Shown: positions 1 to 64,000 of the stretch, in pieces
How positions within the stretch are numbered: the first letter of the stretch is position 1
Layout of the letters: each line of letters opens with the position of its first letter
Source of the DNA: Paragemmobacter straminiformis
GTDB taxonomy: Bacteria; Pseudomonadota; Alphaproteobacteria; Rhodobacterales; Rhodobacteraceae
Direction: 5' to 3'
Length of the DNA stretch: 64,000 nucleotides
Assembly: GCF_014243445.1 (NCBI RefSeq)
Contig: NZ_JACLQD010000001.1
Location: 806,001 to 870,000 of the forward strand
Position numbers and translations under genes: made by a program
The notes under the pieces: model-generated
What the model was told of the DNA's origin: nothing
The model's input: only the letters and a program-made list of their open reading frames with translations
The model's database searches: none

Positions 1-431
1 TCGGCCACCTCGGCCAAGGCGGCGGCCGTCCAGTCGAGCGCTTGCGGCCGCGCTGTTCCGAACACCTGCCAACCGGCGACATAAAGCAGTGTCGGCGCGC
101 CCCATTCGGCGCAAAGGTCGGTCACCTTCTTGTACATGTCGATGGCGGCCGCCCGTTCCGCCGCATCGGGCGAGGCCACGTTATAGCCCGCGCCGCCACC
201 GGGGGCGGGCAGCATGCTCGACACCGCAATCCCTTCGCCGTCGAGAACGCGGCGGATTTCCTTGCGCCGTTCCGCCCCCAGATAATCGGGAAAGGCATGG
301 GGCGCGGCCGCCCCGATCTCGATCCCGTCATAGCCGATGCGGGCAAGACGCTTGATGGCCTCTTCCAACGGATACGAGGGCACCCAGACCGGAAAACCGG
401 AATAGACCCATGTGTTGAATGCCAGTTTCAT
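1..431 (-). CDS. Sugar phosphate isomerase/epimerase, TIM-barrel (N-terminal part, cut by window edge)
   Basis: Reading leftward from an ATG at 431, an open frame starts MKLAFNTWVYSG and runs off the window after about 143 residues. It has the layout of the xylose-isomerase-like barrel family (AP_endonuc_2, IolE/hydroxypyruvate-isomerase-like): a first strand with KLAFNTW, then RIGYDGIEIGA closing the second strand, then GIAVSSMLPAPGGG at the third strand, and a YKKVTDLCAEWGAPTLLYVAG segment. Such enzymes isomerise or epimerise sugars, sugar phosphates or inositol-derived ketones. The gene is divergent from the HTH-binding-protein regulator to its right, and the three dyads in the spacer lie just upstream of its start, so it is probably the first gene of a unit controlled by that regulator. 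The exact substrate cannot be told. Confidence 0.8.
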   Translation of the reverse strand, partial: MKLAFNTWVYSGFPVWVPSYPLEEAIKRLARIGYDGIEIGAAAPHAFPDYLGAERRKEIRRVLDGEGIAVSSMLPAPGGGAGYNVASPDAAERAAAIDMYKKVTDLCAEWGAPTLLYVAGWQVFGTARPQALDWTAAALAEVA

Positions 432-537
432 CGCGCCCTCCCAAGCTGTGTTCCGCCTTTGCAGACCCACCGGCACGGGCAAGAGACCGCGCCTTTCCTC
501 TGCGGGCCCAATGGATTTGCAGGCCACGGACAGACCC

Positions 538-615
538 TATCCAAGCTGGACGGGTGTCGTAACCGGCTAAGATGTCCAAATTGGACAAGTCCGCGCGCCC
601 TGTCCAAAACGGACG
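538..615. promoter_or_regulatory. Three tandem TGTCCAA-type dyads (candidate operators)
   Basis: A perfect palindrome TGTCCAA-A-TTGGACA lies at 573-587. A second copy at 601-615 (TGTCCAAAACGGACG) matches it at 12 of 15 positions, and a third at 538-552 (TATCCAAGCTGGACG) at 11 of 15. Centres are 35 and 28 bp apart. They sit in the divergent spacer between the isomerase (start 431) and the regulator. That the regulator at 710-2488 binds them is inference. Confidence 0.6.
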
Positions 616-709
616 TCTGGACGCCCTGCCCCGCAATCGCTTAGATGGCGGACAGCACCCCGCCCGGGCAGGCCGGACCGGCTGCCGACCTTTGCAGGGG
701 CGCGCACGA

Positions 710-2488
710 TTGACTGAACCGGCCAGCAAGACCCCCCGCGACAGCGACCGCGAACGCCCCGAAGGGCCCTATGAACGCGGCGACGGGGCCGCGGCCGACC
801 AAAGGACCATCCGCGACGAACAGGTGCGCTTCGTCGATTTCGTCGCGCAAATCTATGACGGGGCCGAAACGCTGCTTGGGCCTGCGGGCAGCCAGCGCGA
901 GATGCGGATGATCCTGCATCTGATCGCCAGCCATTTCGACGGCCAGCTTGTGACAAGCTCGTCCCTCGCGGCGGCGTCGGGGCTGAGTTACGGCACAGCG
1001 CTGCGGACCATCGACGATCTGGACGCGCGCGGCCTTGTCGTGCGGCGGGAAAGAACCGCCTCGGGGCGGTCGCATTCGCTGCACCCTTCGGCGATGCTGC
1101 TGGCGCGCTGGCGTCAGTTTGCCTATCGCAGCGATGCGCTGATGCGCGGCACGCTTGGCAAGGAGACCCCCGCAAAGCCGCGCCGGACGGCCCCTTCGGC
1201 GGTGCTGCCCCCGCCTGCGGTTCTGGAAACCAAGCTCGGCCTTGGGCGCGGCCTGCGGGTTCTGGTCCACGCCGATCCGACATTCATGGCGATGCTCAAC
1301 CTCAAACGCCAGTTCGAGATGATCATGGGCACGCGCATCGAAAGCCGCGCCCATTCCATCGACAGGCTGCATGCCGAATTGATCGCCAACGCGCAAAGGC
1401 CCGTGTCGCAATACGATATCGTTGCCGTCGACCTTCCGTGGTTCGGCGAGATGGCCGATGCGGGGCGCCTGCTGCCGCTTGACGCGCTGGTCGCGGGATC
1501 GGGCTTCGACCAGACCGACATCTACCCCGACGCCTTGGCCAGTTCCTTCTGGCAGGGCCAGCAATACGGCGTGCCGATCATGGTTTCGGGCGAGATACTG
1601 GTCTATCGCAAAGACCTTTTGGCGGCGGCCGGGCTGGAACCGCCACGAACGGTCGAGCAGACGCTCGCGGTCGCGCGCAGCTTGCACGACCCCAAGGCGG
1701 GCATCGCCGGAATCAGCTGGAACGGCGGGCGCGGCACCCCGCTCGGCCACACGTTCATGATGGTCATGAGCGCCTTTGGCCAGCCGGTCATCGACCTGCG
1801 GCCCACCTCCGACGGCTATGACACAAAGACCCTAACGCCCGAAAACCTGCGGCCCATGTTCCAGTCCGAGGCGGCCTTGCAAACCGTCGAGTATCTGCTG
1901 GACCTTCTGGCGGTCTCGCCGCCGGGGATATTGCAGATGGCATGGTATGACCGTGCGCGCACCTATGCCAAGGGACGCGCCGCGATGGCCTATTCGCATT
2001 CGCTGCTGGCCCCGATCCACGAGACGGATGCAACCTCGCCCGCCTATCAGCGCACGGGCTATGCCCCGCATCCGACCGGCCCAAAAGGCAGGCCGATCGT
2101 GCCGATGGGCGGGTATTCCCTTGCGATCCCCGCCAATATCGCGGCCAATCGCATCGGAGAGGTCTGGCGCGCGCTGCAAACCCTGACCACGGCCTCGGCC
2201 ACGAAACTTTACCTTGCCAATGGCAGCCTTGCGAGTTCGCGCACCAGCGTCAGCCGCGACCCCGAGGTTGCCGCGCTGTCGCCGATGATCTCGGCCGTGG
2301 ACGAGATGGCACGGCAAGGCTACCTGCGGATCTGGCCGCGCCCTCCGGTTCCGGGCATTTCCGACCTGATCGTGATCGCGGGCGAGGAAATCCACGACAT
2401 CCTGAGCGGCACCAAGACGGCCCGCGACGCGCTTGATACGGCGCAGCGCCGCGCGCTTTCGCTGCCGCAGTTCAGCCATTCCCCCTAG
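710..2488 (+). CDS. Winged-HTH / family-1 solute-binding-protein fusion, probable one-component transcription regulator
   Basis: The protein has about 592 residues from the proposed TTG start. Residues about 60-130 form a winged helix-turn-helix: a helix with MRMILHLIASHF, then SLAAASGLSYGTALRTIDDL as the recognition part and a basic wing (VVRRERTASGRS). From about residue 183 to 560 it has a full family-1 ABC solute-binding domain: QYGVPIMVSGEILVYRKDLL is the typical hinge-region block, followed by GISWNGGRG and GRAAMAY. There is no signal peptide or membrane segment, so the binding domain should face the cytoplasm and act as a ligand sensor. SgrR of E. coli is a known HTH-SBP regulator but uses a family-5 domain. 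An upstream ATG at 572 extends the frame, but it lacks a Shine-Dalgarno and overlaps two operator-like dyads; TTG 710 has AGGGG 9 nt upstream. A paralog lies at 17198-18928. Confidence 0.75.
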   Translation: MTEPASKTPRDSDRERPEGPYERGDGAAADQRTIRDEQVRFVDFVAQIYDGAETLLGPAGSQREMRMILHLIASHFDGQLVTSSSLAAASGLSYGTALRTIDDLDARGLVVRRERTASGRSHSLHPSAMLLARWRQFAYRSDALMRGTLGKETPAKPRRTAPSAVLPPPAVLETKLGLGRGLRVLVHADPTFMAMLNLKRQFEMIMGTRIESRAHSIDRLHAELIANAQRPVSQYDIVAVDLPWFGEMADAGRLLPLDALVAGSGFDQTDIYPDALASSFWQGQQYGVPIMVSGEILVYRKDLLAAAGLEPPRTVEQTLAVARSLHDPKAGIAGISWNGGRGTPLGHTFMMVMSAFGQPVIDLRPTSDGYDTKTLTPENLRPMFQSEAALQTVEYLLDLLAVSPPGILQMAWYDRARTYAKGRAAMAYSHSLLAPIHETDATSPAYQRTGYAPHPTGPKGRPIVPMGGYSLAIPANIAANRIGEVWRALQTLTTASATKLYLANGSLASSRTSVSRDPEVAALSPMISAVDEMARQGYLRIWPRPPVPGISDLIVIAGEEIHDILSGTKTARDALDTAQRRALSLPQFSHSP

Positions 2489-2526
2489 CGCCGCACCGGC
2501 GCTTTCGCCCCGCGCCCCGCGCGACA

Positions 2527-2558
2527 GCGGCCCATCCTTCACGCGGCCCATCCTTCAC
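2527..2558. repeat. 16-bp direct repeat, two copies
   Basis: GCGGCCCATCCTTCAC occurs twice head to tail at 2527-2542 and 2543-2558. It overlaps the stop codon region of the ABC-F gene (2555). It looks like a local duplication; no function is evident. Confidence 0.8.
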
Positions 2559-4150
2559 GCGGCAGGGCGTGACGGCAGTTCGATCACGCGGTCGGGTGCG
2601 ACCGATCTGACAAAGGCGTCATCGTGGCTCACGATCAGGACTGCCCCGTCATAGGCGGCAAGCGCCGCCTCGAGCGCGGCAAGGCTGTCAAGATCGAGAT
2701 GGTTCGTCGGCTCGTCAAGGATCAGCAACATCGGCGGCGGGGTTGCCCCCAAGGCACAGGCAAGACCGGCGCGCAGCCGTTCTCCGCCACTCAGCCCGGC
2801 AGCGCGACGCCGGGCGTCAGCGGCGCGAAACCCGAACCGCGCCAAGGCGGCATGGGCCATGCGGGCATCGGCCGCAGGGTTCAGATGCCGGAAATTCCCG
2901 CTCAGGGTCCGCTCCGGTGCCAGCATCCCGACATGCTGGTCCAGCAGCGCAAAGGGCACCGAAACCTCGACCCTGCCGCGCATCGGCGCAAGCTGGCCGG
3001 TGATCAACCCGAGCAGCGTGGTCTTGCCGCTACCGTTTGGCCCGGCAATGGCGATGCGTTCGGGTCCGGTCACGGTCAGCGACAGGTCGCGAATGACCGG
3101 ATGATGCGGGTCGTATCCGCCGGTCAGCCGGTCGAGCCGCAACACGGTCTTGCCCTCGGGCAGGCCGGTCGGGGCGATATCCATGCGCAAGGGCTGCATG
3201 ATCTCGATCTTTTCGCGGGCCTCGGACAGCGCCGCATCCGCCGCGTCACGGCGGGCGTCGCGAAGGCGCGCCCCCGCGCTGTCAGATGCCTCGGCCCGCC
3301 CCTTGGCAAAATCGAACTGGATCTTCGATTGCCCGCCCTTTGCCCTTGCCCTGTGACCGGCGCCGTCTTTGCGGTTCTTGCGTTCCTGCGCGTCTTGCGC
3401 GCGGCGCGCGGCCGCGTCGCGCGTCTTTTCCGCATGGGCAAGGTCGCGCTGCGCCGCCTCGCGTTCGGTTTTCTTCCTCAGCCGGAAATCGCTTAAACTG
3501 CCACCGTATCTTGCCGCCCCGAGCGCCGACAACTCGACAATCGCGTCCATCTCGGCCAGCAGCGTCCGGTCATGGCTGGCGACGATCGCCCCCCGCGCCC
3601 ATCCACGCAGCAATTCGGCCACCGCCTCGCGTCCGGCCCGATCAAGATTGTTCGTCGGCTCGTCGAGAAGAAGGAAATCAGGCTCGGCCATGATGACCGA
3701 AGCAAGGGCGGCCCGCGTGCGCTGGCCACCCGAAAGCGCGGCCAAGGGGGTCAGCGGCGCGACCGACAGGCCGCAGCGCTGCAAGGCGGCCTCGATACGG
3801 GCGGGCGCTGTCCAATCGGTATCGGCAAGCAGGTCGGCATCGGCCTGCCCCGCCTCGGCCCGCGCAACCCGTTCAAGGGCTGCGCGCAGGCCGAAAAGGT
3901 CGGCCACGGTTGCTTCGGGGCGATCAACGGCATCCTGCCGCATCATCGCGACGCTGCCCTTGATGTGAACCTGTCCCGATGACGGGGCCAGATCACCCGC
4001 GATCAGACGCAGCAGCGTGCTTTTCCCCGCGCCGTTGCGCCCGACGATGCCGGTGCGTTCGCAGCCGAAGCCAAGGTCGAGGTCGGTAAAGACGGGGTCG
4101 CGGTCAGGCGTGGAATAGGACAGGCGGAACAGGGACACGGATGCAGGCAT
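2555..4150 (-). CDS. ABC-F family ATPase (Uup/EttA-type, two nucleotide-binding domains)
   Basis: This 531-residue soluble protein has two ABC ATPase domains and no membrane segment. Domain 1 has Walker A GRNGAGKST near residue 38, signature LSGGQ and Walker B FLLLDEPTNNLD. A charged linker (about residues 230-300, rich in R, K, A and E) follows. Domain 2 has GPNGSGKTT, signature LSGGE and LLILDEPTNHLD. This is the ABC-F layout; such proteins act on the ribosome in translation or antibiotic protection rather than in transport. The linker is compatible with the P-site tRNA interaction motif. It is the last minus-strand gene before the regulator and is separated from the catabolic operon by 239 bp with an AT-rich stretch, so it probably has its own promoter. 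Which ABC-F subfamily it belongs to cannot be settled by eye. Confidence 0.88.
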   Translation of the reverse strand: MPASVSLFRLSYSTPDRDPVFTDLDLGFGCERTGIVGRNGAGKSTLLRLIAGDLAPSSGQVHIKGSVAMMRQDAVDRPEATVADLFGLRAALERVARAEAGQADADLLADTDWTAPARIEAALQRCGLSVAPLTPLAALSGGQRTRAALASVIMAEPDFLLLDEPTNNLDRAGREAVAELLRGWARGAIVASHDRTLLAEMDAIVELSALGAARYGGSLSDFRLRKKTEREAAQRDLAHAEKTRDAAARRAQDAQERKNRKDGAGHRARAKGGQSKIQFDFAKGRAEASDSAGARLRDARRDAADAALSEAREKIEIMQPLRMDIAPTGLPEGKTVLRLDRLTGGYDPHHPVIRDLSLTVTGPERIAIAGPNGSGKTTLLGLITGQLAPMRGRVEVSVPFALLDQHVGMLAPERTLSGNFRHLNPAADARMAHAALARFGFRAADARRRAAGLSGGERLRAGLACALGATPPPMLLILDEPTNHLDLDSLAALEAALAAYDGAVLIVSHDDAFVRSVAPDRVIELPSRPAA

Positions 4151-4241
4151 GGGCCGGAACTTTTCGCTGTGGAACCAAAGGGGTGCAGGCAGCGGGGTTC
4201 AGGTCCATGGCGAATGTGTCTCCCATGATGCGGACATCAGG

Positions 4242-4270
4242 GATTTATTCTCATAATTGGAATTTTACAA
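4242..4270 (-). promoter_or_regulatory. Candidate promoter of the ABC-F gene
   Basis: On the minus strand TTGTAA (4270-4265) and TAAATC (4247-4242) are 17 nt apart in the only AT-rich stretch of the 239-bp spacer upstream of the ABC-F start at 4150. The -35 is fair and the -10 poor, so this is tentative. Confidence 0.3.
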
Positions 4271-4320
4271 GAGAGCCGCTGTCCTTCCGGCATGCGCGGA
4301 TCGGGCCGGAAGCGGCCAGG

Positions 4321-4380
4321 GTCGCGGCCAGAGTCGTGGCCAGCGTCGCGGGCAGGGTCGCGGGCAGAGTCGCGGCCAGT
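4321..4380. repeat. 12-bp tandem repeat, five units
   Basis: Five consecutive 12-mers read GTCGCGGCCAGA, GTCGTGGCCAGC, GTCGCGGGCAGG, GTCGCGGGCAGA and GTCGCGGCCAGT. The array ends 9 bp before the stop codon of the 4390-4722 gene, so it lies in the 3' end of the catabolic operon transcript. Confidence 0.9.
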
Positions 4381-4389
4381 CCCCTCGGG

Positions 4390-4722
4390 CTATTTGATCG
4401 CGATATAGGTGGCGGCGTCCAGCTGTGCGCAGCGGACAGCCGTATGCGCCGACAGGATGCGGGTGGCGATGTCGCGCGCATCCTCGCAGAGCGAACGCAG
4501 TTTCTCGGCCGTCCGGTCAGGCTTGGGAAGCAGGCTGATTTCGATATTCACGGCCGGTTGGTCCGCAAGCGACCGCACGCCGATGGCGACGAACTGGCAG
4601 GCCGCCTCGGGGATATCGAGCCTTGCGCAAAGAAGCGCGCGCGTCTGGGCAAGAAGCCCGTCAAGCGCCGCGTCCTTCTCGCGCATCAGGGCCGCGTCAA
4701 TGAAGAACTTCACATTTGCCAT
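4390..4722 (-). CDS. Small conserved protein, possibly tautomerase-superfamily-like
   Basis: This 110-residue protein begins MANVKFFIDAALMREKD and has alternating beta and alpha segments (LLAQTRALLCARLDIPEAAC, then VNIEISLLPKPDRT, then a helix). Size and pattern resemble 4-oxalocrotonate or carboxymethyl-hydroxymuconate isomerases, which act after ring cleavage. However, those enzymes use an N-terminal proline and here the residue after Met is Ala, so catalysis by the usual mechanism is not supported. It begins 7 bp after the stop of the ketopantoate-reductase-like gene and is the last gene of the operon. The family call is tentative; it is safest read as a hypothetical protein of the pathway. 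Confidence 0.6.
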   Translation of the reverse strand: MANVKFFIDAALMREKDAALDGLLAQTRALLCARLDIPEAACQFVAIGVRSLADQPAVNIEISLLPKPDRTAEKLRSLCEDARDIATRILSAHTAVRCAQLDAATYIAIK

Positions 4723-4729
4723 GATACCC

Positions 4730-5782
4730 TTACCCCCGCACCAATGCCTCGCCCAGCAGTCGCGCGTGGTCGGGATGCGGCTTCAACCTGCCCGCCTCGA
4801 TCTCGAGCGCGATTTCGACGACGCGGCGGTTGACCGGCGCGTCCTGACCATGCGCGCGCAGGATATCGACGACCCATCCGTTGACCTCTTGCACCTCGGC
4901 GCGGCGGCCTTTGCGCCAGTCTTGCAGCGATGTCGTCAACGTATCCTCGCGCGAGAAGGTGCGCAGCACCTCGGCAAAGATTTCATCGACGTAGCGTTCG
5001 GGGTGGTTGCTCATCACCGGCGGCATCCCGATGATCGGCATGACCGTCGCCCCGTCGGCCAAGGCGGCGCGCATCGCCTCGTATCCCGCCTCGCGCATCA
5101 CCTCGAGCATGCCGGGCGCACGGGCGGCATCGTTCAGGGCGGTGTCGATGATCGCCGAAGGGATCAGTTCGGCGGCGTTCACCACCAGCTTCATCCATTT
5201 GGCCGAGCGGATATCCTCGACCACCTCGACCCGCCCCGAATGGCGCAGGATGTCGGCCACGCCCTCGACCCGGTGCTGCTGCGCGGGGTCAAGCGCGCCC
5301 AGCGCGAACCAGCTTTCGTCATGGTCGTTCTGGCGGTTCGTGACGCCCGGCACCCACATGTTCGATGCGATCTCGATCACCGCGCCGATGGTGCGGTGGC
5401 GACCGACGACCGAGGCGATATCCTCGTGCGTCATGCCGTTTTGCAGGCCGATCAGAAAACCGTCCTCGGCCAGAACCGACTTGGCAAGGTGGCTTGCCCA
5501 GACCGTGTCATAGGCCTTGACCACCAGAAAGATCAGATCGAAGGGCTGCTTGATCTCGGCCACCTGACAAAGATGCAGGGCGGGCACCTGCACGTTGAAG
5601 CTGCGCGTCGGCATGTTGACCGTGATGCCCTTCTCGCGGATCGCTTCGATATGGGCGGGCCATTGGTCGATGAAGGTCACATCGAGGCCCGCTGCGGCGA
5701 AATCGGCGGCGATAGAGGCCCCCTGCGCGCCGGTGCCCAGAAAGGCGATGCGGGGAGAGGTGGTCGTATCGGCTGCGGACAT
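4730..5782 (-). CDS. Ketopantoate reductase (ApbA/PanE) family oxidoreductase
   Basis: The protein has 350 residues. An N-terminal Rossmann fold starts PRIAFLGTGAQGASIAADFAAAG (GxGxxG at about residues 16-21), followed by FDLIFLVVKAYDT and IGLQNGM, both typical of ketopantoate reductases. A helical C-terminal domain contains SAKWMKLVVNAA with the conserved lysine, and EVQEVNGWVVD. True PanE makes pantoate for CoA. This copy is somewhat longer and sits 10 bp downstream of the intradiol dioxygenase in a catabolic operon, so I infer reduction of some other 2-keto or 2-oxolactone intermediate. NADP use is expected from the family but not proven here. Confidence 0.85.
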   Translation of the reverse strand: MSAADTTTSPRIAFLGTGAQGASIAADFAAAGLDVTFIDQWPAHIEAIREKGITVNMPTRSFNVQVPALHLCQVAEIKQPFDLIFLVVKAYDTVWASHLAKSVLAEDGFLIGLQNGMTHEDIASVVGRHRTIGAVIEIASNMWVPGVTNRQNDHDESWFALGALDPAQQHRVEGVADILRHSGRVEVVEDIRSAKWMKLVVNAAELIPSAIIDTALNDAARAPGMLEVMREAGYEAMRAALADGATVMPIIGMPPVMSNHPERYVDEIFAEVLRTFSREDTLTTSLQDWRKGRRAEVQEVNGWVVDILRAHGQDAPVNRRVVEIALEIEAGRLKPHPDHARLLGEALVRG

Positions 5783-5792
5783 GGCGGGATTC

Positions 5793-6662
5793 CTATGCTT
5801 TGGTCGCTGCGCTGCGGTTCAACACGAAGTCGAATTCGGACCGCCATTTCGTTTCGCCGCCGGTCACCCTGTGGAAAGGGGCGATCAGGCTTTCCTTGAC
5901 GCCGAACACCGCGTCGGACGTCAGGTAGTCGTCGCCCGCCACGAAGGTGTGGGTCACCACGGTGTCGAACCCGTCGCGGCTGACGATGAAATGCATATGC
6001 GCGGGCCGCCACGGGTGCCGCCCCAGCCGGTCCAGCAATTGCCCCACGGGGCCGTCATCGGGGATGGGGTATGAGACCGGCTTGATGCCCCGGAAGCTGT
6101 AGCGCCCGTCCGCCCCCGTCACAAAGACGCCACGGTTGTTGTGGGCGGGCTGCACATCGGGTTGCTGCACATCGTAGAACCCGTCCTCGTTGTCGGACCA
6201 CACATCGATGCGCGCGCCAGACAGAGGAGCGCCGTCGATATCGGTCACGCGCCCTTCGAACAGGCAGGTTTCGGCTCCGCCCGCCTTGGTGATCGTGGCG
6301 CCCATCGGGTATTCGGGCACGCCGTCGACATGAAAGGGGCCAAGCACCGTGTTTTCCGTCGCACCCGTGGGGCGGCGGTTGTTGATCGCATCGACCAGCA
6401 TCGACACGCCCAGCACATCGGAAAGCAGGATGAACTCTTGCCGGTTGCCGTCGCACATCTGCCCCGTGCGGGTCAGAAAGCCGATGGCCGCCTCCCATTC
6501 GGGCTGGGTCAGGGAAACGTCTTTCACAAAGGCATGCAGATGCGCGACAAGGCGCGACATCACATGGGCAAGACGCGGGTCGGTATCGGCCCCGATCCGG
6601 CCATTCACCGCCGCGACCGATCCGGCTTCGGTGAAATATTCGAGGGTCGTTGCGCGGGTCAT
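5793..6662 (-). CDS. Intradiol ring-cleavage dioxygenase (catechol / hydroxyquinol 1,2-dioxygenase type)
   Basis: The protein has 289 residues. The N-terminal helical dimerisation part (about 1-95) is followed by the beta-sandwich catalytic domain. Candidate ferric iron ligands are visible: Tyr in GFYDVQQPD, Tyr in PVSYPIPDDGP, and two His in RHPWRPAHMHFIV. The block TENTVLGPFHVDG is diagnostic of catechol/hydroxyquinol dioxygenases. The enzyme opens an ortho-dihydroxylated aromatic ring between the hydroxyls, giving a muconate or maleylacetate-type product. Its place inside a sugar-type import operon is unusual and suggests that a ring formed from an imported compound is cleaved. No maleylacetate reductase or muconate cycloisomerase is in the window. 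Confidence 0.9.
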   Translation of the reverse strand: MTRATTLEYFTEAGSVAAVNGRIGADTDPRLAHVMSRLVAHLHAFVKDVSLTQPEWEAAIGFLTRTGQMCDGNRQEFILLSDVLGVSMLVDAINNRRPTGATENTVLGPFHVDGVPEYPMGATITKAGGAETCLFEGRVTDIDGAPLSGARIDVWSDNEDGFYDVQQPDVQPAHNNRGVFVTGADGRYSFRGIKPVSYPIPDDGPVGQLLDRLGRHPWRPAHMHFIVSRDGFDTVVTHTFVAGDDYLTSDAVFGVKESLIAPFHRVTGGETKWRSEFDFVLNRSAATKA

Positions 6663-6751
6663 TTCGGTTCTTTCTTATGGCGCCGGGTTGTGCGGGGCTG
6701 ACGCCGGCCACGGAAGGGGCCGACGCTTTGCCCTTGGGCGTGCAGAGGGTG

Positions 6752-9277
6752 TCAGGTCTTGGTCTGGCTTCGCGCCGTCGAGTAGATCAGCGCGGCGGCA
6801 AGGATCAGCACGCCCTGAAACACGTATTGATAGGTCTGCGACAGGCCAAGGAAGGACACCGCGTTCAGCACCTCGGTCAGCAGCACGGCGCCCATGACGG
6901 TGCCGATAAAGGTGCCGCGCCCGCCGCGCAGGCTGGTGCCGCCCAGAACCACGGCCGTAATGCTGGCAAGCGTGTAGCTGACGCCTTGCTGCGGATCGCC
7001 CACGCCGATCTGCACCATCAGCATCACCGCACCCAGCGCCGTGCAAAGCGCCACGGCGATGTATCCGGCAATCGCCACCCGGTCCACGCGGATGCCCATC
7101 CGCCGGGCCGACCCTTCGTGCGAGCCGATGGCGCGCAGCTGCCAGCCCTGCCGACTGTAGCGCAGCCCGTATTCCGCCGCCAGGGCCACCGCCACCAGCA
7201 CGATGAACGCCACCGGAATGGGCCCGAGCTTCCAGCCGATGAAATCCATCACCGCAAAGTTGATATAGCCGTCCGGCCCGTCGCGCAGCACGAAGCTCAT
7301 CCCCTGAAGGCCGATGTACATGGCAAGCGTGGCCGCGATCGGCGTGAAATTCGCAAAGCGGATGAGCAGGCCGTTGACCGACCCCACGACCAGCGCGCCA
7401 AGGACCATCAGCGCAAAGCCAAGCGCGATGGTCTGCGGCGACTGCCCGTCATTGATGAAGAACGAGGCCACGACGACAAGAAACCCCGCCAGCGGCCCCA
7501 CCGAAAGGTCGATCCCCCCCATCAGCAGCGCGATGGTCTGCCCCATCGCGATAAAGCCGAGCGCCGTCGCAAGCAGAAGGATGTTCGAGATGTTGAAGGC
7601 GGAAAAGTAGTTGCCGTTCTGGCTGAAGACATACAGCCCCAGCAGGGCGATCACGGCGGCAAGCGGGGCGACAGTCGCGTTGTCGCTTTGGATGAAGCTG
7701 CGCAAACCGCGCGCCGCGGGGCGCGGGCTTTGGCTTGGCGCCGCTTGGGCCAGATGCGTCTGCGCCTTGACCGCCGCCGCGACGATGCGCTCTTCGGTCA
7801 CGGCCTCGCCGGTCAGGGTTTCGGCAACCCGCCCCCGCGACATGACGATGACGATGTCGCACAGCCCTTCGAGTTCGGCCGCGTCCGAGGAATTGACGAT
7901 GACGGGCGTGCCCGATTGCGACACCTCGCGCAGGATGCGGTAGATTTCGAACCGCGCGCCGACATCGACGCCCTGCGTCGGCTCGTCCGCCAGAATGAAG
8001 CCCGGGCGCGACATCAGGGCGCGCGCCATGACAACCTTTTGCTGGTTGCCCCCCGACAGCGACAGGATGGCGGCATCCAGCCCCGGCGATTTGACGGCCA
8101 GCGATCCGAACAGGCGGTTCACCTCGGCCAGTTCCGAACGGCGGTTGACGATCCCGAGACGGCTGAGCTGGTCGAGGGCGGAAAAGGTCGCGTTCTCGCG
8201 CACGGTCAGGTCGGCGATGATGCCTTCCGAGTGGCGGTCCGAGGGCATGTAGGCCGTGTTTTGCCGCACCTGCGCCGCCGTCAGGGCGGTGCCGTTCAGC
8301 CTGACTTCGCCGGTCCATGCCTCAAGCCCGGCCAGCGCCCGCATCACCTGCGCCTGCCCGTTGCCTTCGACCCCCGCGATGCCGATGATCTGCCCGCGAC
8401 CGACGGCAAAGCCGACATCGTGGAATTTCCGTCCCGACAGGCCGCTCACGGCGAAATTCGGTTCGGGCGCGGCTTGGGCGCATTTGGGCGGAAAGGCCGA
8501 TGCCAGACTGCGCCCGACGATCATCGCCATCAGATCGTCGTCGGTCACATCGCGCACCAGCGCGCCGCCTTCGACCCGTCCATCCCGCAGCACCGTGACG
8601 CGATGCGCGATCTGGCGCAGTTCGGCAAGCCTGTGGGTGATGTAGATCACCGCCGTCCCCTTGGCCACGATGGCGCGGATGCGGTCGAACAGCATTTCGG
8701 TTGCATCCTGATCGAGCGCGGCCGTCGGCTCGTCAAGGATCAGCACAGGCGGGCGCGTCGCCAGCGCCTTGGCAATTTCGAGAAGGTGCTTTTGCGCCAC
8801 CGTCAGCGCGTCGGCCCGCAGGTGCAGCGCAACATCCAGACCGACATCGTCCAGCATGGCGCGTGCGATCGTATCGGGCGCGGCCCCTTCGAAAACGCGC
8901 GCGGGCAGCGCCACGCGCAGGTTTTCCAGCACCGACAGATCGTCCAGCACCGCCGGATGCTGGTACGAGATCGAGACCCCGAGCGCTGCCGCCTTTTCCG
9001 GCGACATGGGGCTTACGGTCACGCCGTCGAATTCCACGCTTCCCTGTTCGGGCGTCAGAACCCCGGCGATGATGTTCATCAGGGTCGATTTTCCGGCGCC
9101 GTTCTCGCCAAGGATGGCATGGACTTCGCCCGGATGGATATCGACCGACACGTTCGACAGCGCGGTGACGCCGGAAAAGACCTTGGTAATTCCTGACAGG
9201 CGGATCTTCGGCGCGACCAATGCGGCGACGGCGGCATCCTGCAATTGCATGTCGTTCATGGGGGCTACCTTGGGCAT
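6752..9277 (-). CDS. Fused ribose-type ABC importer: double ATPase plus permease in one chain
   Basis: A protein of about 841 residues combines RbsA- and RbsC-like parts. ATPase domain 1 has GENGAGKST and LILDEPTAALD, with a degenerate signature (LTVAQKH). Domain 2 has the degenerate Walker A GVEGNGQAQ normal for this family, then LSGGNQQKVV and ILADEPTQGVDVGAR. After residue about 530 a BPD_transp_2 permease follows with several membrane helices, the EAA-like loop GSHEGSARRMGIRV and GGTSLRGGRGT. ATPase and permease are usually separate proteins. A second, unfused permease (10414-11445) and a binding protein (9360-10421) complete the importer, so the membrane part may be a heterodimer. The start at 9277 has AGGA 6 nt upstream; ATG 9259 is an alternative. 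Confidence 0.9.
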   Translation of the reverse strand: MPKVAPMNDMQLQDAAVAALVAPKIRLSGITKVFSGVTALSNVSVDIHPGEVHAILGENGAGKSTLMNIIAGVLTPEQGSVEFDGVTVSPMSPEKAAALGVSISYQHPAVLDDLSVLENLRVALPARVFEGAAPDTIARAMLDDVGLDVALHLRADALTVAQKHLLEIAKALATRPPVLILDEPTAALDQDATEMLFDRIRAIVAKGTAVIYITHRLAELRQIAHRVTVLRDGRVEGGALVRDVTDDDLMAMIVGRSLASAFPPKCAQAAPEPNFAVSGLSGRKFHDVGFAVGRGQIIGIAGVEGNGQAQVMRALAGLEAWTGEVRLNGTALTAAQVRQNTAYMPSDRHSEGIIADLTVRENATFSALDQLSRLGIVNRRSELAEVNRLFGSLAVKSPGLDAAILSLSGGNQQKVVMARALMSRPGFILADEPTQGVDVGARFEIYRILREVSQSGTPVIVNSSDAAELEGLCDIVIVMSRGRVAETLTGEAVTEERIVAAAVKAQTHLAQAAPSQSPRPAARGLRSFIQSDNATVAPLAAVIALLGLYVFSQNGNYFSAFNISNILLLATALGFIAMGQTIALLMGGIDLSVGPLAGFLVVVASFFINDGQSPQTIALGFALMVLGALVVGSVNGLLIRFANFTPIAATLAMYIGLQGMSFVLRDGPDGYINFAVMDFIGWKLGPIPVAFIVLVAVALAAEYGLRYSRQGWQLRAIGSHEGSARRMGIRVDRVAIAGYIAVALCTALGAVMLMVQIGVGDPQQGVSYTLASITAVVLGGTSLRGGRGTFIGTVMGAVLLTEVLNAVSFLGLSQTYQYVFQGVLILAAALIYSTARSQTKT

Positions 9278-9359
9278 GACATGTCCTGCTGTCCCGGTGA
9301 CGGGGCGATGAAGGGCCGGTCCGAAGCCGCGGCGCAGCTTCAGACCGGTTCGCAAGTGT

Positions 9360-10421
9360 TTACTGACCGACGGCTTTGGCCTGCGCGTCATCGGCCATCT
9401 CGGCCGACAGGTAGATCGAGCCGGGCAGATCGTCGCGGCAGGTCACGGGGTTCGGCGAACCCGAGACCGAGTCCTCGTAGACCGGAGCCTTGAAGATGTT
9501 GTCCGCCGGCGGCGTGCCGTCGGTGGCAAGGGCGACAGCCCATTGCACGGCAAGACGCACGTTGTCGTTTCCGGTCGCGACCGTGAACAGCTTGAAGTCG
9601 GGGTTGGCTTCGTGGTTCTGCGCCCAGAAGCACGACAGCGAGTTGCCGTCCGAGGTGGCGATGGCAGGGATCGACCGCTTGAACTCGGCAAAGACCGGCA
9701 GCGCACCCACCAGCGAGGGGCCGAAGTCGGACACGATCACGTCGATCTTGTCGTTCTTGGCGATTTCCGCCGAAAGCACCTGCTGCGTCAGCGACGGGTC
9801 CCAGTTGGTGACGGCAAAGGGCTCGGGGTTGATGAACTTGTATTTGTCATCAAGCACGGTCTTCATGCCTTCCAGCTCGTCCAGACCCTGGCTGTTGCCG
9901 GCAGGGCCGGAAAGGAACAGGATGTTGCCGCCGTCGGGCAGGTTCGCCTTGATCCAGTTGCCCCAGCTCTTGCCGTCCTCGACAAAGGACGAGCCGATGA
10001 ACTTGGCGTAGTTCACGCCTTCCTCGCCGCCGACGTCGACGCGGTAGGGAACCACGATGGTCCCTGCGCGATGCGCGTTGGTAAGCGCGGGCAGCACGGC
10101 CGGACCGGCATCGCCAAAGACGACCATGGCGTTGATCCCGCGTGCCGCCATCGAGTTGATGTCCGAAATGGCCTTCTGGGTGTTGCCCTGACCGTCGGCA
10201 TATTCATACTGCGTGATGCTCGGGCATTTTGCGGCCTCTTCGGCACCCGAAGCGGTGGTCACAAGGCGCCAGCTGTTGCCGCCGAAGCCGTCGAGCAGGG
10301 CAAGCGAGGCTTGCTTCGGCCCGCACCACGACGGGGTTTCGGCCAGCGCGGTGGTGGCGGTCAGCGCCGTGGTCAGGGTGGCCGCCGCGATTGCAAGCGA
10401 CATGATCTTGGTTTTAGACAT
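9360..10421 (-). CDS. Periplasmic sugar-type solute-binding protein (CUT2 / RbsB-like)
   Basis: The protein has 353 residues. A signal peptide is clear: MSKTKIMSLAIAAATLTTA followed by an Ala-rich stretch ending ALA before ETPSWCGPKQ. The mature part has the Peripla_BP_4 pattern: SLALLDGFGGNSWRLV, then QKAISDINSMAARGINAMVVFGD, VVPYRVDVGG, ILFLSGPAGNSQG and IDVIVSDFGPS. It captures the substrate for the importer encoded on both sides. Start ATG 10421 has GGAGG 9 nt upstream and overlaps the preceding permease gene by 8 bp. Extra cysteines at the start (WCGP) and near the C-terminus (VTCRDD) could form a disulfide. The substrate is unknown; the neighbouring enzymes suggest a cyclic polyol, sugar acid or glycoside. 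Confidence 0.92.
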   Translation of the reverse strand: MSKTKIMSLAIAAATLTTALTATTALAETPSWCGPKQASLALLDGFGGNSWRLVTTASGAEEAAKCPSITQYEYADGQGNTQKAISDINSMAARGINAMVVFGDAGPAVLPALTNAHRAGTIVVPYRVDVGGEEGVNYAKFIGSSFVEDGKSWGNWIKANLPDGGNILFLSGPAGNSQGLDELEGMKTVLDDKYKFINPEPFAVTNWDPSLTQQVLSAEIAKNDKIDVIVSDFGPSLVGALPVFAEFKRSIPAIATSDGNSLSCFWAQNHEANPDFKLFTVATGNDNVRLAVQWAVALATDGTPPADNIFKAPVYEDSVSGSPNPVTCRDDLPGSIYLSAEMADDAQAKAVGQ

Positions 10422-11445
10422 TGTCCGTTTCCTCCGAGTTGGACTGTTGAGCACGTGTTATTGCGGACCGTTTCCAGCGGACCGAGTAGACGCCGATCCC
10501 GAACACCAGCGCCAAAGCCTGGATGATGGTTTGGGCAGAGAACGGCACTCCGACGGCAAGGGCGAACTGGCTGAGCTGGTTCAGGAAGAACGCCGCGACG
10601 ACCGTCGAAATCGGATAGCCCCGCCCCCCGAGCAGCGACGTTCCCGCCAGCACCACCACCGCGACCGATGGCAGAAGCAGACTGTCGCCCTGAAAGGCCG
10701 TGGGTTCGCGGGTGATGCCGGAAATCAGCACCCCTGCAAGGCAGTAGAGAAGCTGCGCAAGCACATAGGCCGCAGCCTGATAGCGCCGCACGGGCAGGCC
10801 CGCCGCATGCGCAGCAAGCGGGTTCGCCCCGATCGCCTCGAACCGGCGGCCCATGACCGTCGCCTTGAGCAGAAAGCTCACAAGGCAGGTGACGACCACG
10901 GCGAACAGAACCGAGTTGGGCAGGCCCAGCGTCTTGCCGCCGGCAATTTCGGCCATCAGCGGCGTCGTGATGCGCGGCACGCCGCCCGACACGGCAAAGA
11001 CAGCCCCGTAAAGCAGCGCGTTCATCCCGATGGTCGCGATGATCGCATTCAGCCGCATGACACCGACAAGGATGCCGTTCACAAGACCGGCCACCAGCGC
11101 GCAGCAAACCGCGATCAGGATCGAGCCGAAGAGCTGCGCATCGTTTCCGCCCGAAAGGTGGGTGGTTATGACAACCGCAAGCGAAACGCCGCCCGCCAGC
11201 GACAGGTCGAACCCGCCCTGCTGCACCACCAGCATTTGCCCCAGCCCGACGATGGCGATGATCGCCGCAAAGGGCAGGCTGCCCGACAGGCCGCCGACCG
11301 ACACGGCCGAGGGCGCAAAGACGGCGCAGACGACCAGCAGCACAAGTGTCGACAGCACGACCGTGGCAAAGCCGCGCGCGACCTTTACCTTTCGCCAGTC
11401 AAAGGCGTATCCCGCTTCCCGCGTCAGTCGGACCTCGTGCGCCAC
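10414..11445 (-). CDS. ABC sugar permease (BPD_transp_2, RbsC-like)
   Basis: This 343-residue membrane protein has about eight to ten hydrophobic segments. Family marks include GQMLVVQQGGFDLSLAG (the GGIDLSVG block), AGLVNGILVGVMRLNAIIATIGM, RRFEAIGANPLAAHAAGL in the cytoplasmic loop, and AGTSLLGGRGY. The start is GTG at 11445 behind a G-rich Shine-Dalgarno. The basic C-terminus ends in RWKRSAITRAQQSNSEETDNV-like sequence and overlaps the binding-protein gene by 8 bp. Together with the fused ATPase-permease it probably forms a two-permease channel. Confidence 0.9.
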   Translation of the reverse strand: MAHEVRLTREAGYAFDWRKVKVARGFATVVLSTLVLLVVCAVFAPSAVSVGGLSGSLPFAAIIAIVGLGQMLVVQQGGFDLSLAGGVSLAVVITTHLSGGNDAQLFGSILIAVCCALVAGLVNGILVGVMRLNAIIATIGMNALLYGAVFAVSGGVPRITTPLMAEIAGGKTLGLPNSVLFAVVVTCLVSFLLKATVMGRRFEAIGANPLAAHAAGLPVRRYQAAAYVLAQLLYCLAGVLISGITREPTAFQGDSLLLPSVAVVVLAGTSLLGGRGYPISTVVAAFFLNQLSQFALAVGVPFSAQTIIQALALVFGIGVYSVRWKRSAITRAQQSNSEETDNV

Positions 11446-11475
11446 CTGCGTTCCCCCCCGGTTTCGTGCTTGGTC

Positions 11476-12456
11476 TCAGGCGATTTCGAGCGTGATCTTC
11501 ACGGCCTTGGTCGGGTCCTTGCCCAGCTCATAGGCCGTGATCGCGTCGTCGAGCGCGAAGCTGTGCGTCTGGATCGGCGACAGGTCGATTCCCGTGCGCT
11601 CCAGAAAGCGGATGGCCCCCGGCCAGACACCGGGCGAGCCGATGCAGCCGCGCACGGTCAGATCCTTGATCTGGATCTTGCCCAGTTCGACCGGAATTTT
11701 CTGCCCGATGCTGATGCCGACCATCGAGACGAACCCTTCGGGGCGGGCATAGTCGAAGACATTGGCCAGCGATGACGGGTGGCCTGCGGCTTCCACCACC
11801 AGATCGGCGCCGCCCTTGGTCATTTCGGTCACGGCCTCCACCGCATCGCCCTTTGACGGATCGACCGTGCCGACCGCGCCCAGTTTCATCGCGATCTCGC
11901 GCCGCAGCGGCACCGGATCGACCACGATCACCTGCGCCCCCATTCCGATGGCCGCCGCCGCCGAGACAAGCCCGATGGTCCCGCCCCCCGAAACCACCAC
12001 GGTTTGCGAGGCATTGACCCCGCCGTGCCGCAGCACCGCGTAATAGCCGCAGGTAAAGGGTTCGATCAGCGCGCCCTTGGCATCATCGACCGCATCGGGC
12101 AGCTTGTGCAGCCATTCGGGACGCGCGGCGAAGAACTCGCGGTTGGCCCCGTCCATCGAGAAGCCGAAATGGTGGATACGCTCGGGCGTGCGGATCACGC
12201 ATTCGCCCACCACACGGTCACCGCGCTGCAAACCCTTGACGTTGCGGCCCACCTCGACCACCTCGCCCACCCATTCATGGCCGGGGGTGACGGGGTAGGA
12301 AATCGGGATGATGTATTTGCCCGCAAGCAGTTCGTAATCCGAATGGCAGATGCCGACGCGGCGCGAGCGGACCAGAACCTCGTTGTCACTGATCGACGGG
12401 GTCTGGATATCGGTGACAACGGGCTGGTTCGGCTTGTCGAAGATAAGGGCTTTCAT
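11476..12456 (-). CDS. Zinc-dependent alcohol dehydrogenase (MDR, sorbitol-dehydrogenase-like)
   Basis: The protein has 326 residues. The catalytic zinc site is visible as GICHSDYELLAG (Cys about 37), PGHEWVGEVVEVG (His-Glu) and ALIEPFTCGYYA (Glu). The NAD-binding domain has VVVSGGGTIGLVSAAAA and VIVVDPVPLRREIA, with Asp after the second strand indicating NAD. The structural-zinc loop with four cysteines is absent. This type oxidises secondary alcohols of polyols or sugars. It lies between the permease and the Gfo/Idh/MocA gene with 30 and 15 bp spacers, inside the operon. Confidence 0.88.
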   Translation of the reverse strand: MKALIFDKPNQPVVTDIQTPSISDNEVLVRSRRVGICHSDYELLAGKYIIPISYPVTPGHEWVGEVVEVGRNVKGLQRGDRVVGECVIRTPERIHHFGFSMDGANREFFAARPEWLHKLPDAVDDAKGALIEPFTCGYYAVLRHGGVNASQTVVVSGGGTIGLVSAAAAIGMGAQVIVVDPVPLRREIAMKLGAVGTVDPSKGDAVEAVTEMTKGGADLVVEAAGHPSSLANVFDYARPEGFVSMVGISIGQKIPVELGKIQIKDLTVRGCIGSPGVWPGAIRFLERTGIDLSPIQTHSFALDDAITAYELGKDPTKAVKITLEIA

Positions 12457-12471
12457 GATCTGTCCTCGTCC

Positions 12472-13479
12472 TTAGGCAACGGTTTCGATGCGGCCGCTTG
12501 TGGCCGAGCGGAACACGGCCTCCAGCAGTGCGATGTTGTTGACCAGATGCTCGCCGGTGACCGGATAGGCATCGCCGCCGCGCACCGCGCGGGCAAAAGC
12601 CACAAGATTGTCCTTCACCGGTTCGGCCTTGCCGATTTCGCGGGTCACGATCGGGCCGCCCGCCATCGCGCTGGTCACGATCCAGCCGTCAGGCGCTTCG
12701 ACATGCGCCTTGTCGCGGATGTCGATCCAGCCTTTCGACCCGTAGACCGTGAAGCGCGACATGAACGGGTTGGCAAGCGAGGCCGAGACATAAGAGGTGC
12801 CACCCCCCTTGAACTTGACAAAGGCCGCCACCGTGTCGCCCTGCGGCAGGTCGGATGACAGTTGCTCGCAGATGCACAGCACGCTTTCCGCAGCACCGAG
12901 CAGCCGCACCGACAGGTCAAGCAGGTGAATGCCCGTCGCCGTCATGCCGCCCGCAGGGGCCTGATCGGCCTTGAGCCGCCAGTTGTCGCGGGCCAGCGAC
13001 AGGAATTTGTCATGGCTGAAATTGGCCTCGATCTGGTGGATGCGCCCCAGCGTTCCGGCATCGGCCATCGCCAGAAGATCAGCCACGGGCGGCTCGAACC
13101 GGCGTTCATGGCCCATGCCCAGCACCAGACCCGCCGCGTGGCACAGGGCGACGGAACGCTCGGCCTCGGCCTTGGTCAGCGCCAGCGGCTTTTCGCAAAA
13201 GACATGCTTGCCCGCCGCCACCGCCGCCGCGATCTGGGCGGTGTGCATGGAATGCGGGGTTGCCAGAACCACCGCCTCGACCGCCGGATCGTTCAGCGCG
13301 TCGGCATAATCGGCCGAAAGCGCCACGCCCTTCGACGCGCAAAGCTCGCGCACCGTTTCAAGGTTCGGCTCGACCGCCCGCACCACGCGGATATCGGCAG
13401 GCGCGGCCTGTAGCACGGCCAGCATCTTCTGGCCCCACCAGCCCATGCCCACAAGGGCGATGTTGACGGGATTGCTCAT
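12472..13479 (-). CDS. Gfo/Idh/MocA family dehydrogenase
   Basis: The protein has 335 residues starting MSNPVNIALVGMGWWGQKML, a GxGxxG Rossmann fold. It continues with the family block HVFCEKPLALTKAEAE, containing the catalytic lysine of EKP, and a C-terminal alpha/beta dimer domain with GGMTATGIHLLDL (the GG...D..H block) and YGSKGWIDIRDKAH. Such enzymes oxidise hydroxyls of sugars, inositols and other cyclic polyols with NAD(P). The start at 13479 overlaps the YciI gene by 4 bp, pointing to translational coupling. The next gene starts 15 bp after its stop. Confidence 0.9.
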   Translation of the reverse strand: MSNPVNIALVGMGWWGQKMLAVLQAAPADIRVVRAVEPNLETVRELCASKGVALSADYADALNDPAVEAVVLATPHSMHTAQIAAAVAAGKHVFCEKPLALTKAEAERSVALCHAAGLVLGMGHERRFEPPVADLLAMADAGTLGRIHQIEANFSHDKFLSLARDNWRLKADQAPAGGMTATGIHLLDLSVRLLGAAESVLCICEQLSSDLPQGDTVAAFVKFKGGGTSYVSASLANPFMSRFTVYGSKGWIDIRDKAHVEAPDGWIVTSAMAGGPIVTREIGKAEPVKDNLVAFARAVRGGDAYPVTGEHLVNNIALLEAVFRSATSGRIETVA

Positions 13480-13763
13480 GTCCGGTTGTCCACGCGCTTG
13501 GCAAAGGGACGGATCGACACGGTTTTCCACAGCCCGACCTTGGCAAAGGGGTCGTTGCGGTTGAAATCCTCGACCTCGGCCAGAGAATTGGCTTCCAGCA
13601 CGAAGCAGCTGCCGATCATGGTCTGTTCGTCATCGGCCAGAAGCGGGCCGGAAATCACCGTCTTGACCGGTGCCGCAGCCAGATAGGCCTTGTGCGCGTC
13701 ATAGTTCGCAAGCCGTGTTTCGACGGCCCCCTCGTGATCGAGGCAGTGGACAACGTAATGCAT
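13476..13763 (-). CDS. YciI-like (YCII domain) small protein
   Basis: This 95-residue protein has the YCII pattern: MHYVVHCLDHEGAVETR, then NYDAHKAYLAAA, then GPLLADDEQTMIGSCFVLEA, then VEDFNRNDPFAKVGLW and an IRPF end. The fold is a dimeric ferredoxin-like barrel; relatives include muconolactone-isomerase-like and dehydrochlorinase proteins, with the conserved His/Asp pair in the first helix region present here (DAH). In an operon with an intradiol dioxygenase it could act on a lactone or enol intermediate, which is inference. Confidence 0.85.
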   Translation of the reverse strand: MHYVVHCLDHEGAVETRLANYDAHKAYLAAAPVKTVISGPLLADDEQTMIGSCFVLEANSLAEVEDFNRNDPFAKVGLWKTVSIRPFAKRVDNRT

Positions 13764-13780
13764 GGTTCTTCCTTTCGCGC

Positions 13781-14851
13781 TTACGCGGGAATGATCTTGC
13801 GCGCGCGCAATTCGTCGAAAACGTCGGTAAAGCTGCTGCGGGTGGACTGATACGCGTCAAAGCCAAGCGTGCGGCTGTTGGTCATGTCGGTGAAACATTC
13901 CAGCGTCCGGCCAAGGTCGGCGTCGCTGTGCCACCACGAGGCCAGCTTATCGACCGCAATGTCCTGCAAGCCGTGCTTGGCGACGATCTCGGCCCAGATC
14001 TTGGGCGCGTCGGCCATCTGCTCGACCAGCAGCGTCGGCTTGCCGGGGTGTTCGGCGACAGGCAGGCCGAAGTAACCGGCGATCTGCTGCCACAGCCATG
14101 TCCAGCGGAAGACATCGCCGTTCGAGGTGTTGAAGGGCGTGTTCGCCGCCTCGGGCGTGGTCGCGGCCCACATCAGCTGCTTTGCCAGCAACCGCGCATC
14201 GGTCACATCGGTCACGGCGTTGTATTGTTCGGTCGAGCCGGGGTAGACAAAGGGCCGCCCCGTGTGCTTGCAGATCGAGGCATAGACCGCCAGCGTCACC
14301 GCCATGTTCATCGCATTGCCGATGACAAAGCCGATCATCGTATGCGGGCGATGCACCGACCATGTGAAGCCGCGCTTTTCGGCCATTTCGAACAGAACGT
14401 CTTCCTGCGCGTAGTAGAAATTCAACCCCGGCAGGCGCGGGCTGCTTTCGAGGAAGGGCGTATAGGGCTTGACCTTGGCGTAGTCGTCGAACGATCCGAG
14501 GTAATGCTTCAGCCCCGTCACAAGGGCGGCATGTTTGACCGGCGCGCCGTCCAGCCCGTCGAACAGGTTGCGGATCATCGCGGCGTTGACGCGGACGTTT
14601 TCGGCCTCGTTCGCCTGCCGCGACCATGTGCAGAAGAAAACATGGGTCACATCCTTGGCCGCCGCCAAGGCAGCCTTGGTGCCTGCCGCATCCTGAAGAT
14701 CGGCCGCGATGTGGCGGTCGGAAAATTCAAGCTCTGCTGCCCCGCGCGACACGGTCACGACCGTCCAGCCATTGGCTTTCAACAGGCGTCCGGCATAGCT
14801 GCCCGACAGTCCCGTGGCCCCCACGATCAACGCTACGTTCTTGGTGTTCAT
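13781..14851 (-). CDS. PRISE-type short-chain dehydrogenase (progesterone 5-beta-reductase / iridoid-synthase-like)
   Basis: The protein has 356 residues. It opens MNTKNVALIVGATGLSGSY, an extended-SDR Rossmann motif, and carries the marks of the PRISE family: ALVTGLKHYLGSF (TGxKHYxG, with the lysine and histidine of the atypical site), LNFYYAQEDVLFE (the YYxxED block with the catalytic tyrosine) and SVHRPHTMIGF. PRISE enzymes reduce activated C=C double bonds of enones with NADPH rather than hydroxyls. The family is best known from plants; bacterial members are usually annotated only as SDR or NAD-dependent epimerase. Spacing to neighbours is 17 and 32 bp, within the operon. The substrate is unknown. 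Confidence 0.85.
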   Translation of the reverse strand: MNTKNVALIVGATGLSGSYAGRLLKANGWTVVTVSRGAAELEFSDRHIAADLQDAAGTKAALAAAKDVTHVFFCTWSRQANEAENVRVNAAMIRNLFDGLDGAPVKHAALVTGLKHYLGSFDDYAKVKPYTPFLESSPRLPGLNFYYAQEDVLFEMAEKRGFTWSVHRPHTMIGFVIGNAMNMAVTLAVYASICKHTGRPFVYPGSTEQYNAVTDVTDARLLAKQLMWAATTPEAANTPFNTSNGDVFRWTWLWQQIAGYFGLPVAEHPGKPTLLVEQMADAPKIWAEIVAKHGLQDIAVDKLASWWHSDADLGRTLECFTDMTNSRTLGFDAYQSTRSSFTDVFDELRARKIIPA

Positions 14852-14883
14852 TTGGTGGTTCTTTCTTTCGTGCAGCGCAGGCG

Positions 14884-15951
14884 TCAGGTGGTGACAAGGA
14901 TCTTGAGATGTTCGCCCGCCGGGTCGAGCAGCGCCTCGAACCCTTTGGCGACGACATCCTTGGCGTCGATGCGGGCGGTGATGACCTTTTCCACGGGGAA
15001 ATTGCCCGCAGCGATCATCCGGGCGATGCGCGGCCAGATCTGCGTCGGGTAGCACCATGTCGCTTCCACGGTGATATCCTTGAGCGCCCAGAGCATCGCG
15101 TCGATGCTTGCAGGCTTCATGTGCAGACCCACCTGCACCACCCGCCCTTGACGGCGCACCGCCGCGACACATGTGTTGAGCGAGGCTTCGAGACCCACGC
15201 ATTCCAGCGCCACGTCAACGCCCACGCCCTCTTCTGTCAGATCGGCTACAATCTGCGACAAATCTCCGCTTCGGGGATCGACGACGATGGCATAGGGCGC
15301 GATGTCCTTGATGATCCGGCGGCGGTTGGGGTTCGGCTCGGACACGATGACCAGCGCGGCACCCGCCGCATGGGCCGCCAGAACCGTCAACGCGCCGATG
15401 GGGCCTGCCCCCGAAACCAGCACGGTCGATCCGGCGGTCACGCCGCCCCGATCCACGCCGTACAGCGCCACGGCGGCCGGTTCGATCATCGCGGCCTGAT
15501 CGTCGGTGATGTTGTCGGGCACGGGCTGGGCGTTGTAATCCTTGATCACCGCCTTTTCGCCCATGCCGCCCCAGGCCCAGCTAAGCCCCACGCAGCCCAT
15601 CACGGGCGACAGGTGGAACAGCCCGCGCTTGCCGTAATAGTCGTTGCGCGGCGACAGAAGCGGCTGGATCGAGATGCGGTCGCCCGCCGAAACATGGCTT
15701 ACGGCATCGCCAACCGCCAGAACCCGCGCCGAAAATTCATGGCCCAGAATCTGCGGATTGGTGGCCCCGGTATAGACATGCGGCTCTTTCGGCGTGACGA
15801 TCGGGCCTGCCAGATATTCATGCAGATCGGTGCCGCAAATGCCGGTTACCGCAGGTGCGATAAGCACATCATCGGGCGCCAGTTTGCCCGAAGGCTCGGC
15901 CACATCCTCGACCCTGATATCCCGCGCACCGTGGAAACGGACTGCCCGCAT
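14884..15951 (-). CDS. Zinc-dependent alcohol dehydrogenase (2,3-butanediol-dehydrogenase-like)
   Basis: The protein has 355 residues. It begins MRAVRFHGARDIRVEDV, with GICGTDLHEYLAGP (catalytic Cys) and NPQILGHEFSARV (His-Glu), and the coenzyme motif VLVSGAGPIGALTVLAA. A segment PRNDYYGKRGLFHLSPVMG takes the place of the structural-zinc loop and has no cysteine cluster. The 2,3-butanediol / L-threonine / sorbitol dehydrogenase branch fits best. ATG 15951 is chosen because AGGAGG stands 8 nt upstream; the frame is open further to 16002. It is the first gene of the eleven-gene operon, opposite the divergent dehydrogenase-regulator pair. Confidence 0.88.
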   Translation of the reverse strand: MRAVRFHGARDIRVEDVAEPSGKLAPDDVLIAPAVTGICGTDLHEYLAGPIVTPKEPHVYTGATNPQILGHEFSARVLAVGDAVSHVSAGDRISIQPLLSPRNDYYGKRGLFHLSPVMGCVGLSWAWGGMGEKAVIKDYNAQPVPDNITDDQAAMIEPAAVALYGVDRGGVTAGSTVLVSGAGPIGALTVLAAHAAGAALVIVSEPNPNRRRIIKDIAPYAIVVDPRSGDLSQIVADLTEEGVGVDVALECVGLEASLNTCVAAVRRQGRVVQVGLHMKPASIDAMLWALKDITVEATWCYPTQIWPRIARMIAAGNFPVEKVITARIDAKDVVAKGFEALLDPAGEHLKILVTT

Positions 15952-16263
15952 CGCCTTATCCTCCTGTCTTGTCACGACCGCACGCGTTTTGCGTTGCGTC
16001 ATGTTCTACCCTAGCGCCCTGCCGTCTGCGCGCATCAGCCCGAAAGGATGGGCCTTGCAAATCGCCGGTCACGGTTTCGGTACAACATCCGCCTCGCATC
16101 GCGCCGGACCCCTCCGGTCCATCGGCCACGACTCACTCCCTTGATCCATCGATACCAAACCGGATCGGGCAGGTCGGACCGAATTTATTCGTTTCGGATA
16201 AATTGAAAACGGAAGCGCCGAAGCGACCGCCTATGTTGGCCCCACAGGGGAGCGAGGTGGGTT
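15952..16263. other. 312-bp divergent control region
   Basis: This is the spacer between the first gene of the minus-strand operon and the plus-strand dehydrogenase-regulator pair. It holds the 23-bp palindrome at 16182-16204 and a short GGACC/GGTCC dyad (about 16110-16125). I see no good sigma-70 hexamers and no open frame of its own. Confidence 0.6.
16182..16204. promoter_or_regulatory. 23-bp palindrome, candidate operator of the catabolic region
   Basis: The arms AATTTATTCG (16182-16191) and CGGATAAATT (16195-16204) are inverted repeats with one T/G mismatch, around a TTT centre. The site is AT-rich in otherwise GC-rich DNA and lies 60 bp upstream of the plus-strand dehydrogenase and 230 bp upstream of the minus-strand operon. 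Binding by the regulator at 17198-18928 is inference. Confidence 0.6.
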
Positions 16264-17193
16264 ATGGATTCGAAATTCGCTGCGGACGCGCGCGCAGGTG
16301 CCGCGGGCAAAAAGATCGGCTGGATCGGGGCGGGCAAGATGGGCGCCCCCATGATCCGCAATCTTCTTGCCGCCGGAATTCCGGTTTCGGTGTCAGAGCC
16401 GAACCCTGCGGCGCAGACAGCGCTTGCGGCAGCGGGTGCAACGGCGGCGGGCGATTTGTCCCCGATCGACGGCGCCTCTATCGTTTTCGCGACCCTTCCC
16501 AATGACGAAGCCCTGCGCATGGTCGTCGCGGGCACGCAGTCCGCCAAAGGCGTGGCCGAACGTCTGGCCCCCGGCAGCGTGCTGGTCGAGATGAGCACGG
16601 TTTCACCCGAATGCTCGGCCGAAGTTGCGAAAATCCTTGATAAAGCGGGCATTTTCTACGTCCGCGCGCCCGTATCGGGCAGCACGACGATGGCAGAGAA
16701 AGCCTCGCTCACGATCCTTGCTTCGGGTGCGTCGCAGGGGTGGGACGCCGCCTTGCCCTTGCTTGGTCTTTTGTCGGCCCGCCAGTTCTGGCTCGGCGCG
16801 GGCGAGGAAGCGCGCTACATGAAACTCGTCCTCAACACCCTCGTCGGCGCAAGTTCGGCCATTCTGGCCGAGGCCGTGGCCCTTGGCGCAAGCGGCGGTC
16901 TCAGCCGCGCCGCGATGATGGAGGTGATCTGCGAAAGCGCCGTCGCCTCGCCCCTGTTCAAATACAAGACCGATCTGGTGGTTTCCGAAGATTACACCCC
17001 CGCTTTCACGATCCAGCAGATGATAAAGGATTTCACCCTGATCAGCGATGCGGGCCGCAGCAACGGCGTGCCGCTGATGACGGCGGGGCTGATCCTCGAA
17101 CTTTACCGCACGGCGGCGAATGCAGGATTGCAAAACGAGGATTTCTTCGCTTTGGTGAAATGGCATTCTGGGATTTCCGCACAACAGGGCTGA
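16264..17193 (+). CDS. 3-hydroxyisobutyrate-dehydrogenase-like NAD(P)-dependent oxidoreductase
   Basis: The protein has 309 residues. The Rossmann motif KIGWIGAGKMGAPMIRNLL is followed by VFATLPND, the substrate block RAPVSGSTTMAEKASLTILASG and, after the domain linker, ARYMKLVLNTLVGASSAILAEA with the catalytic lysine. This is the beta-hydroxyacid dehydrogenase family (3-hydroxyisobutyrate, tartronate semialdehyde or 6-phosphogluconate type). A GAGGTGGG Shine-Dalgarno precedes ATG 16264. The HTH-binding-protein regulator starts 4 bp after its stop, so the two are co-transcribed. It probably oxidises or reduces a hydroxyacid made by the divergent operon. Confidence 0.88.
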   Translation: MDSKFAADARAGAAGKKIGWIGAGKMGAPMIRNLLAAGIPVSVSEPNPAAQTALAAAGATAAGDLSPIDGASIVFATLPNDEALRMVVAGTQSAKGVAERLAPGSVLVEMSTVSPECSAEVAKILDKAGIFYVRAPVSGSTTMAEKASLTILASGASQGWDAALPLLGLLSARQFWLGAGEEARYMKLVLNTLVGASSAILAEAVALGASGGLSRAAMMEVICESAVASPLFKYKTDLVVSEDYTPAFTIQQMIKDFTLISDAGRSNGVPLMTAGLILELYRTAANAGLQNEDFFALVKWHSGISAQQG

Positions 17194-17197
17194 ACCG

Positions 17198-18928
17198 GTG
17201 CAGCAGATCAATCCGACCCACGCGCCCACACCCGAACTGACCGCGCACGAGTTGTCGCGGATCGTGGATTTCCTTCGGAAACTCCGCGCACCCTTCGATT
17301 CGGGCCTGCCCGGCGCGGCCAAGGACGTTTACTGGAACGTCGTGCTCGAGCTGGTCGACAGCCACCTGCGGCGCAAGCCCATCGACAAATCGGGGCTGAT
17401 CACCCTGGCCGGCGTGCCCTACAGCACCGGAAACCGGATGATCGCCAAGATGATCGAGGACGGGCTGATCCGGCAGGTGCCGCGCGGAGGCGGGCTCAAG
17501 ACCCATTTCCTCGAACCGACCGACACGCTGCTGCACAGCTTCATGGAATACGCCACCCATGTGAAAGGCCACCTCGCCAAGACCTTCGGCCTGCGCAAAG
17601 GGGCCGAGGCGAACGAATACTACTTTGGCGGCAGCTATTTCGCGGCGCAGATCATCTCGCCCGTCCGGGGCGACGACATCGCGGGCAAGGTTCCGGGCGA
17701 CATCCGCTTTTTGCTGAACGACGACAACTACTTCTCGTCGATGCGCAACCTCTGGTCCGATTTCCGCAACGACCTTGGCCGGAAAAGCAGCTTCGATCTG
17801 CAACGCCTGCCCGATCTTTACGTCAATTCGCAAAGCTATTTCGAAAAGCCGACCGCCGAATATGACGTCATCTCGATCAACATGCCGTGGTTGGGCGAGT
17901 TTGCCGAAAAAGGCTACCTCGCCCCGCTCGACGATCTTTTGCAGGACGCCGCGATCAACCCGCTCGACTTCCACCCCTCGGTCTGGGGAACGGGAAACTG
18001 GAAGGGCACGCAATACGGCATCCCGCTCTATTGCACGATCGAGATCCTTGCCGCCCGCCGCGACCTGTTCGAGGACAAGGGGCTGACCTTCCCGCGCACC
18101 TTCGACGAAACCATTGCCGCGGCCCGCGCCCTGCACCGCCCCGCATCGGAATTCTACGGCATCGCCTGGAACGGACAGCGCGGCATGCCCATCGCAAACT
18201 CGTTCATGTTCTTTCTGGCCGCCTGCCAAAAGACCATCATCGACATGCCGCTGCACAATCAGGAAAGCTGGGTCTTTCCGAAATTCGAAAAGCTCAAGCT
18301 GCAAATCGACACCGTCGATGCGGTCGAGGTGATCGAATACATGAAGCAGCTCGTCGAGGTCTCGCCCCCCGACATCGAATTCATGGATTGGGAAAAACGC
18401 ATCCAGTGCTTCATGTCGGGCCGTGCGGGTCTGGCCTATTGCTGGACGATGCGCGCGGCACGGTTCGAGCATGAACTCAGCTCGCAGGTCGCGCGCCGCG
18501 TGGCCTATCTTCCGCCCCCCTCGCGCCGCCTGCGCCGGATCGCGGCCCCCATCGGCGGCTTCCTGATGACCATTCCCGCCTCGGTAAAGCCCGCGCGGCA
18601 AAAGCAGATCATGAACGCGATCACATGGATGGTCTCGCCCGAGGCGATGAAGGCGCATGTCAAGAACGGCTTCCCCGTGGCGCCGCGCTTTTCCGTCTGC
18701 GCCGACCCCGAGGCGCTGGCCTCGTCGCCCATCGTGAGCATGGTCGACCAGCTCGCCCGCCGGAACGAGCTTGTCACATGGGCGCGCCCGCCGATTCAGG
18801 AATTCAGCCTGATCGAACGCATCCTCGGCGCCGAAATCCACGACGCGGTCTTCCACGGCAAGCCCGCGCGTCAGGCGCTGCGCGATGCCGAAAACAGCAT
18901 CCTCAGCGCGGTCAACAGCGCAGGCTAG
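17198..18928 (+). CDS. Winged-HTH / family-1 solute-binding-protein fusion, probable one-component transcription regulator
   Basis: This 576-residue protein starts with GTG 17198. Residues about 45-110 form a winged HTH: VYWNVVLELVDSHLRRKPID, then LITLAGVPYSTGNRMIAKM as recognition unit and IRQVPRGGGLKTH as wing. Residues about 165-560 are a family-1 solute-binding domain: YDVISINMPWLGEFAEKGYL, QYGIPLYCTIEILAARRDLF, YGIAWNGQRGMPIANSFMFF and GRAGLAY. No signal peptide or membrane helix precedes it, so it should be cytoplasmic. It aligns end to end with the protein at 710-2488 (shared blocks QYG(V/I)P, (I/S)WNG.RG, GRA.(M/L)AY, IHD at the C-terminus). It is 4 bp downstream of the dehydrogenase gene and opposite the catabolic operon. 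I infer that it senses the imported compound or a catabolite in the cytoplasm. Confidence 0.8.
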   Translation: MQQINPTHAPTPELTAHELSRIVDFLRKLRAPFDSGLPGAAKDVYWNVVLELVDSHLRRKPIDKSGLITLAGVPYSTGNRMIAKMIEDGLIRQVPRGGGLKTHFLEPTDTLLHSFMEYATHVKGHLAKTFGLRKGAEANEYYFGGSYFAAQIISPVRGDDIAGKVPGDIRFLLNDDNYFSSMRNLWSDFRNDLGRKSSFDLQRLPDLYVNSQSYFEKPTAEYDVISINMPWLGEFAEKGYLAPLDDLLQDAAINPLDFHPSVWGTGNWKGTQYGIPLYCTIEILAARRDLFEDKGLTFPRTFDETIAAARALHRPASEFYGIAWNGQRGMPIANSFMFFLAACQKTIIDMPLHNQESWVFPKFEKLKLQIDTVDAVEVIEYMKQLVEVSPPDIEFMDWEKRIQCFMSGRAGLAYCWTMRAARFEHELSSQVARRVAYLPPPSRRLRRIAAPIGGFLMTIPASVKPARQKQIMNAITWMVSPEAMKAHVKNGFPVAPRFSVCADPEALASSPIVSMVDQLARRNELVTWARPPIQEFSLIERILGAEIHDAVFHGKPARQALRDAENSILSAVNSAG

Positions 18929-19295
18929 GGCAACCCGCGTCTGTGAAGAGGTGACCGGGCAACCGCCTCCCGCACCCTGCCGCCACCCGCCCATCCGTCA
19001 GGGCGGGTGCCGCGGCGGGGCGGTGCCTGCCCGCCACCATCTGACGCCATGCCCGCCCGAAGCGCCCGATCTGCCCGCACCCGAACCGCAATCATGCTGG
19101 CATCGGCACGCCGTCACGCCGCAGCGTTGCACCCCGCCCGAAGAAACCGCAGACAGCAAATCCCCGGAAAAGCAGGCCACCCCGTGAATCGCCCGCCCCG
19201 GTCCGCCCCCGCAAGCAGACAGGCAGCACCGCAAGCACCCGCAGCAGCGAATGACCGCCGCGCCAAGCTGCTGATTTTCAACGCATTAGGTTAAT
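18929..19295. other. 367-bp intergenic stretch without a gene
   Basis: No credible gene. It contains one GC-rich hairpin (18984-19009) shortly after the regulator stop. The short open frames on both strands have no Shine-Dalgarno, no family pattern and skewed composition. Confidence 0.7.
18984..19009 (+). terminator. GC-rich stem-loop after the regulator gene
   Basis: CACCCGCCC (18984-18992) pairs with GGGCGGGTG (19001-19009) around an 8-nt loop, 56 bp after the stop at 18928. No T-run follows, so intrinsic termination is uncertain. Confidence 0.4.
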
Positions 19296-19372
19296 TGGTG
19301 GCGAGGGGGGGACTCGAACCCCCGACCCCATGATTATGAGTCATGTGCTCTAACCAGCTGAGCTACCTAGCC
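19296..19372 (-). tRNA. tRNA-Met (anticodon CAT, elongator type)
   Basis: The 77-nt gene includes an encoded CCA end (19298-19296). The D arm begins GCTCAGCTGGTTAGAGC, the anticodon loop is CTCATAA giving CAT, and the T arm is GGGGG-TTCGAGT-CCCCC. The acceptor stem GGCTAGG/CCTCGCC has Watson-Crick pairs except a U4-C69 mismatch. G1-C72 pairing and the sequence similarity to elongator tRNA-Met argue against initiator or tRNA-Ile2. Confidence 0.95.
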
Positions 19373-19414
19373 ACTGGCGCGGTCACTAAGGCCAGTGACG
19401 CGGGGCGTCAAGCC

Positions 19415-21430
19415 TCAATCGTCGGCTCTGGCATGTGCAACGCGCGGACGACCCGAGGCGGTGGCGGTCAGGGTCGCCTCGATGAACATGGCGCGGCCTT
19501 CCACCTCGGCCTCGCGGATGTCGCGGGTGGTGGTGACGCGCAATTCCTCGGCCCCGGCGGCGCGGGCGCGGGTGCTGGCCTCTGCGACCAGCGCCGCCTC
19601 CATCGCGTCAAGCGCCGCGTCGCGGCTGTTGAAAAGCTGCAACCCCGCGGGCAGGTGGGCGGTAAAGCGCCCCTCGCCGGGGCTGCTGACCAGACCCGTG
19701 GCGCGCTGGCTGACCTGCCCGACCACCGCGCCGATGGCATTAGCCACGCCCGCATGCTCTGGCAGGATCATCCGCGCGCCCAGCCGTTCACCGACCGCGC
19801 CGTAATAGGACGGGGCCGACGCCCCCAGCCCGATCACCGGAACACCCAGCCTGACCCCGATCTCGACCACACCGCGATGCTGCGACAGGCCCGCCGCGAC
19901 CAGACGGTGCCGCGCCAGCGCCTCGGGCAGCTCGCCCGCGAATTCCGCATCCTCGCCAAAGGCCGCTTCCAGCAGGCAATCCACGGTCTGCGCGGTCAAC
20001 TGGTCGATGATCGCCCGCGCCAGCGTCGGCGCGTCGGGGGCGAAGCGTTCGCCCCTGCCGTTCCTGCGCCGCGCCAGCAAGCGCACCGCCTTTTCCGCCG
20101 CCTCGCCGTCCCATGCCGCAAGCCGCCCCAGCACATGGCTCGCGTCCGAGGGCGTCACGCCCGCGATCATCACAAGCCCCCGCGCCACCAAGCGTTCGAG
20201 AGCGGCCACTTCCAGCCGCGAGGTCAGCGCCACCGCCACGGGCATCGGCTGCGCAAGTCGCCCCAGCACGGCCAGATCGCGCGGGCCAAGCCCGCCCGTG
20301 TTGCCGCCCATCGGAATGGCAAAGCGCCCGTCATGCTCGCCCACCGCATCCGCCGAAAGCCAGCGGTCAAGGGCGGCATGCACCATCGGCCCGTGATCCA
20401 CCGCCAGAAGCGACACGGGCACCAGACGGCGCGGGCCAAGCCGCAAGCCGCCCGCAAGCCCCTCGGTCACCAGATGCACCTCGCTGTCGCCGCCAAGGCC
20501 GGTCGTGCGCATCGCGACGGCTTCCACCATCGTCCGGAACCCGCCGACACGCGCGCCTTGCGGGTCGATCTCGGGCAGGCCGCCACGCAGCAGCGCCACG
20601 TCGGTCGTCGTGCCGCCGATGTCGGACACCAGCGCGTCGCTTTCTCCGGTCAGCCAGCGCGCGCCGACGATGCTGGCGGCGGGGCCGGACAGGATCGTCT
20701 CGATCGGGCGCTCGCGCACCATCGCCGCCGAGATCAGCGCCCCGTCGCCGCGCACCACCATAAGCGGGGCGGAAATCCCCACCGCGCCAAGGTGCCGTTC
20801 GCAGGCGGCGACCAGACGGTCGATCATCCCGATCAGCCGCGCATTCAGCACGGCCGTCAACGCCCGCTTCGGCCCGTTCAACTGGGCCGAAAGCTCGTGC
20901 GAACATGTCACCGGACGCCCCGTCACGCGGCGGATCAGATCGCGGGCGGCCACCTCGTGCGCGGGGTTGCGGGTGGCAAAGCGTGCTGCGACGGCAAAGC
21001 CCATCACACCCTCGCCCAGACCCGCGACCTCGGCCTCGAGTGCTTCCAGATCGAGCGGCGCGTTCTCGCTGCCCGCATGGCTGTGCCCGCCGCCGATGCG
21101 GATCACCGGATCGCCCTTCAAGGCTTCGGTCAACCCGCCACGATCGAGGTCGTCGGCATCGAAGCCGATAAAGACCAGCGCCACGCGGCCGCCCTGCCCT
21201 TCGACCAGCGCATTGGTGGCCAGCGTGGTCGACAGCGACACAAGCGCGACCTTGGCGGCATCGATCCCCGCCCCCGCAAGCGCCGCATCCACGGCCTTGC
21301 CGATCCCGATGGCCAGATCGCCCCGCGTGGTCAGGGACTTGGCCGAACCGATCACGCGGTCGGCGCTTTCGTCCACGATCACCGCGTCGGTATAGGTGCC
21401 ACCCGTATCGACGCCCAGAAAGTAAGCCAT
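19415..21430 (-). CDS. Hydantoinase/oxoprolinase HyuA-like protein
   Basis: The protein has 671 residues. The actin-like ATPase N-terminus reads MAYFLGVDTGGTYTDAVIVD, with LSTTLATNALVEG, FAVAARFATRNPAHE and the phosphate-binding block VSDIGGTTTDVALL. These are the Hydant_A_N and Hydantoinase_A domains of ATP-dependent hydantoinase, 5-oxoprolinase and acetone carboxylase large subunits. Such proteins normally pair with a HyuB subunit; none lies on either side here (tRNA-Met to the left, rpoN to the right), so this is an orphan HyuA. The substrate is unknown. ATG 21430 is preferred over a start ten codons upstream because it begins the conserved domain. Confidence 0.85.
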   Translation of the reverse strand: MAYFLGVDTGGTYTDAVIVDESADRVIGSAKSLTTRGDLAIGIGKAVDAALAGAGIDAAKVALVSLSTTLATNALVEGQGGRVALVFIGFDADDLDRGGLTEALKGDPVIRIGGGHSHAGSENAPLDLEALEAEVAGLGEGVMGFAVAARFATRNPAHEVAARDLIRRVTGRPVTCSHELSAQLNGPKRALTAVLNARLIGMIDRLVAACERHLGAVGISAPLMVVRGDGALISAAMVRERPIETILSGPAASIVGARWLTGESDALVSDIGGTTTDVALLRGGLPEIDPQGARVGGFRTMVEAVAMRTTGLGGDSEVHLVTEGLAGGLRLGPRRLVPVSLLAVDHGPMVHAALDRWLSADAVGEHDGRFAIPMGGNTGGLGPRDLAVLGRLAQPMPVAVALTSRLEVAALERLVARGLVMIAGVTPSDASHVLGRLAAWDGEAAEKAVRLLARRRNGRGERFAPDAPTLARAIIDQLTAQTVDCLLEAAFGEDAEFAGELPEALARHRLVAAGLSQHRGVVEIGVRLGVPVIGLGASAPSYYGAVGERLGARMILPEHAGVANAIGAVVGQVSQRATGLVSSPGEGRFTAHLPAGLQLFNSRDAALDAMEAALVAEASTRARAAGAEELRVTTTRDIREAEVEGRAMFIEATLTATASGRPRVAHARADD

Positions 21431-21558
21431 GCACCGTCCCCTGTTTCGCGCCCTCCGCACCTAATGCGAAGCCCGCACAAGGTCACCCCCGCCTGCGACC
21501 TTTTTCGTCGCGAAGGGGACAGGCGGGCGGCGAAAACCGGCCCTTCCCCCCTTTCAGC

Positions 21559-21573
21559 CTTGCCCAAATACTC
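21559..21573. repeat. Dispersed intergenic repeat CTTGCCCAAATACTC, copy 1
   Basis: CTTGCCCAAATACTC lies between the hyuA start and the rpoN stop. Related copies lie at 28523, 28602, 39161, 43656 and 56861, with a CAAATATCC variant at 25329 and 36388. Confidence 0.8.
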
Positions 21574-21651
21574 ATGCCGACCCGTCCGCGGCGCCACGGT
21601 GGCAGACCGGCCGCCCCCGCCCTGCATACGTGGCAGGCACGGGCTGCACGC

Positions 21652-22905
21652 CTAGCGCAGGATGCGCCGCCGATGCGCGGGCGGCAGGCCCAGCATCTCG
21701 CGGTATTTCGCCACGGTCCGGCGGGCGATGGCCGCGCCCTCGCCCGACAGAACGGCCGCCAAGGCCTCGTCGGTCAGCGGGGCGCGGCGGTCCTCGGCAT
21801 TCACCAGATCGGCCAGTTTCGCCCGCACCGCCGCCGCCGACAGCGTCCCGCTGCCGATCCGCCCCGAAAACAGGTTGCGCAGCCAAAGCGTGCCCTTCGG
21901 CGTGTCGACACTGGTTCCCGCGACGATCCGGCTGACCGTGCTTTCGTGCAGGCCAAGCCCCTCGGCGACTTCGGTCATGGTCAGCGGCACCAGCGCCGCC
22001 AGACCATGGTCGAGCGCGGCCTCCTGCCGGCGCAACACCTCGGTCCCCACCCGCAACAGGGTGGCATTGCGGCTTTCCACAAGGCGGATCACCGCCCGCG
22101 CCGCGCCCCGCCCCCCGCCCCGCCCCGCGCTGACCGACATGGCCGGCAGCGACGACCGGTTCAGCGACACGACCCAGCCTTCGACATGCCGGCGCGCCAC
22201 GATGTCAGGCTCGCGCACCGGTGCCGAAAAAGCCGAGAATTGCGCCCCCGGTTTCGGATCGAAGCGGCGAATGGTGCGAAAGCAGTCCTGCACCGCATCG
22301 ACCGCGACGCCCAGCGCCCGCGCCAGACGCTCGGCATCGCCCGTGGCCATCAGCGGCAGGTTCTCCAGCACTCCGCGCAGCACGGGGCTGTCCTGCCCCG
22401 CCTCGACCGCCTGCAACAACAGGCATTCCGACAAAGACCGCGCGAACAGCCCCGCCGGCTCGATCGACTGGAGCCGCCGCAACACCTGTTCCACCTGCGC
22501 CACCGGAACCCCGGCCTCGGCGGCGATCTCGGTCAAGCTCCGTCCCAGCCATCCTGCCGGTTCCAGCGCCTCGGCCAGCAGTTCGGCCACGCGCAGCGCA
22601 TCGCCGCGCAGGCCCATCGCCGCGATCCGCTCGACCACATGCGCCATGAGGCTTGGCCCCGCACTCGCGGCAAGGTCCGGATCAAGCCCGCCCCCGCCCA
22701 GCGCGCTTTCCCAGCGCGGCAGCCAGTCACCCGCCTCGGGGCGGGCGGGGTGCAACAGCAGATGCGGGTTTTCGGCGGCCTGCTCCTCGAGATAGCGCGT
22801 CAACCCCTCGGCATCGGCCTTCAGCACGCGGATCGACGCCTGCAACCCGAGGTTCAGCTGCAACCGCTGGCTCTGCGTGACCCTGATGTTCTGGCGCGTC
22901 TCCAT
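21652..22905 (-). CDS. rpoN: RNA polymerase sigma-54 factor RpoN
   Basis: The protein has 417 residues. Region I is Gln-rich: METRQNIRVTQSQRLQLNLGLQASIRVL. The core-binding part is in the middle, and the C-terminal end carries the HTH (VAEGLGLHESTVSRIVAG) and the RpoN box ARRTVAKYREMLGLP, which reads the -24 element. It is shorter than the roughly 480-residue enterobacterial protein, mainly because the acidic region II is missing, as in other Rhodobacter-type RpoN proteins. ATG 22905 is chosen because it begins region I; the open frame continues upstream through low-complexity sequence. It is not next to the usual hpf/ptsN genes; selD lies divergent. Confidence 0.93.
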   Translation of the reverse strand: METRQNIRVTQSQRLQLNLGLQASIRVLKADAEGLTRYLEEQAAENPHLLLHPARPEAGDWLPRWESALGGGGLDPDLAASAGPSLMAHVVERIAAMGLRGDALRVAELLAEALEPAGWLGRSLTEIAAEAGVPVAQVEQVLRRLQSIEPAGLFARSLSECLLLQAVEAGQDSPVLRGVLENLPLMATGDAERLARALGVAVDAVQDCFRTIRRFDPKPGAQFSAFSAPVREPDIVARRHVEGWVVSLNRSSLPAMSVSAGRGGGRGAARAVIRLVESRNATLLRVGTEVLRRQEAALDHGLAALVPLTMTEVAEGLGLHESTVSRIVAGTSVDTPKGTLWLRNLFSGRIGSGTLSAAAVRAKLADLVNAEDRRAPLTDEALAAVLSGEGAAIARRTVAKYREMLGLPPAHRRRILR

Positions 22906-22971
22906 GCCCGCAGTATGTGCAGCGGCACGGGGCGTGGCAACCGCGCGCGCCGCACACCGCCGCTTCACGCC

Positions 22972-23026
22972 CGCCCCCATTCGCCCCCGCCCCCTCGCCC
23001 CCATTCGCCCCCGCCCCTCGCCATTC
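22972..23026. repeat. C-rich 24-bp tandem repeat, about 2.3 units
   Basis: A C-rich unit (CGCCCCCATTCG followed by CCCCCGCCCCCT) at 22972-22995 is repeated at 22996-23018 with one base lost, and a third partial unit follows. It lies in the rpoN-selD divergent spacer, where both promoters must be. Confidence 0.8.
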
Positions 23027-23132
23027 CGCGGCGCGGGCTTTAAGGTTGCGGGGCGGGGGCCGCCCCCCGCGCACCGCCGGTTCGCGCCTGTCGCGCCGCG
23101 CGGGTCATGTCTGCCAGAATGAAAGCCCGAAG

Positions 23133-25313
23133 ATGATCGAACCGCTGCCCCTCGTTCAGGATGTCGTGCTGATCGGCGGCGGGCATACCCATGCGCTCGT
23201 CTTGCGGATGTTCGCGATGGACCCGCTGCCGGGGGTGCGGCTGACCGTCATCAACCCCGATCCGGCCGCCCCCTATACGGGCATGCTGCCCGGCCATATC
23301 GCGGGGCATTACACCAAGGCCGAGATGATGATCGACCTTGTCCGCCTCGCACGTTTCGCGGGCGCACGGGTGATCCTCGACCGCGCCACGGGGATCGACC
23401 GGGCGGGCAAGCGCGTGCTTCTGGCGGGGCGCGCACCGCTGGCCTATGACCTTTGCTCCATCGACATCGGCATCGCCTCCGACCTTCCCGATGTGCCGGG
23501 CTATGCCTTGCACGCGACCTCGGCCAAGCCGCTCGGCACCTATGCCGAACGGTGGGAGGCTTTCGTCGAACGGCGTCTGCCCGCGCCGCGTCTTGTCATC
23601 ATCGGTGCGGGCGTGGGCGGCGTCGAGCTGGCGCTGGCCTCGGCCCACCGTCTGCGCGCGGCGGGGGCCGTGCCGCAGATCACCCTGCTGAGCCGGGGGC
23701 CTGCGCTGCCCCATATCGGTGCCGCCGCCCGGTCGACGCTTCTGGCGCAACTGGCCGCGCAGGGGATCGCGCTGATCGAAGGGGCAAGCCCCGCCACCAT
23801 CACGGCAGGCGCGGTCACCCTGTCCGATGGCCGCACCCTTCCCTCGGATTTCACCCTGACCGTGGCCGGCGCCCGCCCGCAGGGCTGGCTTGCCGCAACC
23901 GGACTGGACTTGCACGAGGGGTTCGTCACCGTCTCGCCCGCGCTGCAATCCTCGGACCCCGCGATCTTCGCGGCGGGCGATTGCGCGCATCTCGGCTTTG
24001 CGCCGCGCCCCAAGGCGGGCGTCTATGCCGTGCGCGCGGCCCCGGTGCTGAACCACAACCTGCGCGCGGTGCTGACGGGGCAACCCTTGCAAGCCTTCCG
24101 TCCCCAGCGCGACTATCTCAAGCTTGTCTCGCTTGGCGGCAAACGGGCGCTGGCCGACAAGTTCGGTCTGGGCGGCGGGGCCGGATGGCTTTGGCGGCTA
24201 AAGGACCGGATCGACGCCAAGTTCATGGCGAAATTCGCCGATTACCCCGCCATGCCCCGCCCGCTTCCCGCCCATCCCGTGGCAGGTCTGGCCGAGGCGC
24301 TTGGCGAAAAACCCCTGTGCGGCGGCTGCGGGGCAAAGGTGGGGGCAATGGCCCTGTCCGAGGCGTTGTCGCACCTGCCCGCACCGGCCCGCGCCGATGT
24401 GCTTGCGGGGGCAGGCGACGACGCCGCGATCCTGACCCACGGTGCCGGAAAACAGGTCATCACCACCGACCACCTGCGCGCCACCTGCGGCGACCCGCGC
24501 CTCATGGCCCGCATCACCGCGATCCATGCGCTTGGCGACATCTGGGCGATGGGGGCCGCGCCGCAAGCCGCCCTCGCACAGGTGACCCTGCCGCGGATGG
24601 GGGCAAGGATGCAGGCGGAAACGCTGGCCGAAATCATGGAGGAAGCCGCCGCCATCCTGCGCGCGGCGGGGGCCGACATCGTCGGCGGGCACACCACCAT
24701 CGGGGCCGAGCTGACCATCGGCTTCACCCTGACCGGCCTTGCCGAAACCCCGATCACCAAGGCGGGGGCACGGCCGGGCGATGCGCTCATCCTGACCAAA
24801 GCCATCGGCACGGGCACCATCCTCGCCGCCGACATGGCACTTGCGCGGATCGACGGGCTGATCCTCGGGCAGGCCGTTCAGGCCGCCTATGCCTCGATGT
24901 CGCGCCCGCAGGCGGGGGCCGCGGCGATCCTCGCCCCCCATGCGCACGCCATGACCGACATCACCGGTTTCGGCCTTGCGGGGCATCTTCTCGAAATGCT
25001 CGACGCCTCGCAGGTCGCGGCCCGGATCGAGCTTGCCGCGATTCCCCTGCTGCACGGGGCCTCAGCCCTTGCCGCTGCGGGGCAGGCAAGCTCCCTCGCC
25101 CCCGCCAACCGCGCCGCGACCGACTGGCGTATGACCGCGCCGCACGGCCCCGTGACAACGCTGCTCGCAGACCCGCAAACCGCAGGCCCGCTGCTGGCCG
25201 CCGTTCCCGCAGACACCGCGCAATCCCTGCTTCAGGCGCTGCGCGACGCGGGCGAAACGGCGGCGATCATCGGCCATGTCACGGCCGGCGCGCCGCATAT
25301 CACCGCGCTCTGA
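23133..25313 (+). CDS. selD: Selenide, water dikinase fused to an N-terminal FAD/NAD(P) oxidoreductase
   Basis: The protein has 726 residues. Residues about 1-375 form an NDH-2-like flavoprotein: DVVLIGGGHTHALVLRM, RLVIIGAGVGGVELALA and the FAD block PAIFAAGDCAHLG. Residues about 390-726 are selenophosphate synthase: KPLCGGCGAKVG carries the catalytic Cys and Lys, GAGDDAAIL the ATP-site aspartates, ITAIHALGDIWAMGA and GGHTTIGAELTIGFTLTG. The enzyme makes selenophosphate from selenide and ATP; the fused flavin domain may deliver reduced selenium, but this is inference. ATG 23133 starts the flavin domain directly. mnmH lies convergent just downstream, so the two supply tRNA 2-selenouridine. Confidence 0.93.
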   Translation: MIEPLPLVQDVVLIGGGHTHALVLRMFAMDPLPGVRLTVINPDPAAPYTGMLPGHIAGHYTKAEMMIDLVRLARFAGARVILDRATGIDRAGKRVLLAGRAPLAYDLCSIDIGIASDLPDVPGYALHATSAKPLGTYAERWEAFVERRLPAPRLVIIGAGVGGVELALASAHRLRAAGAVPQITLLSRGPALPHIGAAARSTLLAQLAAQGIALIEGASPATITAGAVTLSDGRTLPSDFTLTVAGARPQGWLAATGLDLHEGFVTVSPALQSSDPAIFAAGDCAHLGFAPRPKAGVYAVRAAPVLNHNLRAVLTGQPLQAFRPQRDYLKLVSLGGKRALADKFGLGGGAGWLWRLKDRIDAKFMAKFADYPAMPRPLPAHPVAGLAEALGEKPLCGGCGAKVGAMALSEALSHLPAPARADVLAGAGDDAAILTHGAGKQVITTDHLRATCGDPRLMARITAIHALGDIWAMGAAPQAALAQVTLPRMGARMQAETLAEIMEEAAAILRAAGADIVGGHTTIGAELTIGFTLTGLAETPITKAGARPGDALILTKAIGTGTILAADMALARIDGLILGQAVQAAYASMSRPQAGAAAILAPHAHAMTDITGFGLAGHLLEMLDASQVAARIELAAIPLLHGASALAAAGQASSLAPANRAATDWRMTAPHGPVTTLLADPQTAGPLLAAVPADTAQSLLQALRDAGETAAIIGHVTAGAPHITAL

Positions 25314-25328
25314 TCCTGTCGGCTTCCT

Positions 25329-25391
25329 CTTGCCCCAAATATCCTCGGGGGTGAGGGCCGGCACGGCCCGAGGGGGCAGAATGCCCCCTTT
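25329..25391 (+). terminator. CAAATATCC repeat with two hairpins; terminator of selD
   Basis: A CTTGCCCCAAATATCC variant of the dispersed repeat is followed by a GGGCCG-type hairpin and then GGGGGCA-GAA-TGCCCCC (25372-25388) with TTT. The same three-part module recurs after tesA at 36388-36451. It separates convergent selD and mnmH. Confidence 0.65.
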
Positions 25392-25396
25392 CGCCC

Positions 25397-26434
25397 TCAG
25401 CCCTTCACCGCTGCCGCGACCTGATCGGCAATCGCGCCCAGATCGGTCAGGGCCCCCACCGGCACCTCGGTCAGCGGCACCTCCATCCGCGCCCGGTGCT
25501 TGCCGTAGCGCGGGTCGTAATGATGCTCCATCAACCCGTCGGCCAGTTCGACGAACCGCCCCGCCGCCGCCATCGCCCGCCATTCGGCCACAAGCGCCGC
25601 CGCATGGGCATGGCGCAGCGCGCCAAGCACCGCATCAAGCCGCGCCGGATCGGCCACAAGATCGGCATAGGCGGTGACAAGATACTGCGCCCGCGCCGCC
25701 CGCGTGGCCTCGATCGAGATGCGCGGCGCCGCCACCATCGCCCGCCACAGTTTCGGCGGCAGACGCACCTCGCCCACCTTCGAGCTTTCCGCCTCGATCA
25801 CCACGGGACGCGACGGATCAAGCCGCGCCAGCGCAACGGCAAGCCGGCCCTCGAAGGCCTTCTGGCTCGGCTGGTCGCCCATATGCCCGAACAGCGAGCC
25901 GCGATGGTTCGCCATGCCTTCAAGGTCGATCACCTGCACACCGCGTTCCGGCAACAGGTTGAGAACCTCGGTCTTGGCGCTGCCGGTATTCCCGTCAAGC
26001 ACGACGACGGGGCAGGGAAAGGGCGCGTCGTAAAGCGAATCGACAACCAGATGCCGCCAGCTCTTGTAGCCGCCCTCGATGATCTCGACCCGCCAGCCGA
26101 TCTGGCTCAGGATCGAGGCGAAAGAACCCGACCTCTGCCCCCCGCGCCAGCAATAGACAAGCGGCCGCCACCCCCCCGGCTTGTCGGCCAGCGGCCCTTC
26201 CAGATGCCGCGCCGCGTTCTTGGCCACCAGCGCCGCCCCGATCTTGCGGGCGGCAAAGGGGGCAACCTGCTTGTAGATCGTCCCGACCCTCGCGCGTTCG
26301 TCATCATCCAGCACCGGAAGCGAGATGGCACCGGGCACATGGTCCTCGGCCCATTCGGCAGGGGCGCGGACATCGATGATATCGTCGAAGCCAAGCGCGA
26401 AGATGTCGAGCAGACCGTTCAGCTTGACCGCCAT
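25397..26434 (-). CDS. mnmH: tRNA 2-selenouridine synthase
   Basis: The protein has 345 residues. The N-terminal rhodanese domain (about 1-130) has DIIDVRAPAEWAEDHVPGA and the catalytic cysteine in PLVYCWRGGQRSGSFA. The C-terminal P-loop domain has VVLDGNTGSAKTEVL and VIDLEGMANHRGSLFG. The protein exchanges sulfur for selenium in the wobble uridine of certain tRNAs, using selenophosphate from SelD. Its ATG shares one base with the argE stop (TGATG), so it is translationally coupled to argE. Confidence 0.95.
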   Translation of the reverse strand: MAVKLNGLLDIFALGFDDIIDVRAPAEWAEDHVPGAISLPVLDDDERARVGTIYKQVAPFAARKIGAALVAKNAARHLEGPLADKPGGWRPLVYCWRGGQRSGSFASILSQIGWRVEIIEGGYKSWRHLVVDSLYDAPFPCPVVVLDGNTGSAKTEVLNLLPERGVQVIDLEGMANHRGSLFGHMGDQPSQKAFEGRLAVALARLDPSRPVVIEAESSKVGEVRLPPKLWRAMVAAPRISIEATRAARAQYLVTAYADLVADPARLDAVLGALRHAHAAALVAEWRAMAAAGRFVELADGLMEHHYDPRYGKHRARMEVPLTEVPVGALTDLGAIADQVAAAVKG

Positions 26435-27588
26435 CAGATCCCCGCCTCCAGCCGCGCGACAAGCTCTGCCAGCATCGCCCCGCAACGCTCCATCTGTTCC
26501 ACGCTCACATATTCGTCGGGCTTGTGCCCCTGCGCCATCGACCCCGGCCCGCAGATCACCGTGGGAATCCCCAGACGGGCATCGAACAGCCCGCCTTCGG
26601 TGCCGAAGGCCACCTTGATCGTGCCATTGGCCCCGGTGAGGGATTTCACGAAATTCACCACCTCGGCCTGCACGGGCGTGCCGAGACCGGGGTAATCCCA
26701 CAGCCGCTCGACCCGTATCGCCGCCTCGGGAAAGGCCTCATGCAGCGGGGCGACGATGGCGGCGGCCCCCGCCTCGACCTCGGCGATCAGCCCTGCGACA
26801 TCCTCGCCCGCAAGCGAGCGGATTTCCCAGTCCACCACCGCCTGGTTCGGCACGATGTTGACCTGCACCCCGCCGTTCAGCTTGCCCACATGCAGTGTGG
26901 AATAGGCAACGTCGTAATCGGCGTCCTTCATCCCTTCGGCCGCCACCCGCGCCTGCACCGACCGCACGACGCCCACGAAATCCGCCGCCAGATGCAAGGC
27001 GTTCAGCGCCAGCGGGGCCAGCGCCGAATGGCCCTCGCGGCCCTGACAGGTCGCCCGCAGCGCCACCTTGCCCTTGTGTCCCGTGGCAACCTGCATCCCC
27101 GTAGGCTCGCCCACGATGCAAAAGCGCGGGCGCACCGGGGCCGAGGCCAGCATATCGACCAGCGACCGCACGCCCATGCAGCCGATCTCTTCGTCATAGG
27201 ACAGCGCCAGATGCAGCGGCACCCGTAGCGGACGCCGCGCGGCATCGATCATCGCCGCGATGGCGCAGGCGACGAAACCCTTCATGTCGGCGGTGCCCCG
27301 CCCGTAATAGCGGCCCCCCGCCTCGGTCAGTTCGAACGGCGGATGGGTCCATGCCTGGCCTTCGACGGGCACCACATCGGTATGGCCGGACAGCATGACG
27401 CCGCCCGCGCCCCCGGGGCCGACCGTGGCGTAGAGGTTCGCCTTGCCGCCGCCCGCATCGGGGATCAGGACCGATGCGATGCCCGCCTGCCCCAAAAGGT
27501 CGCGCACAAAGTCCATCAGGGCCATGTTCGGGCGGTGGCTGACCGTATCGAAACCGATCAGATGGCCAAGAATGTCGCGGGTCTGCAT
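26434..27588 (-). CDS. argE: Acetylornithine deacetylase (M20 family)
   Basis: The protein has 384 residues. M20 metal-site marks are seen in order: GGVMLSGHTDVVPVEG (His-Asp), YYGRGTADMKGFVACAIAA (bridging Asp), SYDEEIGCMGVRSL (catalytic Glu pair), FCIVGEPTGM and, near the end, CGPGSMAQGHKPDEYV (His). The dimerisation domain sits in the middle (KGKVALRATCQGREGHSA). It hydrolyses N-acetylornithine in arginine synthesis. ATG 27588 begins the conserved part. It is in one operon with mnmH. Confidence 0.9.
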   Translation of the reverse strand: MQTRDILGHLIGFDTVSHRPNMALMDFVRDLLGQAGIASVLIPDAGGGKANLYATVGPGGAGGVMLSGHTDVVPVEGQAWTHPPFELTEAGGRYYGRGTADMKGFVACAIAAMIDAARRPLRVPLHLALSYDEEIGCMGVRSLVDMLASAPVRPRFCIVGEPTGMQVATGHKGKVALRATCQGREGHSALAPLALNALHLAADFVGVVRSVQARVAAEGMKDADYDVAYSTLHVGKLNGGVQVNIVPNQAVVDWEIRSLAGEDVAGLIAEVEAGAAAIVAPLHEAFPEAAIRVERLWDYPGLGTPVQAEVVNFVKSLTGANGTIKVAFGTEGGLFDARLGIPTVICGPGSMAQGHKPDEYVSVEQMERCGAMLAELVARLEAGI

Positions 27589-27639
27589 GTCTGTCTCCTG
27601 TTGCGACCACCTAACCGCAAAGGGCGCGATTGCGAAAGG

Positions 27640-27663
27640 GGCGGCACCCCGCATGGTGCCGCC
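27640..27663. other. Perfect 9-bp stem-loop in the argE divergent spacer
   Basis: GGCGGCACC (27640-27648) pairs with GGTGCCGCC (27655-27663). It lies 52 bp upstream of argE and 61 bp upstream of the plus-strand secreted protein, so it could be a leader hairpin or an operator. Confidence 0.4.
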
Positions 27664-27724
27664 TTCTCTTGCCCCCGCCGTCCGCAGGATGCAAAGGTCA
27701 CGCCCAGCGAAAGGCCGATTCCCG

Positions 27725-28405
27725 ATGCGCTTGCTTGCCTCCCTCCTCCTTGCCGCGACAGCCCTTGCCCCCTCCGCCGGCGCCGAGACGCAGGCCACCC
27801 CTGCACCCGCCGCAACCGAAGCCGCCGCCGGACCGGGCGACGCCAATGCGGGTGCCGTGTCGCAATTCATGGCGGCGCAAGACCTCTTCGCCTTGGGCCG
27901 CGCCCGCAAAGACCCGCTTGCCGTGCTTGCCGCCGCCCGCCTTGCCGCGACCATCGTGGCAACCGATACCGACCGCCTTCCCGACCCCGCGGGCGAAGCC
28001 GTGCCGCCCAGCCATCCCGATTCCGGAACCATGTTCACCGCCGCAAAGGCCCTCGCCGCCGAGGACGAGGCCCTTGTCGATCTCGTCGCCCGCAGCGCGG
28101 CCGAGGCGGCGCGCCTTCCCGCCCGCAGCCTGATCCGCAGCACGCGCGGCATCGCGGCGGGTGCGGCGCAGGTCTATACCTTGCCCTTCTTCGGCGGGTC
28201 CGTGGCCGAAGTCGGATTGCTTGGCGATGGCAAGGCGAACCTCGACCTCGCGGTCGCGCTCGACAAGAAGACCGCGCTCTGCCTCGACACCGGCCCCGAG
28301 GGACGCGCGCTTTGCACCTTTGCCCTGACCGACAACGCCGAAGTGACCGTCACCGTCACCAACCGCAGCGACAGGGACGCCAGCTACAGCTTGCTCACCA
28401 ACTGA
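27725..28405 (+). CDS. Secreted protein of unknown function
   Basis: The protein has 226 residues with a clear signal peptide, MRLLASLLLAATALAPSAGA, followed by an Ala/Pro linker. The middle part is helical and Ala-rich (SQFMAAQDLFALGRARKDPLAVLAAARLAA). A small beta-rich C-terminal part has two cysteines (ALCLDTGP and ALCTFALTDN) that may form a disulfide, and ends with VTVTVTNRSDRDASYSLLTN. I do not recognise a family. It is a lone gene, divergent from argE and followed by a repeat-rich spacer. Confidence 0.8.
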   Translation: MRLLASLLLAATALAPSAGAETQATPAPAATEAAAGPGDANAGAVSQFMAAQDLFALGRARKDPLAVLAAARLAATIVATDTDRLPDPAGEAVPPSHPDSGTMFTAAKALAAEDEALVDLVARSAAEAARLPARSLIRSTRGIAAGAAQVYTLPFFGGSVAEVGLLGDGKANLDLAVALDKKTALCLDTGPEGRALCTFALTDNAEVTVTVTNRSDRDASYSLLTN

Positions 28406-28413
28406 ACGACCAC

Positions 28414-28432
28414 GAATTTTCTGCGAAAATTC
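28414..28432 (+). terminator. CTGCG-core palindrome after the secreted-protein gene
   Basis: GAATTTTC and GAAAATTC flank TGC, giving an 8-bp stem 8 bp after the stop codon. It belongs to the palindrome family also seen at 32380, 43718, 47614 and 52084. Confidence 0.5.
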
Positions 28433-28522
28433 CGCGCCGCACCCGAAGCGCAACCTATTGATAAAAAACATTTGCTGCGCAGCGAAACCGCAGCGGAAAG
28501 GGGCCTTGCGCCCCCGTTCATC

Positions 28523-28616
28523 CTTGCCCAAATACTCACCTTTCACCGCCGGATGCGGGCACCACGCCAGCCGTTGCGCGCAGCGCCGCAGCGCGGGACC
28601 CGAGTATTTGGGCAAG
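28523..28616. repeat. Dispersed CAAATACTC repeat, two copies in opposite orientation
   Basis: CTTGCCCAAATACTC at 28523-28537 faces its exact complement GAGTATTTGGGCAAG at 28602-28616, forming a 15-bp inverted repeat around 64 bp. Confidence 0.85.
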
Positions 28617-28624
28617 GCTGAAAC

Positions 28625-28676
28625 GGCAGGGTCACGGGGCAGGGTCAATGGGCAGGATCACGGGGCAGGATCACGG
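28625..28676. repeat. 13-bp tandem repeat, four units
   Basis: The units are GGCAGGGTCACGG, GGCAGGGTCAATG, GGCAGGATCACGG and GGCAGGATCACGG, followed by a broken GGCCCG. They lie between the inverted repeat and rsmC. Confidence 0.9.
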
Positions 28677-28782
28677 GGCCCGACCTGCCCGCTGCCCGAA
28701 GGGCTTGGCCCGCGCCGCCTCTGGCTGTATGGATGGCGGCCCGAAGCCCAACGAAAGGACAGGCCGCCTTCTGCGGCCCCCC

Positions 28783-29769
28783 ATGCGCAGCGCACGCCTC
28801 GAACAAGCCCTTGCCTCCGGTCTTCTGTCCCTTCCGGCCGAGGGGCGCATCGCCGTCCTGCGTCCGCGGATCGGCGACGAGTTGCACGACCTGCCGCGCG
28901 AGCGGCTTCAGGTCATCACCGGTTTCCGCCCCGATCACGACTGGTTCGCCGCCCGTGGCTATCCCACAGCCCCCCGCGCCGAGGGGACCTTTGCCGCCGC
29001 GATCGTCTGCCTGCCCCGCGCCAAGGCCCATGCCCGCGCCCTTCTGGCCGAGGCGGCGCAGATCGTCACGGCAGGCGGCCCCGTCACGGTCGACGGGCAA
29101 AAGACCGATGGCATCGACGCCGTCCTGAAAGACCTGCGCGCCCGTGTCGCCCTGTCCGAGTCTCTGTCGAAGGCCCACGGCAAGCTTGCCGTCTTTCCGG
29201 CGGGTGACAACCTTGCCGACTGGGCGGCGCGGCCCGCGCAGGTCGACGGGTTCACCACGGTTCCGGGCGTCTTTTCCGCCGATGGCATCGACCCCGGTTC
29301 GGCCGTGCTTGCCGCCGCCTTGCCGGCCGACCTCAAGGGCCATGTGGCCGACCTCGGCGCGGGCTGGGGGTATCTGTCGCGCGTGGTGCTGTCGCGGGCG
29401 GGGGTGAAATCCTGCCATCTGGTCGAGGCCGAGGCCGAGGCGCTGGACTGCGCCCGTCTCAACGTCACCGACGAGCGCGCGGCCTTTCACTGGGCCGATG
29501 CGACCACGTGGAAGGCGCCGCGCATGCTTGACCATATCGTCATGAACCCGCCCTTCCACACCGGGCGCGGGGCGGACCCTGCCTTGGGCGTGGCCTTCCT
29601 TGCGGCGGCGGCGCGCAACCTTTCGCCGCAGGGCGTGCTTTGGCTGGTCGCGAACCGCCACCTGCCCTATGATCGCACGCTGACCACGCTGTTCCGCGAT
29701 GTCACCGAAATCGGCGGTTCTTCGGCCTACCGGCTGACCCGCGCCGCCTTGCCGCTGCGGACGCGCTGA
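28783..29769 (+). CDS. rsmC: 16S rRNA m2G1207 methyltransferase RsmC-like
   Basis: The protein has 328 residues with the two-domain RsmC/RlmG layout: a degenerate N-terminal Rossmann domain (RSARLEQALASGLLSLP to about 160), then the catalytic domain with the SAM motif HVADLGAGWGYLSRVVL, acidic LVEAEAEALD and the amino-methylating motif IVMNPPFHTGRGAD. It methylates a guanine N2 in small-subunit rRNA. ATG 28783 is preferred; an upstream ATG extends the frame through the 13-bp tandem repeat and is unlikely. An SDR gene follows 15 bp downstream. Confidence 0.88.
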   Translation: MRSARLEQALASGLLSLPAEGRIAVLRPRIGDELHDLPRERLQVITGFRPDHDWFAARGYPTAPRAEGTFAAAIVCLPRAKAHARALLAEAAQIVTAGGPVTVDGQKTDGIDAVLKDLRARVALSESLSKAHGKLAVFPAGDNLADWAARPAQVDGFTTVPGVFSADGIDPGSAVLAAALPADLKGHVADLGAGWGYLSRVVLSRAGVKSCHLVEAEAEALDCARLNVTDERAAFHWADATTWKAPRMLDHIVMNPPFHTGRGADPALGVAFLAAAARNLSPQGVLWLVANRHLPYDRTLTTLFRDVTEIGGSSAYRLTRAALPLRTR

Positions 29770-29784
29770 CACAGGGGTTATCCG

Positions 29785-30606
29785 ATGTCCTTTTCCATCG
29801 CCGGCAAGACCGCCATCGTCACAGGGGCCGCGAATGGCATCGGCCTCGCCATCGCCCGCCACCTTGTCGACAAGGGCGCGAATGTGATGTTCGCCGACAT
29901 CGACGAGGACCGTCTCGAAGAGGAAGTCGGGGCCGGGTCTCGCGCCGAGGGCCCGGTGCGCATGTTCGCGGGCGACCTGCGCGAACGGCTGACCATCGCC
30001 AACCTGCTGTCGGCCACCATCGACGCCTTCGACCGCGTCGACGTTCTGGTCAACGCCAGCCGCCAGTTTTCGGTCTCGGACGCGCTCGACCCCGAAAAGG
30101 ATTGCGTCGAGTCCCTGCTTGACCAGAACCTGATGACCGCGCTGCGCCTGTCGCAGATGACGGCGAAACGCATGATCGCCAAGGCCGGAAAGTCACCGTC
30201 CGACGGGGACGGGGCCGCCCCGATCATCGGCTCGATCATCAACCTGTCCTCGCTTGCCGCGACGCGCACGCAACCGGCGCTTCTGGGCTATTCGATCAGT
30301 TGCGCCGCCGTCGAGCAGATGACCCGCTCGCTCGCCGTGGCGCTGGCCCCCAAGGGCATCCGCGTCAACGCCGTCTCCTTCGGTTCGGTGATGAGTGCCA
30401 GCTTGCAGGCCGCCCTGAGGGACGAGGGCGACTGGCGCGGCGTGATCGAGGCGGGCACCCCGCTCGGCCGCATCGCCGCCGCCGACGAGGTTGCCGAAGC
30501 GGTGCATTTCCTCGCCTCAGACGCCTCGGGCTTCATGACGGGGCAGGTGCTTACGGTCGACGGCGGGCGCGGCCTTGTCGACGGGGTCGCGGTCCCTGCG
30601 CATTAA
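29785..30606 (+). CDS. Classical short-chain dehydrogenase/reductase
   Basis: The protein has 273 residues. The NAD(P) motif TAIVTGAANGIGLAIARHL, NAS in VLVNASRQFS (in place of NNAG), catalytic Ser in SIINLSSLAA, and GYSISCAAVEQMTRSLA with the Tyr followed by Cys-Ala-Ala are seen. The usual YxxxK lysine is replaced: after Tyr the sequence reads SISC, so the motif is YSISC, an important deviation. The C-terminal FMTGQVLTVDGG is normal. It may be catalytically altered. It lies 15 bp after rsmC and its stop overlaps the convergent lipoprotein gene by 4 bp. Confidence 0.85.
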   Translation: MSFSIAGKTAIVTGAANGIGLAIARHLVDKGANVMFADIDEDRLEEEVGAGSRAEGPVRMFAGDLRERLTIANLLSATIDAFDRVDVLVNASRQFSVSDALDPEKDCVESLLDQNLMTALRLSQMTAKRMIAKAGKSPSDGDGAAPIIGSIINLSSLAATRTQPALLGYSISCAAVEQMTRSLAVALAPKGIRVNAVSFGSVMSASLQAALRDEGDWRGVIEAGTPLGRIAAADEVAEAVHFLASDASGFMTGQVLTVDGGRGLVDGVAVPAH

Positions 30607-31001
30607 CTCTCGGGATATTGCGCCTTGCATTGCGCGATGACCGATTGCGCCTCGCGGGAAAGCTGGTCGCGCTTGGTGTAAAGGCTTTCAAGCTTGGCCC
30701 GCTCGGCGTTCAGGTCGATGGCCACGGGCCGCGTGCGGGTCTCGACCTCGTCCTCGAGGCAGGGGCGCGTGGTGTTGGCAACCGCAGGGTCGCGCGAGGG
30801 GACGACGCATTCCTTCCAGACCGGAACGGTGACGATATATTCCTCGTAGGCATAGCCGCGGTCCAGATTTCCCTGCACCTCGGAAACCAGCTTCTCGACC
30901 GTGCGCAAGTCGCGCGTATTGCGGTTGATGCACTGCTCTTGCGGCGTGCCGCAGGCGGCAAGAAGCGGCAGGATCGACAGCGAGAGGGCAAGGCGGCGCA
31001 T
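30603..31001 (-). CDS. Small putative lipoprotein
   Basis: The protein has 132 residues. MRRLALSLSILPLLAACG is a lipoprotein signal with lipobox LAAC. The mature protein has several cysteines (QCINR, KECVV, PCLED, AQCKAQ) and a charged helical C-terminus (LNAERAKLESLYTKRDQLSREA), so it may carry disulfides and a short coiled coil. No family is recognised. The start at 31001 gives the signal peptide without extra residues. hemF is divergent. Confidence 0.8.
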   Translation of the reverse strand: MRRLALSLSILPLLAACGTPQEQCINRNTRDLRTVEKLVSEVQGNLDRGYAYEEYIVTVPVWKECVVPSRDPAVANTTRPCLEDEVETRTRPVAIDLNAERAKLESLYTKRDQLSREAQSVIAQCKAQYPES

Positions 31002-31127
31002 GGGGAAACCCTTTCCGTGGAATGGCACGCGCCCGTTCTAAGCCCATCGCGCGGTGATGCCAAATGCCATGTTGGCGCGGCTTGTTCCATTTGCTAGGCA
31101 TTGGGGTGTAAACCCAAGGAGACAGCG

Positions 31128-31988
31128 ATGAGTGACCCGTTCGATGCGCGCAAGGCCGAAGCCGCCGCTTGGTTCCGGACATTGCGCGACCGGATCGTCG
31201 CCTCGTTCGAAGACCTCGAGGACCGTTACGGCACCGGCACCCCCGGCCGGTTCGAGGTGACCCCCACGACCCGCGCCGATGGCGGCGGCGGGTTGATGAG
31301 CGTGATGCGCGGCGGCCGCGTGTTCGAGAAGATCGGCGTCAACGTCTCGGAAGTGCATGGCACCCTTGGCGAACGCGCGCAAAAGGCGATGGCTGCGCGC
31401 GGCGTTCCGGGAATGGACAAGGACCCGCGTTTCTGGGCATCGGGCATCAGCCTTGTGGCCCATATGGTCAACCCGCATTGCCCCGCCGTGCATATGAACA
31501 CCCGCATGTTCTGGACCCCGCACGCCTGGTGGTTCGGCGGGGGCGCGGACCTCAACCCCTGCATCGAATATGCCGAAGACACCGCCCATTTCCACGGCCA
31601 GATGCAGGAAGCCTGCGACGCCCACGACCCTGCCTATTTTCCCAGGTTCAAGGCCTGGGCCGACGAGTATTTCTTCGTCCCCCACCGTGGCCGCGCGCGC
31701 GGCGTGGGCGGCATCTTCTACGATGACCTGAACACCGGCGACTGGGAGGCCGACTTTGCCTTTACCCGCGACGTGGGCGCGCATTTCCTGCCCGCCTTCG
31801 TGCCGCTGACCGAAAAGCGCGTCGGCACGACATGGACCGAGGCCGACCGCGAGGCGCAGCTTGTCCACCGCGGGCTTTATGCCGAATACAACCTCGTCTA
31901 CGACCGCGGCACCAAGTTCGGTCTGGAAACCGGACATGACGCCAACGCCGTGCTGATGAGCCTGCCGCCCGTGGCCAAGTGGACATGA
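31128..31988 (+). CDS. hemF: Coproporphyrinogen III oxidase, oxygen-dependent
   Basis: The protein has 286 residues. Marks of HemF are GGGLMSVMRGGRVFEKIGVN, the VHMNTRMFW block, WWFGGGADLNPCIEY, and YCDEYF-type FKAWADEYFFVPHRGRARGVGGIFYDD, ending with RGTKFGLETG. It decarboxylates coproporphyrinogen III with O2 in the cytoplasm. ATG 31128 has AAGGAG 7 nt upstream. The anaerobic counterpart hemN is in the same window at 57909, so both oxygen regimes are covered. Confidence 0.97.
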   Translation: MSDPFDARKAEAAAWFRTLRDRIVASFEDLEDRYGTGTPGRFEVTPTTRADGGGGLMSVMRGGRVFEKIGVNVSEVHGTLGERAQKAMAARGVPGMDKDPRFWASGISLVAHMVNPHCPAVHMNTRMFWTPHAWWFGGGADLNPCIEYAEDTAHFHGQMQEACDAHDPAYFPRFKAWADEYFFVPHRGRARGVGGIFYDDLNTGDWEADFAFTRDVGAHFLPAFVPLTEKRVGTTWTEADREAQLVHRGLYAEYNLVYDRGTKFGLETGHDANAVLMSLPPVAKWT

Positions 31989-32032
31989 CGCCTGCCCCGC
32001 GCTAAAGGGGGCGCGACACAGGCGGGGACATC

Positions 32033-32377
32033 ATGGCCGATATCGAGATCAAGGCGCGGGCCTTCTGGAGCGACAGCGAGGGTGACAGCATCGCCGTGGG
32101 CTTTGCCGCGACCGAAGACCCCGAAGACGGCTATGTGCTGTTCGAGGGCAGGAAAGGCGCTGCGCCGAAAGCGATCTATGTCGAGGTGTCCGACGACATC
32201 TTCGGCGCCGATGACGCCATCGAAAGCGTGGCCCATGCCGAGGCGGGGTTCACACTGACCCTGACAGCCAAGGCCGCGCCGAAATTCGGAATGGTGCGCG
32301 AGGTCGTGGTGACCATCGACCCCGCGGACGAGGATGGCATGGCCGCCCTCGCCGTGCTGAAAACCCTGATCGCCTGA
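32033..32377 (+). CDS. Imm10-like small protein
   Basis: The protein has 114 residues. MADIEIKARAFWSDSEGDSIAVGFA, then DGYVLFEG, then IYVEVSDDIFGADDAIESV and FTLTLTAKAA resemble the Imm10 family of predicted immunity proteins (alpha+beta fold). No toxin gene is nearby, so an immunity role is not supported by context. It is 44 bp downstream of hemF and followed by a palindrome cluster. Confidence 0.65.
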   Translation: MADIEIKARAFWSDSEGDSIAVGFAATEDPEDGYVLFEGRKGAAPKAIYVEVSDDIFGADDAIESVAHAEAGFTLTLTAKAAPKFGMVREVVVTIDPADEDGMAALAVLKTLIA

Positions 32378-32379
32378 AC

Positions 32380-32504
32380 GGTTTCTGACGCAGAAGCCGG
32401 CCCGGAATTTGGCGCAAATTCCGGTCCCCGCGACCAAGCGGGCCGCAGATGCCCCCCGATTTCCGCGTGCGGAAATCGTCGCGGAATTTGCGCCAAATTC
32501 CGCG
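32380..32504. repeat. Cluster of four palindromes between convergent genes
   Basis: In order: GGTTTCTGACGCAGAAGCC (32380-32398, imperfect), a 23-bp palindrome CCGGAATTTG/CAAATTCCGG (32402-32424), GATTTCCGCGTGCGGAAATC (32458-32477) and a 25-bp palindrome with arms CGCGGAATTTG and AAATTCCGCG (32480-32504). The cluster fills the whole space between the Imm10-like stop and the permease stop at 32505. An equivalent cluster lies at 47614-47725. Confidence 0.85.
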
Positions 32505-35012
32505 CTACTCCTGCCCCCGCAGCACCTGCGCCGGACGCGCCGCAAGCGGGCGCAGCGCGAACAAAAGCCCCGCAACGGTCGTGGCCAGCACGCCACCCGC
32601 CACGATGGCAATGGCCGACAGGGGTTCAAAGGCATATTTCGCCTCCATCACCCAGACCATCACCGCCCATCCCGCCATTCCCCCCGCAAGGATCGCCACC
32701 GCGCCCGCCGCGGCCCCCATCAGGGCCGAACGCAGCGCGAATGAACCAAGGATGCCGCGCCGCGTCGCCCCCAGCGTCTTCATCACCGCCGCCTCGTAGA
32801 CCCGCGCAGGCTCTCCGGCCGCCGCCGCGCCGATCAGCACCACGAAACCCGTCAGCAAGGTCGCCGCCGCCGCCCATGCGGTTGCCGTGGCAATGGCCGA
32901 AAGGGCCTCGGTCACGCGGCCGATGGCGTCGCGGATGCGGATGGCGGTGACATTGGGCATGGCCTTGGTGATGTCGCGCAGAAGCGGCGCTTCGGCCTCT
33001 TGCGGCGCATAGACCGTGGCAATCCATGTATGCGGCGCGCCTTGCAACGCGGCGGGGTTCATCGTCATCACAAAGCCCATTCCGGCGCTTGAGAAATCCA
33101 CCTGCCGGAAACTGGTGATCGTCGCCGGAATGTCCCGCCCCAGCACGTTGACGACAAGGCTGTCCCCGATCTTCAACCCGATCTCTTCGGCCTCTTCCGC
33201 CGCAAAGGACACCTGCGCGGGGCCGGTGTAATCCTTTGGCCACCACTTGCCCGCCACGACCTTGGCATTGGCCTGCGGTTCCTCGGAATAGGTGATGCCG
33301 CGATCCCCGCGCACCACCCAATGCTCGCCCGCCACCTCTTTCGCGGGCCGTCCGTTGATCTGCGTCAGCACCCCGCGCAGCATCGGCGCGCTTTCCACCT
33401 TGGTCACCAGCGCATCGCCTTGCACGCGGGCAAGGAAGGCCTCGATCTGGTCGGGCTGGATATCGACGAAAAAGAACGCGGGCGCCCGTGTCGGCAGATC
33501 GGTCGCGATGGCCGACCGGAGGTTCGCGTCGATCTGCCCCACCGCCGCCAGCACCGACAGCCCCAAGCCCAGCGAAAGCACGACCGAGGACGCCTCGGCA
33601 CGTGGCCCGCCGATGGCCGCCAAGGCCAGCCGCAGCCCCGGCCTGCCCCGCGCAAACCCGCGCCTCGCCGCCCAGCGCGCGCCATGCCGCAGGCCCCAAG
33701 CTGCAAGCCACAGCACCGCCAGCGCCCCCAGCACGCCCGCCGCGGCACCCAGCGTCAGCTTCCAGTTGCCCGAAAACCAGACCGCCCCGCCCAGCAGCAG
33801 CGCCGCCAGCGCCACGATCCCGACAACACGCTTGCCCGCCACCCGCCGCGACTGCACCGCCCCCCGATACAGCGCCGCCGCCCGCAACCGCTCGACCCGC
33901 GCAAGCGGCCAGAGCGTGAACAGGAAGGCGGTGACCAGACCGTAGAACGCCGCCTCGACCAGCGGCATCGGGTATAGCCCCACATCGGCAGGGAAGGGCA
34001 GCGAGGCTTCGATCACCCCGCCAAAGGCCAGCACCGCCCCCGCGCCAAGGCCAAGCCCCAGCGCCACGCCAAGCCCCGCCAGAACCGCCACCTGCAACAG
34101 GTAGATGCGAAAGATCAGCCGCCCCTCGGCGCCCAGCGTCTTGAGCGTGGCGATGGTCGCCGTCTTGCCGTCAAGATAGGCCCGAACCGCCGCCTGCACG
34201 CCCACGCCGCCCACCGCCAGCCCCGCGATGCCCACAAGGACAAGGAACGCCCCCATCCGGTCCACGAACCGCTCCACCCCCGGTGCCGCTCGGCTCCGGT
34301 CGGCCCAGCGCATCCCCTTGTCGGCAAAGGCCGCCTCGGCCTCGCGCTTCAAGGCGGGCAAGCGCGCCCCGGGTGCCAGCCGCAGCCGGTATTGCGTCTC
34401 GTAAAGCGAGCCGGGCGCCAGCAACCCCGACCCGTCGAGCGCCTTGGTCAGAACGATGGTGCGCGGCCCCAGCGAAAAGCCGCCCGTGGCCGAATCCGGC
34501 TCGCGCAGCAGCACGGCCCCAAGGCGAAAGACCCGCGTGCCAAGGCTGAAACGGTCGCCAAGGGCCAGCCCCAGCCGTTCCACTAGCACCTTGTCCATCG
34601 CGGCCCCGGGCAGGCCGCCCGCATCTGCCAATGCCCCGGCCAGCGTTCCGGCCTCAAGCGTCACGGCACCGACCAGCGGATAGGCACTGTCGACGGCCTT
34701 TACCTGCGTCAGCGCCGAATCCTCGCCCACCACGGCCATCGACCGGAAATCGACGATCTCCGACACGGCCTCGGCCTGCGCCTCCATCCACGCCCGCTCC
34801 TCGGGTGCGGCGAAGCGATAGGTGAATTCAAGCTGCGCGTCCCCGCCCAGCAGAACCGCGCCCTGCTCCTGCAACCCCGCCCCGATGGACGCCCGCACCA
34901 GCCCCACGGCGGCAATCGCGGCAACTCCCAGCGCAAGACAGGCCAGAAACACCCGGAACCCGCGCAATCCCCCGCGCAATTCGCGCCGCGCCAGACGCCA
35001 TGCAAGGCTCAT
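32505..35012 (-). CDS. FtsX-like ABC exporter permease (YbbP family)
   Basis: This 835-residue inner-membrane protein has a first transmembrane helix at about 20-40 (FRVFLACLALGVAAIAAVGLV), a large periplasmic domain, and two FtsX-like blocks of membrane helices (about 250-430, and 700-835 ending VAGLLFALRPLAARPAQVLRGQE). This is the YbbP architecture, which works with a YbbA-type ATPase and is often next to tesA, exactly as here. The role may be lipid or lipoprotein-related export; the substrate is not known. Its start overlaps the ATPase stop by 4 bp. Confidence 0.88.
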   Translation of the reverse strand: MSLAWRLARRELRGGLRGFRVFLACLALGVAAIAAVGLVRASIGAGLQEQGAVLLGGDAQLEFTYRFAAPEERAWMEAQAEAVSEIVDFRSMAVVGEDSALTQVKAVDSAYPLVGAVTLEAGTLAGALADAGGLPGAAMDKVLVERLGLALGDRFSLGTRVFRLGAVLLREPDSATGGFSLGPRTIVLTKALDGSGLLAPGSLYETQYRLRLAPGARLPALKREAEAAFADKGMRWADRSRAAPGVERFVDRMGAFLVLVGIAGLAVGGVGVQAAVRAYLDGKTATIATLKTLGAEGRLIFRIYLLQVAVLAGLGVALGLGLGAGAVLAFGGVIEASLPFPADVGLYPMPLVEAAFYGLVTAFLFTLWPLARVERLRAAALYRGAVQSRRVAGKRVVGIVALAALLLGGAVWFSGNWKLTLGAAAGVLGALAVLWLAAWGLRHGARWAARRGFARGRPGLRLALAAIGGPRAEASSVVLSLGLGLSVLAAVGQIDANLRSAIATDLPTRAPAFFFVDIQPDQIEAFLARVQGDALVTKVESAPMLRGVLTQINGRPAKEVAGEHWVVRGDRGITYSEEPQANAKVVAGKWWPKDYTGPAQVSFAAEEAEEIGLKIGDSLVVNVLGRDIPATITSFRQVDFSSAGMGFVMTMNPAALQGAPHTWIATVYAPQEAEAPLLRDITKAMPNVTAIRIRDAIGRVTEALSAIATATAWAAAATLLTGFVVLIGAAAAGEPARVYEAAVMKTLGATRRGILGSFALRSALMGAAAGAVAILAGGMAGWAVMVWVMEAKYAFEPLSAIAIVAGGVLATTVAGLLFALRPLAARPAQVLRGQE

Positions 35013-35677
35013 GCGACGCGCCCGTCGGCCAGATGCACCACCCGGTCGCAGCGCGCGGCAAGCTCGGGCGCATGGGTCACAAGCACAAGCGTCGCCCCGT
35101 GCCGGTCGCGCAACCCGAACAGCAACTCCATGATCGCGGCCCCGTTCACGCCATCGAGGTTCCCCGTCGGCTCGTCCGCCAGCAGGATCGCCGGCCGCGG
35201 TGCCGCCGCCCGCGCCAGCGCCACGCGCTGCTGCTCGCCCCCCGACATCTGGCTCGGATAATGGTCCATCCTTGCGCCCAGACCCACGGCCCGCAACTCG
35301 GCCTCGGCCCGCGCGAAGGCATCGGCCACGCCCATCAACTCAAGCGGCACGGCGACATTCTCAAGCGCGGTCATCGTCGGGATCAGGTGGAACGACTGGA
35401 ACACCACCCCCATCCGCCCCCGCCTGAACCGCGCCAGCGCATCCTCGTCCAGCGCGGTCATATCCTGCCCCAGCGCCACCACGCTGCCGCCCGTGGCCCG
35501 TTCGAGTCCCCCCATCAGCATCAGAAGCGACGACTTGCCCGACCCGCTCGGCCCGACCAGCCCGACGGTCTCGCCGGCATGAACTTCCAGTGATATGCCC
35601 TTGAGTATCTCGACCGGCCCCGCATTTCCCGCCAAGGTCAACCGCGCATCCTTCAGCGCCAGAACGGTATCCGTCAT
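35009..35677 (-). CDS. ABC exporter ATPase (YbbA / LolD type)
   Basis: The protein has 222 residues. Walker A GPSGSGKSS, Q-loop GVVFQSFHLIPTMTALENVA, signature MSGGEQQRVALARA, Walker B ILLADEPTGNLD and the H-loop VTHAPELA are all intact. The LolD/MacB/YbbA subfamily is indicated by the GNLDG and FHLIP blocks. ATG 35677 shares a CATG with a possible tesA start on the other strand. It powers the permease encoded next to it. Confidence 0.92.
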   Translation of the reverse strand: MTDTVLALKDARLTLAGNAGPVEILKGISLEVHAGETVGLVGPSGSGKSSLLMLMGGLERATGGSVVALGQDMTALDEDALARFRRGRMGVVFQSFHLIPTMTALENVAVPLELMGVADAFARAEAELRAVGLGARMDHYPSQMSGGEQQRVALARAAAPRPAILLADEPTGNLDGVNGAAIMELLFGLRDRHGATLVLVTHAPELAARCDRVVHLADGRVA

Positions 35678-36374
35678 GCAATCTGCCCCTATGCCTTCCC
35701 CCAGATATGGCGCGGCCCGCGCGATCCGCAACGTCACGTTTGCGTTTGCGGCCATCGCGGGGGCGACCGCAGCAAGCATGGCACAGGCCGAACCGCTCAC
35801 CCTCGTGGCCTTTGGCGACAGCCTGACCCAGGGCTACGGCCTGCCCGAGGGTGACGGGCTTGTCCCGCAATTGCAGGCATGGCTCACCGCCCAAGGCGCC
35901 GATGTCACGGTCCTCAACGCAGGCGTCTCGGGCGATACCACCGCCGGAGGGCTTTCGCGCATCGCATGGACGCTGACGCCCGATGTCGATGCCATCATCG
36001 TCACCCTCGGCGGCAACGACCTTCTGCGCGGCATCGACCCGTCCGAGACCCGCGCCAATCTCGACGGCATCCTGACCGAAACGCAATCCCGCAACCTGCC
36101 CACCCTGCTCGTCCCGATGGTCGCCCCCGGCAATTTCGGCGCCGGCTACAAGACCGCCTTCGACGCGATCTACCCCGACCTTGCCGCCGCCCACGGCGCA
36201 ACCCTTGCCCAACCCTTCTTCGCCCCGCTCACCGGGGGAAGCGAGGACCCCGCCGCCATGCAACCCTGGCTGCAAGCCGATGGCATCCACCCCAACAAGG
36301 ACGGCGTGGCCAAGGTGGTCGCCGTCCTCGGCCCCGAAGTCCTCGCCCTGCTGAAATCCCTCCCCGCCAACTGA
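35676..36374 (+). CDS. tesA: SGNH/GDSL lysophospholipase or arylesterase, TesA-like
   Basis: The protein has 232 residues, or 227 if ATG 35691 is used. An N-terminal hydrophobic signal (FAFAAIAGATAASMAQA) precedes the mature enzyme. The GDSL blocks are present: LVAFGDSLTQGYGLPEGD (nucleophile Ser), NAGVSGDTTAGGL, TLGGNDLLRGI and ADGIHPNKDG with the Asp-His pair. It is a periplasmic ester hydrolase. It is divergent from the YbbA/YbbP exporter with essentially no spacer, an arrangement known in many proteobacteria. Confidence 0.9.
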   Translation: MQSAPMPSPRYGAARAIRNVTFAFAAIAGATAASMAQAEPLTLVAFGDSLTQGYGLPEGDGLVPQLQAWLTAQGADVTVLNAGVSGDTTAGGLSRIAWTLTPDVDAIIVTLGGNDLLRGIDPSETRANLDGILTETQSRNLPTLLVPMVAPGNFGAGYKTAFDAIYPDLAAAHGATLAQPFFAPLTGGSEDPAAMQPWLQADGIHPNKDGVAKVVAVLGPEVLALLKSLPAN

Positions 36375-36387
36375 CCGCGCTTTCATA

Positions 36388-36451
36388 CTCGTCCAAATAT
36401 CCTCGGGGGGAAGGCGCGGCCTGCCGCGCCTCGGGGGGCAGACGGCCCCCC
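36388..36451 (+). terminator. CAAATATCC repeat with two hairpins after tesA
   Basis: CTCGTCCAAATATCC is followed by GGCGCGG/CCGCGCC (36413-36430) and GGGGGGC-AGACG-GCCCCCC (36433-36451). It has the same build as the module after selD at 25329-25391. Only weak T content follows. Confidence 0.5.
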
Positions 36452-36532
36452 GCCCTGCCCTTTCACCCGTTACCCCGCTTGCATCTTCCGCGCCTCTGTC
36501 CGATCAATCCCGCGACAAGCCACAGGCGCAGC

Positions 36533-37942
36533 ATGACCCTCCTTACCGACCTCACCGCCCTGCTCGGTCCCGCCCATGTCCTGACGGGAGCCGATGCCCA
36601 TCGCCTCGCCCATGACTGGACCGGCACCTACCGCGGCAGCCCGCTTGCCGCCGTCCGCCCCGCCGATACGGGCGAAGTGGCTGCGGTGGTGCAACTTGCA
36701 GCCCGCCACGGCATCCCCGTCATCCCCGTCTCGGGCAACACGGGCCTCACGGGCGCGACCTATACGGAAAACGGCCTCCTCCTCTCGCTCGAACGCCTCA
36801 ACCGCATCCGCGAGATCCGCCCCGGCTCGCGCCTTGCCGTGGTCGAGGCGGGCGTGATCCTCTCGCGCCTGCACGAGGCGGCCGAAGGGCATGGCCTCTA
36901 CTTCCCGCTCTGGTTCGGCGCGCGCGGCTCGGCCATGATCGGGGGCGTGCTGTCCACCAACGCGGGCGGGTCCAACGTGCTGCGCTACGGCTCGACCCGC
37001 GCGCTGTGCCTCGGCCTCGAAGTCGTGCTGCCCGATGGCCGCGTGCTCGACCTCATGTCGGAACTGCACAAGGACAATTCCGGCTACGACCTGCGTGACC
37101 TGTTCATCGGGGCCGAAGGCACGCTCGGCATCATCACGGCGGCGGTGATGAAACTGGTCCCTGCCCCCCGCGCCCATGCGACCGCGGCACTTGCGATGGG
37201 CAGCCTGCCCGATGCGCTGACCCTGCTGAACCGCCTGCAAGAGGCATCGGGCGGCCTTGTCGAGGCCTTCGAATTCATGCCCGAAACCTACAGCCGCAGG
37301 CTGGCGCAGGTCCGCCCCGATCTCGGCCTGCCCTTCGCCGCCATCCCTCCGGTGACGATCCTTGTCGAACTGGGGGCCACCGCGCCCTTTCTTGCCGAAC
37401 CCGACGCGGGCGGCACCCCCCGCCTGACCGCCCTGCTACAGGAAACGCTGGCCCGCGCGATGGAGGAAGGCCTTGTCCATGACGCCGTGATCGCCGCATC
37501 CGAAGCCCAGAGCCGCGCCCTTTGGGCAAGGCGCGAGGCGGCGGCGGAAATCACCTTTGCCAAGCGCCCCTTCATCGACACCGACATCGCCGTCCCGCTC
37601 GACCGCGCCGAAGCCTTCCTCACCGAAATCCACGCCCGCCTTGCCGCCTTTGCCCCCACGGCCGAAACCCTGACCGTGGCGCATCTGGGCGATGGCAACC
37701 TGCATTTCACCGTCTTTCCCGAAGCCGATGATCCCGCCTTCCACGACCGCGTGGTCGAGACCATCGAAGATGTCGTGCAATCGCTGCGCGGATCCTTCAG
37801 CGCCGAACATGGCGTGGGCCTGTCGAAACGGAACTCGATGGCCCGCCGCAAGGACCCCGTGGCGCTCGACGTGATGCGCGCGGTCAAATCCGCACTCGAC
37901 CCGGACAACCGCATGAACCCCGGCAAGGTGCTTCCCGAATGA
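36533..37942 (+). CDS. FAD-linked 2-hydroxyacid dehydrogenase (GlcD / D-lactate dehydrogenase family)
   Basis: The protein has 469 residues. The PCMH FAD domain has AAVRPADTGEVAAVVQLA, VIPVSGNTGLTGATYT and LSTNAGGSNVLRYG, and the signature GAEGTLGIITAAVMKL. The C-terminal substrate domain has AHLGDGNLHFTVFPE (metal/substrate His), FSAEHGVGLSKR and DPDNRMNPGKV. The family oxidises D-lactate, glycolate or D-2-hydroxyglutarate. The following MFS gene overlaps by 4 bp, suggesting uptake or export of a hydroxyacid as part of the same unit, which is inference. Confidence 0.88.
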   Translation: MTLLTDLTALLGPAHVLTGADAHRLAHDWTGTYRGSPLAAVRPADTGEVAAVVQLAARHGIPVIPVSGNTGLTGATYTENGLLLSLERLNRIREIRPGSRLAVVEAGVILSRLHEAAEGHGLYFPLWFGARGSAMIGGVLSTNAGGSNVLRYGSTRALCLGLEVVLPDGRVLDLMSELHKDNSGYDLRDLFIGAEGTLGIITAAVMKLVPAPRAHATAALAMGSLPDALTLLNRLQEASGGLVEAFEFMPETYSRRLAQVRPDLGLPFAAIPPVTILVELGATAPFLAEPDAGGTPRLTALLQETLARAMEEGLVHDAVIAASEAQSRALWARREAAAEITFAKRPFIDTDIAVPLDRAEAFLTEIHARLAAFAPTAETLTVAHLGDGNLHFTVFPEADDPAFHDRVVETIEDVVQSLRGSFSAEHGVGLSKRNSMARRKDPVALDVMRAVKSALDPDNRMNPGKVLPE

Positions 37943-39126
37943 CGCTCGCCTCGGTCCTGCGCGACCCCACGCTGCGCCTGATCGCGGTTGCCCTCTTGCT
38001 GATGGGGGCGCTCAACGCCTCGGTCTACCCCTACCAGTCGCTTGTCGGAATCGAGAAGATCGGCCTCTCCGAGCCGCATTTCGCCCTCGTCCTTGTCATG
38101 GCCTCGGTCGTGGCGGTCACGGCGTCGGTGCTTCTGGGCATCCTTGGCGACCAGCGGGCGGGGCGGCGGCGCATCGCGCTGGCCACCGCCTCGGCGGGGG
38201 CGCTTGGCGTGGGGCTGATGCTCGCCGCCCCCGGAACGCTGTCGCTCGTCCTGTGCCACGGGCTGCTCCTGCCTGTCGCCTCCTCGCTCTACGGCCAGCT
38301 TTTCGCGCTCGCCCGCCTTGCGCGGTCCGAGGATGGCGCGGTGCGCGATGCCATCACGGGCACGGTGCGTTCGGCCATGTCGCTGTCCTTCCTCGGGATG
38401 CTCGTCTTCTGGAAACTGGCGTTCGGCGCGGGCGTCGACGTCATGGCGATCTACATCTCCGCCCTCGTCGCGGCGGTCTGCATGACCACGCTGCTGGCGC
38501 TGTTCTGGCCCAAGGACGGGACAACCCGCTGGGATGACCAGCCCTCGGGCCTGAACCTGCGCGCGGCCATGGCCGAGATGGCCCGCCCGCAAATCCTGCT
38601 CCGCGTGCTGTGCCTTGGGGCCGTGGCCGCCTCGGGCAACCTCTACATGGTGCTGACCACGCTGATCTTCGACGCAAGCCCCGTCCGCGATCAGGGCGAT
38701 GTGGCGCTTTACGTCGGCATCGTCGCGGGGTGGGAGGTTCCTTTCATGCTGCTCCTGCCCCGCGTCATCGGGCGGATGAAGCGCCAGCATGTTCTGGCCG
38801 CAGGGGCGGCGCTCTACTGCGTCCACCTCGCGCTTCTGCCGGTGCTGGCCGACCACGCCTCGGTCTGGGTGCTGACGCTGTTCGCGGGTCTCGGCGGCAC
38901 GGCGATCATCACCCTGCCCATCGCCTATTATCAGGACCTGCTGGCCGGACGTCCCGGCACGGCGGGGGCGATGCTGGCGGTGCAAAAGCTTGTCGCCGAT
39001 ACCATGGCCGCCGCCGCCTTCGCGCTTGGCACGACGCTGGGCGGCTTCACCCTCACCGCAGCCCTCGGGGCGACCATCGCCATGACAGGGGCCGCAGCCC
39101 TGCTCTGGATCGACCGCAACAGGTAA
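37939..39126 (+). CDS. Major facilitator superfamily transporter (12 TM, sugar-efflux-like)
   Basis: The protein has 395 residues with about twelve hydrophobic segments in two halves. The loop between helices 2 and 3 has the MFS motif LLGILGDQRAGRRRIAL. Other marks are VRDAITGTVRSAMSLSFLGML and AAGWEVPFMLLLPRVIGRMKRQ. The pattern resembles SetA-type sugar efflux proteins, but the substrate cannot be assigned. Its ATG overlaps the stop of the flavoenzyme gene. Confidence 0.85.
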   Translation: MTLASVLRDPTLRLIAVALLLMGALNASVYPYQSLVGIEKIGLSEPHFALVLVMASVVAVTASVLLGILGDQRAGRRRIALATASAGALGVGLMLAAPGTLSLVLCHGLLLPVASSLYGQLFALARLARSEDGAVRDAITGTVRSAMSLSFLGMLVFWKLAFGAGVDVMAIYISALVAAVCMTTLLALFWPKDGTTRWDDQPSGLNLRAAMAEMARPQILLRVLCLGAVAASGNLYMVLTTLIFDASPVRDQGDVALYVGIVAGWEVPFMLLLPRVIGRMKRQHVLAAGAALYCVHLALLPVLADHASVWVLTLFAGLGGTAIITLPIAYYQDLLAGRPGTAGAMLAVQKLVADTMAAAAFALGTTLGGFTLTAALGATIAMTGAAALLWIDRNR

Positions 39127-39160
39127 CGGGGCCGCGCAAGGAAGCGCCCGCCGTTTCATC

Positions 39161-39175
39161 CTTGTCCAAATACTC
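39161..39175. repeat. Dispersed CAAATACTC repeat, copy after the MFS gene
   Basis: CTTGTCCAAATACTC lies in the spacer between the MFS stop and the convergent hemC stop; one base differs from the main form. Confidence 0.75.
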
Positions 39176-39263
39176 GAATCCTACGCCCGCCGCCCGACGC
39201 AGGGGCCGCAGGCAAAGGTGCCTTCCTTCCCCCCGGTCGCAGAAAAGGGGGGCGGGCGGCACC

Positions 39264-40208
39264 TCAATGCCAGCCGAAGAAATCCTTCGGCGCGCGGCCC
39301 AGCAATTCCTCGGCCAGATCGCGCCCCAGCGCCGCCGCGTCGGATATCACGCCCCGCCGCGCGCCGCTGATCGATTCCGTCCCGTCGGGGCGCAAGATCT
39401 CGCCGCGCAGCCACAGGTTTTCCCCGTCGAGGATCGCCAGCCCCGCAATCGGCGTCTCGCAAGACCCGTCCAGCCGTTGCAGGAACGCCCGCTCCGCCGC
39501 CAGCCGGATGCCCGTCTCGCGGTGGTGGATCGCAGACAGCATCCATTCCACCCGCGCATCGGCCACGCGCCGCTCGATCCCGATCGCCCCTTGGGCCACG
39601 GCCGGCAGCATCTCTTCGGGTGCAATCGCCGCCCGCGCCACATGCGCCATGCCAAGCCGGTTCAACCCCGCCATCGCAAGGAAGGTCGCCACGGCAACGC
39701 CTTCGTCAAGCTTGCGCATCCGCGTCTGCACGTTGCCGCGAAACTCGACCAGCTTCAGGTCGGGCCGCCGCAGCGCCAGTTGCGCCCGCCGCCGCAACGA
39801 CGACGACCCCACCACCGCCCCCTGCGGCAAATCCGCCAGGCCGCCGTGACGGGGCGAGACGAATCCGTCGCGCACATCCTCGCGCGGCAGGTAGCAGTCA
39901 AGCACCAGCCCCTCGGGCTGAAGCGTCGGCATGTCCTTCATCGAATGGACCGCGATATCGATGCCGCCTTCCAGCAGCGCCTCTTCGATCTCGCGCGTGA
40001 ACAGCCCCTTGCCGCCGATTTCCTTCAACGGCTTGTCAAGAATCTGGTCCCCCGTGACCTTGATCACGACAATCTCGAAGGCCGCTTCCGGCAAGGAAAA
40101 CGCGGCCATCAGCGCGCGTCTCGTCTCATGCGCCTGCCACAGCGCAAGGGGCGATCCGCGGGTGCCGATCTTGAGGGGTTGGGCGGGGTTCGGAAGCGCA
40201 TGGGTCAT
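39264..40208 (-). CDS. hemC: Hydroxymethylbilane synthase (porphobilinogen deaminase)
   Basis: The protein has 314 residues. KIGTRGSPLALWQAHETRRAL, then KGLFTREIEEALLEGGIDIAVHSMKDMPT, then SSLRRRAQL, RGNVQTRMRKLDEG and the cofactor cysteine in LDGSCETPIAGLA are all canonical. It polymerises four porphobilinogens in the cytoplasm using a covalent dipyrromethane. ATG 40208 begins the protein; hemE is divergent with a 95-bp spacer carrying a PpsR-like site. Confidence 0.97.
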   Translation of the reverse strand: MTHALPNPAQPLKIGTRGSPLALWQAHETRRALMAAFSLPEAAFEIVVIKVTGDQILDKPLKEIGGKGLFTREIEEALLEGGIDIAVHSMKDMPTLQPEGLVLDCYLPREDVRDGFVSPRHGGLADLPQGAVVGSSSLRRRAQLALRRPDLKLVEFRGNVQTRMRKLDEGVAVATFLAMAGLNRLGMAHVARAAIAPEEMLPAVAQGAIGIERRVADARVEWMLSAIHHRETGIRLAAERAFLQRLDGSCETPIAGLAILDGENLWLRGEILRPDGTESISGARRGVISDAAALGRDLAEELLGRAPKDFFGWH

Positions 40209-40226
40209 GGCGCGAAGCCTTACATG

Positions 40227-40244
40227 TGTCACGCTAGCCTGACA
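40227..40244. promoter_or_regulatory. PpsR/CrtJ-like site TGT-N12-ACA between hemC and hemE
   Basis: TGTCACGCTAGCCTGACA fits the TGT-N12-ACA consensus of the photosynthesis repressor PpsR, with symmetry extended to TGTCA/TGACA. It starts 19 bp upstream of hemC and ends 59 bp upstream of hemE. Confidence 0.6.
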
Positions 40245-40303
40245 ACTCTTGACAAGCATCCGCACAACCCCGACCCATGTGGATGCAACAAAGGGGCAGA
40301 CGG

Positions 40304-41335
40304 ATGAGCGACAAGACGATCCTGAGGGCGCTGAAAGGCGAGGTTCTTCCCACGCCCCCGATCTGGATGATGCGGCAAGCGGGGCGCTACCTGCCCGAAT
40401 ACCGCGCCACGCGGGCGCAGGCGGGCGATTTCCTCTCGCTCTGCTACACCCCCGACCTTGCGGCCGAAGTGACCTTGCAGCCGATCCGCCGCTACGGCTT
40501 CGATGCGGCGATCCTTTTCGCCGACATCCTGCTGCTTCCGCAGGCGCTTGGCCCGAAACTCTGGTTCGAAACCGGCGAAGGCCCGCGGATGGAAACGACC
40601 ACCACGATGGCCGCCGTCAAGGCGCTCAAGTCCAAGGACCTGATCCACGAAACCCTCTCGCCCGTCTACGAAACCGTCCGCATCCTGTCGCGCGAACTGC
40701 CGCGCGAAACCACGCTGATCGGCTTTGCCGGCGCCCCCTGGACGGTTGCCACCTACATGATCGCGGGTCGCGGCTCGAAGGATCAGGGGGCCGCGCATGC
40801 CCTCAAATCCGCCGACCGCGAGACCTTCTCGGCCCTGATCGACGTCATCACCGAAGCCACGGTCGATTACCTGTCGGAACAGGTCAAGGCAGGGGCCGAG
40901 GTGGTCAAGCTGTTCGATTCATGGGCCGGTTCGCTGAAAGGCGCGGATTTCGAGGATTTCGCCGTCAAACCCACCGCCCGCATCATCGCCGCCCTGCGCG
41001 CCCGCCATCCCGGCCTGCCGATCATCGCCTTCCCGCGCGAGGCGGGTCAGGGCTACATCGGTTTCGCGCGGAAAACCGGTGCCGATTGCGTCGCACTCGA
41101 CAATTCGGTCACGCCGGAATGGGCGGCCGCCCATGTGCAGGTCTCGGGCTGCGTTCAGGGCAATCTCGCCCCCGAACATATGGTCACGGGCGGCGAGGCG
41201 CTGGTGCGCGAAACCCGCAAGGTGGTCGAAGCCTTCCGCAACGGGCCGCATATCTTCAACCTCGGCCACGGCATCACCCCCGATGCCGACCCCGAGAATG
41301 TCGCACTTATGGTGCAGACGGTGCGCAACGGCTGA
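40304..41335 (+). CDS. hemE: Uroporphyrinogen decarboxylase
   Basis: The protein has 343 residues. The N-terminal signature [17 protein letters not shown], the [14 protein letters not shown] block, [17 protein letters not shown] and [16 protein letters not shown] are canonical. It decarboxylates the four acetate side chains of uroporphyrinogen III. ATG 40304 follows a GGGGCAGACGG leader; the ATG at 40277 would add only nine atypical residues. Confidence 0.97.
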
Positions 41336-41388
41336 CAGACGGGGCGTTACAGACGGGCGACGCGCCTTGCAGCAGGGCCGCCGCCGCC

Positions 41389-42186
41389 TCAGACCAGCCC
41401 CAGTTCGGCATCGGTGGCGATGCGGTCGTATTTGTCGGTCGGCGGCATCGGGCGGTCGCGCCAGTGCGGCGCAAAGGTGAAGGATGATTTCATCCGCCCC
41501 GCCGGCAAGGCCCCGTTCCCCGCACCGGCGGCGTAATCGTAGTAGAGCTTGACGATCTCGTCATATTGCACCTGCTGCGCGGCCGGATGCGACAGGCAGG
41601 CCGCCTTCCACCGCGCGACGCGGGCAAAGGCGGGGTCGTCGGGCAAGGTAAAGCCTTCGTAATGGTCCAGAAACCAGAAGCGCATCATCAGCGGCGTATA
41701 GACGGCCTCGGCCCAGCCGAAACGGTCGAACAGAAAGGTTCCTTCGGGGTTGTAGAAGCGCAAACCTTCGTCAAGCCATGCGTATTGGTCCAGCAGCGCC
41801 TTGCGCCGTTCCTCGATCTTGGCGCGGTCGCGGTTCATCACCATGCCATAGCCCGCGTTGCCGAATGGCCCCTCGCGCGTGGTGAACAGCCGTTCGACCG
41901 CCCGCTCGTAAGGGTCCGTCCGCGCCACGGGCACCTCGGGGTAGCGCTCGTCGAAATAGGCCATCAGCACAAGGCTCTCTTTCAGGATGCGCCCCTGCTC
42001 GTCCTCAAGAACGGGCAGCGCCGTCGTGCCGCGGGTCTTTTCCAGCAACCATGCCTCGCGCGGCTTGGTGATGTCGACGACCTGAAACGTCACCGCGTCG
42101 CGCAGCCCCTTCAGCTCCAGCACGATCTCGACCCGCTGCGAAAAGGGGCAGACCGGAATATGGTAGATGATCGGTTTCGCGGGCAT
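41389..42186 (-). CDS. Glutathione S-transferase family protein
   Basis: The protein has 265 residues, longer than the usual 200-220. The thioredoxin-like N-terminal domain has IIYHIPVCPFSQRVEIVLELKG, with Cys-Pro-Phe-Ser in the active-site position, followed by TTALPVLEDEQGRILKESLVLMAYFDERYPE (the cis-Pro and the ES glutathione-binding pair). The helical C-terminal domain contains FDRFGWAEAVYTPLMMRFWFLDHYEG. The substrate is unknown. ATG 42186 starts the domain. It converges with hemE and is divergent from iolG. Confidence 0.87.
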   Translation of the reverse strand: MPAKPIIYHIPVCPFSQRVEIVLELKGLRDAVTFQVVDITKPREAWLLEKTRGTTALPVLEDEQGRILKESLVLMAYFDERYPEVPVARTDPYERAVERLFTTREGPFGNAGYGMVMNRDRAKIEERRKALLDQYAWLDEGLRFYNPEGTFLFDRFGWAEAVYTPLMMRFWFLDHYEGFTLPDDPAFARVARWKAACLSHPAAQQVQYDEIVKLYYDYAAGAGNGALPAGRMKSSFTFAPHWRDRPMPPTDKYDRIATDAELGLV

Positions 42187-42495
42187 GGCGGCCTCCATTT
42201 CACTCAGCGACATTAGGGTCGGCACGGTCCGGCGCGCAACCGCGCAGATGGTGCGGCATTTTGGAATTTTTCAGTTGAACTGCGCCAAACATGGAATATA
42301 AATTCCACAAGCAAGGCGCGCCCATGCCGCAGGGCGTCAGGCGGCAAGACGATTCGACGGCAAACAAAGGGCTTCGATGCCGACGGGGCACAAGACCCCC
42401 GCTGATGCATTTGACCCAAAGGCAAAGGGCGTCTATCGCGCGCAAGCCGCCCGCAGGAACACCGCCCCCAAGGGGCAGCAACGAAAGAGGATGAC
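42187..42495. other. 309-bp divergent spacer upstream of iolG
   Basis: This contains the GGAA-N6-TTCC palindrome (42293-42306) in an AT-rich patch (42260-42310). A short open frame from 42291 has no ribosome-binding site and is not believed. Confidence 0.6.
42293..42306. promoter_or_regulatory. IolR-like operator GGAA-N6-TTCC upstream of iolG
   Basis: GGAATATAAATTCC, with the flanking T and A making TGGAAT/ATTCCA, matches the GGAA-N6-TTCC consensus reported for the RpiR-type inositol regulator IolR of Sinorhizobium. It lies 189 bp upstream of the iolG start. No iolR gene is in the window. Confidence 0.55.
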
Positions 42496-43497
42496 ATGAC
42501 GATCAGGTTCGGACTTCTCGGCGCAGGCCGCATCGGCAAGGTGCATGCCAAGGCCATCACGGGCGATGCCAACGCCAAACTGGTGGCGGTGGCCGATGCC
42601 TTCCCCGCCGCGGCGCAGGCCATCGCAGACCAATACGGCTGCGACATCCGCAGCATCGATGCGATCCTTGCCGCCAAGGACATCGACGCCGTGGTGATCT
42701 GCACCCCCACCGACACCCACGCCGACCTGATCGAAGCCTTCGCCAAGGCCGGCAAGGCGATCTTCTGCGAAAAGCCCATCGACCTGTCGCTCGACCGCGT
42801 CAAAGCCTGCCTCAAGGTGGTGCGCGACACCAAAGCCATCCTGATGGTCGGCTTCAACCGCCGCTTCGATCCGCATTTCGTCGCCGTAAAGGGCGAAATC
42901 GCCAAGGGCAGCATCGGCGCCATCGAAATGGTCACCATCACCTCGCGCGATCCGGGCGCCCCGCCGCTCGACTATATCGCCCGCTCGGGCGGCATCTTCC
43001 GCGACATGACGATCCATGACTTCGACATGGCCCGCTTCCTTCTGGGCGAGGAAGTGGCCGAGGTTTCGGCACAAGCCTCGGTCCTCGTCGATCCGGCCAT
43101 CGGCAAGGCGGGCGATTACGACTCGGTCCAGGTCTTGCTGCGCACCGCCACCGGAAAGCTGGCCGTCATCTCGAACTCGCGCCGCGCCACCTATGGTTAC
43201 GACCAGCGGATCGAGGTCCACGGCTCCAAAGGTGCCGTCTCGGCCGAAAACCAGCGCCCCGTCTCGATCGAGGTGGCATCGGCCACGGGCTACACCCGCC
43301 CGCCGCTGCACGACTTCTTCATGACCCGCTACACCGAGGCTTATGCCGCCGAAATCGCGACCTTCATCGCCGCCATCGCGGGCAAGGCTCCCGCCTCCCC
43401 CTCGGGCGAGGACGGGATGCTCGGCCTTGCACTGGCCGAAGCCGCGCTGAAATCGGTCAAAGAGGGCCGGACGGTCAAGGTTTCCGAAATCCTCTGA
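42496..43497 (+). CDS. iolG: myo-Inositol 2-dehydrogenase (Gfo/Idh/MocA family)
   Basis: The protein has 333 residues. RFGLLGAGRIGKVHAKAIT, the block AIFCEKPIDLSLDRVKACL, MVGFNRRFDPHF and GIFRDMTIHDFDMARFLLGEE (the GG...D..HD motif) are the pattern of IolG proteins. It oxidises myo-inositol to scyllo-inosose with NAD. A GAAAGAGGATGAC Shine-Dalgarno precedes ATG 42496. No other iol genes accompany it here; the rest of the pathway must be elsewhere. Confidence 0.88.
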   Translation: MTIRFGLLGAGRIGKVHAKAITGDANAKLVAVADAFPAAAQAIADQYGCDIRSIDAILAAKDIDAVVICTPTDTHADLIEAFAKAGKAIFCEKPIDLSLDRVKACLKVVRDTKAILMVGFNRRFDPHFVAVKGEIAKGSIGAIEMVTITSRDPGAPPLDYIARSGGIFRDMTIHDFDMARFLLGEEVAEVSAQASVLVDPAIGKAGDYDSVQVLLRTATGKLAVISNSRRATYGYDQRIEVHGSKGAVSAENQRPVSIEVASATGYTRPPLHDFFMTRYTEAYAAEIATFIAAIAGKAPASPSGEDGMLGLALAEAALKSVKEGRTVKVSEIL

Positions 43498-43655
43498 TCC
43501 CGCGCGACCCGACAGCCTTGCTCCCCGAACGCCGTGCAGCCCCGCTGTGCGGCGTTTCGCTTTGGCAACCACCCCCGCCGCCCCGCCCCACAGGGCGCAA
43601 GGCGGGCAAGTCAGGCGCGCGCCTTGCGGCGTTCCACCCTGCACGGCGGTTTCAC

Positions 43656-43671
43656 CTTTGCCCAAATACTC
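43656..43671. repeat. Dispersed CAAATACTC repeat, copy near clpS
   Basis: CTTTGCCCAAATACTC in the iolG-clpS convergent spacer. Confidence 0.8.
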
Positions 43672-43717
43672 ATGCCACGGCCCCGCCCCGCGCATCGCCG
43701 CAAGACGGCCACCCCGG

Positions 43718-43781
43718 ATTTCCGGCGAAAATTCCCGCCCCCACGCCCGAAAGCGGCGCCCGATTTTTCGCAGAAAAATCG
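43718..43781. repeat. Pair of palindromes of the CTGCG family
   Basis: An imperfect GGATTTCC...AAAATTCC dyad (43718-43737) is followed by CGATTTTT-CGCAG-AAAAATCG (43761-43781, 8-bp arms). The second has the core in the opposite orientation to the copy at 28414. Confidence 0.65.
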
Positions 43782-43836
43782 CGGTCGGCCAAAAGGAAAG
43801 GCGCCTGTCAGGACAAGGGCGAAACCGGCGCGCCGG

Positions 43837-44235
43837 TTACTCCTCTTTCTCCATCGTGCATTGCAACGGGTGCTGGTGGCGGCGGGCGAAATCCATCACT
43901 TGCGCCACCTTGGTTTCCGCCACCTCGAACGAGAACACGCCCACCACGGCCAGACCCTTCTTGTGCACGGTCAGCATGATGTCGAAGGCCTGCGCATGGC
44001 TCATGCCGAAGAACCGCTCCAGCACATGCACCACGAATTCCATCGGCGTGTAATCGTCGTTCAGCAGCATCACCTTGTACATCGGCGGGCGCTGCGTCTT
44101 AGACTTGGTCTTGGTCAGAACCGAGGCATCGTTGCCAGGCCCTCCCGGACCTGCGGGGGTGCTTGCCATGTGGAACGGGGTCAAGGTCACGGCAAGCAGG
44201 CTCCGTCGCTGGCTGAGAGAGTCGGGATTTTCCAT
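43837..44235 (-). CDS. clpS: ATP-dependent Clp protease adaptor ClpS
   Basis: The protein has 132 residues from ATG 44235, or 110 from ATG 44169. The conserved core is complete: [25 protein letters not shown], then the helix with [24 protein letters not shown] and the end [11 protein letters not shown]. The Asn-Asp-Asp and His residues of the N-degron pocket are present. ClpS hands N-end-rule substrates to ClpA. GGAGGGGCA stands immediately before 44235 and no Shine-Dalgarno precedes 44169, so I choose the longer form although 110 residues is the more usual length. clpA is not next to it. Confidence 0.92.
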
Positions 44236-44370
44236 TGCCCCTCCAATATAGCCCAAAAGCCGCCTGCGAAAAGGGGTTCGCGCAAATGCCGCCTTTTCCC
44301 CGCCGTCCGGCCCCATCCGCCGCTTGCACCCTCGCCGCCCGCGCGGCACAAGTCGGTGGCACAGCCCCGG

Positions 44371-45087
44371 ATGGCCCCCATGATCACGACCATCGGCTTC
44401 GACGCCGACGACACGCTCTGGCAGAACGAGGCCTTCTTCCGCCTCACGCAGGACCGTTTCACCAGCCTTCTGGCCGACTATGCCGAAACCTCGCATCTGC
44501 ATGACCGCCTTCTGGCGGCCGAGCGTCGCAACCTTGGCCATTACGGCTTCGGGGTAAAGGGCTTCACCCTGTCGATGATCGAGACCGCCATCGAGGTGAC
44601 CGAAGCGCGCGTTCCCGCATCGGTGATCGCCGAGCTGATCGCCGCAGGGCGCGAGATGCTGGCCCACCCGATCGAGCTTCTGCCCCACGCCGCCGAGGCC
44701 GTGGCCGAACTCGCCCGCGACCACCGCGTGATCCTGATCACCAAGGGCGATCTGCTGGATCAGGAACGCAAACTCGCGCAATCCGGCCTTGGCGATCTGT
44801 TCCACGCGGTCGAGATCGTCTCGGACAAGACCGCCCGCGCCTACGAGACGATCTTCTCGCGCCACGGCGACGGGGCCTGCCGCGCGCTGATGGTCGGCAA
44901 CTCGCTGAAATCCGATGTGATCCCGGTTCTCGACGCGGGCGGATGGGGCGCGCATGTGCCGCACGGGCTGACATGGGCGCTCGAACATGCCGAAGCCCCC
45001 GCCCACCATCCCCGCTTTCTGACCCTGTCTGACCTGTCGGAATTGGCCGATAAGGTAGAATTGATCAAAGCCACCCACAACATCTAG
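44371..45087 (+). CDS. HAD-family hydrolase
   Basis: The protein has 238 residues. Motif [17 protein letters not shown] carries the nucleophile Asp in DADDT, motif II is VILITKGD, the Lys of motif III follows in [12 protein letters not shown], and motif IV is [20 protein letters not shown]. The helical cap lies at about 20-110. It is a phosphatase of the YjjG-like class with unknown substrate. ATG 44371 or 44380 is possible. It is divergent from clpS by about 135 bp. Confidence 0.85.
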
Positions 45088-45260
45088 CGCCAGCGCCGCT
45101 GCGCGGGGTTTCGCCGCCCCCCATACCAATGCATGCAGATTCCCGCCAAACCCTTTGAAACTAGGGGGTTTTCCCGATCACTACCCTGTGTTACCCTCTG
45201 CCCGAGGCAAATTTGGACCCCACCAAAAACCGGGGCCGCGGCAGACAAGGGACAGGCGAA

Positions 45261-46943
45261 GTGACATCGCGTTCTGGGCAACTCGCCCGCATGCTTTCAT
45301 TCTGGGCCGTCATGGCGCTGGCCTTTCTGCTGGCCCCGACCGGGGTTTTCGCAGCCCCCCATGCGTCCATCGTGATCGATGCGCGCTCGGGCGAAGTGCT
45401 GCATGAGGAAAACGCCGACGCCCGCCTGCACCCCGCCTCGCTGACCAAGATGATGACGCTTTACATCACCTTTCAGGAACTCGAACGCGGCTCCATCTCG
45501 CTCGACAGCATGGTGACGGTCACAAAACACGCCGCCTCGCAGCCGCCCTCGCGTCTGGGCCTGAAGCCGGGGCAAAAGATCGCCGTGCGCTACCTGATCC
45601 GCGCCGCCGCGATCAAATCGGCCAACGATGCCGCCGCAGCGCTCGGCGATTTCATCGGCGGCAATCAGGACGATTTCGCCCGCCGCATGACCCGCACCGC
45701 CAAGGCGCTGGGCATGACGAACACCACCTTCAAGAACGCCAACGGCCTGACCGCACCGGGCCACCTGTCCTCGGCCCGTGACATGACCACGCTGGGGCGC
45801 CATCTGTTCTATGATTTCCCCCAGTATTACAACATCTTCTCGCGCCGCTCCTCGGATGCGGGCGTGGCCACTGTCAATTCGACCAACCGCCGCTTCCTCG
45901 ATGCCTACAAGGGTGCCGACGGCATCAAGACGGGCTACACCGTCGCTGCGGGCTTCAACCTCACCGCCTCGGCCGAACGCGACGGCAAGCGGCTGATCGC
46001 CACGATCTTCGGCGCGACCTCGACCGCGAACCGTAACGCCGAGATGACCAAGTTGCTGAACAAGGCCTTCGAGAAGGCCCGCAAGAACGCACCTTTCAAC
46101 CCGCCCGAAGCCCCGGCTGCGACCGATGCGCTGGTGGCGCAGGCCGACACCGCCCTGCCCGAAGTCGAAGACGGCGCGGGCAAGACCCTGCGCGTCGCCA
46201 CCGGCATGGACAGCTCTCCCCGCCCGCTCGCCCGTCCGGCGGCGCTGGCCCCCGAAACCGTCACCGCCGCCGCCGAAGCCGTCGACGCTATGCAGGACGG
46301 CATCCTTGGCGCGCTGGCCGAAGCGACGGGCGGCGAAGAGGTGATCGAAAGCCAGGCGACCGAACTTGCCGATGCCGCCGTGCCCGCCGCCACCCTTGCG
46401 GTGGATGATGTCGAACGCGCCTCGGCCAGTGCCGAAACCGCCCTTCCGGCCGAGGGACTTCCCAGCGAAGAGGCCCTTGCCGAGGCCGTGGCCAACCTGC
46501 CCGCCGATGCCCTGCCCCCTGATGCCCTGCCCGCCGATCCGGCAGCCGCAACCGCAACCGCCGCAGCCGACGCCCAGCCTCTGCCGTTCCAGATCGCCTC
46601 TGCCGCCGCCGTCGCCCCGCCCAAGCGCAAATCGCCCATCTATGACGATGCCGCCACCGGCCCCGATCCCGCCGAAGCGCCCGAAGTCGTGTCCTTCTCC
46701 ACCTCGGGCGACCGGCATTGGGGCATCACCGTGGGGCGCTACGGATCAAGCTACGAGGCCGAGAAAGCCCTGCTCAAGATGCAGCTTGTCGAAAGTGCCA
46801 CGCTCAGCACCTCGCGGCCCAAGGTCATGCAGAAATCCGGCGGGTTCGAGGCGACTTTCGTCGGTCTGACGCAGGATCAGGCCGATCTGGCCTGCCGCCG
46901 CCTGCAAGCGCGCTCGGTCACCTGCTTTACCATCGGCGAATGA
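45261..46943 (+). CDS. D-alanyl-D-alanine carboxypeptidase (S11) with C-terminal SPOR domain
   Basis: The protein has 560 residues from GTG 45261. The signal peptide is SGQLARMLSFWAVMALAFLL to VFA. The S11 triad follows: SLTKMM (Ser-Lys), SANDAAAAL and KTGYT. A long Ala/Pro/Glu-rich linker (about 290-460) leads to a SPOR domain at the end (HWGITVGRYGSSYEAEKALLKMQ to ARSVTCFTIGE), which binds denuded septal peptidoglycan. It trims pentapeptides in the periplasm, probably at the division site. GTG 45261 is preferred over TTG 45213 and ATG 45291 because it gives a basic n-region and has AGG upstream. The next gene overlaps by 4 bp (ATGA). Confidence 0.9.
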   Translation: MTSRSGQLARMLSFWAVMALAFLLAPTGVFAAPHASIVIDARSGEVLHEENADARLHPASLTKMMTLYITFQELERGSISLDSMVTVTKHAASQPPSRLGLKPGQKIAVRYLIRAAAIKSANDAAAALGDFIGGNQDDFARRMTRTAKALGMTNTTFKNANGLTAPGHLSSARDMTTLGRHLFYDFPQYYNIFSRRSSDAGVATVNSTNRRFLDAYKGADGIKTGYTVAAGFNLTASAERDGKRLIATIFGATSTANRNAEMTKLLNKAFEKARKNAPFNPPEAPAATDALVAQADTALPEVEDGAGKTLRVATGMDSSPRPLARPAALAPETVTAAAEAVDAMQDGILGALAEATGGEEVIESQATELADAAVPAATLAVDDVERASASAETALPAEGLPSEEALAEAVANLPADALPPDALPADPAAATATAAADAQPLPFQIASAAAVAPPKRKSPIYDDAATGPDPAEAPEVVSFSTSGDRHWGITVGRYGSSYEAEKALLKMQLVESATLSTSRPKVMQKSGGFEATFVGLTQDQADLACRRLQARSVTCFTIGE

Positions 46944-47611
46944 CGGTTCCTGCTGCACCCGTCCCCGTCACCCTGCCCGTCTACGGCAGCGCCGTGCGTT
47001 TTCCCGTGCGCCGCATCTTCTGCGTCGGGCGCAACTATGCCGAACACAGCCTCGAGATGGGCGGCGATCCGACCCGCGAGGCGCCCTTCTTCTTCACCAA
47101 ACCCGCCGATGCCGTGGTGGAATCGGGTGCCACCATCCCCTACCCGCCCCTGACGGCCGACCTGCACCACGAGGCAGAGCTTGTCGTCGCCATCGGCACG
47201 GGCGGGGCTGATATTCCGCTGGCCGATGCTCCGGCCCATATCTGGGGCCACGCCGCCGGAAACGACCTGACGCGCCGCGACCTGCAGGCCGGGGCAAAGG
47301 CCGCCCGCCGCCCGTGGGACATGGCCAAGGGCTTCGACAATTCCGCCGTGATCGGCCTTTTGCATCGCGGCCCGCTTGCCGATGGCGCGATCACCTGCAC
47401 CGTCGACGGGCGGGTGACGCAATCGGCGCGCCTTTCGGACATGATCTGGTCGGTGCCCGAAATCATCGCCCATCTTTCAACATACGTGACGTTGCGGCCG
47501 GGCGACCTGATCTTCACCGGCACCCCCGCAGGGGTAGGCCCCATCGCACGGGGCCAGACCTGCACGGTCGCCATCGACGGGCTGTCCCCTGCCACCGTCA
47601 CGCTGCGCTGA
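46940..47611 (+). CDS. Fumarylacetoacetate hydrolase (FAH) family protein
   Basis: The protein has 223 residues. The short FAH form shows RRIFCVGRNYAEHSLEMG, the metal-site glutamates in LHHEAELVVAIG, GHAAGNDLTRRDLQ and the end LIFTGTPAGVGPI. Members act as acylpyruvase, oxaloacetate decarboxylase or hydrolase on 2,4-diketones. Coupling to the carboxypeptidase gene by ATGA overlap has no obvious metabolic meaning. A four-palindrome cluster follows the stop. Confidence 0.88.
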   Translation: MTVPAAPVPVTLPVYGSAVRFPVRRIFCVGRNYAEHSLEMGGDPTREAPFFFTKPADAVVESGATIPYPPLTADLHHEAELVVAIGTGGADIPLADAPAHIWGHAAGNDLTRRDLQAGAKAARRPWDMAKGFDNSAVIGLLHRGPLADGAITCTVDGRVTQSARLSDMIWSVPEIIAHLSTYVTLRPGDLIFTGTPAGVGPIARGQTCTVAIDGLSPATVTLR

Positions 47612-47613
47612 AG

Positions 47614-47725
47614 CGATTTCTGACGCAGAAATCGCGGCGGAGTTTGACGCAAACTCCGCTCACCCGCCGTCACGCCCCCGATTTCTGCGTGCAGAAATCG
47701 CCGCGAAATCTGCGCCAGATTTCGC
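47614..47725. repeat. Cluster of four palindromes between convergent genes
   Basis: In order: a 21-bp palindrome around GATTTCTGACGCAGAAATC (47614-47634), one around GGAGTTTGACGCAAACTCC (47638-47658), a 22-bp one around GATTTCTGCGTGCAGAAATC (47679-47700) and a 23-bp one with arms GCGAAATCTG and CAGATTTCGC (47703-47725). They fill the gap between the FAH stop and the ccoS stop, matching the layout at 32380-32504. Confidence 0.88.
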
Positions 47726-47883
47726 TACCGCTTTGGTCTGTCATCGTAATCCTTGGTCAGGATCCGGTTCGCATCGCCCTCGGGGTCGTCGAACTGCTTG
47801 GTCTTCATCGCCCAGAAGAACGCCGCCAGCCCGATGCCGCCCAGAAACAGCGACACGGGAATCAGGAATGCCAGTATGTCCAT
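47725..47883 (-). CDS. ccoS: Cytochrome cbb3 oxidase maturation protein CcoS
   Basis: This 52-residue protein reads MDILAFLIPVSLFLGGIGLA, then AFFWAMKTKQFDDPEGDANRI with the conserved QFDDPEGDA block, and ends ILTKDYDDRPKR. It has one membrane helix. CcoS is needed for cofactor insertion in the cbb3 oxidase. It begins 3 bp after the ccoI stop on the minus strand. Confidence 0.93.
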   Translation of the reverse strand: MDILAFLIPVSLFLGGIGLAAFFWAMKTKQFDDPEGDANRILTKDYDDRPKR

Positions 47884-47886
47884 GCC

Positions 47887-50088
47887 CTACCTCAGCCGCA
47901 GCGCGTTCAGCGAAACGGTGATCGAGGACAGCGACATCGCCAAGGCCGCCGCAAGGGGTGTTGCCGCCCCCATCAGCGCCAAGGGCACCGCAATCACGTT
48001 GTAGCCGCCCGAGATCAGGAAATTCTCGACGATCCGGCGCGAGGCTTGCCGCCCGATCCGGACCGCATCCCCGATGGGCGCCATATCCTGCCCGAGCAGC
48101 ACGATATCCGATGCCACCCGCGCCGCGTCGAGCGCGCTTGCGGGCGACACCGACACATGCGCCGCAGCCAGTGCGGCCGTGTCGTTCAGCCCGTCGCCCA
48201 CCATCAGCACGCGCCGCCCTTCGGCCGTCAATCCGGCCACCCGCGCCGCCTTTTCGGCGGGCAGGGCGCCATGCGTCCAGTCGTCGATGCCCAGCCGCGC
48301 GGCCAGTTCGCCCACCGCGCCCTCGGCATCGCCCGACAGCAGCACCACCCGCAGCCCCTGCGCCCGCAACGAGGCGACCGCCGCCTCGGCCCCCGGTCGC
48401 AGGCTGTCGGCAAAGGTAAAGGCCCGCACGCCTTCCTCGGTGGCAAGATAGGTCGCCGTCACGCCCAGCGCCTCGGCCCCGCACCATGCCGCACGGCCCA
48501 GACGCACCCGCTTGCCGCGCCACAGCCCCTCGACACCGTAGCCCGGCACTTCGCGCATCTCCTCGACCCGTTCGGGGCGAATGCCCGCCGCCCGCGCCGC
48601 ATCGGCCAGCGCCAGCGCCAACGGGTGCGACGAGGCCGCCGCCAGCGCCGCAGCCACCTCGACCGCCGCGCGCGGGTGGTCGGACAGGTTCGTGGGCCTC
48701 GGCGCGCCCATCGTCAGCGTGCCGGTCTTGTCGAAAACAACCGTATCCACCTCGGCCAACCGCTCGAGCGCGGTGCCGTGCTTGATCAGCAACCCCTTGC
48801 GGAACAGCTTGCCTGATGCCGCCGTCACCACCGCAGGCACGGCCAGGCCCAGCGCACAGGGACAGGTGATGATCAGCACCGCCGCCGAGATGTTGATGGA
48901 AAACCGCAGATCACCGCCCGTTTTCCACATCCAGAAACCAAAGGCGGAAAAGGACATGATATGCACCAGCGGCGAATAAAGCCGCGCCGCCCGTTCCGCC
49001 AGACTCGTGTAGCGCGTCTTGGCACTCTCTGCGACCGCGACCAGATCGGCCATGCGGTGCAGCGATGAATCCCGCCCCGCCGCCGTCACGCGCAGCACAA
49101 GCGGCCCTGTCAGGTTCACTTCGCCCGCAGAAACCACCGTATCCACGCCCGCAAAGACCGGCAGGCTTTCGCCCGTCAGCAGCGACCGGTCCAGTTCCGA
49201 CTGCCCCTCGACCACCACGCCATCCACGGGCATCCGCCCGCCGGGGCGCACGCGCACCAGATCGCCCGCGACCACCTCGGCAATCGGCACCACCACCTCG
49301 GCCCCGTCGCGCAGCACCGTGGCACGCGGCACTTCCAGCGCTGCCAGTTCCTCGGCCGCCGACCGCGCCACCGCCCGCGTGCGATGGTCCAGATAGCGCC
49401 CCGCCAGCAGAAAAAACGACAGCATCACCGCCGCATCGAAATAGGCGTGATGCCCGCCCTTGATCGTCTCGAACAGGCTGATCGACGACGCAAGGATCAG
49501 CGCCAGCGAAATCGGCACATCCATCCCCAGCCGCCCGACCCGAAGCGAGGCCCATGCGCTCTTGAAGAACGGTTGCCCCGCAAAGATCACCGTCGGCAGC
49601 GCAATCGCCGCCGAAATCCAGTGGAACAGATCGCGCGTCGCATCCTCGGCCCCCGACCAGACCGCGACCGACAAAAGCATGACGTTCATCATGCTGAACC
49701 CCGCCACGCCCAACCGCATGAGCAGCTCGCGCCCCTGCCGGTCGGTTTCGGTGGCACTCAGCAATCCGGGGTCCAGTTCGTGCGCCTCGTAGCCCACAGC
49801 GCGCAGCGCGGCGATCAGACCGTCGGCCGTCACCTCCGGCCCGGCGTCCACCGACACCCGCCGCAGCGTCAGGTTGACCCGCGCCGATTTCACCCCCTCC
49901 ACGGCCATCAGCCCATGCTCGACCGTGCTGATGCAGGCCGCGCAATGCGCCGTGGGCAAGGACAGCATCAGCCGCGCCGATGCCGGCATCGACAGCTCCG
50001 CGATCCGTTCGGCACTGGGGGCCGCAACGCAAGCGGGGCAGGCCGAAACCGCGGCCCGCCCCTCGTCCGGTGTCAAGGCGATCGTCAT
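47887..50088 (-). CDS. ccoI: Copper-transporting P1B-type ATPase CcoI
   Basis: The protein has 733 residues. An N-terminal Cys pair (SACPACVA) and a heavy-metal-associated domain with AHCAACISTVEHGL precede about eight membrane helices. The ion-path motif is IITCPCALGLAVPA. Phosphorylation site DKTGTLT and hinge VLMVGDGLNDTAALAAA are intact. The HMA domain plus CPC point to copper, exported toward the periplasm for the binuclear centre of CcoN. It lies between ccoH (2 bp) and ccoS (3 bp). Confidence 0.95.
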   Translation of the reverse strand: MTIALTPDEGRAAVSACPACVAAPSAERIAELSMPASARLMLSLPTAHCAACISTVEHGLMAVEGVKSARVNLTLRRVSVDAGPEVTADGLIAALRAVGYEAHELDPGLLSATETDRQGRELLMRLGVAGFSMMNVMLLSVAVWSGAEDATRDLFHWISAAIALPTVIFAGQPFFKSAWASLRVGRLGMDVPISLALILASSISLFETIKGGHHAYFDAAVMLSFFLLAGRYLDHRTRAVARSAAEELAALEVPRATVLRDGAEVVVPIAEVVAGDLVRVRPGGRMPVDGVVVEGQSELDRSLLTGESLPVFAGVDTVVSAGEVNLTGPLVLRVTAAGRDSSLHRMADLVAVAESAKTRYTSLAERAARLYSPLVHIMSFSAFGFWMWKTGGDLRFSINISAAVLIITCPCALGLAVPAVVTAASGKLFRKGLLIKHGTALERLAEVDTVVFDKTGTLTMGAPRPTNLSDHPRAAVEVAAALAAASSHPLALALADAARAAGIRPERVEEMREVPGYGVEGLWRGKRVRLGRAAWCGAEALGVTATYLATEEGVRAFTFADSLRPGAEAAVASLRAQGLRVVLLSGDAEGAVGELAARLGIDDWTHGALPAEKAARVAGLTAEGRRVLMVGDGLNDTAALAAAHVSVSPASALDAARVASDIVLLGQDMAPIGDAVRIGRQASRRIVENFLISGGYNVIAVPLALMGAATPLAAALAMSLSSITVSLNALRLR

Positions 50089-50090
50089 GG

Positions 50091-50540
50091 TTACTTCTCT
50101 ACGAATACATCGAGCCGCTGGCGGAACAGCGTGCCATCCGGCGCGGTCGCCTCGACCATCATCATCCATTTGCCTTGGGCCAGCGGCACATCGGCCACCC
50201 AGACCCCGCCTTCGCGGCGGAATTCGGGGTGCGTGTCGTCCTTCGCCTCGGTCGGACGCCCCAGCAGCACGTCAAGCTTGGTCACGGGGGCGGCAACCCC
50301 GTCCTTGCTGATGTCGATGCTCAGCCTGCCGCCCTGATAGCCATGGACCAGCTTCCAGCCAAGCGCGTCCTGCGCCTTCTTCTCGGCGTCGAAGCTCTGG
50401 CTCGCGACATAGCCGTTCTCGACCTCAAGCCCCGGAAAGGTGCTGATCGCCTGAAACGCCATCACCAGATTGACGCCGATGATCACCGCAAAGGCCCCGA
50501 CCGTGATCGCCAGCACATGCTTGCCCGTCAACTCGCCCAT
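50091..50540 (-). CDS. ccoH: Cytochrome cbb3 oxidase maturation protein CcoH (FixH)
   Basis: The protein has 149 residues. One N-terminal membrane helix (KHVLAITVGAFAVIIGVNLVMAF) is followed by a periplasmic FixH domain: NGYVASQSFDAEKKAQDALGW and the end LFRQRLDVFVEK. It is a stable assembly partner of the cbb3 complex. It starts right after the ccoG stop (TGAGATG) and ends just before ccoI. Confidence 0.94.
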   Translation of the reverse strand: MGELTGKHVLAITVGAFAVIIGVNLVMAFQAISTFPGLEVENGYVASQSFDAEKKAQDALGWKLVHGYQGGRLSIDISKDGVAAPVTKLDVLLGRPTEAKDDTHPEFRREGGVWVADVPLAQGKWMMMVEATAPDGTLFRQRLDVFVEK

Positions 50541-50541
50541 C

Positions 50542-51960
50542 TCAATCGTCCTTTCCGTTGAACACCGTATCATGCGACACGCGTTCGGTCCCGTCCTCGT
50601 TGGCGATCCACAGGCGGATATCGCTCCGCTCCTCGTGCGCGCCCTCGCTGTCTGGCGGCGCTTCGACATAGACGCGCTGCGAATAGGTCTCGTTGGCGGG
50701 GACAAGCACCTTGGCCCCCTCTTCCCCTTCAAGCGTCACGACAAAGCGGCTGCTCGCGGTCAGGGTGATCCAGTACCACTTGTCCATCCCCGACTTGTTG
50801 CGCAGGCGGATGTCATAGGTGTTGCGGATCGTGCCATCGGCCAGCGTCACGTAAAGCGGGTTGCGCACCGGCGTCACGCTCACATCGATGGGCGAGCGCA
50901 TGAACAAGGCCACCACCAGCGCCACGCCCACCGCCGACCAAAGCGCGGTATACATGATCGTGCGCGGGCGGAACACATGCTTCCACACGCTTTTCGGGGT
51001 CTGGCCCGCGCGTTCGCGCACCTCGTCCGTCAGGGCAAGATAGCCGATCAGGTCGCGCGGCTTGCCGATCTTGTCCATCGTGTCATTGCAGGCGTCGATG
51101 CACAGCCCGCAGGTGATGCAGGCCAATTGCTGGCCATCGCGGATGTCGATTCCCATCGGGCAGACGTTCACGCAGGCCATGCAGTCGATGCAATCGCCGT
51201 TGCCCTCGACATTCTGCTTGCCGCGCGGCTCGCCGCGCCAGTCGCGATAGGCGATGGTGATCGTGTCCTCGTCCATCATCGCGGCCTGGATGCGCGGCCA
51301 GGGGCAGGCATAGATACACATCTGCTCGCGCGCGAAACCGCCAAAGGCAAAGGTCGTCGCCGTCAGGATCAGCATCGTCGTATAGGCGATGGGATGGGCG
51401 TTGCCGGTCACCAGATCGACCGCCAGCGTCGGCGCGTCGGTAAAGTAGAAGATCCACGCGCCCCCCGTTGCCAGACCGATCAGGAACCAGATCGACCACT
51501 TGGCCGCGCGCTTGCGGATCTTCTCGGCGTCCCAGCCCTGCCGGTGCAGACGGATACGGGCATTGCGGTCGCCTTCGACCCAGCGTTCGACAAGGATGAA
51601 CAGGTCGGTCCAGACCGTCTGCGGGCAGGCATAGCCGCACCAGACCCGTCCGGCGGCACTGGTGAACAGGAAAAGCCCGAGGCCCGCCATGATAAGCAGG
51701 CCCGCGACGAAATAGAATTCATGCGGCCAGATCTCGATCATGAAGAAAAAGAACCGCCGGTTCGCCATGTCGATCAGCACGGCCTGATCGGGCAGGTTCG
51801 ACCCGCGGTCCCAGCGCAGCCACGGGGTGATGTAATAGATGCCCAGCGTCACCGCCATCAGCCACCATTTCAGGGTGCGGAAGTTTCCCTTCACACGGCG
51901 CGGAAAGATCGGCTCGCGCTTGGCATAAAGGCTTTGCGGTTCGGTATCTGGGGATGACAA
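50542..51960 (-). CDS. ccoG: Cytochrome cbb3 maturation / electron transfer protein CcoG (RdxB, FixG)
   Basis: The protein has 472 residues with about five membrane helices and two 4Fe-4S ferredoxin motifs: CIDCMACVNVCPMGIDIRDG and CITCGLCIDACNDTMD, plus FixG-type cysteines in VWCGYACPQTVW and CIYACPWPRIQ. A periplasmic Ig-like FixG C-terminal domain follows. It is linked to copper reduction for cbb3 assembly. No ATG stands near the conserved start; TTG 51960 gives MSSPDTEPQSLYAKREPIFP (with TTG read as Met) and has GGGAG 8-9 nt upstream. An FNR box lies 61-74 bp upstream. Confidence 0.93.
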   Translation of the reverse strand: MSSPDTEPQSLYAKREPIFPRRVKGNFRTLKWWLMAVTLGIYYITPWLRWDRGSNLPDQAVLIDMANRRFFFFMIEIWPHEFYFVAGLLIMAGLGLFLFTSAAGRVWCGYACPQTVWTDLFILVERWVEGDRNARIRLHRQGWDAEKIRKRAAKWSIWFLIGLATGGAWIFYFTDAPTLAVDLVTGNAHPIAYTTMLILTATTFAFGGFAREQMCIYACPWPRIQAAMMDEDTITIAYRDWRGEPRGKQNVEGNGDCIDCMACVNVCPMGIDIRDGQQLACITCGLCIDACNDTMDKIGKPRDLIGYLALTDEVRERAGQTPKSVWKHVFRPRTIMYTALWSAVGVALVVALFMRSPIDVSVTPVRNPLYVTLADGTIRNTYDIRLRNKSGMDKWYWITLTASSRFVVTLEGEEGAKVLVPANETYSQRVYVEAPPDSEGAHEERSDIRLWIANEDGTERVSHDTVFNGKDD

Positions 51961-52020
51961 GGCGCGGACTCCCGGCGTTAGGCTTGGCCCCCCGTATCGG
52001 CTGAACGGCGCGGCGCTTCC

Positions 52021-52034
52021 TTGACCTGTATCAA
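52021..52034 (-). promoter_or_regulatory. FNR (FnrL) box of ccoGHIS
   Basis: TTGACCTGTATCAA matches the FNR consensus TTGAT-N4-ATCAA at 9 of 10 fixed bases. A class II start 41.5 bp from its centre would fall near 51986, leaving a leader of about 26 nt before ccoG. Confidence 0.85.
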
Positions 52035-52083
52035 ATACTACTCGGGGATGCAGCTTTACCCCTGCGACAATCCCGCACGGACT

Positions 52084-52190
52084 GATTTTTCTGCGAAAAA
52101 TCCTCAAAAACGATCTTCCTGCGAAAGATCGCCGCAGCTTTCCCGAAACGGTGCGCAACGGTCGCCGTAAGGATTTTCGCAGAAAATCCT
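52084..52190. repeat. Three palindromes of the CTGCG family
   Basis: GATTTTT-CTGCG-AAAAATC (52084-52102), CGATCTT-CCTGCGA-AAGATCG (52111-52131) and AGGATTTT-CGCAG-AAAATCCT (52170-52190). The outer two have opposite core orientations, so the set as a whole is an inverted pair. Confidence 0.8.
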
Positions 52191-52203
52191 TGGCCGCCAA
52201 ATG

Positions 52204-52230
52204 AAAAAGCGGGGCCATGAACGGCCCCGC
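52204..52230 (-). terminator. Intrinsic terminator of ccoNOQP
   Basis: On the minus strand GCGGGGCC-GTTCAT-GGCCCCGC forms a perfect 8-bp stem followed by TTTTT (52208-52204), about 100 bp after the ccoP stop. Confidence 0.9.
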
Positions 52231-52295
52231 AGTAAGGGAAGAAATTGCACCGGCACCCCGAGGAAACGCGCGAACAGTGAAGTACCGGTGCTGTG

Positions 52296-52320
52296 CCCGA
52301 CAGAAGGGAAGTCTGTCGGG
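52296..52320 (-). other. Stem-loop in the ccoP 3' untranslated region
   Basis: CCCGACAGA (52296-52304) pairs with TCTGTCGGG (52312-52320), a perfect 9-bp stem with a 7-nt loop starting 8 bp after the ccoP stop. No T-run follows; the terminator comes 66 bp later. Confidence 0.65.
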
Positions 52321-52327
52321 AACCTCG

Positions 52328-53209
52328 TTACTCGCCACCCCCGCGGGAATGGACATAGGCGGCCACGGCGCGGATCTCGTCCTCGCTCAGACGCCCTGTC
52401 CAGCTCGGCATCACACCGAAGCGGGCATAGGTGACGGTATGCTTGATCGTGTCGCGGTCGCCGCCGTAAAGCCAGATCGCGTCGGTCAGGTTCGGCGCGC
52501 CCTGTGCGCGGTCGCCCTTGCCCTGCTCGCCGTGGCAGGCCGCGCAGTTGTCGGCGAAAAGGGTCGCCCCCTCTGCCGCCAGCGTCGCGTCATGCTCCTG
52601 GCCCGAAATCGCCAGCACATGCTCGACCAGCGCGTCGATCTGTGCCGGTTCCAGCAATCCGTCCACGCCGAATTTCGGCATTTCCGAATAGCGGGCATCG
52701 GGGTCGGTCGTGTTGCGGATGCCGTGGGTGATGGTGGTATGGATCGCCTCCATATCGCCGCCCCACAGCCAGTCGTTGTCCAGCAGGTTGGGATAGCCCT
52801 TGCCCTGAACACCGGCCGCGCCCGAGCCGTGGCACTGCGCGCAGTTGTTGCGGAAAACCGAAGCCCCCGCAGGTTCCGCGTAGGCCATCAGCTCCTTGTT
52901 GGCCGGCAGGCTTTGCAGATCGGCCGCGACCAGCTTGGCCTTGATATCCGCATTCGCCGCGTCGAACCGGTCGATTTCGGCCTGAACATCGGCGCGGGTC
53001 GAGGCATGCAGCAGCCCCGGCGTCGCCCCGTGGATCAGCGGCCAGGCTGGATAGGCCACGGCATAGCCGATGGCCCAGACGATGGTCGCGTAGAACACCC
53101 AGACCCACCAGCGCGGCAAAGGGTTGTTCAGCTCTTCGATGCCGTCCCAGCTATGGCCGGTCGTTTCGACCTGCCGGGCGGTTTTTTTGGTGACTTGCTT
53201 GGCGCACAT
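52328..53209 (-). CDS. ccoP: Cytochrome cbb3 oxidase diheme subunit CcoP
   Basis: The protein has 293 residues. A membrane helix ([21 protein letters not shown]) anchors two periplasmic c-type cytochrome domains with CXXCH motifs in [13 protein letters not shown] and [12 protein letters not shown] and distal Met ligands in SEMPKFG and [22 protein letters not shown] is the family signature. It passes electrons toward CcoO/CcoN. ccoQ is 3 bp upstream. Confidence 0.96.
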
Positions 53210-53212
53210 CTC

Positions 53213-53407
53213 TCACGCCTCCATCTCGCCGCGACGGTCGTCGACGGCAGGTTTCTTGTCATTGCGAAAGATCGAGCGCGCCGCGTCGTCATGCAGCGGC
53301 CTCGATCCCGGACGCAGGGCCCAAAGGATCACGCCCATGAAAACCAGCGTCAGAGCCAGAAGCGCCCAGCTGTCCGCGATGAAGCGCAACAGTCCATACG
53401 TATCCAT
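53213..53407 (-). CDS. ccoQ: Cytochrome cbb3 oxidase small subunit CcoQ
   Basis: This 64-residue protein, MDTYGLLRFIADSWALLALT, has a single membrane helix ending VILWALRPGSR and a charged tail (SIFRNDKK). CcoQ stabilises the complex and in Rhodobacter relays a redox signal to PrrB. It lies between ccoO and ccoP with 12 and 3 bp gaps. Confidence 0.92.
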   Translation of the reverse strand: MDTYGLLRFIADSWALLALTLVFMGVILWALRPGSRPLHDDAARSIFRNDKKPAVDDRRGEMEA

Positions 53408-53419
53408 GTCCTGTCCCCC

Positions 53420-54145
53420 TTACCGGCTTGCATCGGGCGTGAAGGTCGAGAAGTCGACCATCGTGCCCAGCACTTGCAGATAGGCGATCAGCGCATCCAT
53501 CTCGGTCACGCCCGCCTGCCCGTCGAAGTTCGACACCGTCGCCTTGCCATAGCGTTCCAGCAGTCCGGCGGTATCGGCATTCGGATCGGCCTGCGCCTCG
53601 AAGTCGGCCACCGCATTGGTGATCTGCTCCTCGGTATAGGGCACGCCCACCATGGCCGAGGTCGACATGCGGTCGCCGATATACTTGCCGTCGAGCTTCA
53701 CGTTCGAAAGGAAGCCGTATTTCGGCATCACCGATTCCGGCACCACCGATTGCGGGTCGGTCAGGTGATCGACATGCCACGCGTCCGAATACTTGCCGCC
53801 GACGCGGGCAAGGTCCGGCCCCGTGCGCTTCGACCCCCACTGGAACGGGTGGTCATACTGCGACTCGGCCGCAAGGCTGTAATGGCCGTAGCGTTCCACC
53901 TCGTCGCGCATCGGGCGGATCATCTGGCTGTGGCAGACGTAGCAGCCCTCGCGCATGTAGATTTCCTGCCCGGCCAGTTCCAGCGGCGTATAGGGCCGCA
54001 TGCCCTCGACCTTTTCGATGGTGTTCTCGAGGTAGAACAGCGGAACGATCTGCACGATCCCCCCGATGGTCACCACCAGAAGCGACAGAACCATCAAAAG
54101 CGTGGCGTGCGTCTCGATTGCCTTGTGCTTGTCAAGAAAAGCCAT
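53420..54145 (-). CDS. ccoO: Cytochrome cbb3 oxidase monoheme subunit CcoO
   Basis: The protein has 241 residues. An N-terminal membrane helix ([20 protein letters not shown]) precedes a periplasmic c-type cytochrome with heme site [22 protein letters not shown]. The blocks [19 protein letters not shown] and MPKYGFL, with the Met ligand, are canonical. It accepts electrons from CcoP for the catalytic subunit. ccoN ends 14 bp upstream. Confidence 0.96.
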
Positions 54146-54159
54146 TTGTCCTGCCCCCT

Positions 54160-55758
54160 TTATTCAGCAGGAACGACGCCTGCGACACCGGCCTTGGCAG
54201 GCTGGGCGCGGACGGTCATCCACAGGTTGTAGCACATGATAAGCGCACCGGTCAGGAACATGACGCCCCCCAGCCCGCGCACGACATACATCGGGAACTT
54301 GGCGGCAACCGTGTCGGCAAAGGCGTTCACAAGGAACCCGTTCGCATCCACTTCGCGCCACATCAGGCCTTCCATGATGCCGGTCACCCACATCGAGGAC
54401 GCGTAAAGCACGATCCCGATGGTGGCGAGCCAGAAGTGCCAGCTGACCAGCTTCAGGCTGTAAAGCCCCTCGCGGTTCCACAGGCGCGGCACAAGGAAGT
54501 AAAGCACGCCGAATGTGATCATCCCGTTCCAGCCAAGCGCGCCGGAATGGACGTGACCGATGGTCCAGTCGGTATAGTGCGACAAGGAGTTCACAGCCTT
54601 GATCGACATCATCGGCCCTTCAAAGGTCGACATGCCGTAAAAGCCGACCGACACCACCATCATCCGGATGATCGGATCGGTGCGCAGCTTGTCCCATGCG
54701 CCCGAAAGCGTCATCAGACCGTTGATCATGCCACCCCAGGACGGCATCCACAGCATGACCGAGAATACCATGCCAAGGGTCGAGGCCCAGTCCGGCAAGG
54801 CGGTGTAGTGCAGGTGGTGCGGACCGGCCCAGATATACAGGAAGATCAGCGCCCAGAAGTGGATGATCGACAGCTTGTAGGAAAAGACCGGCTTTTCCGC
54901 CTGCTTCGGCACGAAGTAATACATCATGCCAAGGAAGCCCGCGGTCAGGAAGAAGCCCACCGCATTGTGGCCGTACCACCATTGCACCATGGCCGACTGC
55001 ACGCCCGAAAAGACGGTGATTTCCGCCGAACCGAAGATCGAGACCGGAATGGCAAGGTTGTTGCCAAGGTGCAGCATGGCCACCGTCAGGATCATCGACA
55101 GGTAGAACCAGTTTGCCACGTAGATATGGGGTTCCTTGCGCTTCATCAGCGTTCCGGCAAAGGCCACCAGATAGGCGACCCAGACGATGGTCAGCCAGAT
55201 GTCCACATACCAGACGGGCTCGGCATATTCCTGCGCCTGCGTGGCGCCAAGGACGTAACCGGTCGCGGCCAGCACGATCACAAGCTGGTATCCCCAGAAC
55301 ACGAACCAGCCAAGGCTGCCGCCGAACAGCCGCGCCGCACTCGTGCGCTGGACGACATAGAAGGACGACATGATCAGCGCGTTACCGCCAAAGGCGAAGA
55401 TCACCGCGCTGGTGTGAAGCGGCCGCAACCGGCCGAAATTCCCGAAGGGCTGAAGCCATTCGAAGTTGAGCGACGGAAAAGCCAGCTGGAAGGCGATGAC
55501 CACCCCCACAAGAAAGCCCACCACGCCCCAGAAAGCCGTGGCGATCGCTCCCGCCCTGACCACCGAGTCGAAATACTCGCCCTGATCGACGGGCTTTGCC
55601 TCGCCCATCGTGCGCAGCGTGTACAGAAAGACGATGCCGGCAGCCAGCATCACCTCGATCGCATTGACCATATAGGCCAGGTCGCGCGCGTAATTGGCGG
55701 CAATCGCGGCGCAAACCGCGATAACCCCCAGCACGACCAACTTTACGTAATCCCACAT
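54160..55758 (-). CDS. ccoN: Cytochrome cbb3 oxidase catalytic subunit CcoN
   Basis: The protein has 532 residues with about twelve to fourteen membrane helices. Heme and copper ligand histidines are in [45 protein letters not shown] and [13 protein letters not shown], the cbb3-type pattern. It reduces O2 to water with high affinity at the inner membrane. ATG 55758 has AAGGGA upstream; the upstream in-frame extension is not conserved-like. FNR boxes lie in the divergent spacer. Confidence 0.97.
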
Positions 55759-55875
55759 TTCGTCGTCCCTTCGTCTCTTGGCCGGGTCGCCGCCTTGCCC
55801 CGAATCCCGCGGGACAAAGACGCGCCGGGCGCTTTGCGACTGGTTCGCTTTTGCCGTTGCAGCGACAATCACGCC

Positions 55876-55889
55876 TTGATCCATATCAA
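55876..55889 (-). promoter_or_regulatory. FNR (FnrL) box, ccoN side
   Basis: TTGATCCATATCAA is a perfect FNR consensus. Class II geometry would place a ccoN start near 55841, giving a leader of about 83 nt. Confidence 0.88.
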
Positions 55890-55907
55890 CCGCTGCGGAA
55901 GTGCGGT

Positions 55908-55921
55908 TTGATACGGGTCAA
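55908..55921 (+). promoter_or_regulatory. FNR (FnrL) box, universal stress protein side
   Basis: TTGATACGGGTCAA matches FNR at 9 of 10 fixed bases. Class II geometry puts a plus-strand start near 55956, 22 nt upstream of the stress-protein ATG. Confidence 0.82.
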
Positions 55922-55977
55922 TGTAGCACGTGCGGAACGTGTTAAGGTTTGTTTCGCAATCCTGAAGGGAGGCTCTC

Positions 55978-56826
55978 ATGGCCTATAGATCGCTGTTTAC
56001 CGTCGTCACGAGTCCGGACCGCGCCGAGGCTGCTGTCACAGGTGCCGCGACGTTGGCGATGGCGCATGACGCACATCTCGACATCCTCGCACTTGGCGTG
56101 GACCGGACGCAGATCGGCTATTCCTATGTCGGGTCGGGCGCTGTCGTGCTGCAAGCCGCACTCGACCGTGCCGAACAGGACGCGCGCGATGTCGAAGCCG
56201 CCGTCCGCAAGGCCGTGGCCGAACAATCGCCCACCCTGCGCGCCTCGGTCGAGGCGGCGGTGACGCAGCTTGGGGCGCTGACCGACATCGTGGCACAGCG
56301 CGCCCGTTTCGCCGACCTCGTCGTCCTGCCCAAGCCCTATGGCGGCGGTCAGGGAACCGAGGCCGAAGCCGTCGTCGAAGCCGCCCTGTTCGAGGGCCAC
56401 GCCGCCGTTCTGGTCCTTCCCGAAGGTGGTGCCGGCACGGCCGCAAGCCCCCGACGCATCGTGATCGCATGGAACCAGAGCGCCGAGGCGATGGCCTCGA
56501 TCCGCCGCGCGCTGCCGATCCTGAAACAGGCCGATGCCGTCAACATCGCCGTCATCGACCCGCCGCAACACGGGCCCGAACGCTCGGACCCCGGCGGGCT
56601 GCTGTGCCAGATGCTGGTGCGCCACGGCGTGCGGGCCGAAGTCTCGGTTCTTGCCCGCTCATTGCCGCGCATCTCGGACCTTCTGGCCCGGCACGTGCGC
56701 GACCAGGGAGCCGACATGCTGGTCATGGGGGCCTACGGCCATTCCCGCTTCCGCGAGGCGATTCTTGGCGGTGCCACGCGCAACATGCTGGAACAGGCCG
56801 AAGTGCCGGTGCTGATGGCGCATTAA
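55978..56826 (+). CDS. Universal stress protein, two-domain UspA family
   Basis: The protein has 282 residues. The first half (MAYRSLFTVVTSPDRAEAAV to about 140) and second half (SPRRIVIAWNQSAEAMASIRRALPIL onward) are each Usp-like. Only the second has the ATP-binding glycine block MGAYGHSRFREAILGGATRNML. A GGGAGG Shine-Dalgarno precedes ATG 55978. Its promoter spacer is shared with ccoN and has its own FNR box, so it should be induced at low oxygen. Confidence 0.9.
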   Translation: MAYRSLFTVVTSPDRAEAAVTGAATLAMAHDAHLDILALGVDRTQIGYSYVGSGAVVLQAALDRAEQDARDVEAAVRKAVAEQSPTLRASVEAAVTQLGALTDIVAQRARFADLVVLPKPYGGGQGTEAEAVVEAALFEGHAAVLVLPEGGAGTAASPRRIVIAWNQSAEAMASIRRALPILKQADAVNIAVIDPPQHGPERSDPGGLLCQMLVRHGVRAEVSVLARSLPRISDLLARHVRDQGADMLVMGAYGHSRFREAILGGATRNMLEQAEVPVLMAH

Positions 56827-56860
56827 GCCCGAAGGTGGCGGCGCGGCGCCGTCGCAAGAC

Positions 56861-56875
56861 GAGTATTTGGGCAAG
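56861..56875. repeat. Dispersed CAAATACTC repeat, copy after the stress protein gene
   Basis: GAGTATTTGGGCAAG, the complement of the copy at 21559, lies 35 bp after the stress-protein stop. Confidence 0.8.
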
Positions 56876-56921
56876 GATGAAAAGGCACGTCGCGCGCCCG
56901 ACGCCCGGGGCCGGACCGCTT

Positions 56922-56949
56922 CCCTCCCCCTTTGCGGGGGGGGAGAGGG
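56922..56949. terminator. G/C-run hairpin between the stress protein gene and fnrL
   Basis: CCCTCCCCC and a GGGGGGAG run around TTTGC form a strong stem between two convergent genes. No T-run follows on either strand, so the termination role is uncertain. Confidence 0.4.
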
Positions 56950-57079
56950 CGCGGGGCGCGAGATGCACGCCCGCCCTGCGCCGCGTTAACCTTAACGCAG
57001 GCTTAAGCACGGCGTGACAAAGCGTGCATGCCCCGTGCATCGCGCAGGCCAAGGGAAAGATTCCCGATCCGGGACTCTG

Positions 57080-57826
57080 TCAGATCAGGAAACCGCCGTC
57101 GCTGTCGTCGCCCGCCTCTTCCATCAGGCGGTCGAGGTTGGGGATGATCACATGGCGCTTGCCCTGCAATTCGATCACCCCGTCGCGCTTCAGGGCGCTG
57201 ACCTGGCGGCTAACGGTCTCGAGCGTCAGGCCCAGATAGTCGGCCATTTCCTCGCGCGTCAGCGGCAGATCGAAGATCAGCGCGCCCTTCTGGGACTTCA
57301 ACTTCAGGCTGGCATCCCGCCGCGCGATGATCGCCAGAAGCGAGGCGATCTTCTCGCGCGCCGTCTTGCGGCCCAGCAGAAGCATCCACTCGCGCGCGGC
57401 ATCGAGTTCGTCCAGCGTCATCTCGAGCAGGCGCTGCGCGATATGCGGCGTCTTGCCCATCAGCTCCTCGAAGGGCTTCTTGCGGAAGCAGCACATCACC
57501 AGATCGGTGGTCGCCGTCACGTCATAAGCCGCCTTGTCGCGCCCCGGTCTGCCAACGAAATCAGAGGGTAACAGCAAACCGACCATCTGCCGCCGCCCGT
57601 CCTCCATCGTCTGCGTCAGCGTGGCGATTCCCGTCACGACCGAGGCTACAAAATCCATCCGGTCGCCCGACCAGATCACCGTTTGGCCCGCCTGAAAGCT
57701 GCGGTAATACTTGATTTCTTCAAGTTGCTGCAACTCGTCGGATTCGCAGCGCGCGCAGACGGCGCGATGGCGGATCGGACAGTCACCGCATTGCTGGTGG
57801 ACGATGTTCAGATCGTGCTGAGCCAT
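57080..57826 (-). CDS. fnrL: Oxygen-sensing transcription regulator FnrL
   Basis: The protein has 248 residues. Iron-sulfur cysteines are in QQCGDCPIRHRAVCARC (Cys 13, 16, 24, 27) and near LVMCCFRKK. The cNMP-like sensor domain spans about 30-150. The HTH TREEMADYLGLTLETVSRQVSALK contains the E-SR readout of FNR proteins for TTGAT half-sites. It activates cco, hemN and other micro-oxic genes when the 4Fe-4S cluster is intact. ATG 57826 begins the conserved protein. The shared spacer with hemN has one FNR box, so autoregulation is likely. Confidence 0.96.
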   Translation of the reverse strand: MAQHDLNIVHQQCGDCPIRHRAVCARCESDELQQLEEIKYYRSFQAGQTVIWSGDRMDFVASVVTGIATLTQTMEDGRRQMVGLLLPSDFVGRPGRDKAAYDVTATTDLVMCCFRKKPFEELMGKTPHIAQRLLEMTLDELDAAREWMLLLGRKTAREKIASLLAIIARRDASLKLKSQKGALIFDLPLTREEMADYLGLTLETVSRQVSALKRDGVIELQGKRHVIIPNLDRLMEEAGDDSDGGFLI

Positions 57827-57860
57827 GTCACCCCTTCCGTGTGCCAAAAATTTTGGCGGT

Positions 57861-57874
57861 TTGATCTGTATCAA
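57861..57874. promoter_or_regulatory. FNR (FnrL) box between fnrL and hemN
   Basis: TTGATCTGTATCAA is a perfect FNR consensus, exactly 34 bp from the start codon of fnrL on one side and of hemN on the other. Confidence 0.9.
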
Positions 57875-57908
57875 GGCTCGGTGTGCCCGTGCCGACAAAG
57901 GTAAACAC

Positions 57909-59264
57909 ATGACACAGGAATCGCAACTCACCCGTCTCGGTCTATTCGACGCACGTGTGCCCCGCTACACCAGCTATCCGACGGCCCCGCATTTCGGCGG
58001 GTCGGTCACTCCTGCAACATTCTCAGGCTGGGTGGAAGCGATTCCCGCGGGTTCCTCGATCTCGCTCTACCTCCACGTCCCATTCTGCCGCCGCCTCTGC
58101 TGGTTCTGCGCCTGCCGCACGCAAGGCACCTCGAGCGACGAGCCGGTGATCGCCTATGTCAAAACCCTGAAAGCCGAAATCGCGCTGCTGAAACAGCACC
58201 TTGCCCCCGGCGTCAAACTTGCCCGCCTGCATTGGGGTGGCGGGACGCCGACCCTGCTTCAGCCCGACCAGATGCGCGACCTTGCGGCCACCGTGTTCGA
58301 CGCCCTGCCGATGGCAGACGGCGGCGAGTTCTCGGTCGAGATCGACCCGAACGAGGTCGACGAAGCCCGCCTTGACGCATTGGCCGAAAGCGGGCTGAAC
58401 CGCGCCTCGATCGGGGTGCAGGACTTCGACCCCGAAATCCAGAAAACCATCGGCCGCGAACAACCCTACGAGCTGACCAGACGCGTTTCGGAAATGATCC
58501 GTGACCGCGGCGTGCGCTCGCTCAACGCCGATATCCTTTACGGCCTGCCGCACCAGACCCGCACGCGCATCGCGGATTCGGTCCAGAAACTGCTGACCCT
58601 CTCGCCCGACCGTGTGGCGCTTTACGGCTATGCCCATGTGCCGTGGATGAGCCGCCGCCAGCAGATGATCCCCTCGGATGTGATGCCCACACCCGAAGAA
58701 CGCCTTGCCCTGTTCGAAACCGCGCGCGAGCTTTTCGTCTGGGACGGGTATCAGGAAATCGGCATCGACCATTTCGCCCGCCCCGAAGACAGCATGGCCG
58801 TGGCCCAGCGCAGCGGCCATCTGCGGCGCAACTTCCAGGGCTATACCGCCGATACCGCACCGATCCTGATCGGGCTGGGCGCATCCAGCATCTCGCGCTT
58901 CCCGCAGGGCTATGCGCAGAATGTCTCGGGCACGTCGGACTATACCAAATCCATCCGGGCGGGCCGCTTCTCGACGCATCGCGGCCATGCCTTTCAGGGC
59001 GAAGACACGCTGCGCGCCCGCATCATCGAGGCGTTGATGTGCGACTTCCACGTCAGCCGCGCCGAACTTCTGCGCGATTACGCCACCACGGCCGAACGGA
59101 TCGACAGCATGTTCACAGAGGCCGCGCGCGCTTTCGAGGGCATGGTCCGGCTTGACCCGACGGGCCTGACGATCCTGCCGCAGGGCAAGCCGCTTACCCG
59201 CATGATCGCCCGCGTCTTCGACGCCTACGACCAGACCAAGGCCCAGCACTCCGCAGCCATCTAG
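57909..59264 (+). CDS. hemN: Oxygen-independent coproporphyrinogen III dehydrogenase
   Basis: The protein has 451 residues. The radical-SAM CxxxCxxC motif is in HVPFCRRLCWFCACRT (Cys 60, 64, 67), with HWGGGTPTLL, EIDPNEVD, RASIGVQDFDPEIQ and YGLPHQT following. The C-terminal HemN domain contains GLGASSISRFPQGYAQN and RGHAFQGEDTLRARIIE. It oxidatively decarboxylates coproporphyrinogen III without oxygen. AAGG 7-8 nt upstream supports ATG 57909. Its stop overlaps the convergent glycosyltransferase by 4 bp. Confidence 0.96.
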   Translation: MTQESQLTRLGLFDARVPRYTSYPTAPHFGGSVTPATFSGWVEAIPAGSSISLYLHVPFCRRLCWFCACRTQGTSSDEPVIAYVKTLKAEIALLKQHLAPGVKLARLHWGGGTPTLLQPDQMRDLAATVFDALPMADGGEFSVEIDPNEVDEARLDALAESGLNRASIGVQDFDPEIQKTIGREQPYELTRRVSEMIRDRGVRSLNADILYGLPHQTRTRIADSVQKLLTLSPDRVALYGYAHVPWMSRRQQMIPSDVMPTPEERLALFETARELFVWDGYQEIGIDHFARPEDSMAVAQRSGHLRRNFQGYTADTAPILIGLGASSISRFPQGYAQNVSGTSDYTKSIRAGRFSTHRGHAFQGEDTLRARIIEALMCDFHVSRAELLRDYATTAERIDSMFTEAARAFEGMVRLDPTGLTILPQGKPLTRMIARVFDAYDQTKAQHSAAI

Positions 59265-60480
59265 GCGCGGCCCCGCTCGACGAAATCGACCATGCGCGGC
59301 AGGCAGATGCGGCGAAGGTCATAGTGCTGCAACACCGTCTCGCGCGCCGCCTTGCGCAGGGGCATGTAGCGGTCGGGGTCTGCCAAGGCCTCGGTCAGCA
59401 CGCGCGACCAGCCCGCGACATCGAAAAAATCGACCAGCAGGCCGTTTTCGCCGTGCCGGATCACCTCGCGCACGGGGGCGGTGTCGGACCCCACCACCAA
59501 AGCCCCCGCCGCCATGCTTTCCATCATCGACCATGACAGGACGAAGGGATAGGTCAGATAGGCATGGGCGCGGCTGATCTGCATGATGTTCACGAACACG
59601 CCGTAAGGCACCTTGCCCATGAAATGCACCCGCGACAGATCGAGTCGGTCCTGCACCTCGGCAAGGAAGCGGTCCTTCCAGCTGATGCCGTCGGGCGGAG
59701 GGTTGCCGTAACTCACCTCGTTGCCGCCCACGATCACCACCTGCGCCTCTGGCCGCGCCGCCAGCACATCGGGCAGCGCGCGCATAAAGCTGTGATAGCC
59801 GCGATAGGGTTCCAGATTGCGGTTGACGAAGGTCAGCACCTCGTCGCCCGCGCGCAGGACGCGCCCGTCGGGCAGCGTGACGCTGGCCGAACCGTCTGGC
59901 ACCATGACAGCGGTATCCACCCCGTCAAAGATCACCTCGATCATCCGCCGCAGCGGCGCCGGATAGGTCGACGCCTGCCACTCGGTCGGCGACACGCCCG
60001 CATCGGCATGCAACAGCGCCTGACCCAGATGCGCGGTGCGCCCCTGCGCGATCATCACCTGATCGAATGTCGCGGCCCCGAATTCGGGGTCGAATCCCGT
60101 ATCCGCCCCCACGCCGCGATAGTAGTATTCGGCGTAGACGATCAGCCGTGCCTCGGGCCAGACCTCTTTCAGAAACAGGGTCTCGCCCCAGCCGGAATGG
60201 CCGAAGATCACATCGGGCACATATCCCTTTTCCTCGCGCAGGCGCTTGCAGGCGCGCGCGACCACCACGCCACGGTCGCTTTGCTGGGTGTAGTTGCGGC
60301 CCAGACGGCAGGCGGCCGGGTCGACCTTTTGCGCCTCGAACTTGTAGCGCAGGGTCGGGGTTTCGGTCTCGCGCTTGTTGGTCAGGTCGGTCAGCGCCGT
60401 CACCTCGTGGCCGCGGCGGCGCAGTTCGGGGGCAAGGTGCAGGAATTGGGCGGGATAATTCTGGTGAACCAGCAGTATCT

Positions 60481-60484
<4 letters not shown>
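59261..60484 (-). CDS. Glycosyltransferase, family 4-like
   Basis: The protein has 407 residues with GT-B fold. It starts MKILLVHQNYPAQFLHLAPE; the nucleotide-sugar part includes LTFVNRNLEPYRGYHSFMRALPDVL, VVIVGGNEVSYG and the donor-binding E-x7-E region near SWSMMESMAAGALVVGSDTAPVREV. No signal peptide or membrane helix. It probably transfers a sugar to a surface glycan or lipid. Its start overlaps the yejF stop by 4 bp, so it is translated together with the peptide importer, an unexpected partner. Confidence 0.87.
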
Positions 60485-62072
<1,588 letters not shown>

Positions 62073-62076
<4 letters not shown>

Positions 62077-63182
62077 CGGAAGGTCTTTCTCGGGTCAAAG
62101 GCATCGCGCACGCCCTCAAAGACAAAGACGAGCAGGCTCAGCATGATGGCAAAGGTGAAGAAGGCGGTAAACGCAAGCCACGGCGCCTGCAGGTTCTGCT
62201 TGGCCTGCTGCGTCAACTCGCCCAGCGACGGCGCGCTTTGCGGCAGACCGAAGCCAAGGAAATCCAGCGTTGCAAGCGACCCGATGGTGCCGGTGATGAT
62301 GAAGGGCAGCATGGTCAGCGTCGCCACCATCGCATTGGGCAGCACATGCCGCACCATGATGACCCGGTCAGGCACCCCCAAGGCCCGCGCCGCGCGGACA
62401 TATTCGAAATTCCTAGCCCGCAGGAATTCGGCCCTGACCACACCGACAAGCGAGGTCCAGCCGAACAGCACCATCAACCCGATCAGCAACCAGAAACTCA
62501 TCTGGAAAATCGCCCCCACGATGATGATGACGTAAAGCGTGGGCGTGGCCCCCCACAGCTCGATCACCCGCTGGAACACCAGATCGACCAGACCGCCGAA
62601 ATAGCCCTGCACCGCCCCCGCCGCTATGCCGACCACGCTCGTGATCAGCGTCACGATCAGCGCAAAGGACACCGACAGCCGGAAGCCATAGATCACCCGT
62701 GCCAGCACATCGCGCGCGGTGTCATCCGTGCCCAGCCAGTGATTGGCATCGGGGGCCGAAGGGGCAGGCCCGTCCAGATCGTTGATCGTGTTGAACTTGT
62801 AGGGAATGGGCGGCCACAGGATCCAGCCCTGCTCGACGGGTTCGCCCAGCGCCGTGCCCTTCTCGGTCGCCTCGGCCAGAATGCCCTCGGGATCGTCCCA
62901 GCAGGCTTCGGACCCGCCCGCCACGATCAGGCAACGCACTTCCACATCGGAATACTTGGCCTCGGTCTTGAAATCGCCGCCAAAGGCCGTCTCGGGGTAG
63001 AACTTCAGGAAAGGCGCATGCAACTCGCCCCTGTAGCTGACGATCAGCGGGCGGTCGTTGGCGATGAACTCGGCAAAAAGCGACAGGCCGTAAAGCAACA
63101 GGAACAGCCACAGCGACCAATAGGCCCGCCGGTTGGCGCAGAAGTTCCGCCAACGCCGCTGGTTCAGGGGGGAAAGCGCCAT
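62073..63182 (-). CDS. yejE: Peptide ABC importer permease YejE
   Basis: The protein has 369 residues. The N-terminus MALSPLNQRRWRNFCANRRA followed by a membrane helix and a long periplasmic loop (to about 145) is characteristic of YejE. Five more membrane helices follow, with the EAA loop FVRAARALGVPDRVIMVRHVLPNA-type sequence (EYVRAARALGVPDRVI). It pairs with YejB. Spacing to yejB is 3 bp. Confidence 0.93.
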
Positions 63183-63185
63183 GTC

Positions 63186-64000
63186 CTACCCCCTTTTCCC
63201 GAAGTCGATGCGCGGATCGACCCAGACATACATCAGGTCCGAGACGATCCCCATCACCAGCCCGATCAGGCCAAAGAAGAACAGCGTGCCGAAGATCACC
63301 GGATAATCCCGCTCGACCGCCGCCTTGAAGCCAAGCTGCCCCAGCCCGTCGAGGCTGAAGATCGTCTCGATGATAAGGCTGCCGCCAAAGAACACGCTGA
63401 CGAACAGCGCCGGAAACCCTGCGATCACGATCAGCATGGCGTTGCGGAACACATGGCCGTAAAGCACGCGGCTTTCCGTCAGCCCCTTGGCGCGGGCGGT
63501 CATGACATATTGCTTCTTGATCTCTTCAAGGAAGGAGTTCTTCGTCAGCAGCGTCAGCGTGGCAAAGCTTGAAATCGTGCTGGCCACCACCGGAAGCGTG
63601 ATGTGCCACAGGTAATCCACCGCCTTGGCCCACCACGACAACTCTTCCCAATTGTCGCTGGTCAGCCCGCGCAGCGGGAACAGCCGCCAGTAGGACCCCC
63701 CCGAAAACAGCACAAGCAGCAGGATGGCGAAAAGAAAGCCCGGAATCGCATAGCCGACGATGATGGCCCCGCTTGTCCATGTGTCGAACTGCGACCCATC
63801 CCTGACAGCCTTGCGGATGCCCATGGGAATGGAAATCAGATAGGCGATCAGCGTCGACCACAGCCCGAGCGTGATGGACACGGGCATCTTTTCCAGCACC
63901 AGATCGAAAACGTCGATCGACCGGAAGTAGCTTTGACCGAAGTCGAAGCGCATGTAATTCCACATCATGGTGAAGAACCGCTCGGCGGGCGGGATCGCCT
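63186..64000 (-). CDS. yejB: Peptide ABC importer permease YejB (C-terminal part, cut by window edge)
   Basis: About 271 residues are visible; the frame is open at the window edge, reading [20 protein letters not shown], the typical YejB region before [22 protein letters not shown]. OppB-type membrane helices and the EAA loop [24 protein letters not shown] follow, ending [16 protein letters not shown]. An internal ATG at 63968 is not the true start. The yejA binding protein would be expected beyond the edge. Confidence 0.93.

Follow-up and report, generated by a model that had tools for sequence, protein, structure and literature searches.

SgrR of Escherichia coli carries a solute-binding domain of the SBP_bac_5 type, GntR-SBP fusions occur in Firmicutes, LysR-type regulators are often divergent from their target operon, and small MarR proteins have their ligand pocket at the dimer interface. 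SgrR (PMC4021124) and DsvR of Vibrio cholerae (PMC13060122) are both carbon-supply regulators that join an N-terminal helix-turn-helix (HTH) to a C-terminal solute-binding domain in a single chain, in DsvR of the SBP_bac_5 type, and LysR-type regulators combine a winged HTH with a PBP type-II fold (PMC5882156). Artificial benzoate and glucose sensors have been engineered by joining PBPs to DNA-binding domains (PMC6079105). Furthermore, a survey of binding proteins states that SBP profiles also match the sensor domains of transcriptional regulators (PMC9602780), hence SBP-type sensors are already in print in general terms and a fusion to a family-1 domain is a variant, not a new principle. No regulator with an HTH and a family-1 binding domain appeared among the titles and abstract openings listed from an open-access library, outside which lie most subscription journals and domain databases that may list the architecture.

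Here we describe such a protein, called the regulator below, encoded in a 64,000-nucleotide stretch of Paragemmobacter straminiformis, the whole of which was analysed and is referred to as the window. Our preferred reading, with a probability of roughly 0.8, is that it is a dedicated cytoplasmic one-component regulator of a CUT2 import and catabolism operon, with an internalised binding protein as its sensor, bound to a divergent palindrome array. Architecture, conservation, genomic context and the array itself were established by computation.

The locus can be placed against each of the described systems. SgrR and DsvR have the same design of HTH and solute-binding domain in one chain, but their sensor fold differs. 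A winged HTH (wHTH) and the PBP type-II fold are shared with LysR-type regulators, whereas the regulator has a full-size maltose-type domain of ~400 residues. The MarR family has the N-terminal fold and a palindromic site in the divergent region in common with it, but the sensor here is a separate 400-residue SBP domain instead of a dimer-interface pocket. Family-1 binding proteins such as Arad_9887 (5iai) have the fold of the sensor domain, at 25% identity; the regulator, unlike these, has no export signal, as a rule no CUT1 partner, and a fused wHTH. The engineered chimeras embody the same design idea, whereas the regulator is natural, conserved and accompanied by its own likely operator. 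New are the family-wide divergent layout beside CUT2 permeases and the palindrome with flanking half-sites in the divergent region.

The regulator gene and its neighbours

The open reading frame (ORF) of the regulator has a GTG start 4 bp past the end of a dehydrogenase ORF, and the coordinates given for it in the initial annotation are correct. The genes concerned are as follows.

17198–18928, + strand: regulator, MarR-type wHTH fused to SBP family 1, 576 aa (ORF, Pfam, alignment, AlphaFold2, fold match)
17327–17518, + strand: winged HTH, residues 44–107 (AlphaFold2, Foldseek)
17705–18925, + strand: complete family-1 solute-binding fold, residues 170–576 (Pfam, AlphaFold2, fold match)
16264–17193, + strand: 3-hydroxyisobutyrate-dehydrogenase-like enzyme, 309 aa, presumed to open the transcription unit of the regulator
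14884–15951, − strand: zinc dehydrogenase, first gene of the divergent operon (ORF may begin at 16002)
13781–14851, − strand: PRISE/SDR-like oxidoreductase
13476–13763, − strand: YciI-like protein, 95 aa
12472–13479, − strand: Gfo/Idh/MocA oxidoreductase
11476–12456, − strand: zinc-binding dehydrogenase
10414–11445, − strand: CUT2-type permease (BPD_transp_2)
9360–10421, − strand: periplasmic CUT2 binding protein (Peripla_BP_4), signal-peptide-like start
6752–9277, − strand: 841-aa protein joining a CUT2 double ATPase to a second permease
5793–6662, − strand: intradiol ring-cleavage dioxygenase

Identification of the operon genes, among them the Peripla_BP_4 protein, bears out the earlier claim that the regulator is divergent from an import and catabolism operon with its own CUT2 binding protein. 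Loktanella keeps this operon almost gene by gene, with a maleylacetate reductase added and a regulator 80% identical to ours. The catabolic part is also found on Sinorhizobium and Rhizobium plasmids, the Rhizobium version being without a transporter within the fetched stretch, and the order of dehydrogenase then regulator recurs on plasmids of all three genera. A gene equal in length to the 841-aa ATPase/permease fusion is present on Loktanella plasmid plas1.

A sugar-type importer operon that ends in an intradiol dioxygenase was seen both in the window (4730–6662) and at a second locus (L197, 1696–3632), and may channel a cyclic polyol or phenolic glycoside into ring cleavage. The dioxygenase, the maleylacetate reductase of relatives and the several dehydrogenases suggest ring cleavage as the fate of the imported compound. 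For the operon proteins that were compared with NCBIfam, every match was under cut-off, and a search of an open-access library listed nothing apt on the pathway.

Domain architecture and predicted fold

The AlphaFold2 model of the regulator, built with 51 relatives, had a mean pLDDT of 84.9. Its wHTH comprises helices at residues 44–57, 64–71 and 75–87 and a two-strand wing (91–95 and 103–107), directly followed by a long helix (109–130) and a poorly predicted linker (131–168, with a weak stretch at 146–166). R80 and P107 of the wHTH are invariant across the family alignment A2. Modelled separately, the N-terminal domain reached a pLDDT of 90.5, and its best Foldseek match was 7kfs (E = 7e-5, probability 1.00). 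The 50 solved matches listed are of MarR type, some by name and the remainder presumably so; the MarR matches had TM scores of 0.42–0.60 by query and rmsd of 6.8–13.6 over the listed alignments. A SlyA/MarR protein was also top-ranked in a profile search with this domain (E = 0.0011).

Pfam detected the wHTH less readily. MarR_2 scored 12.3 bits in the regulator against a cut-off of 27, matched 27 of 50 family N-terminal domains scanned alone at E ≤ 0.1 (best 8.5e-7), and matched just four of 51 A2 proteins scanned full-length at E ≤ 0.001. The solute-binding part matched SBP_bac_1 (E = 6.3e-19) and SBP_bac_8 (E = 3.8e-18), as did all 51 A2 members, the regulator included. Among solved structures its closest sequence match is 5iai_A (E = 5.7e-33, query 175–563), which we take to be a ribitol complex, and 5iai is again the closest solved fold (TM 0.88 by target length).

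The initial annotation had claimed a wHTH at about residues 45–110 followed by a complete family-1 binding domain, and had named any other N-terminal fold as grounds for abandoning its reading. The predicted MarR-type wHTH at 44–107 agrees with the first claim, as do the SBP_bac_1 and SBP_bac_8 matches and the fit to 5iai with the second, and the N-terminal fold is the one anticipated. The domain search that it had proposed was successful for SBP_bac_1 but left the wHTH of the regulator under the Pfam cut-off.

A match to an SgrR or SBP_bac_5 model was detected neither in the regulator nor in the 51 A2 members (Pfam, E ≤ 0.001). Membership of the SgrR family was rejected on this basis, the Pfam matches being to SBP_bac_1 and SBP_bac_8, and the earlier distinction from the family-5 type of SgrR holds throughout A2 (51 of 51 SBP_bac_1, none SBP_bac_5). 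Membership of the LysR family was likewise rejected, as neither the LysR HTH nor the LysR substrate domain was matched by the regulator or the A2 members in Pfam. With a sensor and a DNA-binding domain in a single soluble chain, the regulator is, by prediction, a one-component system.

Conservation is concentrated in the solute-binding part: of 164 columns with conservation of at least 85% across 82 rows, 136 fall there. This exceeds the need of a pocket alone, hence contacts with other proteins are possible, and the regulator could be a DNA-binding protein whose SBP domain has given up small-molecule binding and now just oligomerises or docks onto another protein, for instance the importer. 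We consider this improbable, as the two-lobed fold is complete, stretches in common with 5iai (DW and NGQxG, for example) are retained, and 39 of the 41 invariant columns of a further alignment (A1) fall in the SBP part.

Distribution of the family

The first 158 residues of the regulator were matched in 80 of 390 genomes of the order at E ≤ 1e-5, its own genome included. We fetched 80 regions, made up of 79 matches to the N-terminal domain chosen from those listed and the window's second copy (below). These contained 85 ORFs with an N-terminal match, two genes being counted twice where regions L098 and L104 overlap, and 81 of the ORFs were at least 570 aa long. The other four measured 559, 404, 320 and 74 aa, those of 404 and 74 aa being two pieces at one locus. 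The fusion is thus a recurring, conserved architecture (81 of 85).

Beyond the order, tblastn at E ≤ 1e-3 located 552 stretches encoding a relative, possible non-fusions included, among 84,980 species genomes. Going by record titles, the best 80 of these came from Rhodobacterales, from rhizobia and their relatives, and in a few cases from elsewhere, for example Acidisoma and a Rhodospirillales MAG. In class and phylum samples thinner than that of the order, matches were obtained in nine of 385 genomes at E ≤ 1e-40 (eight full-length fusions and one, G453, with the SBP part alone) and in 15 of 398 genomes at E ≤ 1e-30 (six full fusions, nine with the SBP part alone). Full fusions also occur beyond the class (G889, locus L226) and on a Paraburkholderia plasmid (L202).

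A possible single origin of the fusion was examined with a tree of 42 rows (27 fused, 15 secreted), which needed two changes between the fused and secreted labels. Its starred branches force just one change, and 14% of bootstrap trees have one. The tree is disturbed by a long-branch join between the Paraburkholderia fusion, entered twice (L202_5 and L202_69), and the binding protein of the L116 CUT1 operon described below.

Annotation and localisation

A product name was given at the match in 26 of the 38 plasmid records that matched the N-terminal domain. It was ‘extracellular solute-binding protein’ in 25, a label that had been predicted from the sequence, and ‘ABC-type sugar transport system, periplasmic component’ in the remaining one. 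At E ≤ 0.001, the regulator matched no NCBIfam model, and two of the 51 A2 members matched MalE (best 4.4e-6).

The annotated names, together with the fact that the SBP domain alone is above the Pfam cut-off in the regulator, would suit a standard ABC-importer binding protein that is secreted and has a mis-called N-terminus. Against this, the N-terminal domain is conserved both in sequence and in predicted fold, and a signal peptide is not evident. On a hydrophobicity scale, which is a cruder measure than a trained signal-peptide predictor, the first 45 residues of the regulator contained no hydrophobic segment (best 12-residue mean 0.47), while the window's real CUT2 binding protein had a best 12-residue mean of 1.96. 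Across 143 family members the median N-terminal value was 0.92 and one member reached at least 2.0, compared to a median of 1.88 and 45 members reaching 2.0 among 156 CUT2 binding proteins from the same loci. Over whole chains, a 19-residue stretch with a mean of at least 1.6 was present in eight of the 143 members, and the highest 19-residue value of the regulator was 1.23. The absence of a signal peptide and membrane helix claimed in the initial annotation, for which export would have been fatal, is therefore in keeping with this scale, on which neither is evident.

Genomic context

We called genes with a simple codon-usage script, in its later version with pooled codon usage; the first version had largely reproduced the public annotation of Loktanella plasmid NZ_CP072995.1. 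Neighbours were classified with profiles, each grown from members with a verified Pfam match. Removal of 24 near-copies (95%) from 167 fusion genes, at loci chosen as best matches and not randomly, gave 143 nonredundant genes. Eleven of these, including the window's second copy, had less than 6 kb upstream and were left out of the neighbour counts, leaving 132.

The fusion gene was divergent from its neighbour in 129 of 143 cases (12 were not and two lay at contig ends). Within 10 kb, a CUT2-type permease was present at 124 of the 132 loci, a CUT2-type binding protein at 121 and an ABC ATPase at 119; neither permease type was near the gene at eight. By comparison, the 36 BPD_transp_2 matches in the P. 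straminiformis genome represent 23 sites, such that about 12% of places would be expected, by hand estimate, to lie this near one. CUT1 permeases were found within 10 kb at three of the 132 loci, all beside CUT2 genes, and at five with a laxer threshold (E 1e-3). The CUT1 profile was grown from two seeds, both BPD_transp_1, and as a control it recovered permeases beside other family-1 binding-protein genes at six of 16 short loci, some as fragments. In this set the fusion thus recurs beside CUT2 import operons.

The 129 of 132 loci without a CUT1 permease (127 at the laxer threshold) also argue against a secreted importer component, as does the conserved palindrome in the adjoining promoter region. 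With the CUT2, not CUT1, context and the absent export signal, we rejected the idea of a misannotated secreted protein and regard it as extremely unlikely.

Six further loci, chosen from nine further full-length genes of the class and phylum samples, all had a CUT2 transporter adjoining the gene, which was directly divergent from it at five. At the sixth (L225) the CUT2 operon contains the regulator gene and is itself preceded by the palindrome, thus the palindrome goes with the promoter and not with the start of the regulator. Another clade of fusions (L200, L203) lies between a CUT2 operon and a unit encoding an M24 peptidase-like protein and a 2-oxoacid dehydrogenase complex; these neighbourhoods suggest that the family serves several pathways. 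In two small AT-rich genomes (about 1.4 Mb) from one genus of the class (L223, L224), the fusion is directly divergent from a CUT2 operon.

A palindrome array in the divergent region

The region between the two transcription units contains the following predicted elements.

16183–16203, no strand: predicted main operator ATTTATTCGTTTCGGATAAAT (inverted-repeat search, weight matrix, genome search)
16160–16168, no strand: predicted flanking half-operator at −29, CCGGATCGG (at least 5/6 matches in 16 of 22 close relatives)
16218–16226, no strand: predicted flanking half-operator at +29, CCGAAGCGA (at least 5/6 matches in 17 of 22 close relatives)
16232–16237, + strand: −10-like TATGTT, presumed regulator-side promoter (conserved T, A, T at +39, +40 and +44, 18 of 22 each)
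16148–16154, − strand: mirror −10-like TATCGAT, presumed divergent promoter (positions −39, −40, 21 of 22; −45, 18 of 22)

The main palindrome reads ATTTATCCG-N3-CGGATAAAT and is the sole match in both window and genome at up to three mismatches. An inverted-repeat search of divergent regions detected arms of the AATTTAT type in the window and several relatives, and from these we grew a palindromic weight matrix with 25 close rows, the window included, as the training set. All 25 training rows had a site (21 distinct sites, scores 28.7–38.8), whereas shuffles had a 99th percentile of 5.5 and a maximum of 11.5. Among 44 distant rows outside the training set (40–75% identity), 34 scored above 5.5 and ten were at shuffle level. 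Four of these ten, Mesorhizobium relatives (L162, L163, L164 and L165; 48% identical) with no site above shuffle level in the divergent region, may use another operator.

Among 22 nonredundant close relatives, CCG-N3-CGG occurs on either side of the main site at offsets of exactly −29 and +29, against a mean flank score of 1.75 out of 6 over all tested offsets and 3.00 at the next best offset. The distance from the main site to the called start codon on the regulator side was 61–103 bp, and 70–76 bp in 17 of the 22 rows.

A wider core was counted in 125 divergent regions (129 minus four over 800 bp), with 520 other intergenic regions of the same loci as the control. TNTCC-N5-GGANA occurred 70 times in 60 of the 125 regions against 1.9 sites expected, a count that is not fully independent, as the core was read from part of the counted regions and the relatives are themselves related. 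Every other spacer from 1 to 11 gave one or two sites. The bare TCC-N5-GGA was found 164 times in 102 regions against 18.5 expected (23 regions were without it), and with spacers of 3, 4, 6 and 7 the bare core was also about twofold over the control. Adjacent sites across the family were most commonly 21 bp apart (15 pairs). The TCC-N5-GGA core was present at four of the six further loci; L223 and L224 were without it, and the operator of these two fusions may differ.

A second fusion copy in the window

The window holds a second fusion near its edge.

710–2488, + strand: second MarR-wHTH and SBP family-1 fusion, about 30% identical to the regulator
573–587, no strand: palindrome resembling the operator, TGTCCAAATTGGACA, ahead of the second copy

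This copy passes the Pfam cut-offs for both MarR_2 (28.0) and SBP_bac_1. Divergent from it is a CUT1 operon, most of which falls beyond the window (L116, 5412–11432). This operon encodes two BPD_transp_1 permeases, a family-1 binding protein of its own, a xylose-isomerase-like TIM barrel and an ATPase with a TOBE domain. Too little flank at the window's edge keeps this CUT1 neighbour out of the context counts above. The core of TGTCCAAATTGGACA occurs once in the window, which is not unusual by itself (0.46 expected), and the position of the palindrome suggests that the second copy starts at 710 rather than at a possible 572.

Proposed mechanism

From these results we infer DNA binding, ligand binding, allostery and a sign of control for the regulator. 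The MarR-type wHTH, presumably dimeric, would bind the palindrome at 16183–16203 and, with assistance, the half-sites that lie 29 bp away on each side, such that a single array would govern both promoters, that of the dehydrogenase and regulator unit and that of the CUT2 import and catabolism operon. The fused family-1 domain would act as the sensor, closing on a small molecule that resembles a polyol, sugar or cyclitol, either the imported compound or an early product, and closure would alter the DNA-binding state. The ligand class is a guess from the sugars and polyols bound by relatives of the fold and from the dehydrogenases and intradiol dioxygenase of the neighbourhood.

A scan found no sigma-70 consensus promoter near the main site, which makes the placement of the promoters weak, and with it the sign of control. 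Activated promoters commonly have no such consensus, and a variant of our preferred reading is that the regulator is a ligand-dependent activator of the LysR kind, working between the divergent promoters instead of repressing them. The 15 family pairs of sites 21 bp apart would suit activation, as would the resemblance to LysR regulators of a wHTH joined to a type-II binding fold (PMC5882156) and of the divergent layout. This variant appears less likely, since the array of the close clade is symmetric, with half-sites just upstream of both presumed −10 boxes, an arrangement that fits simultaneous repression better than activation. For the same reason we favour repression that is relieved by the ligand as the likelier sign, with activation as the alternative.

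Implications

We think it probable that the regulator represents a large, unrecognised family of one-component regulators, which arose when an entire maltose-type binding protein, once secreted, was brought inside the cell and joined to a MarR-type wHTH, and which then spread as the dedicated switch for CUT2 importers. The uptake system would then be read outside the cell by Peripla_BP_4 and inside it by SBP_bac_1, with a TCC-N5-GGA code that Rhodobacterales share with one or more further classes of the phylum. Probably hundreds of genes annotated as ‘extracellular solute-binding protein’ encode transcription factors of importer operons. Reading such genes as regulators gives the regulator, its target operon and a likely operator together for many uncharacterised CUT2 uptake and catabolism clusters, and makes ligand discovery a matter of a gel-shift or reporter assay. 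Furthermore, the fusion offers a natural template for biosensor design, a binding protein already joined to a DNA-binding domain.
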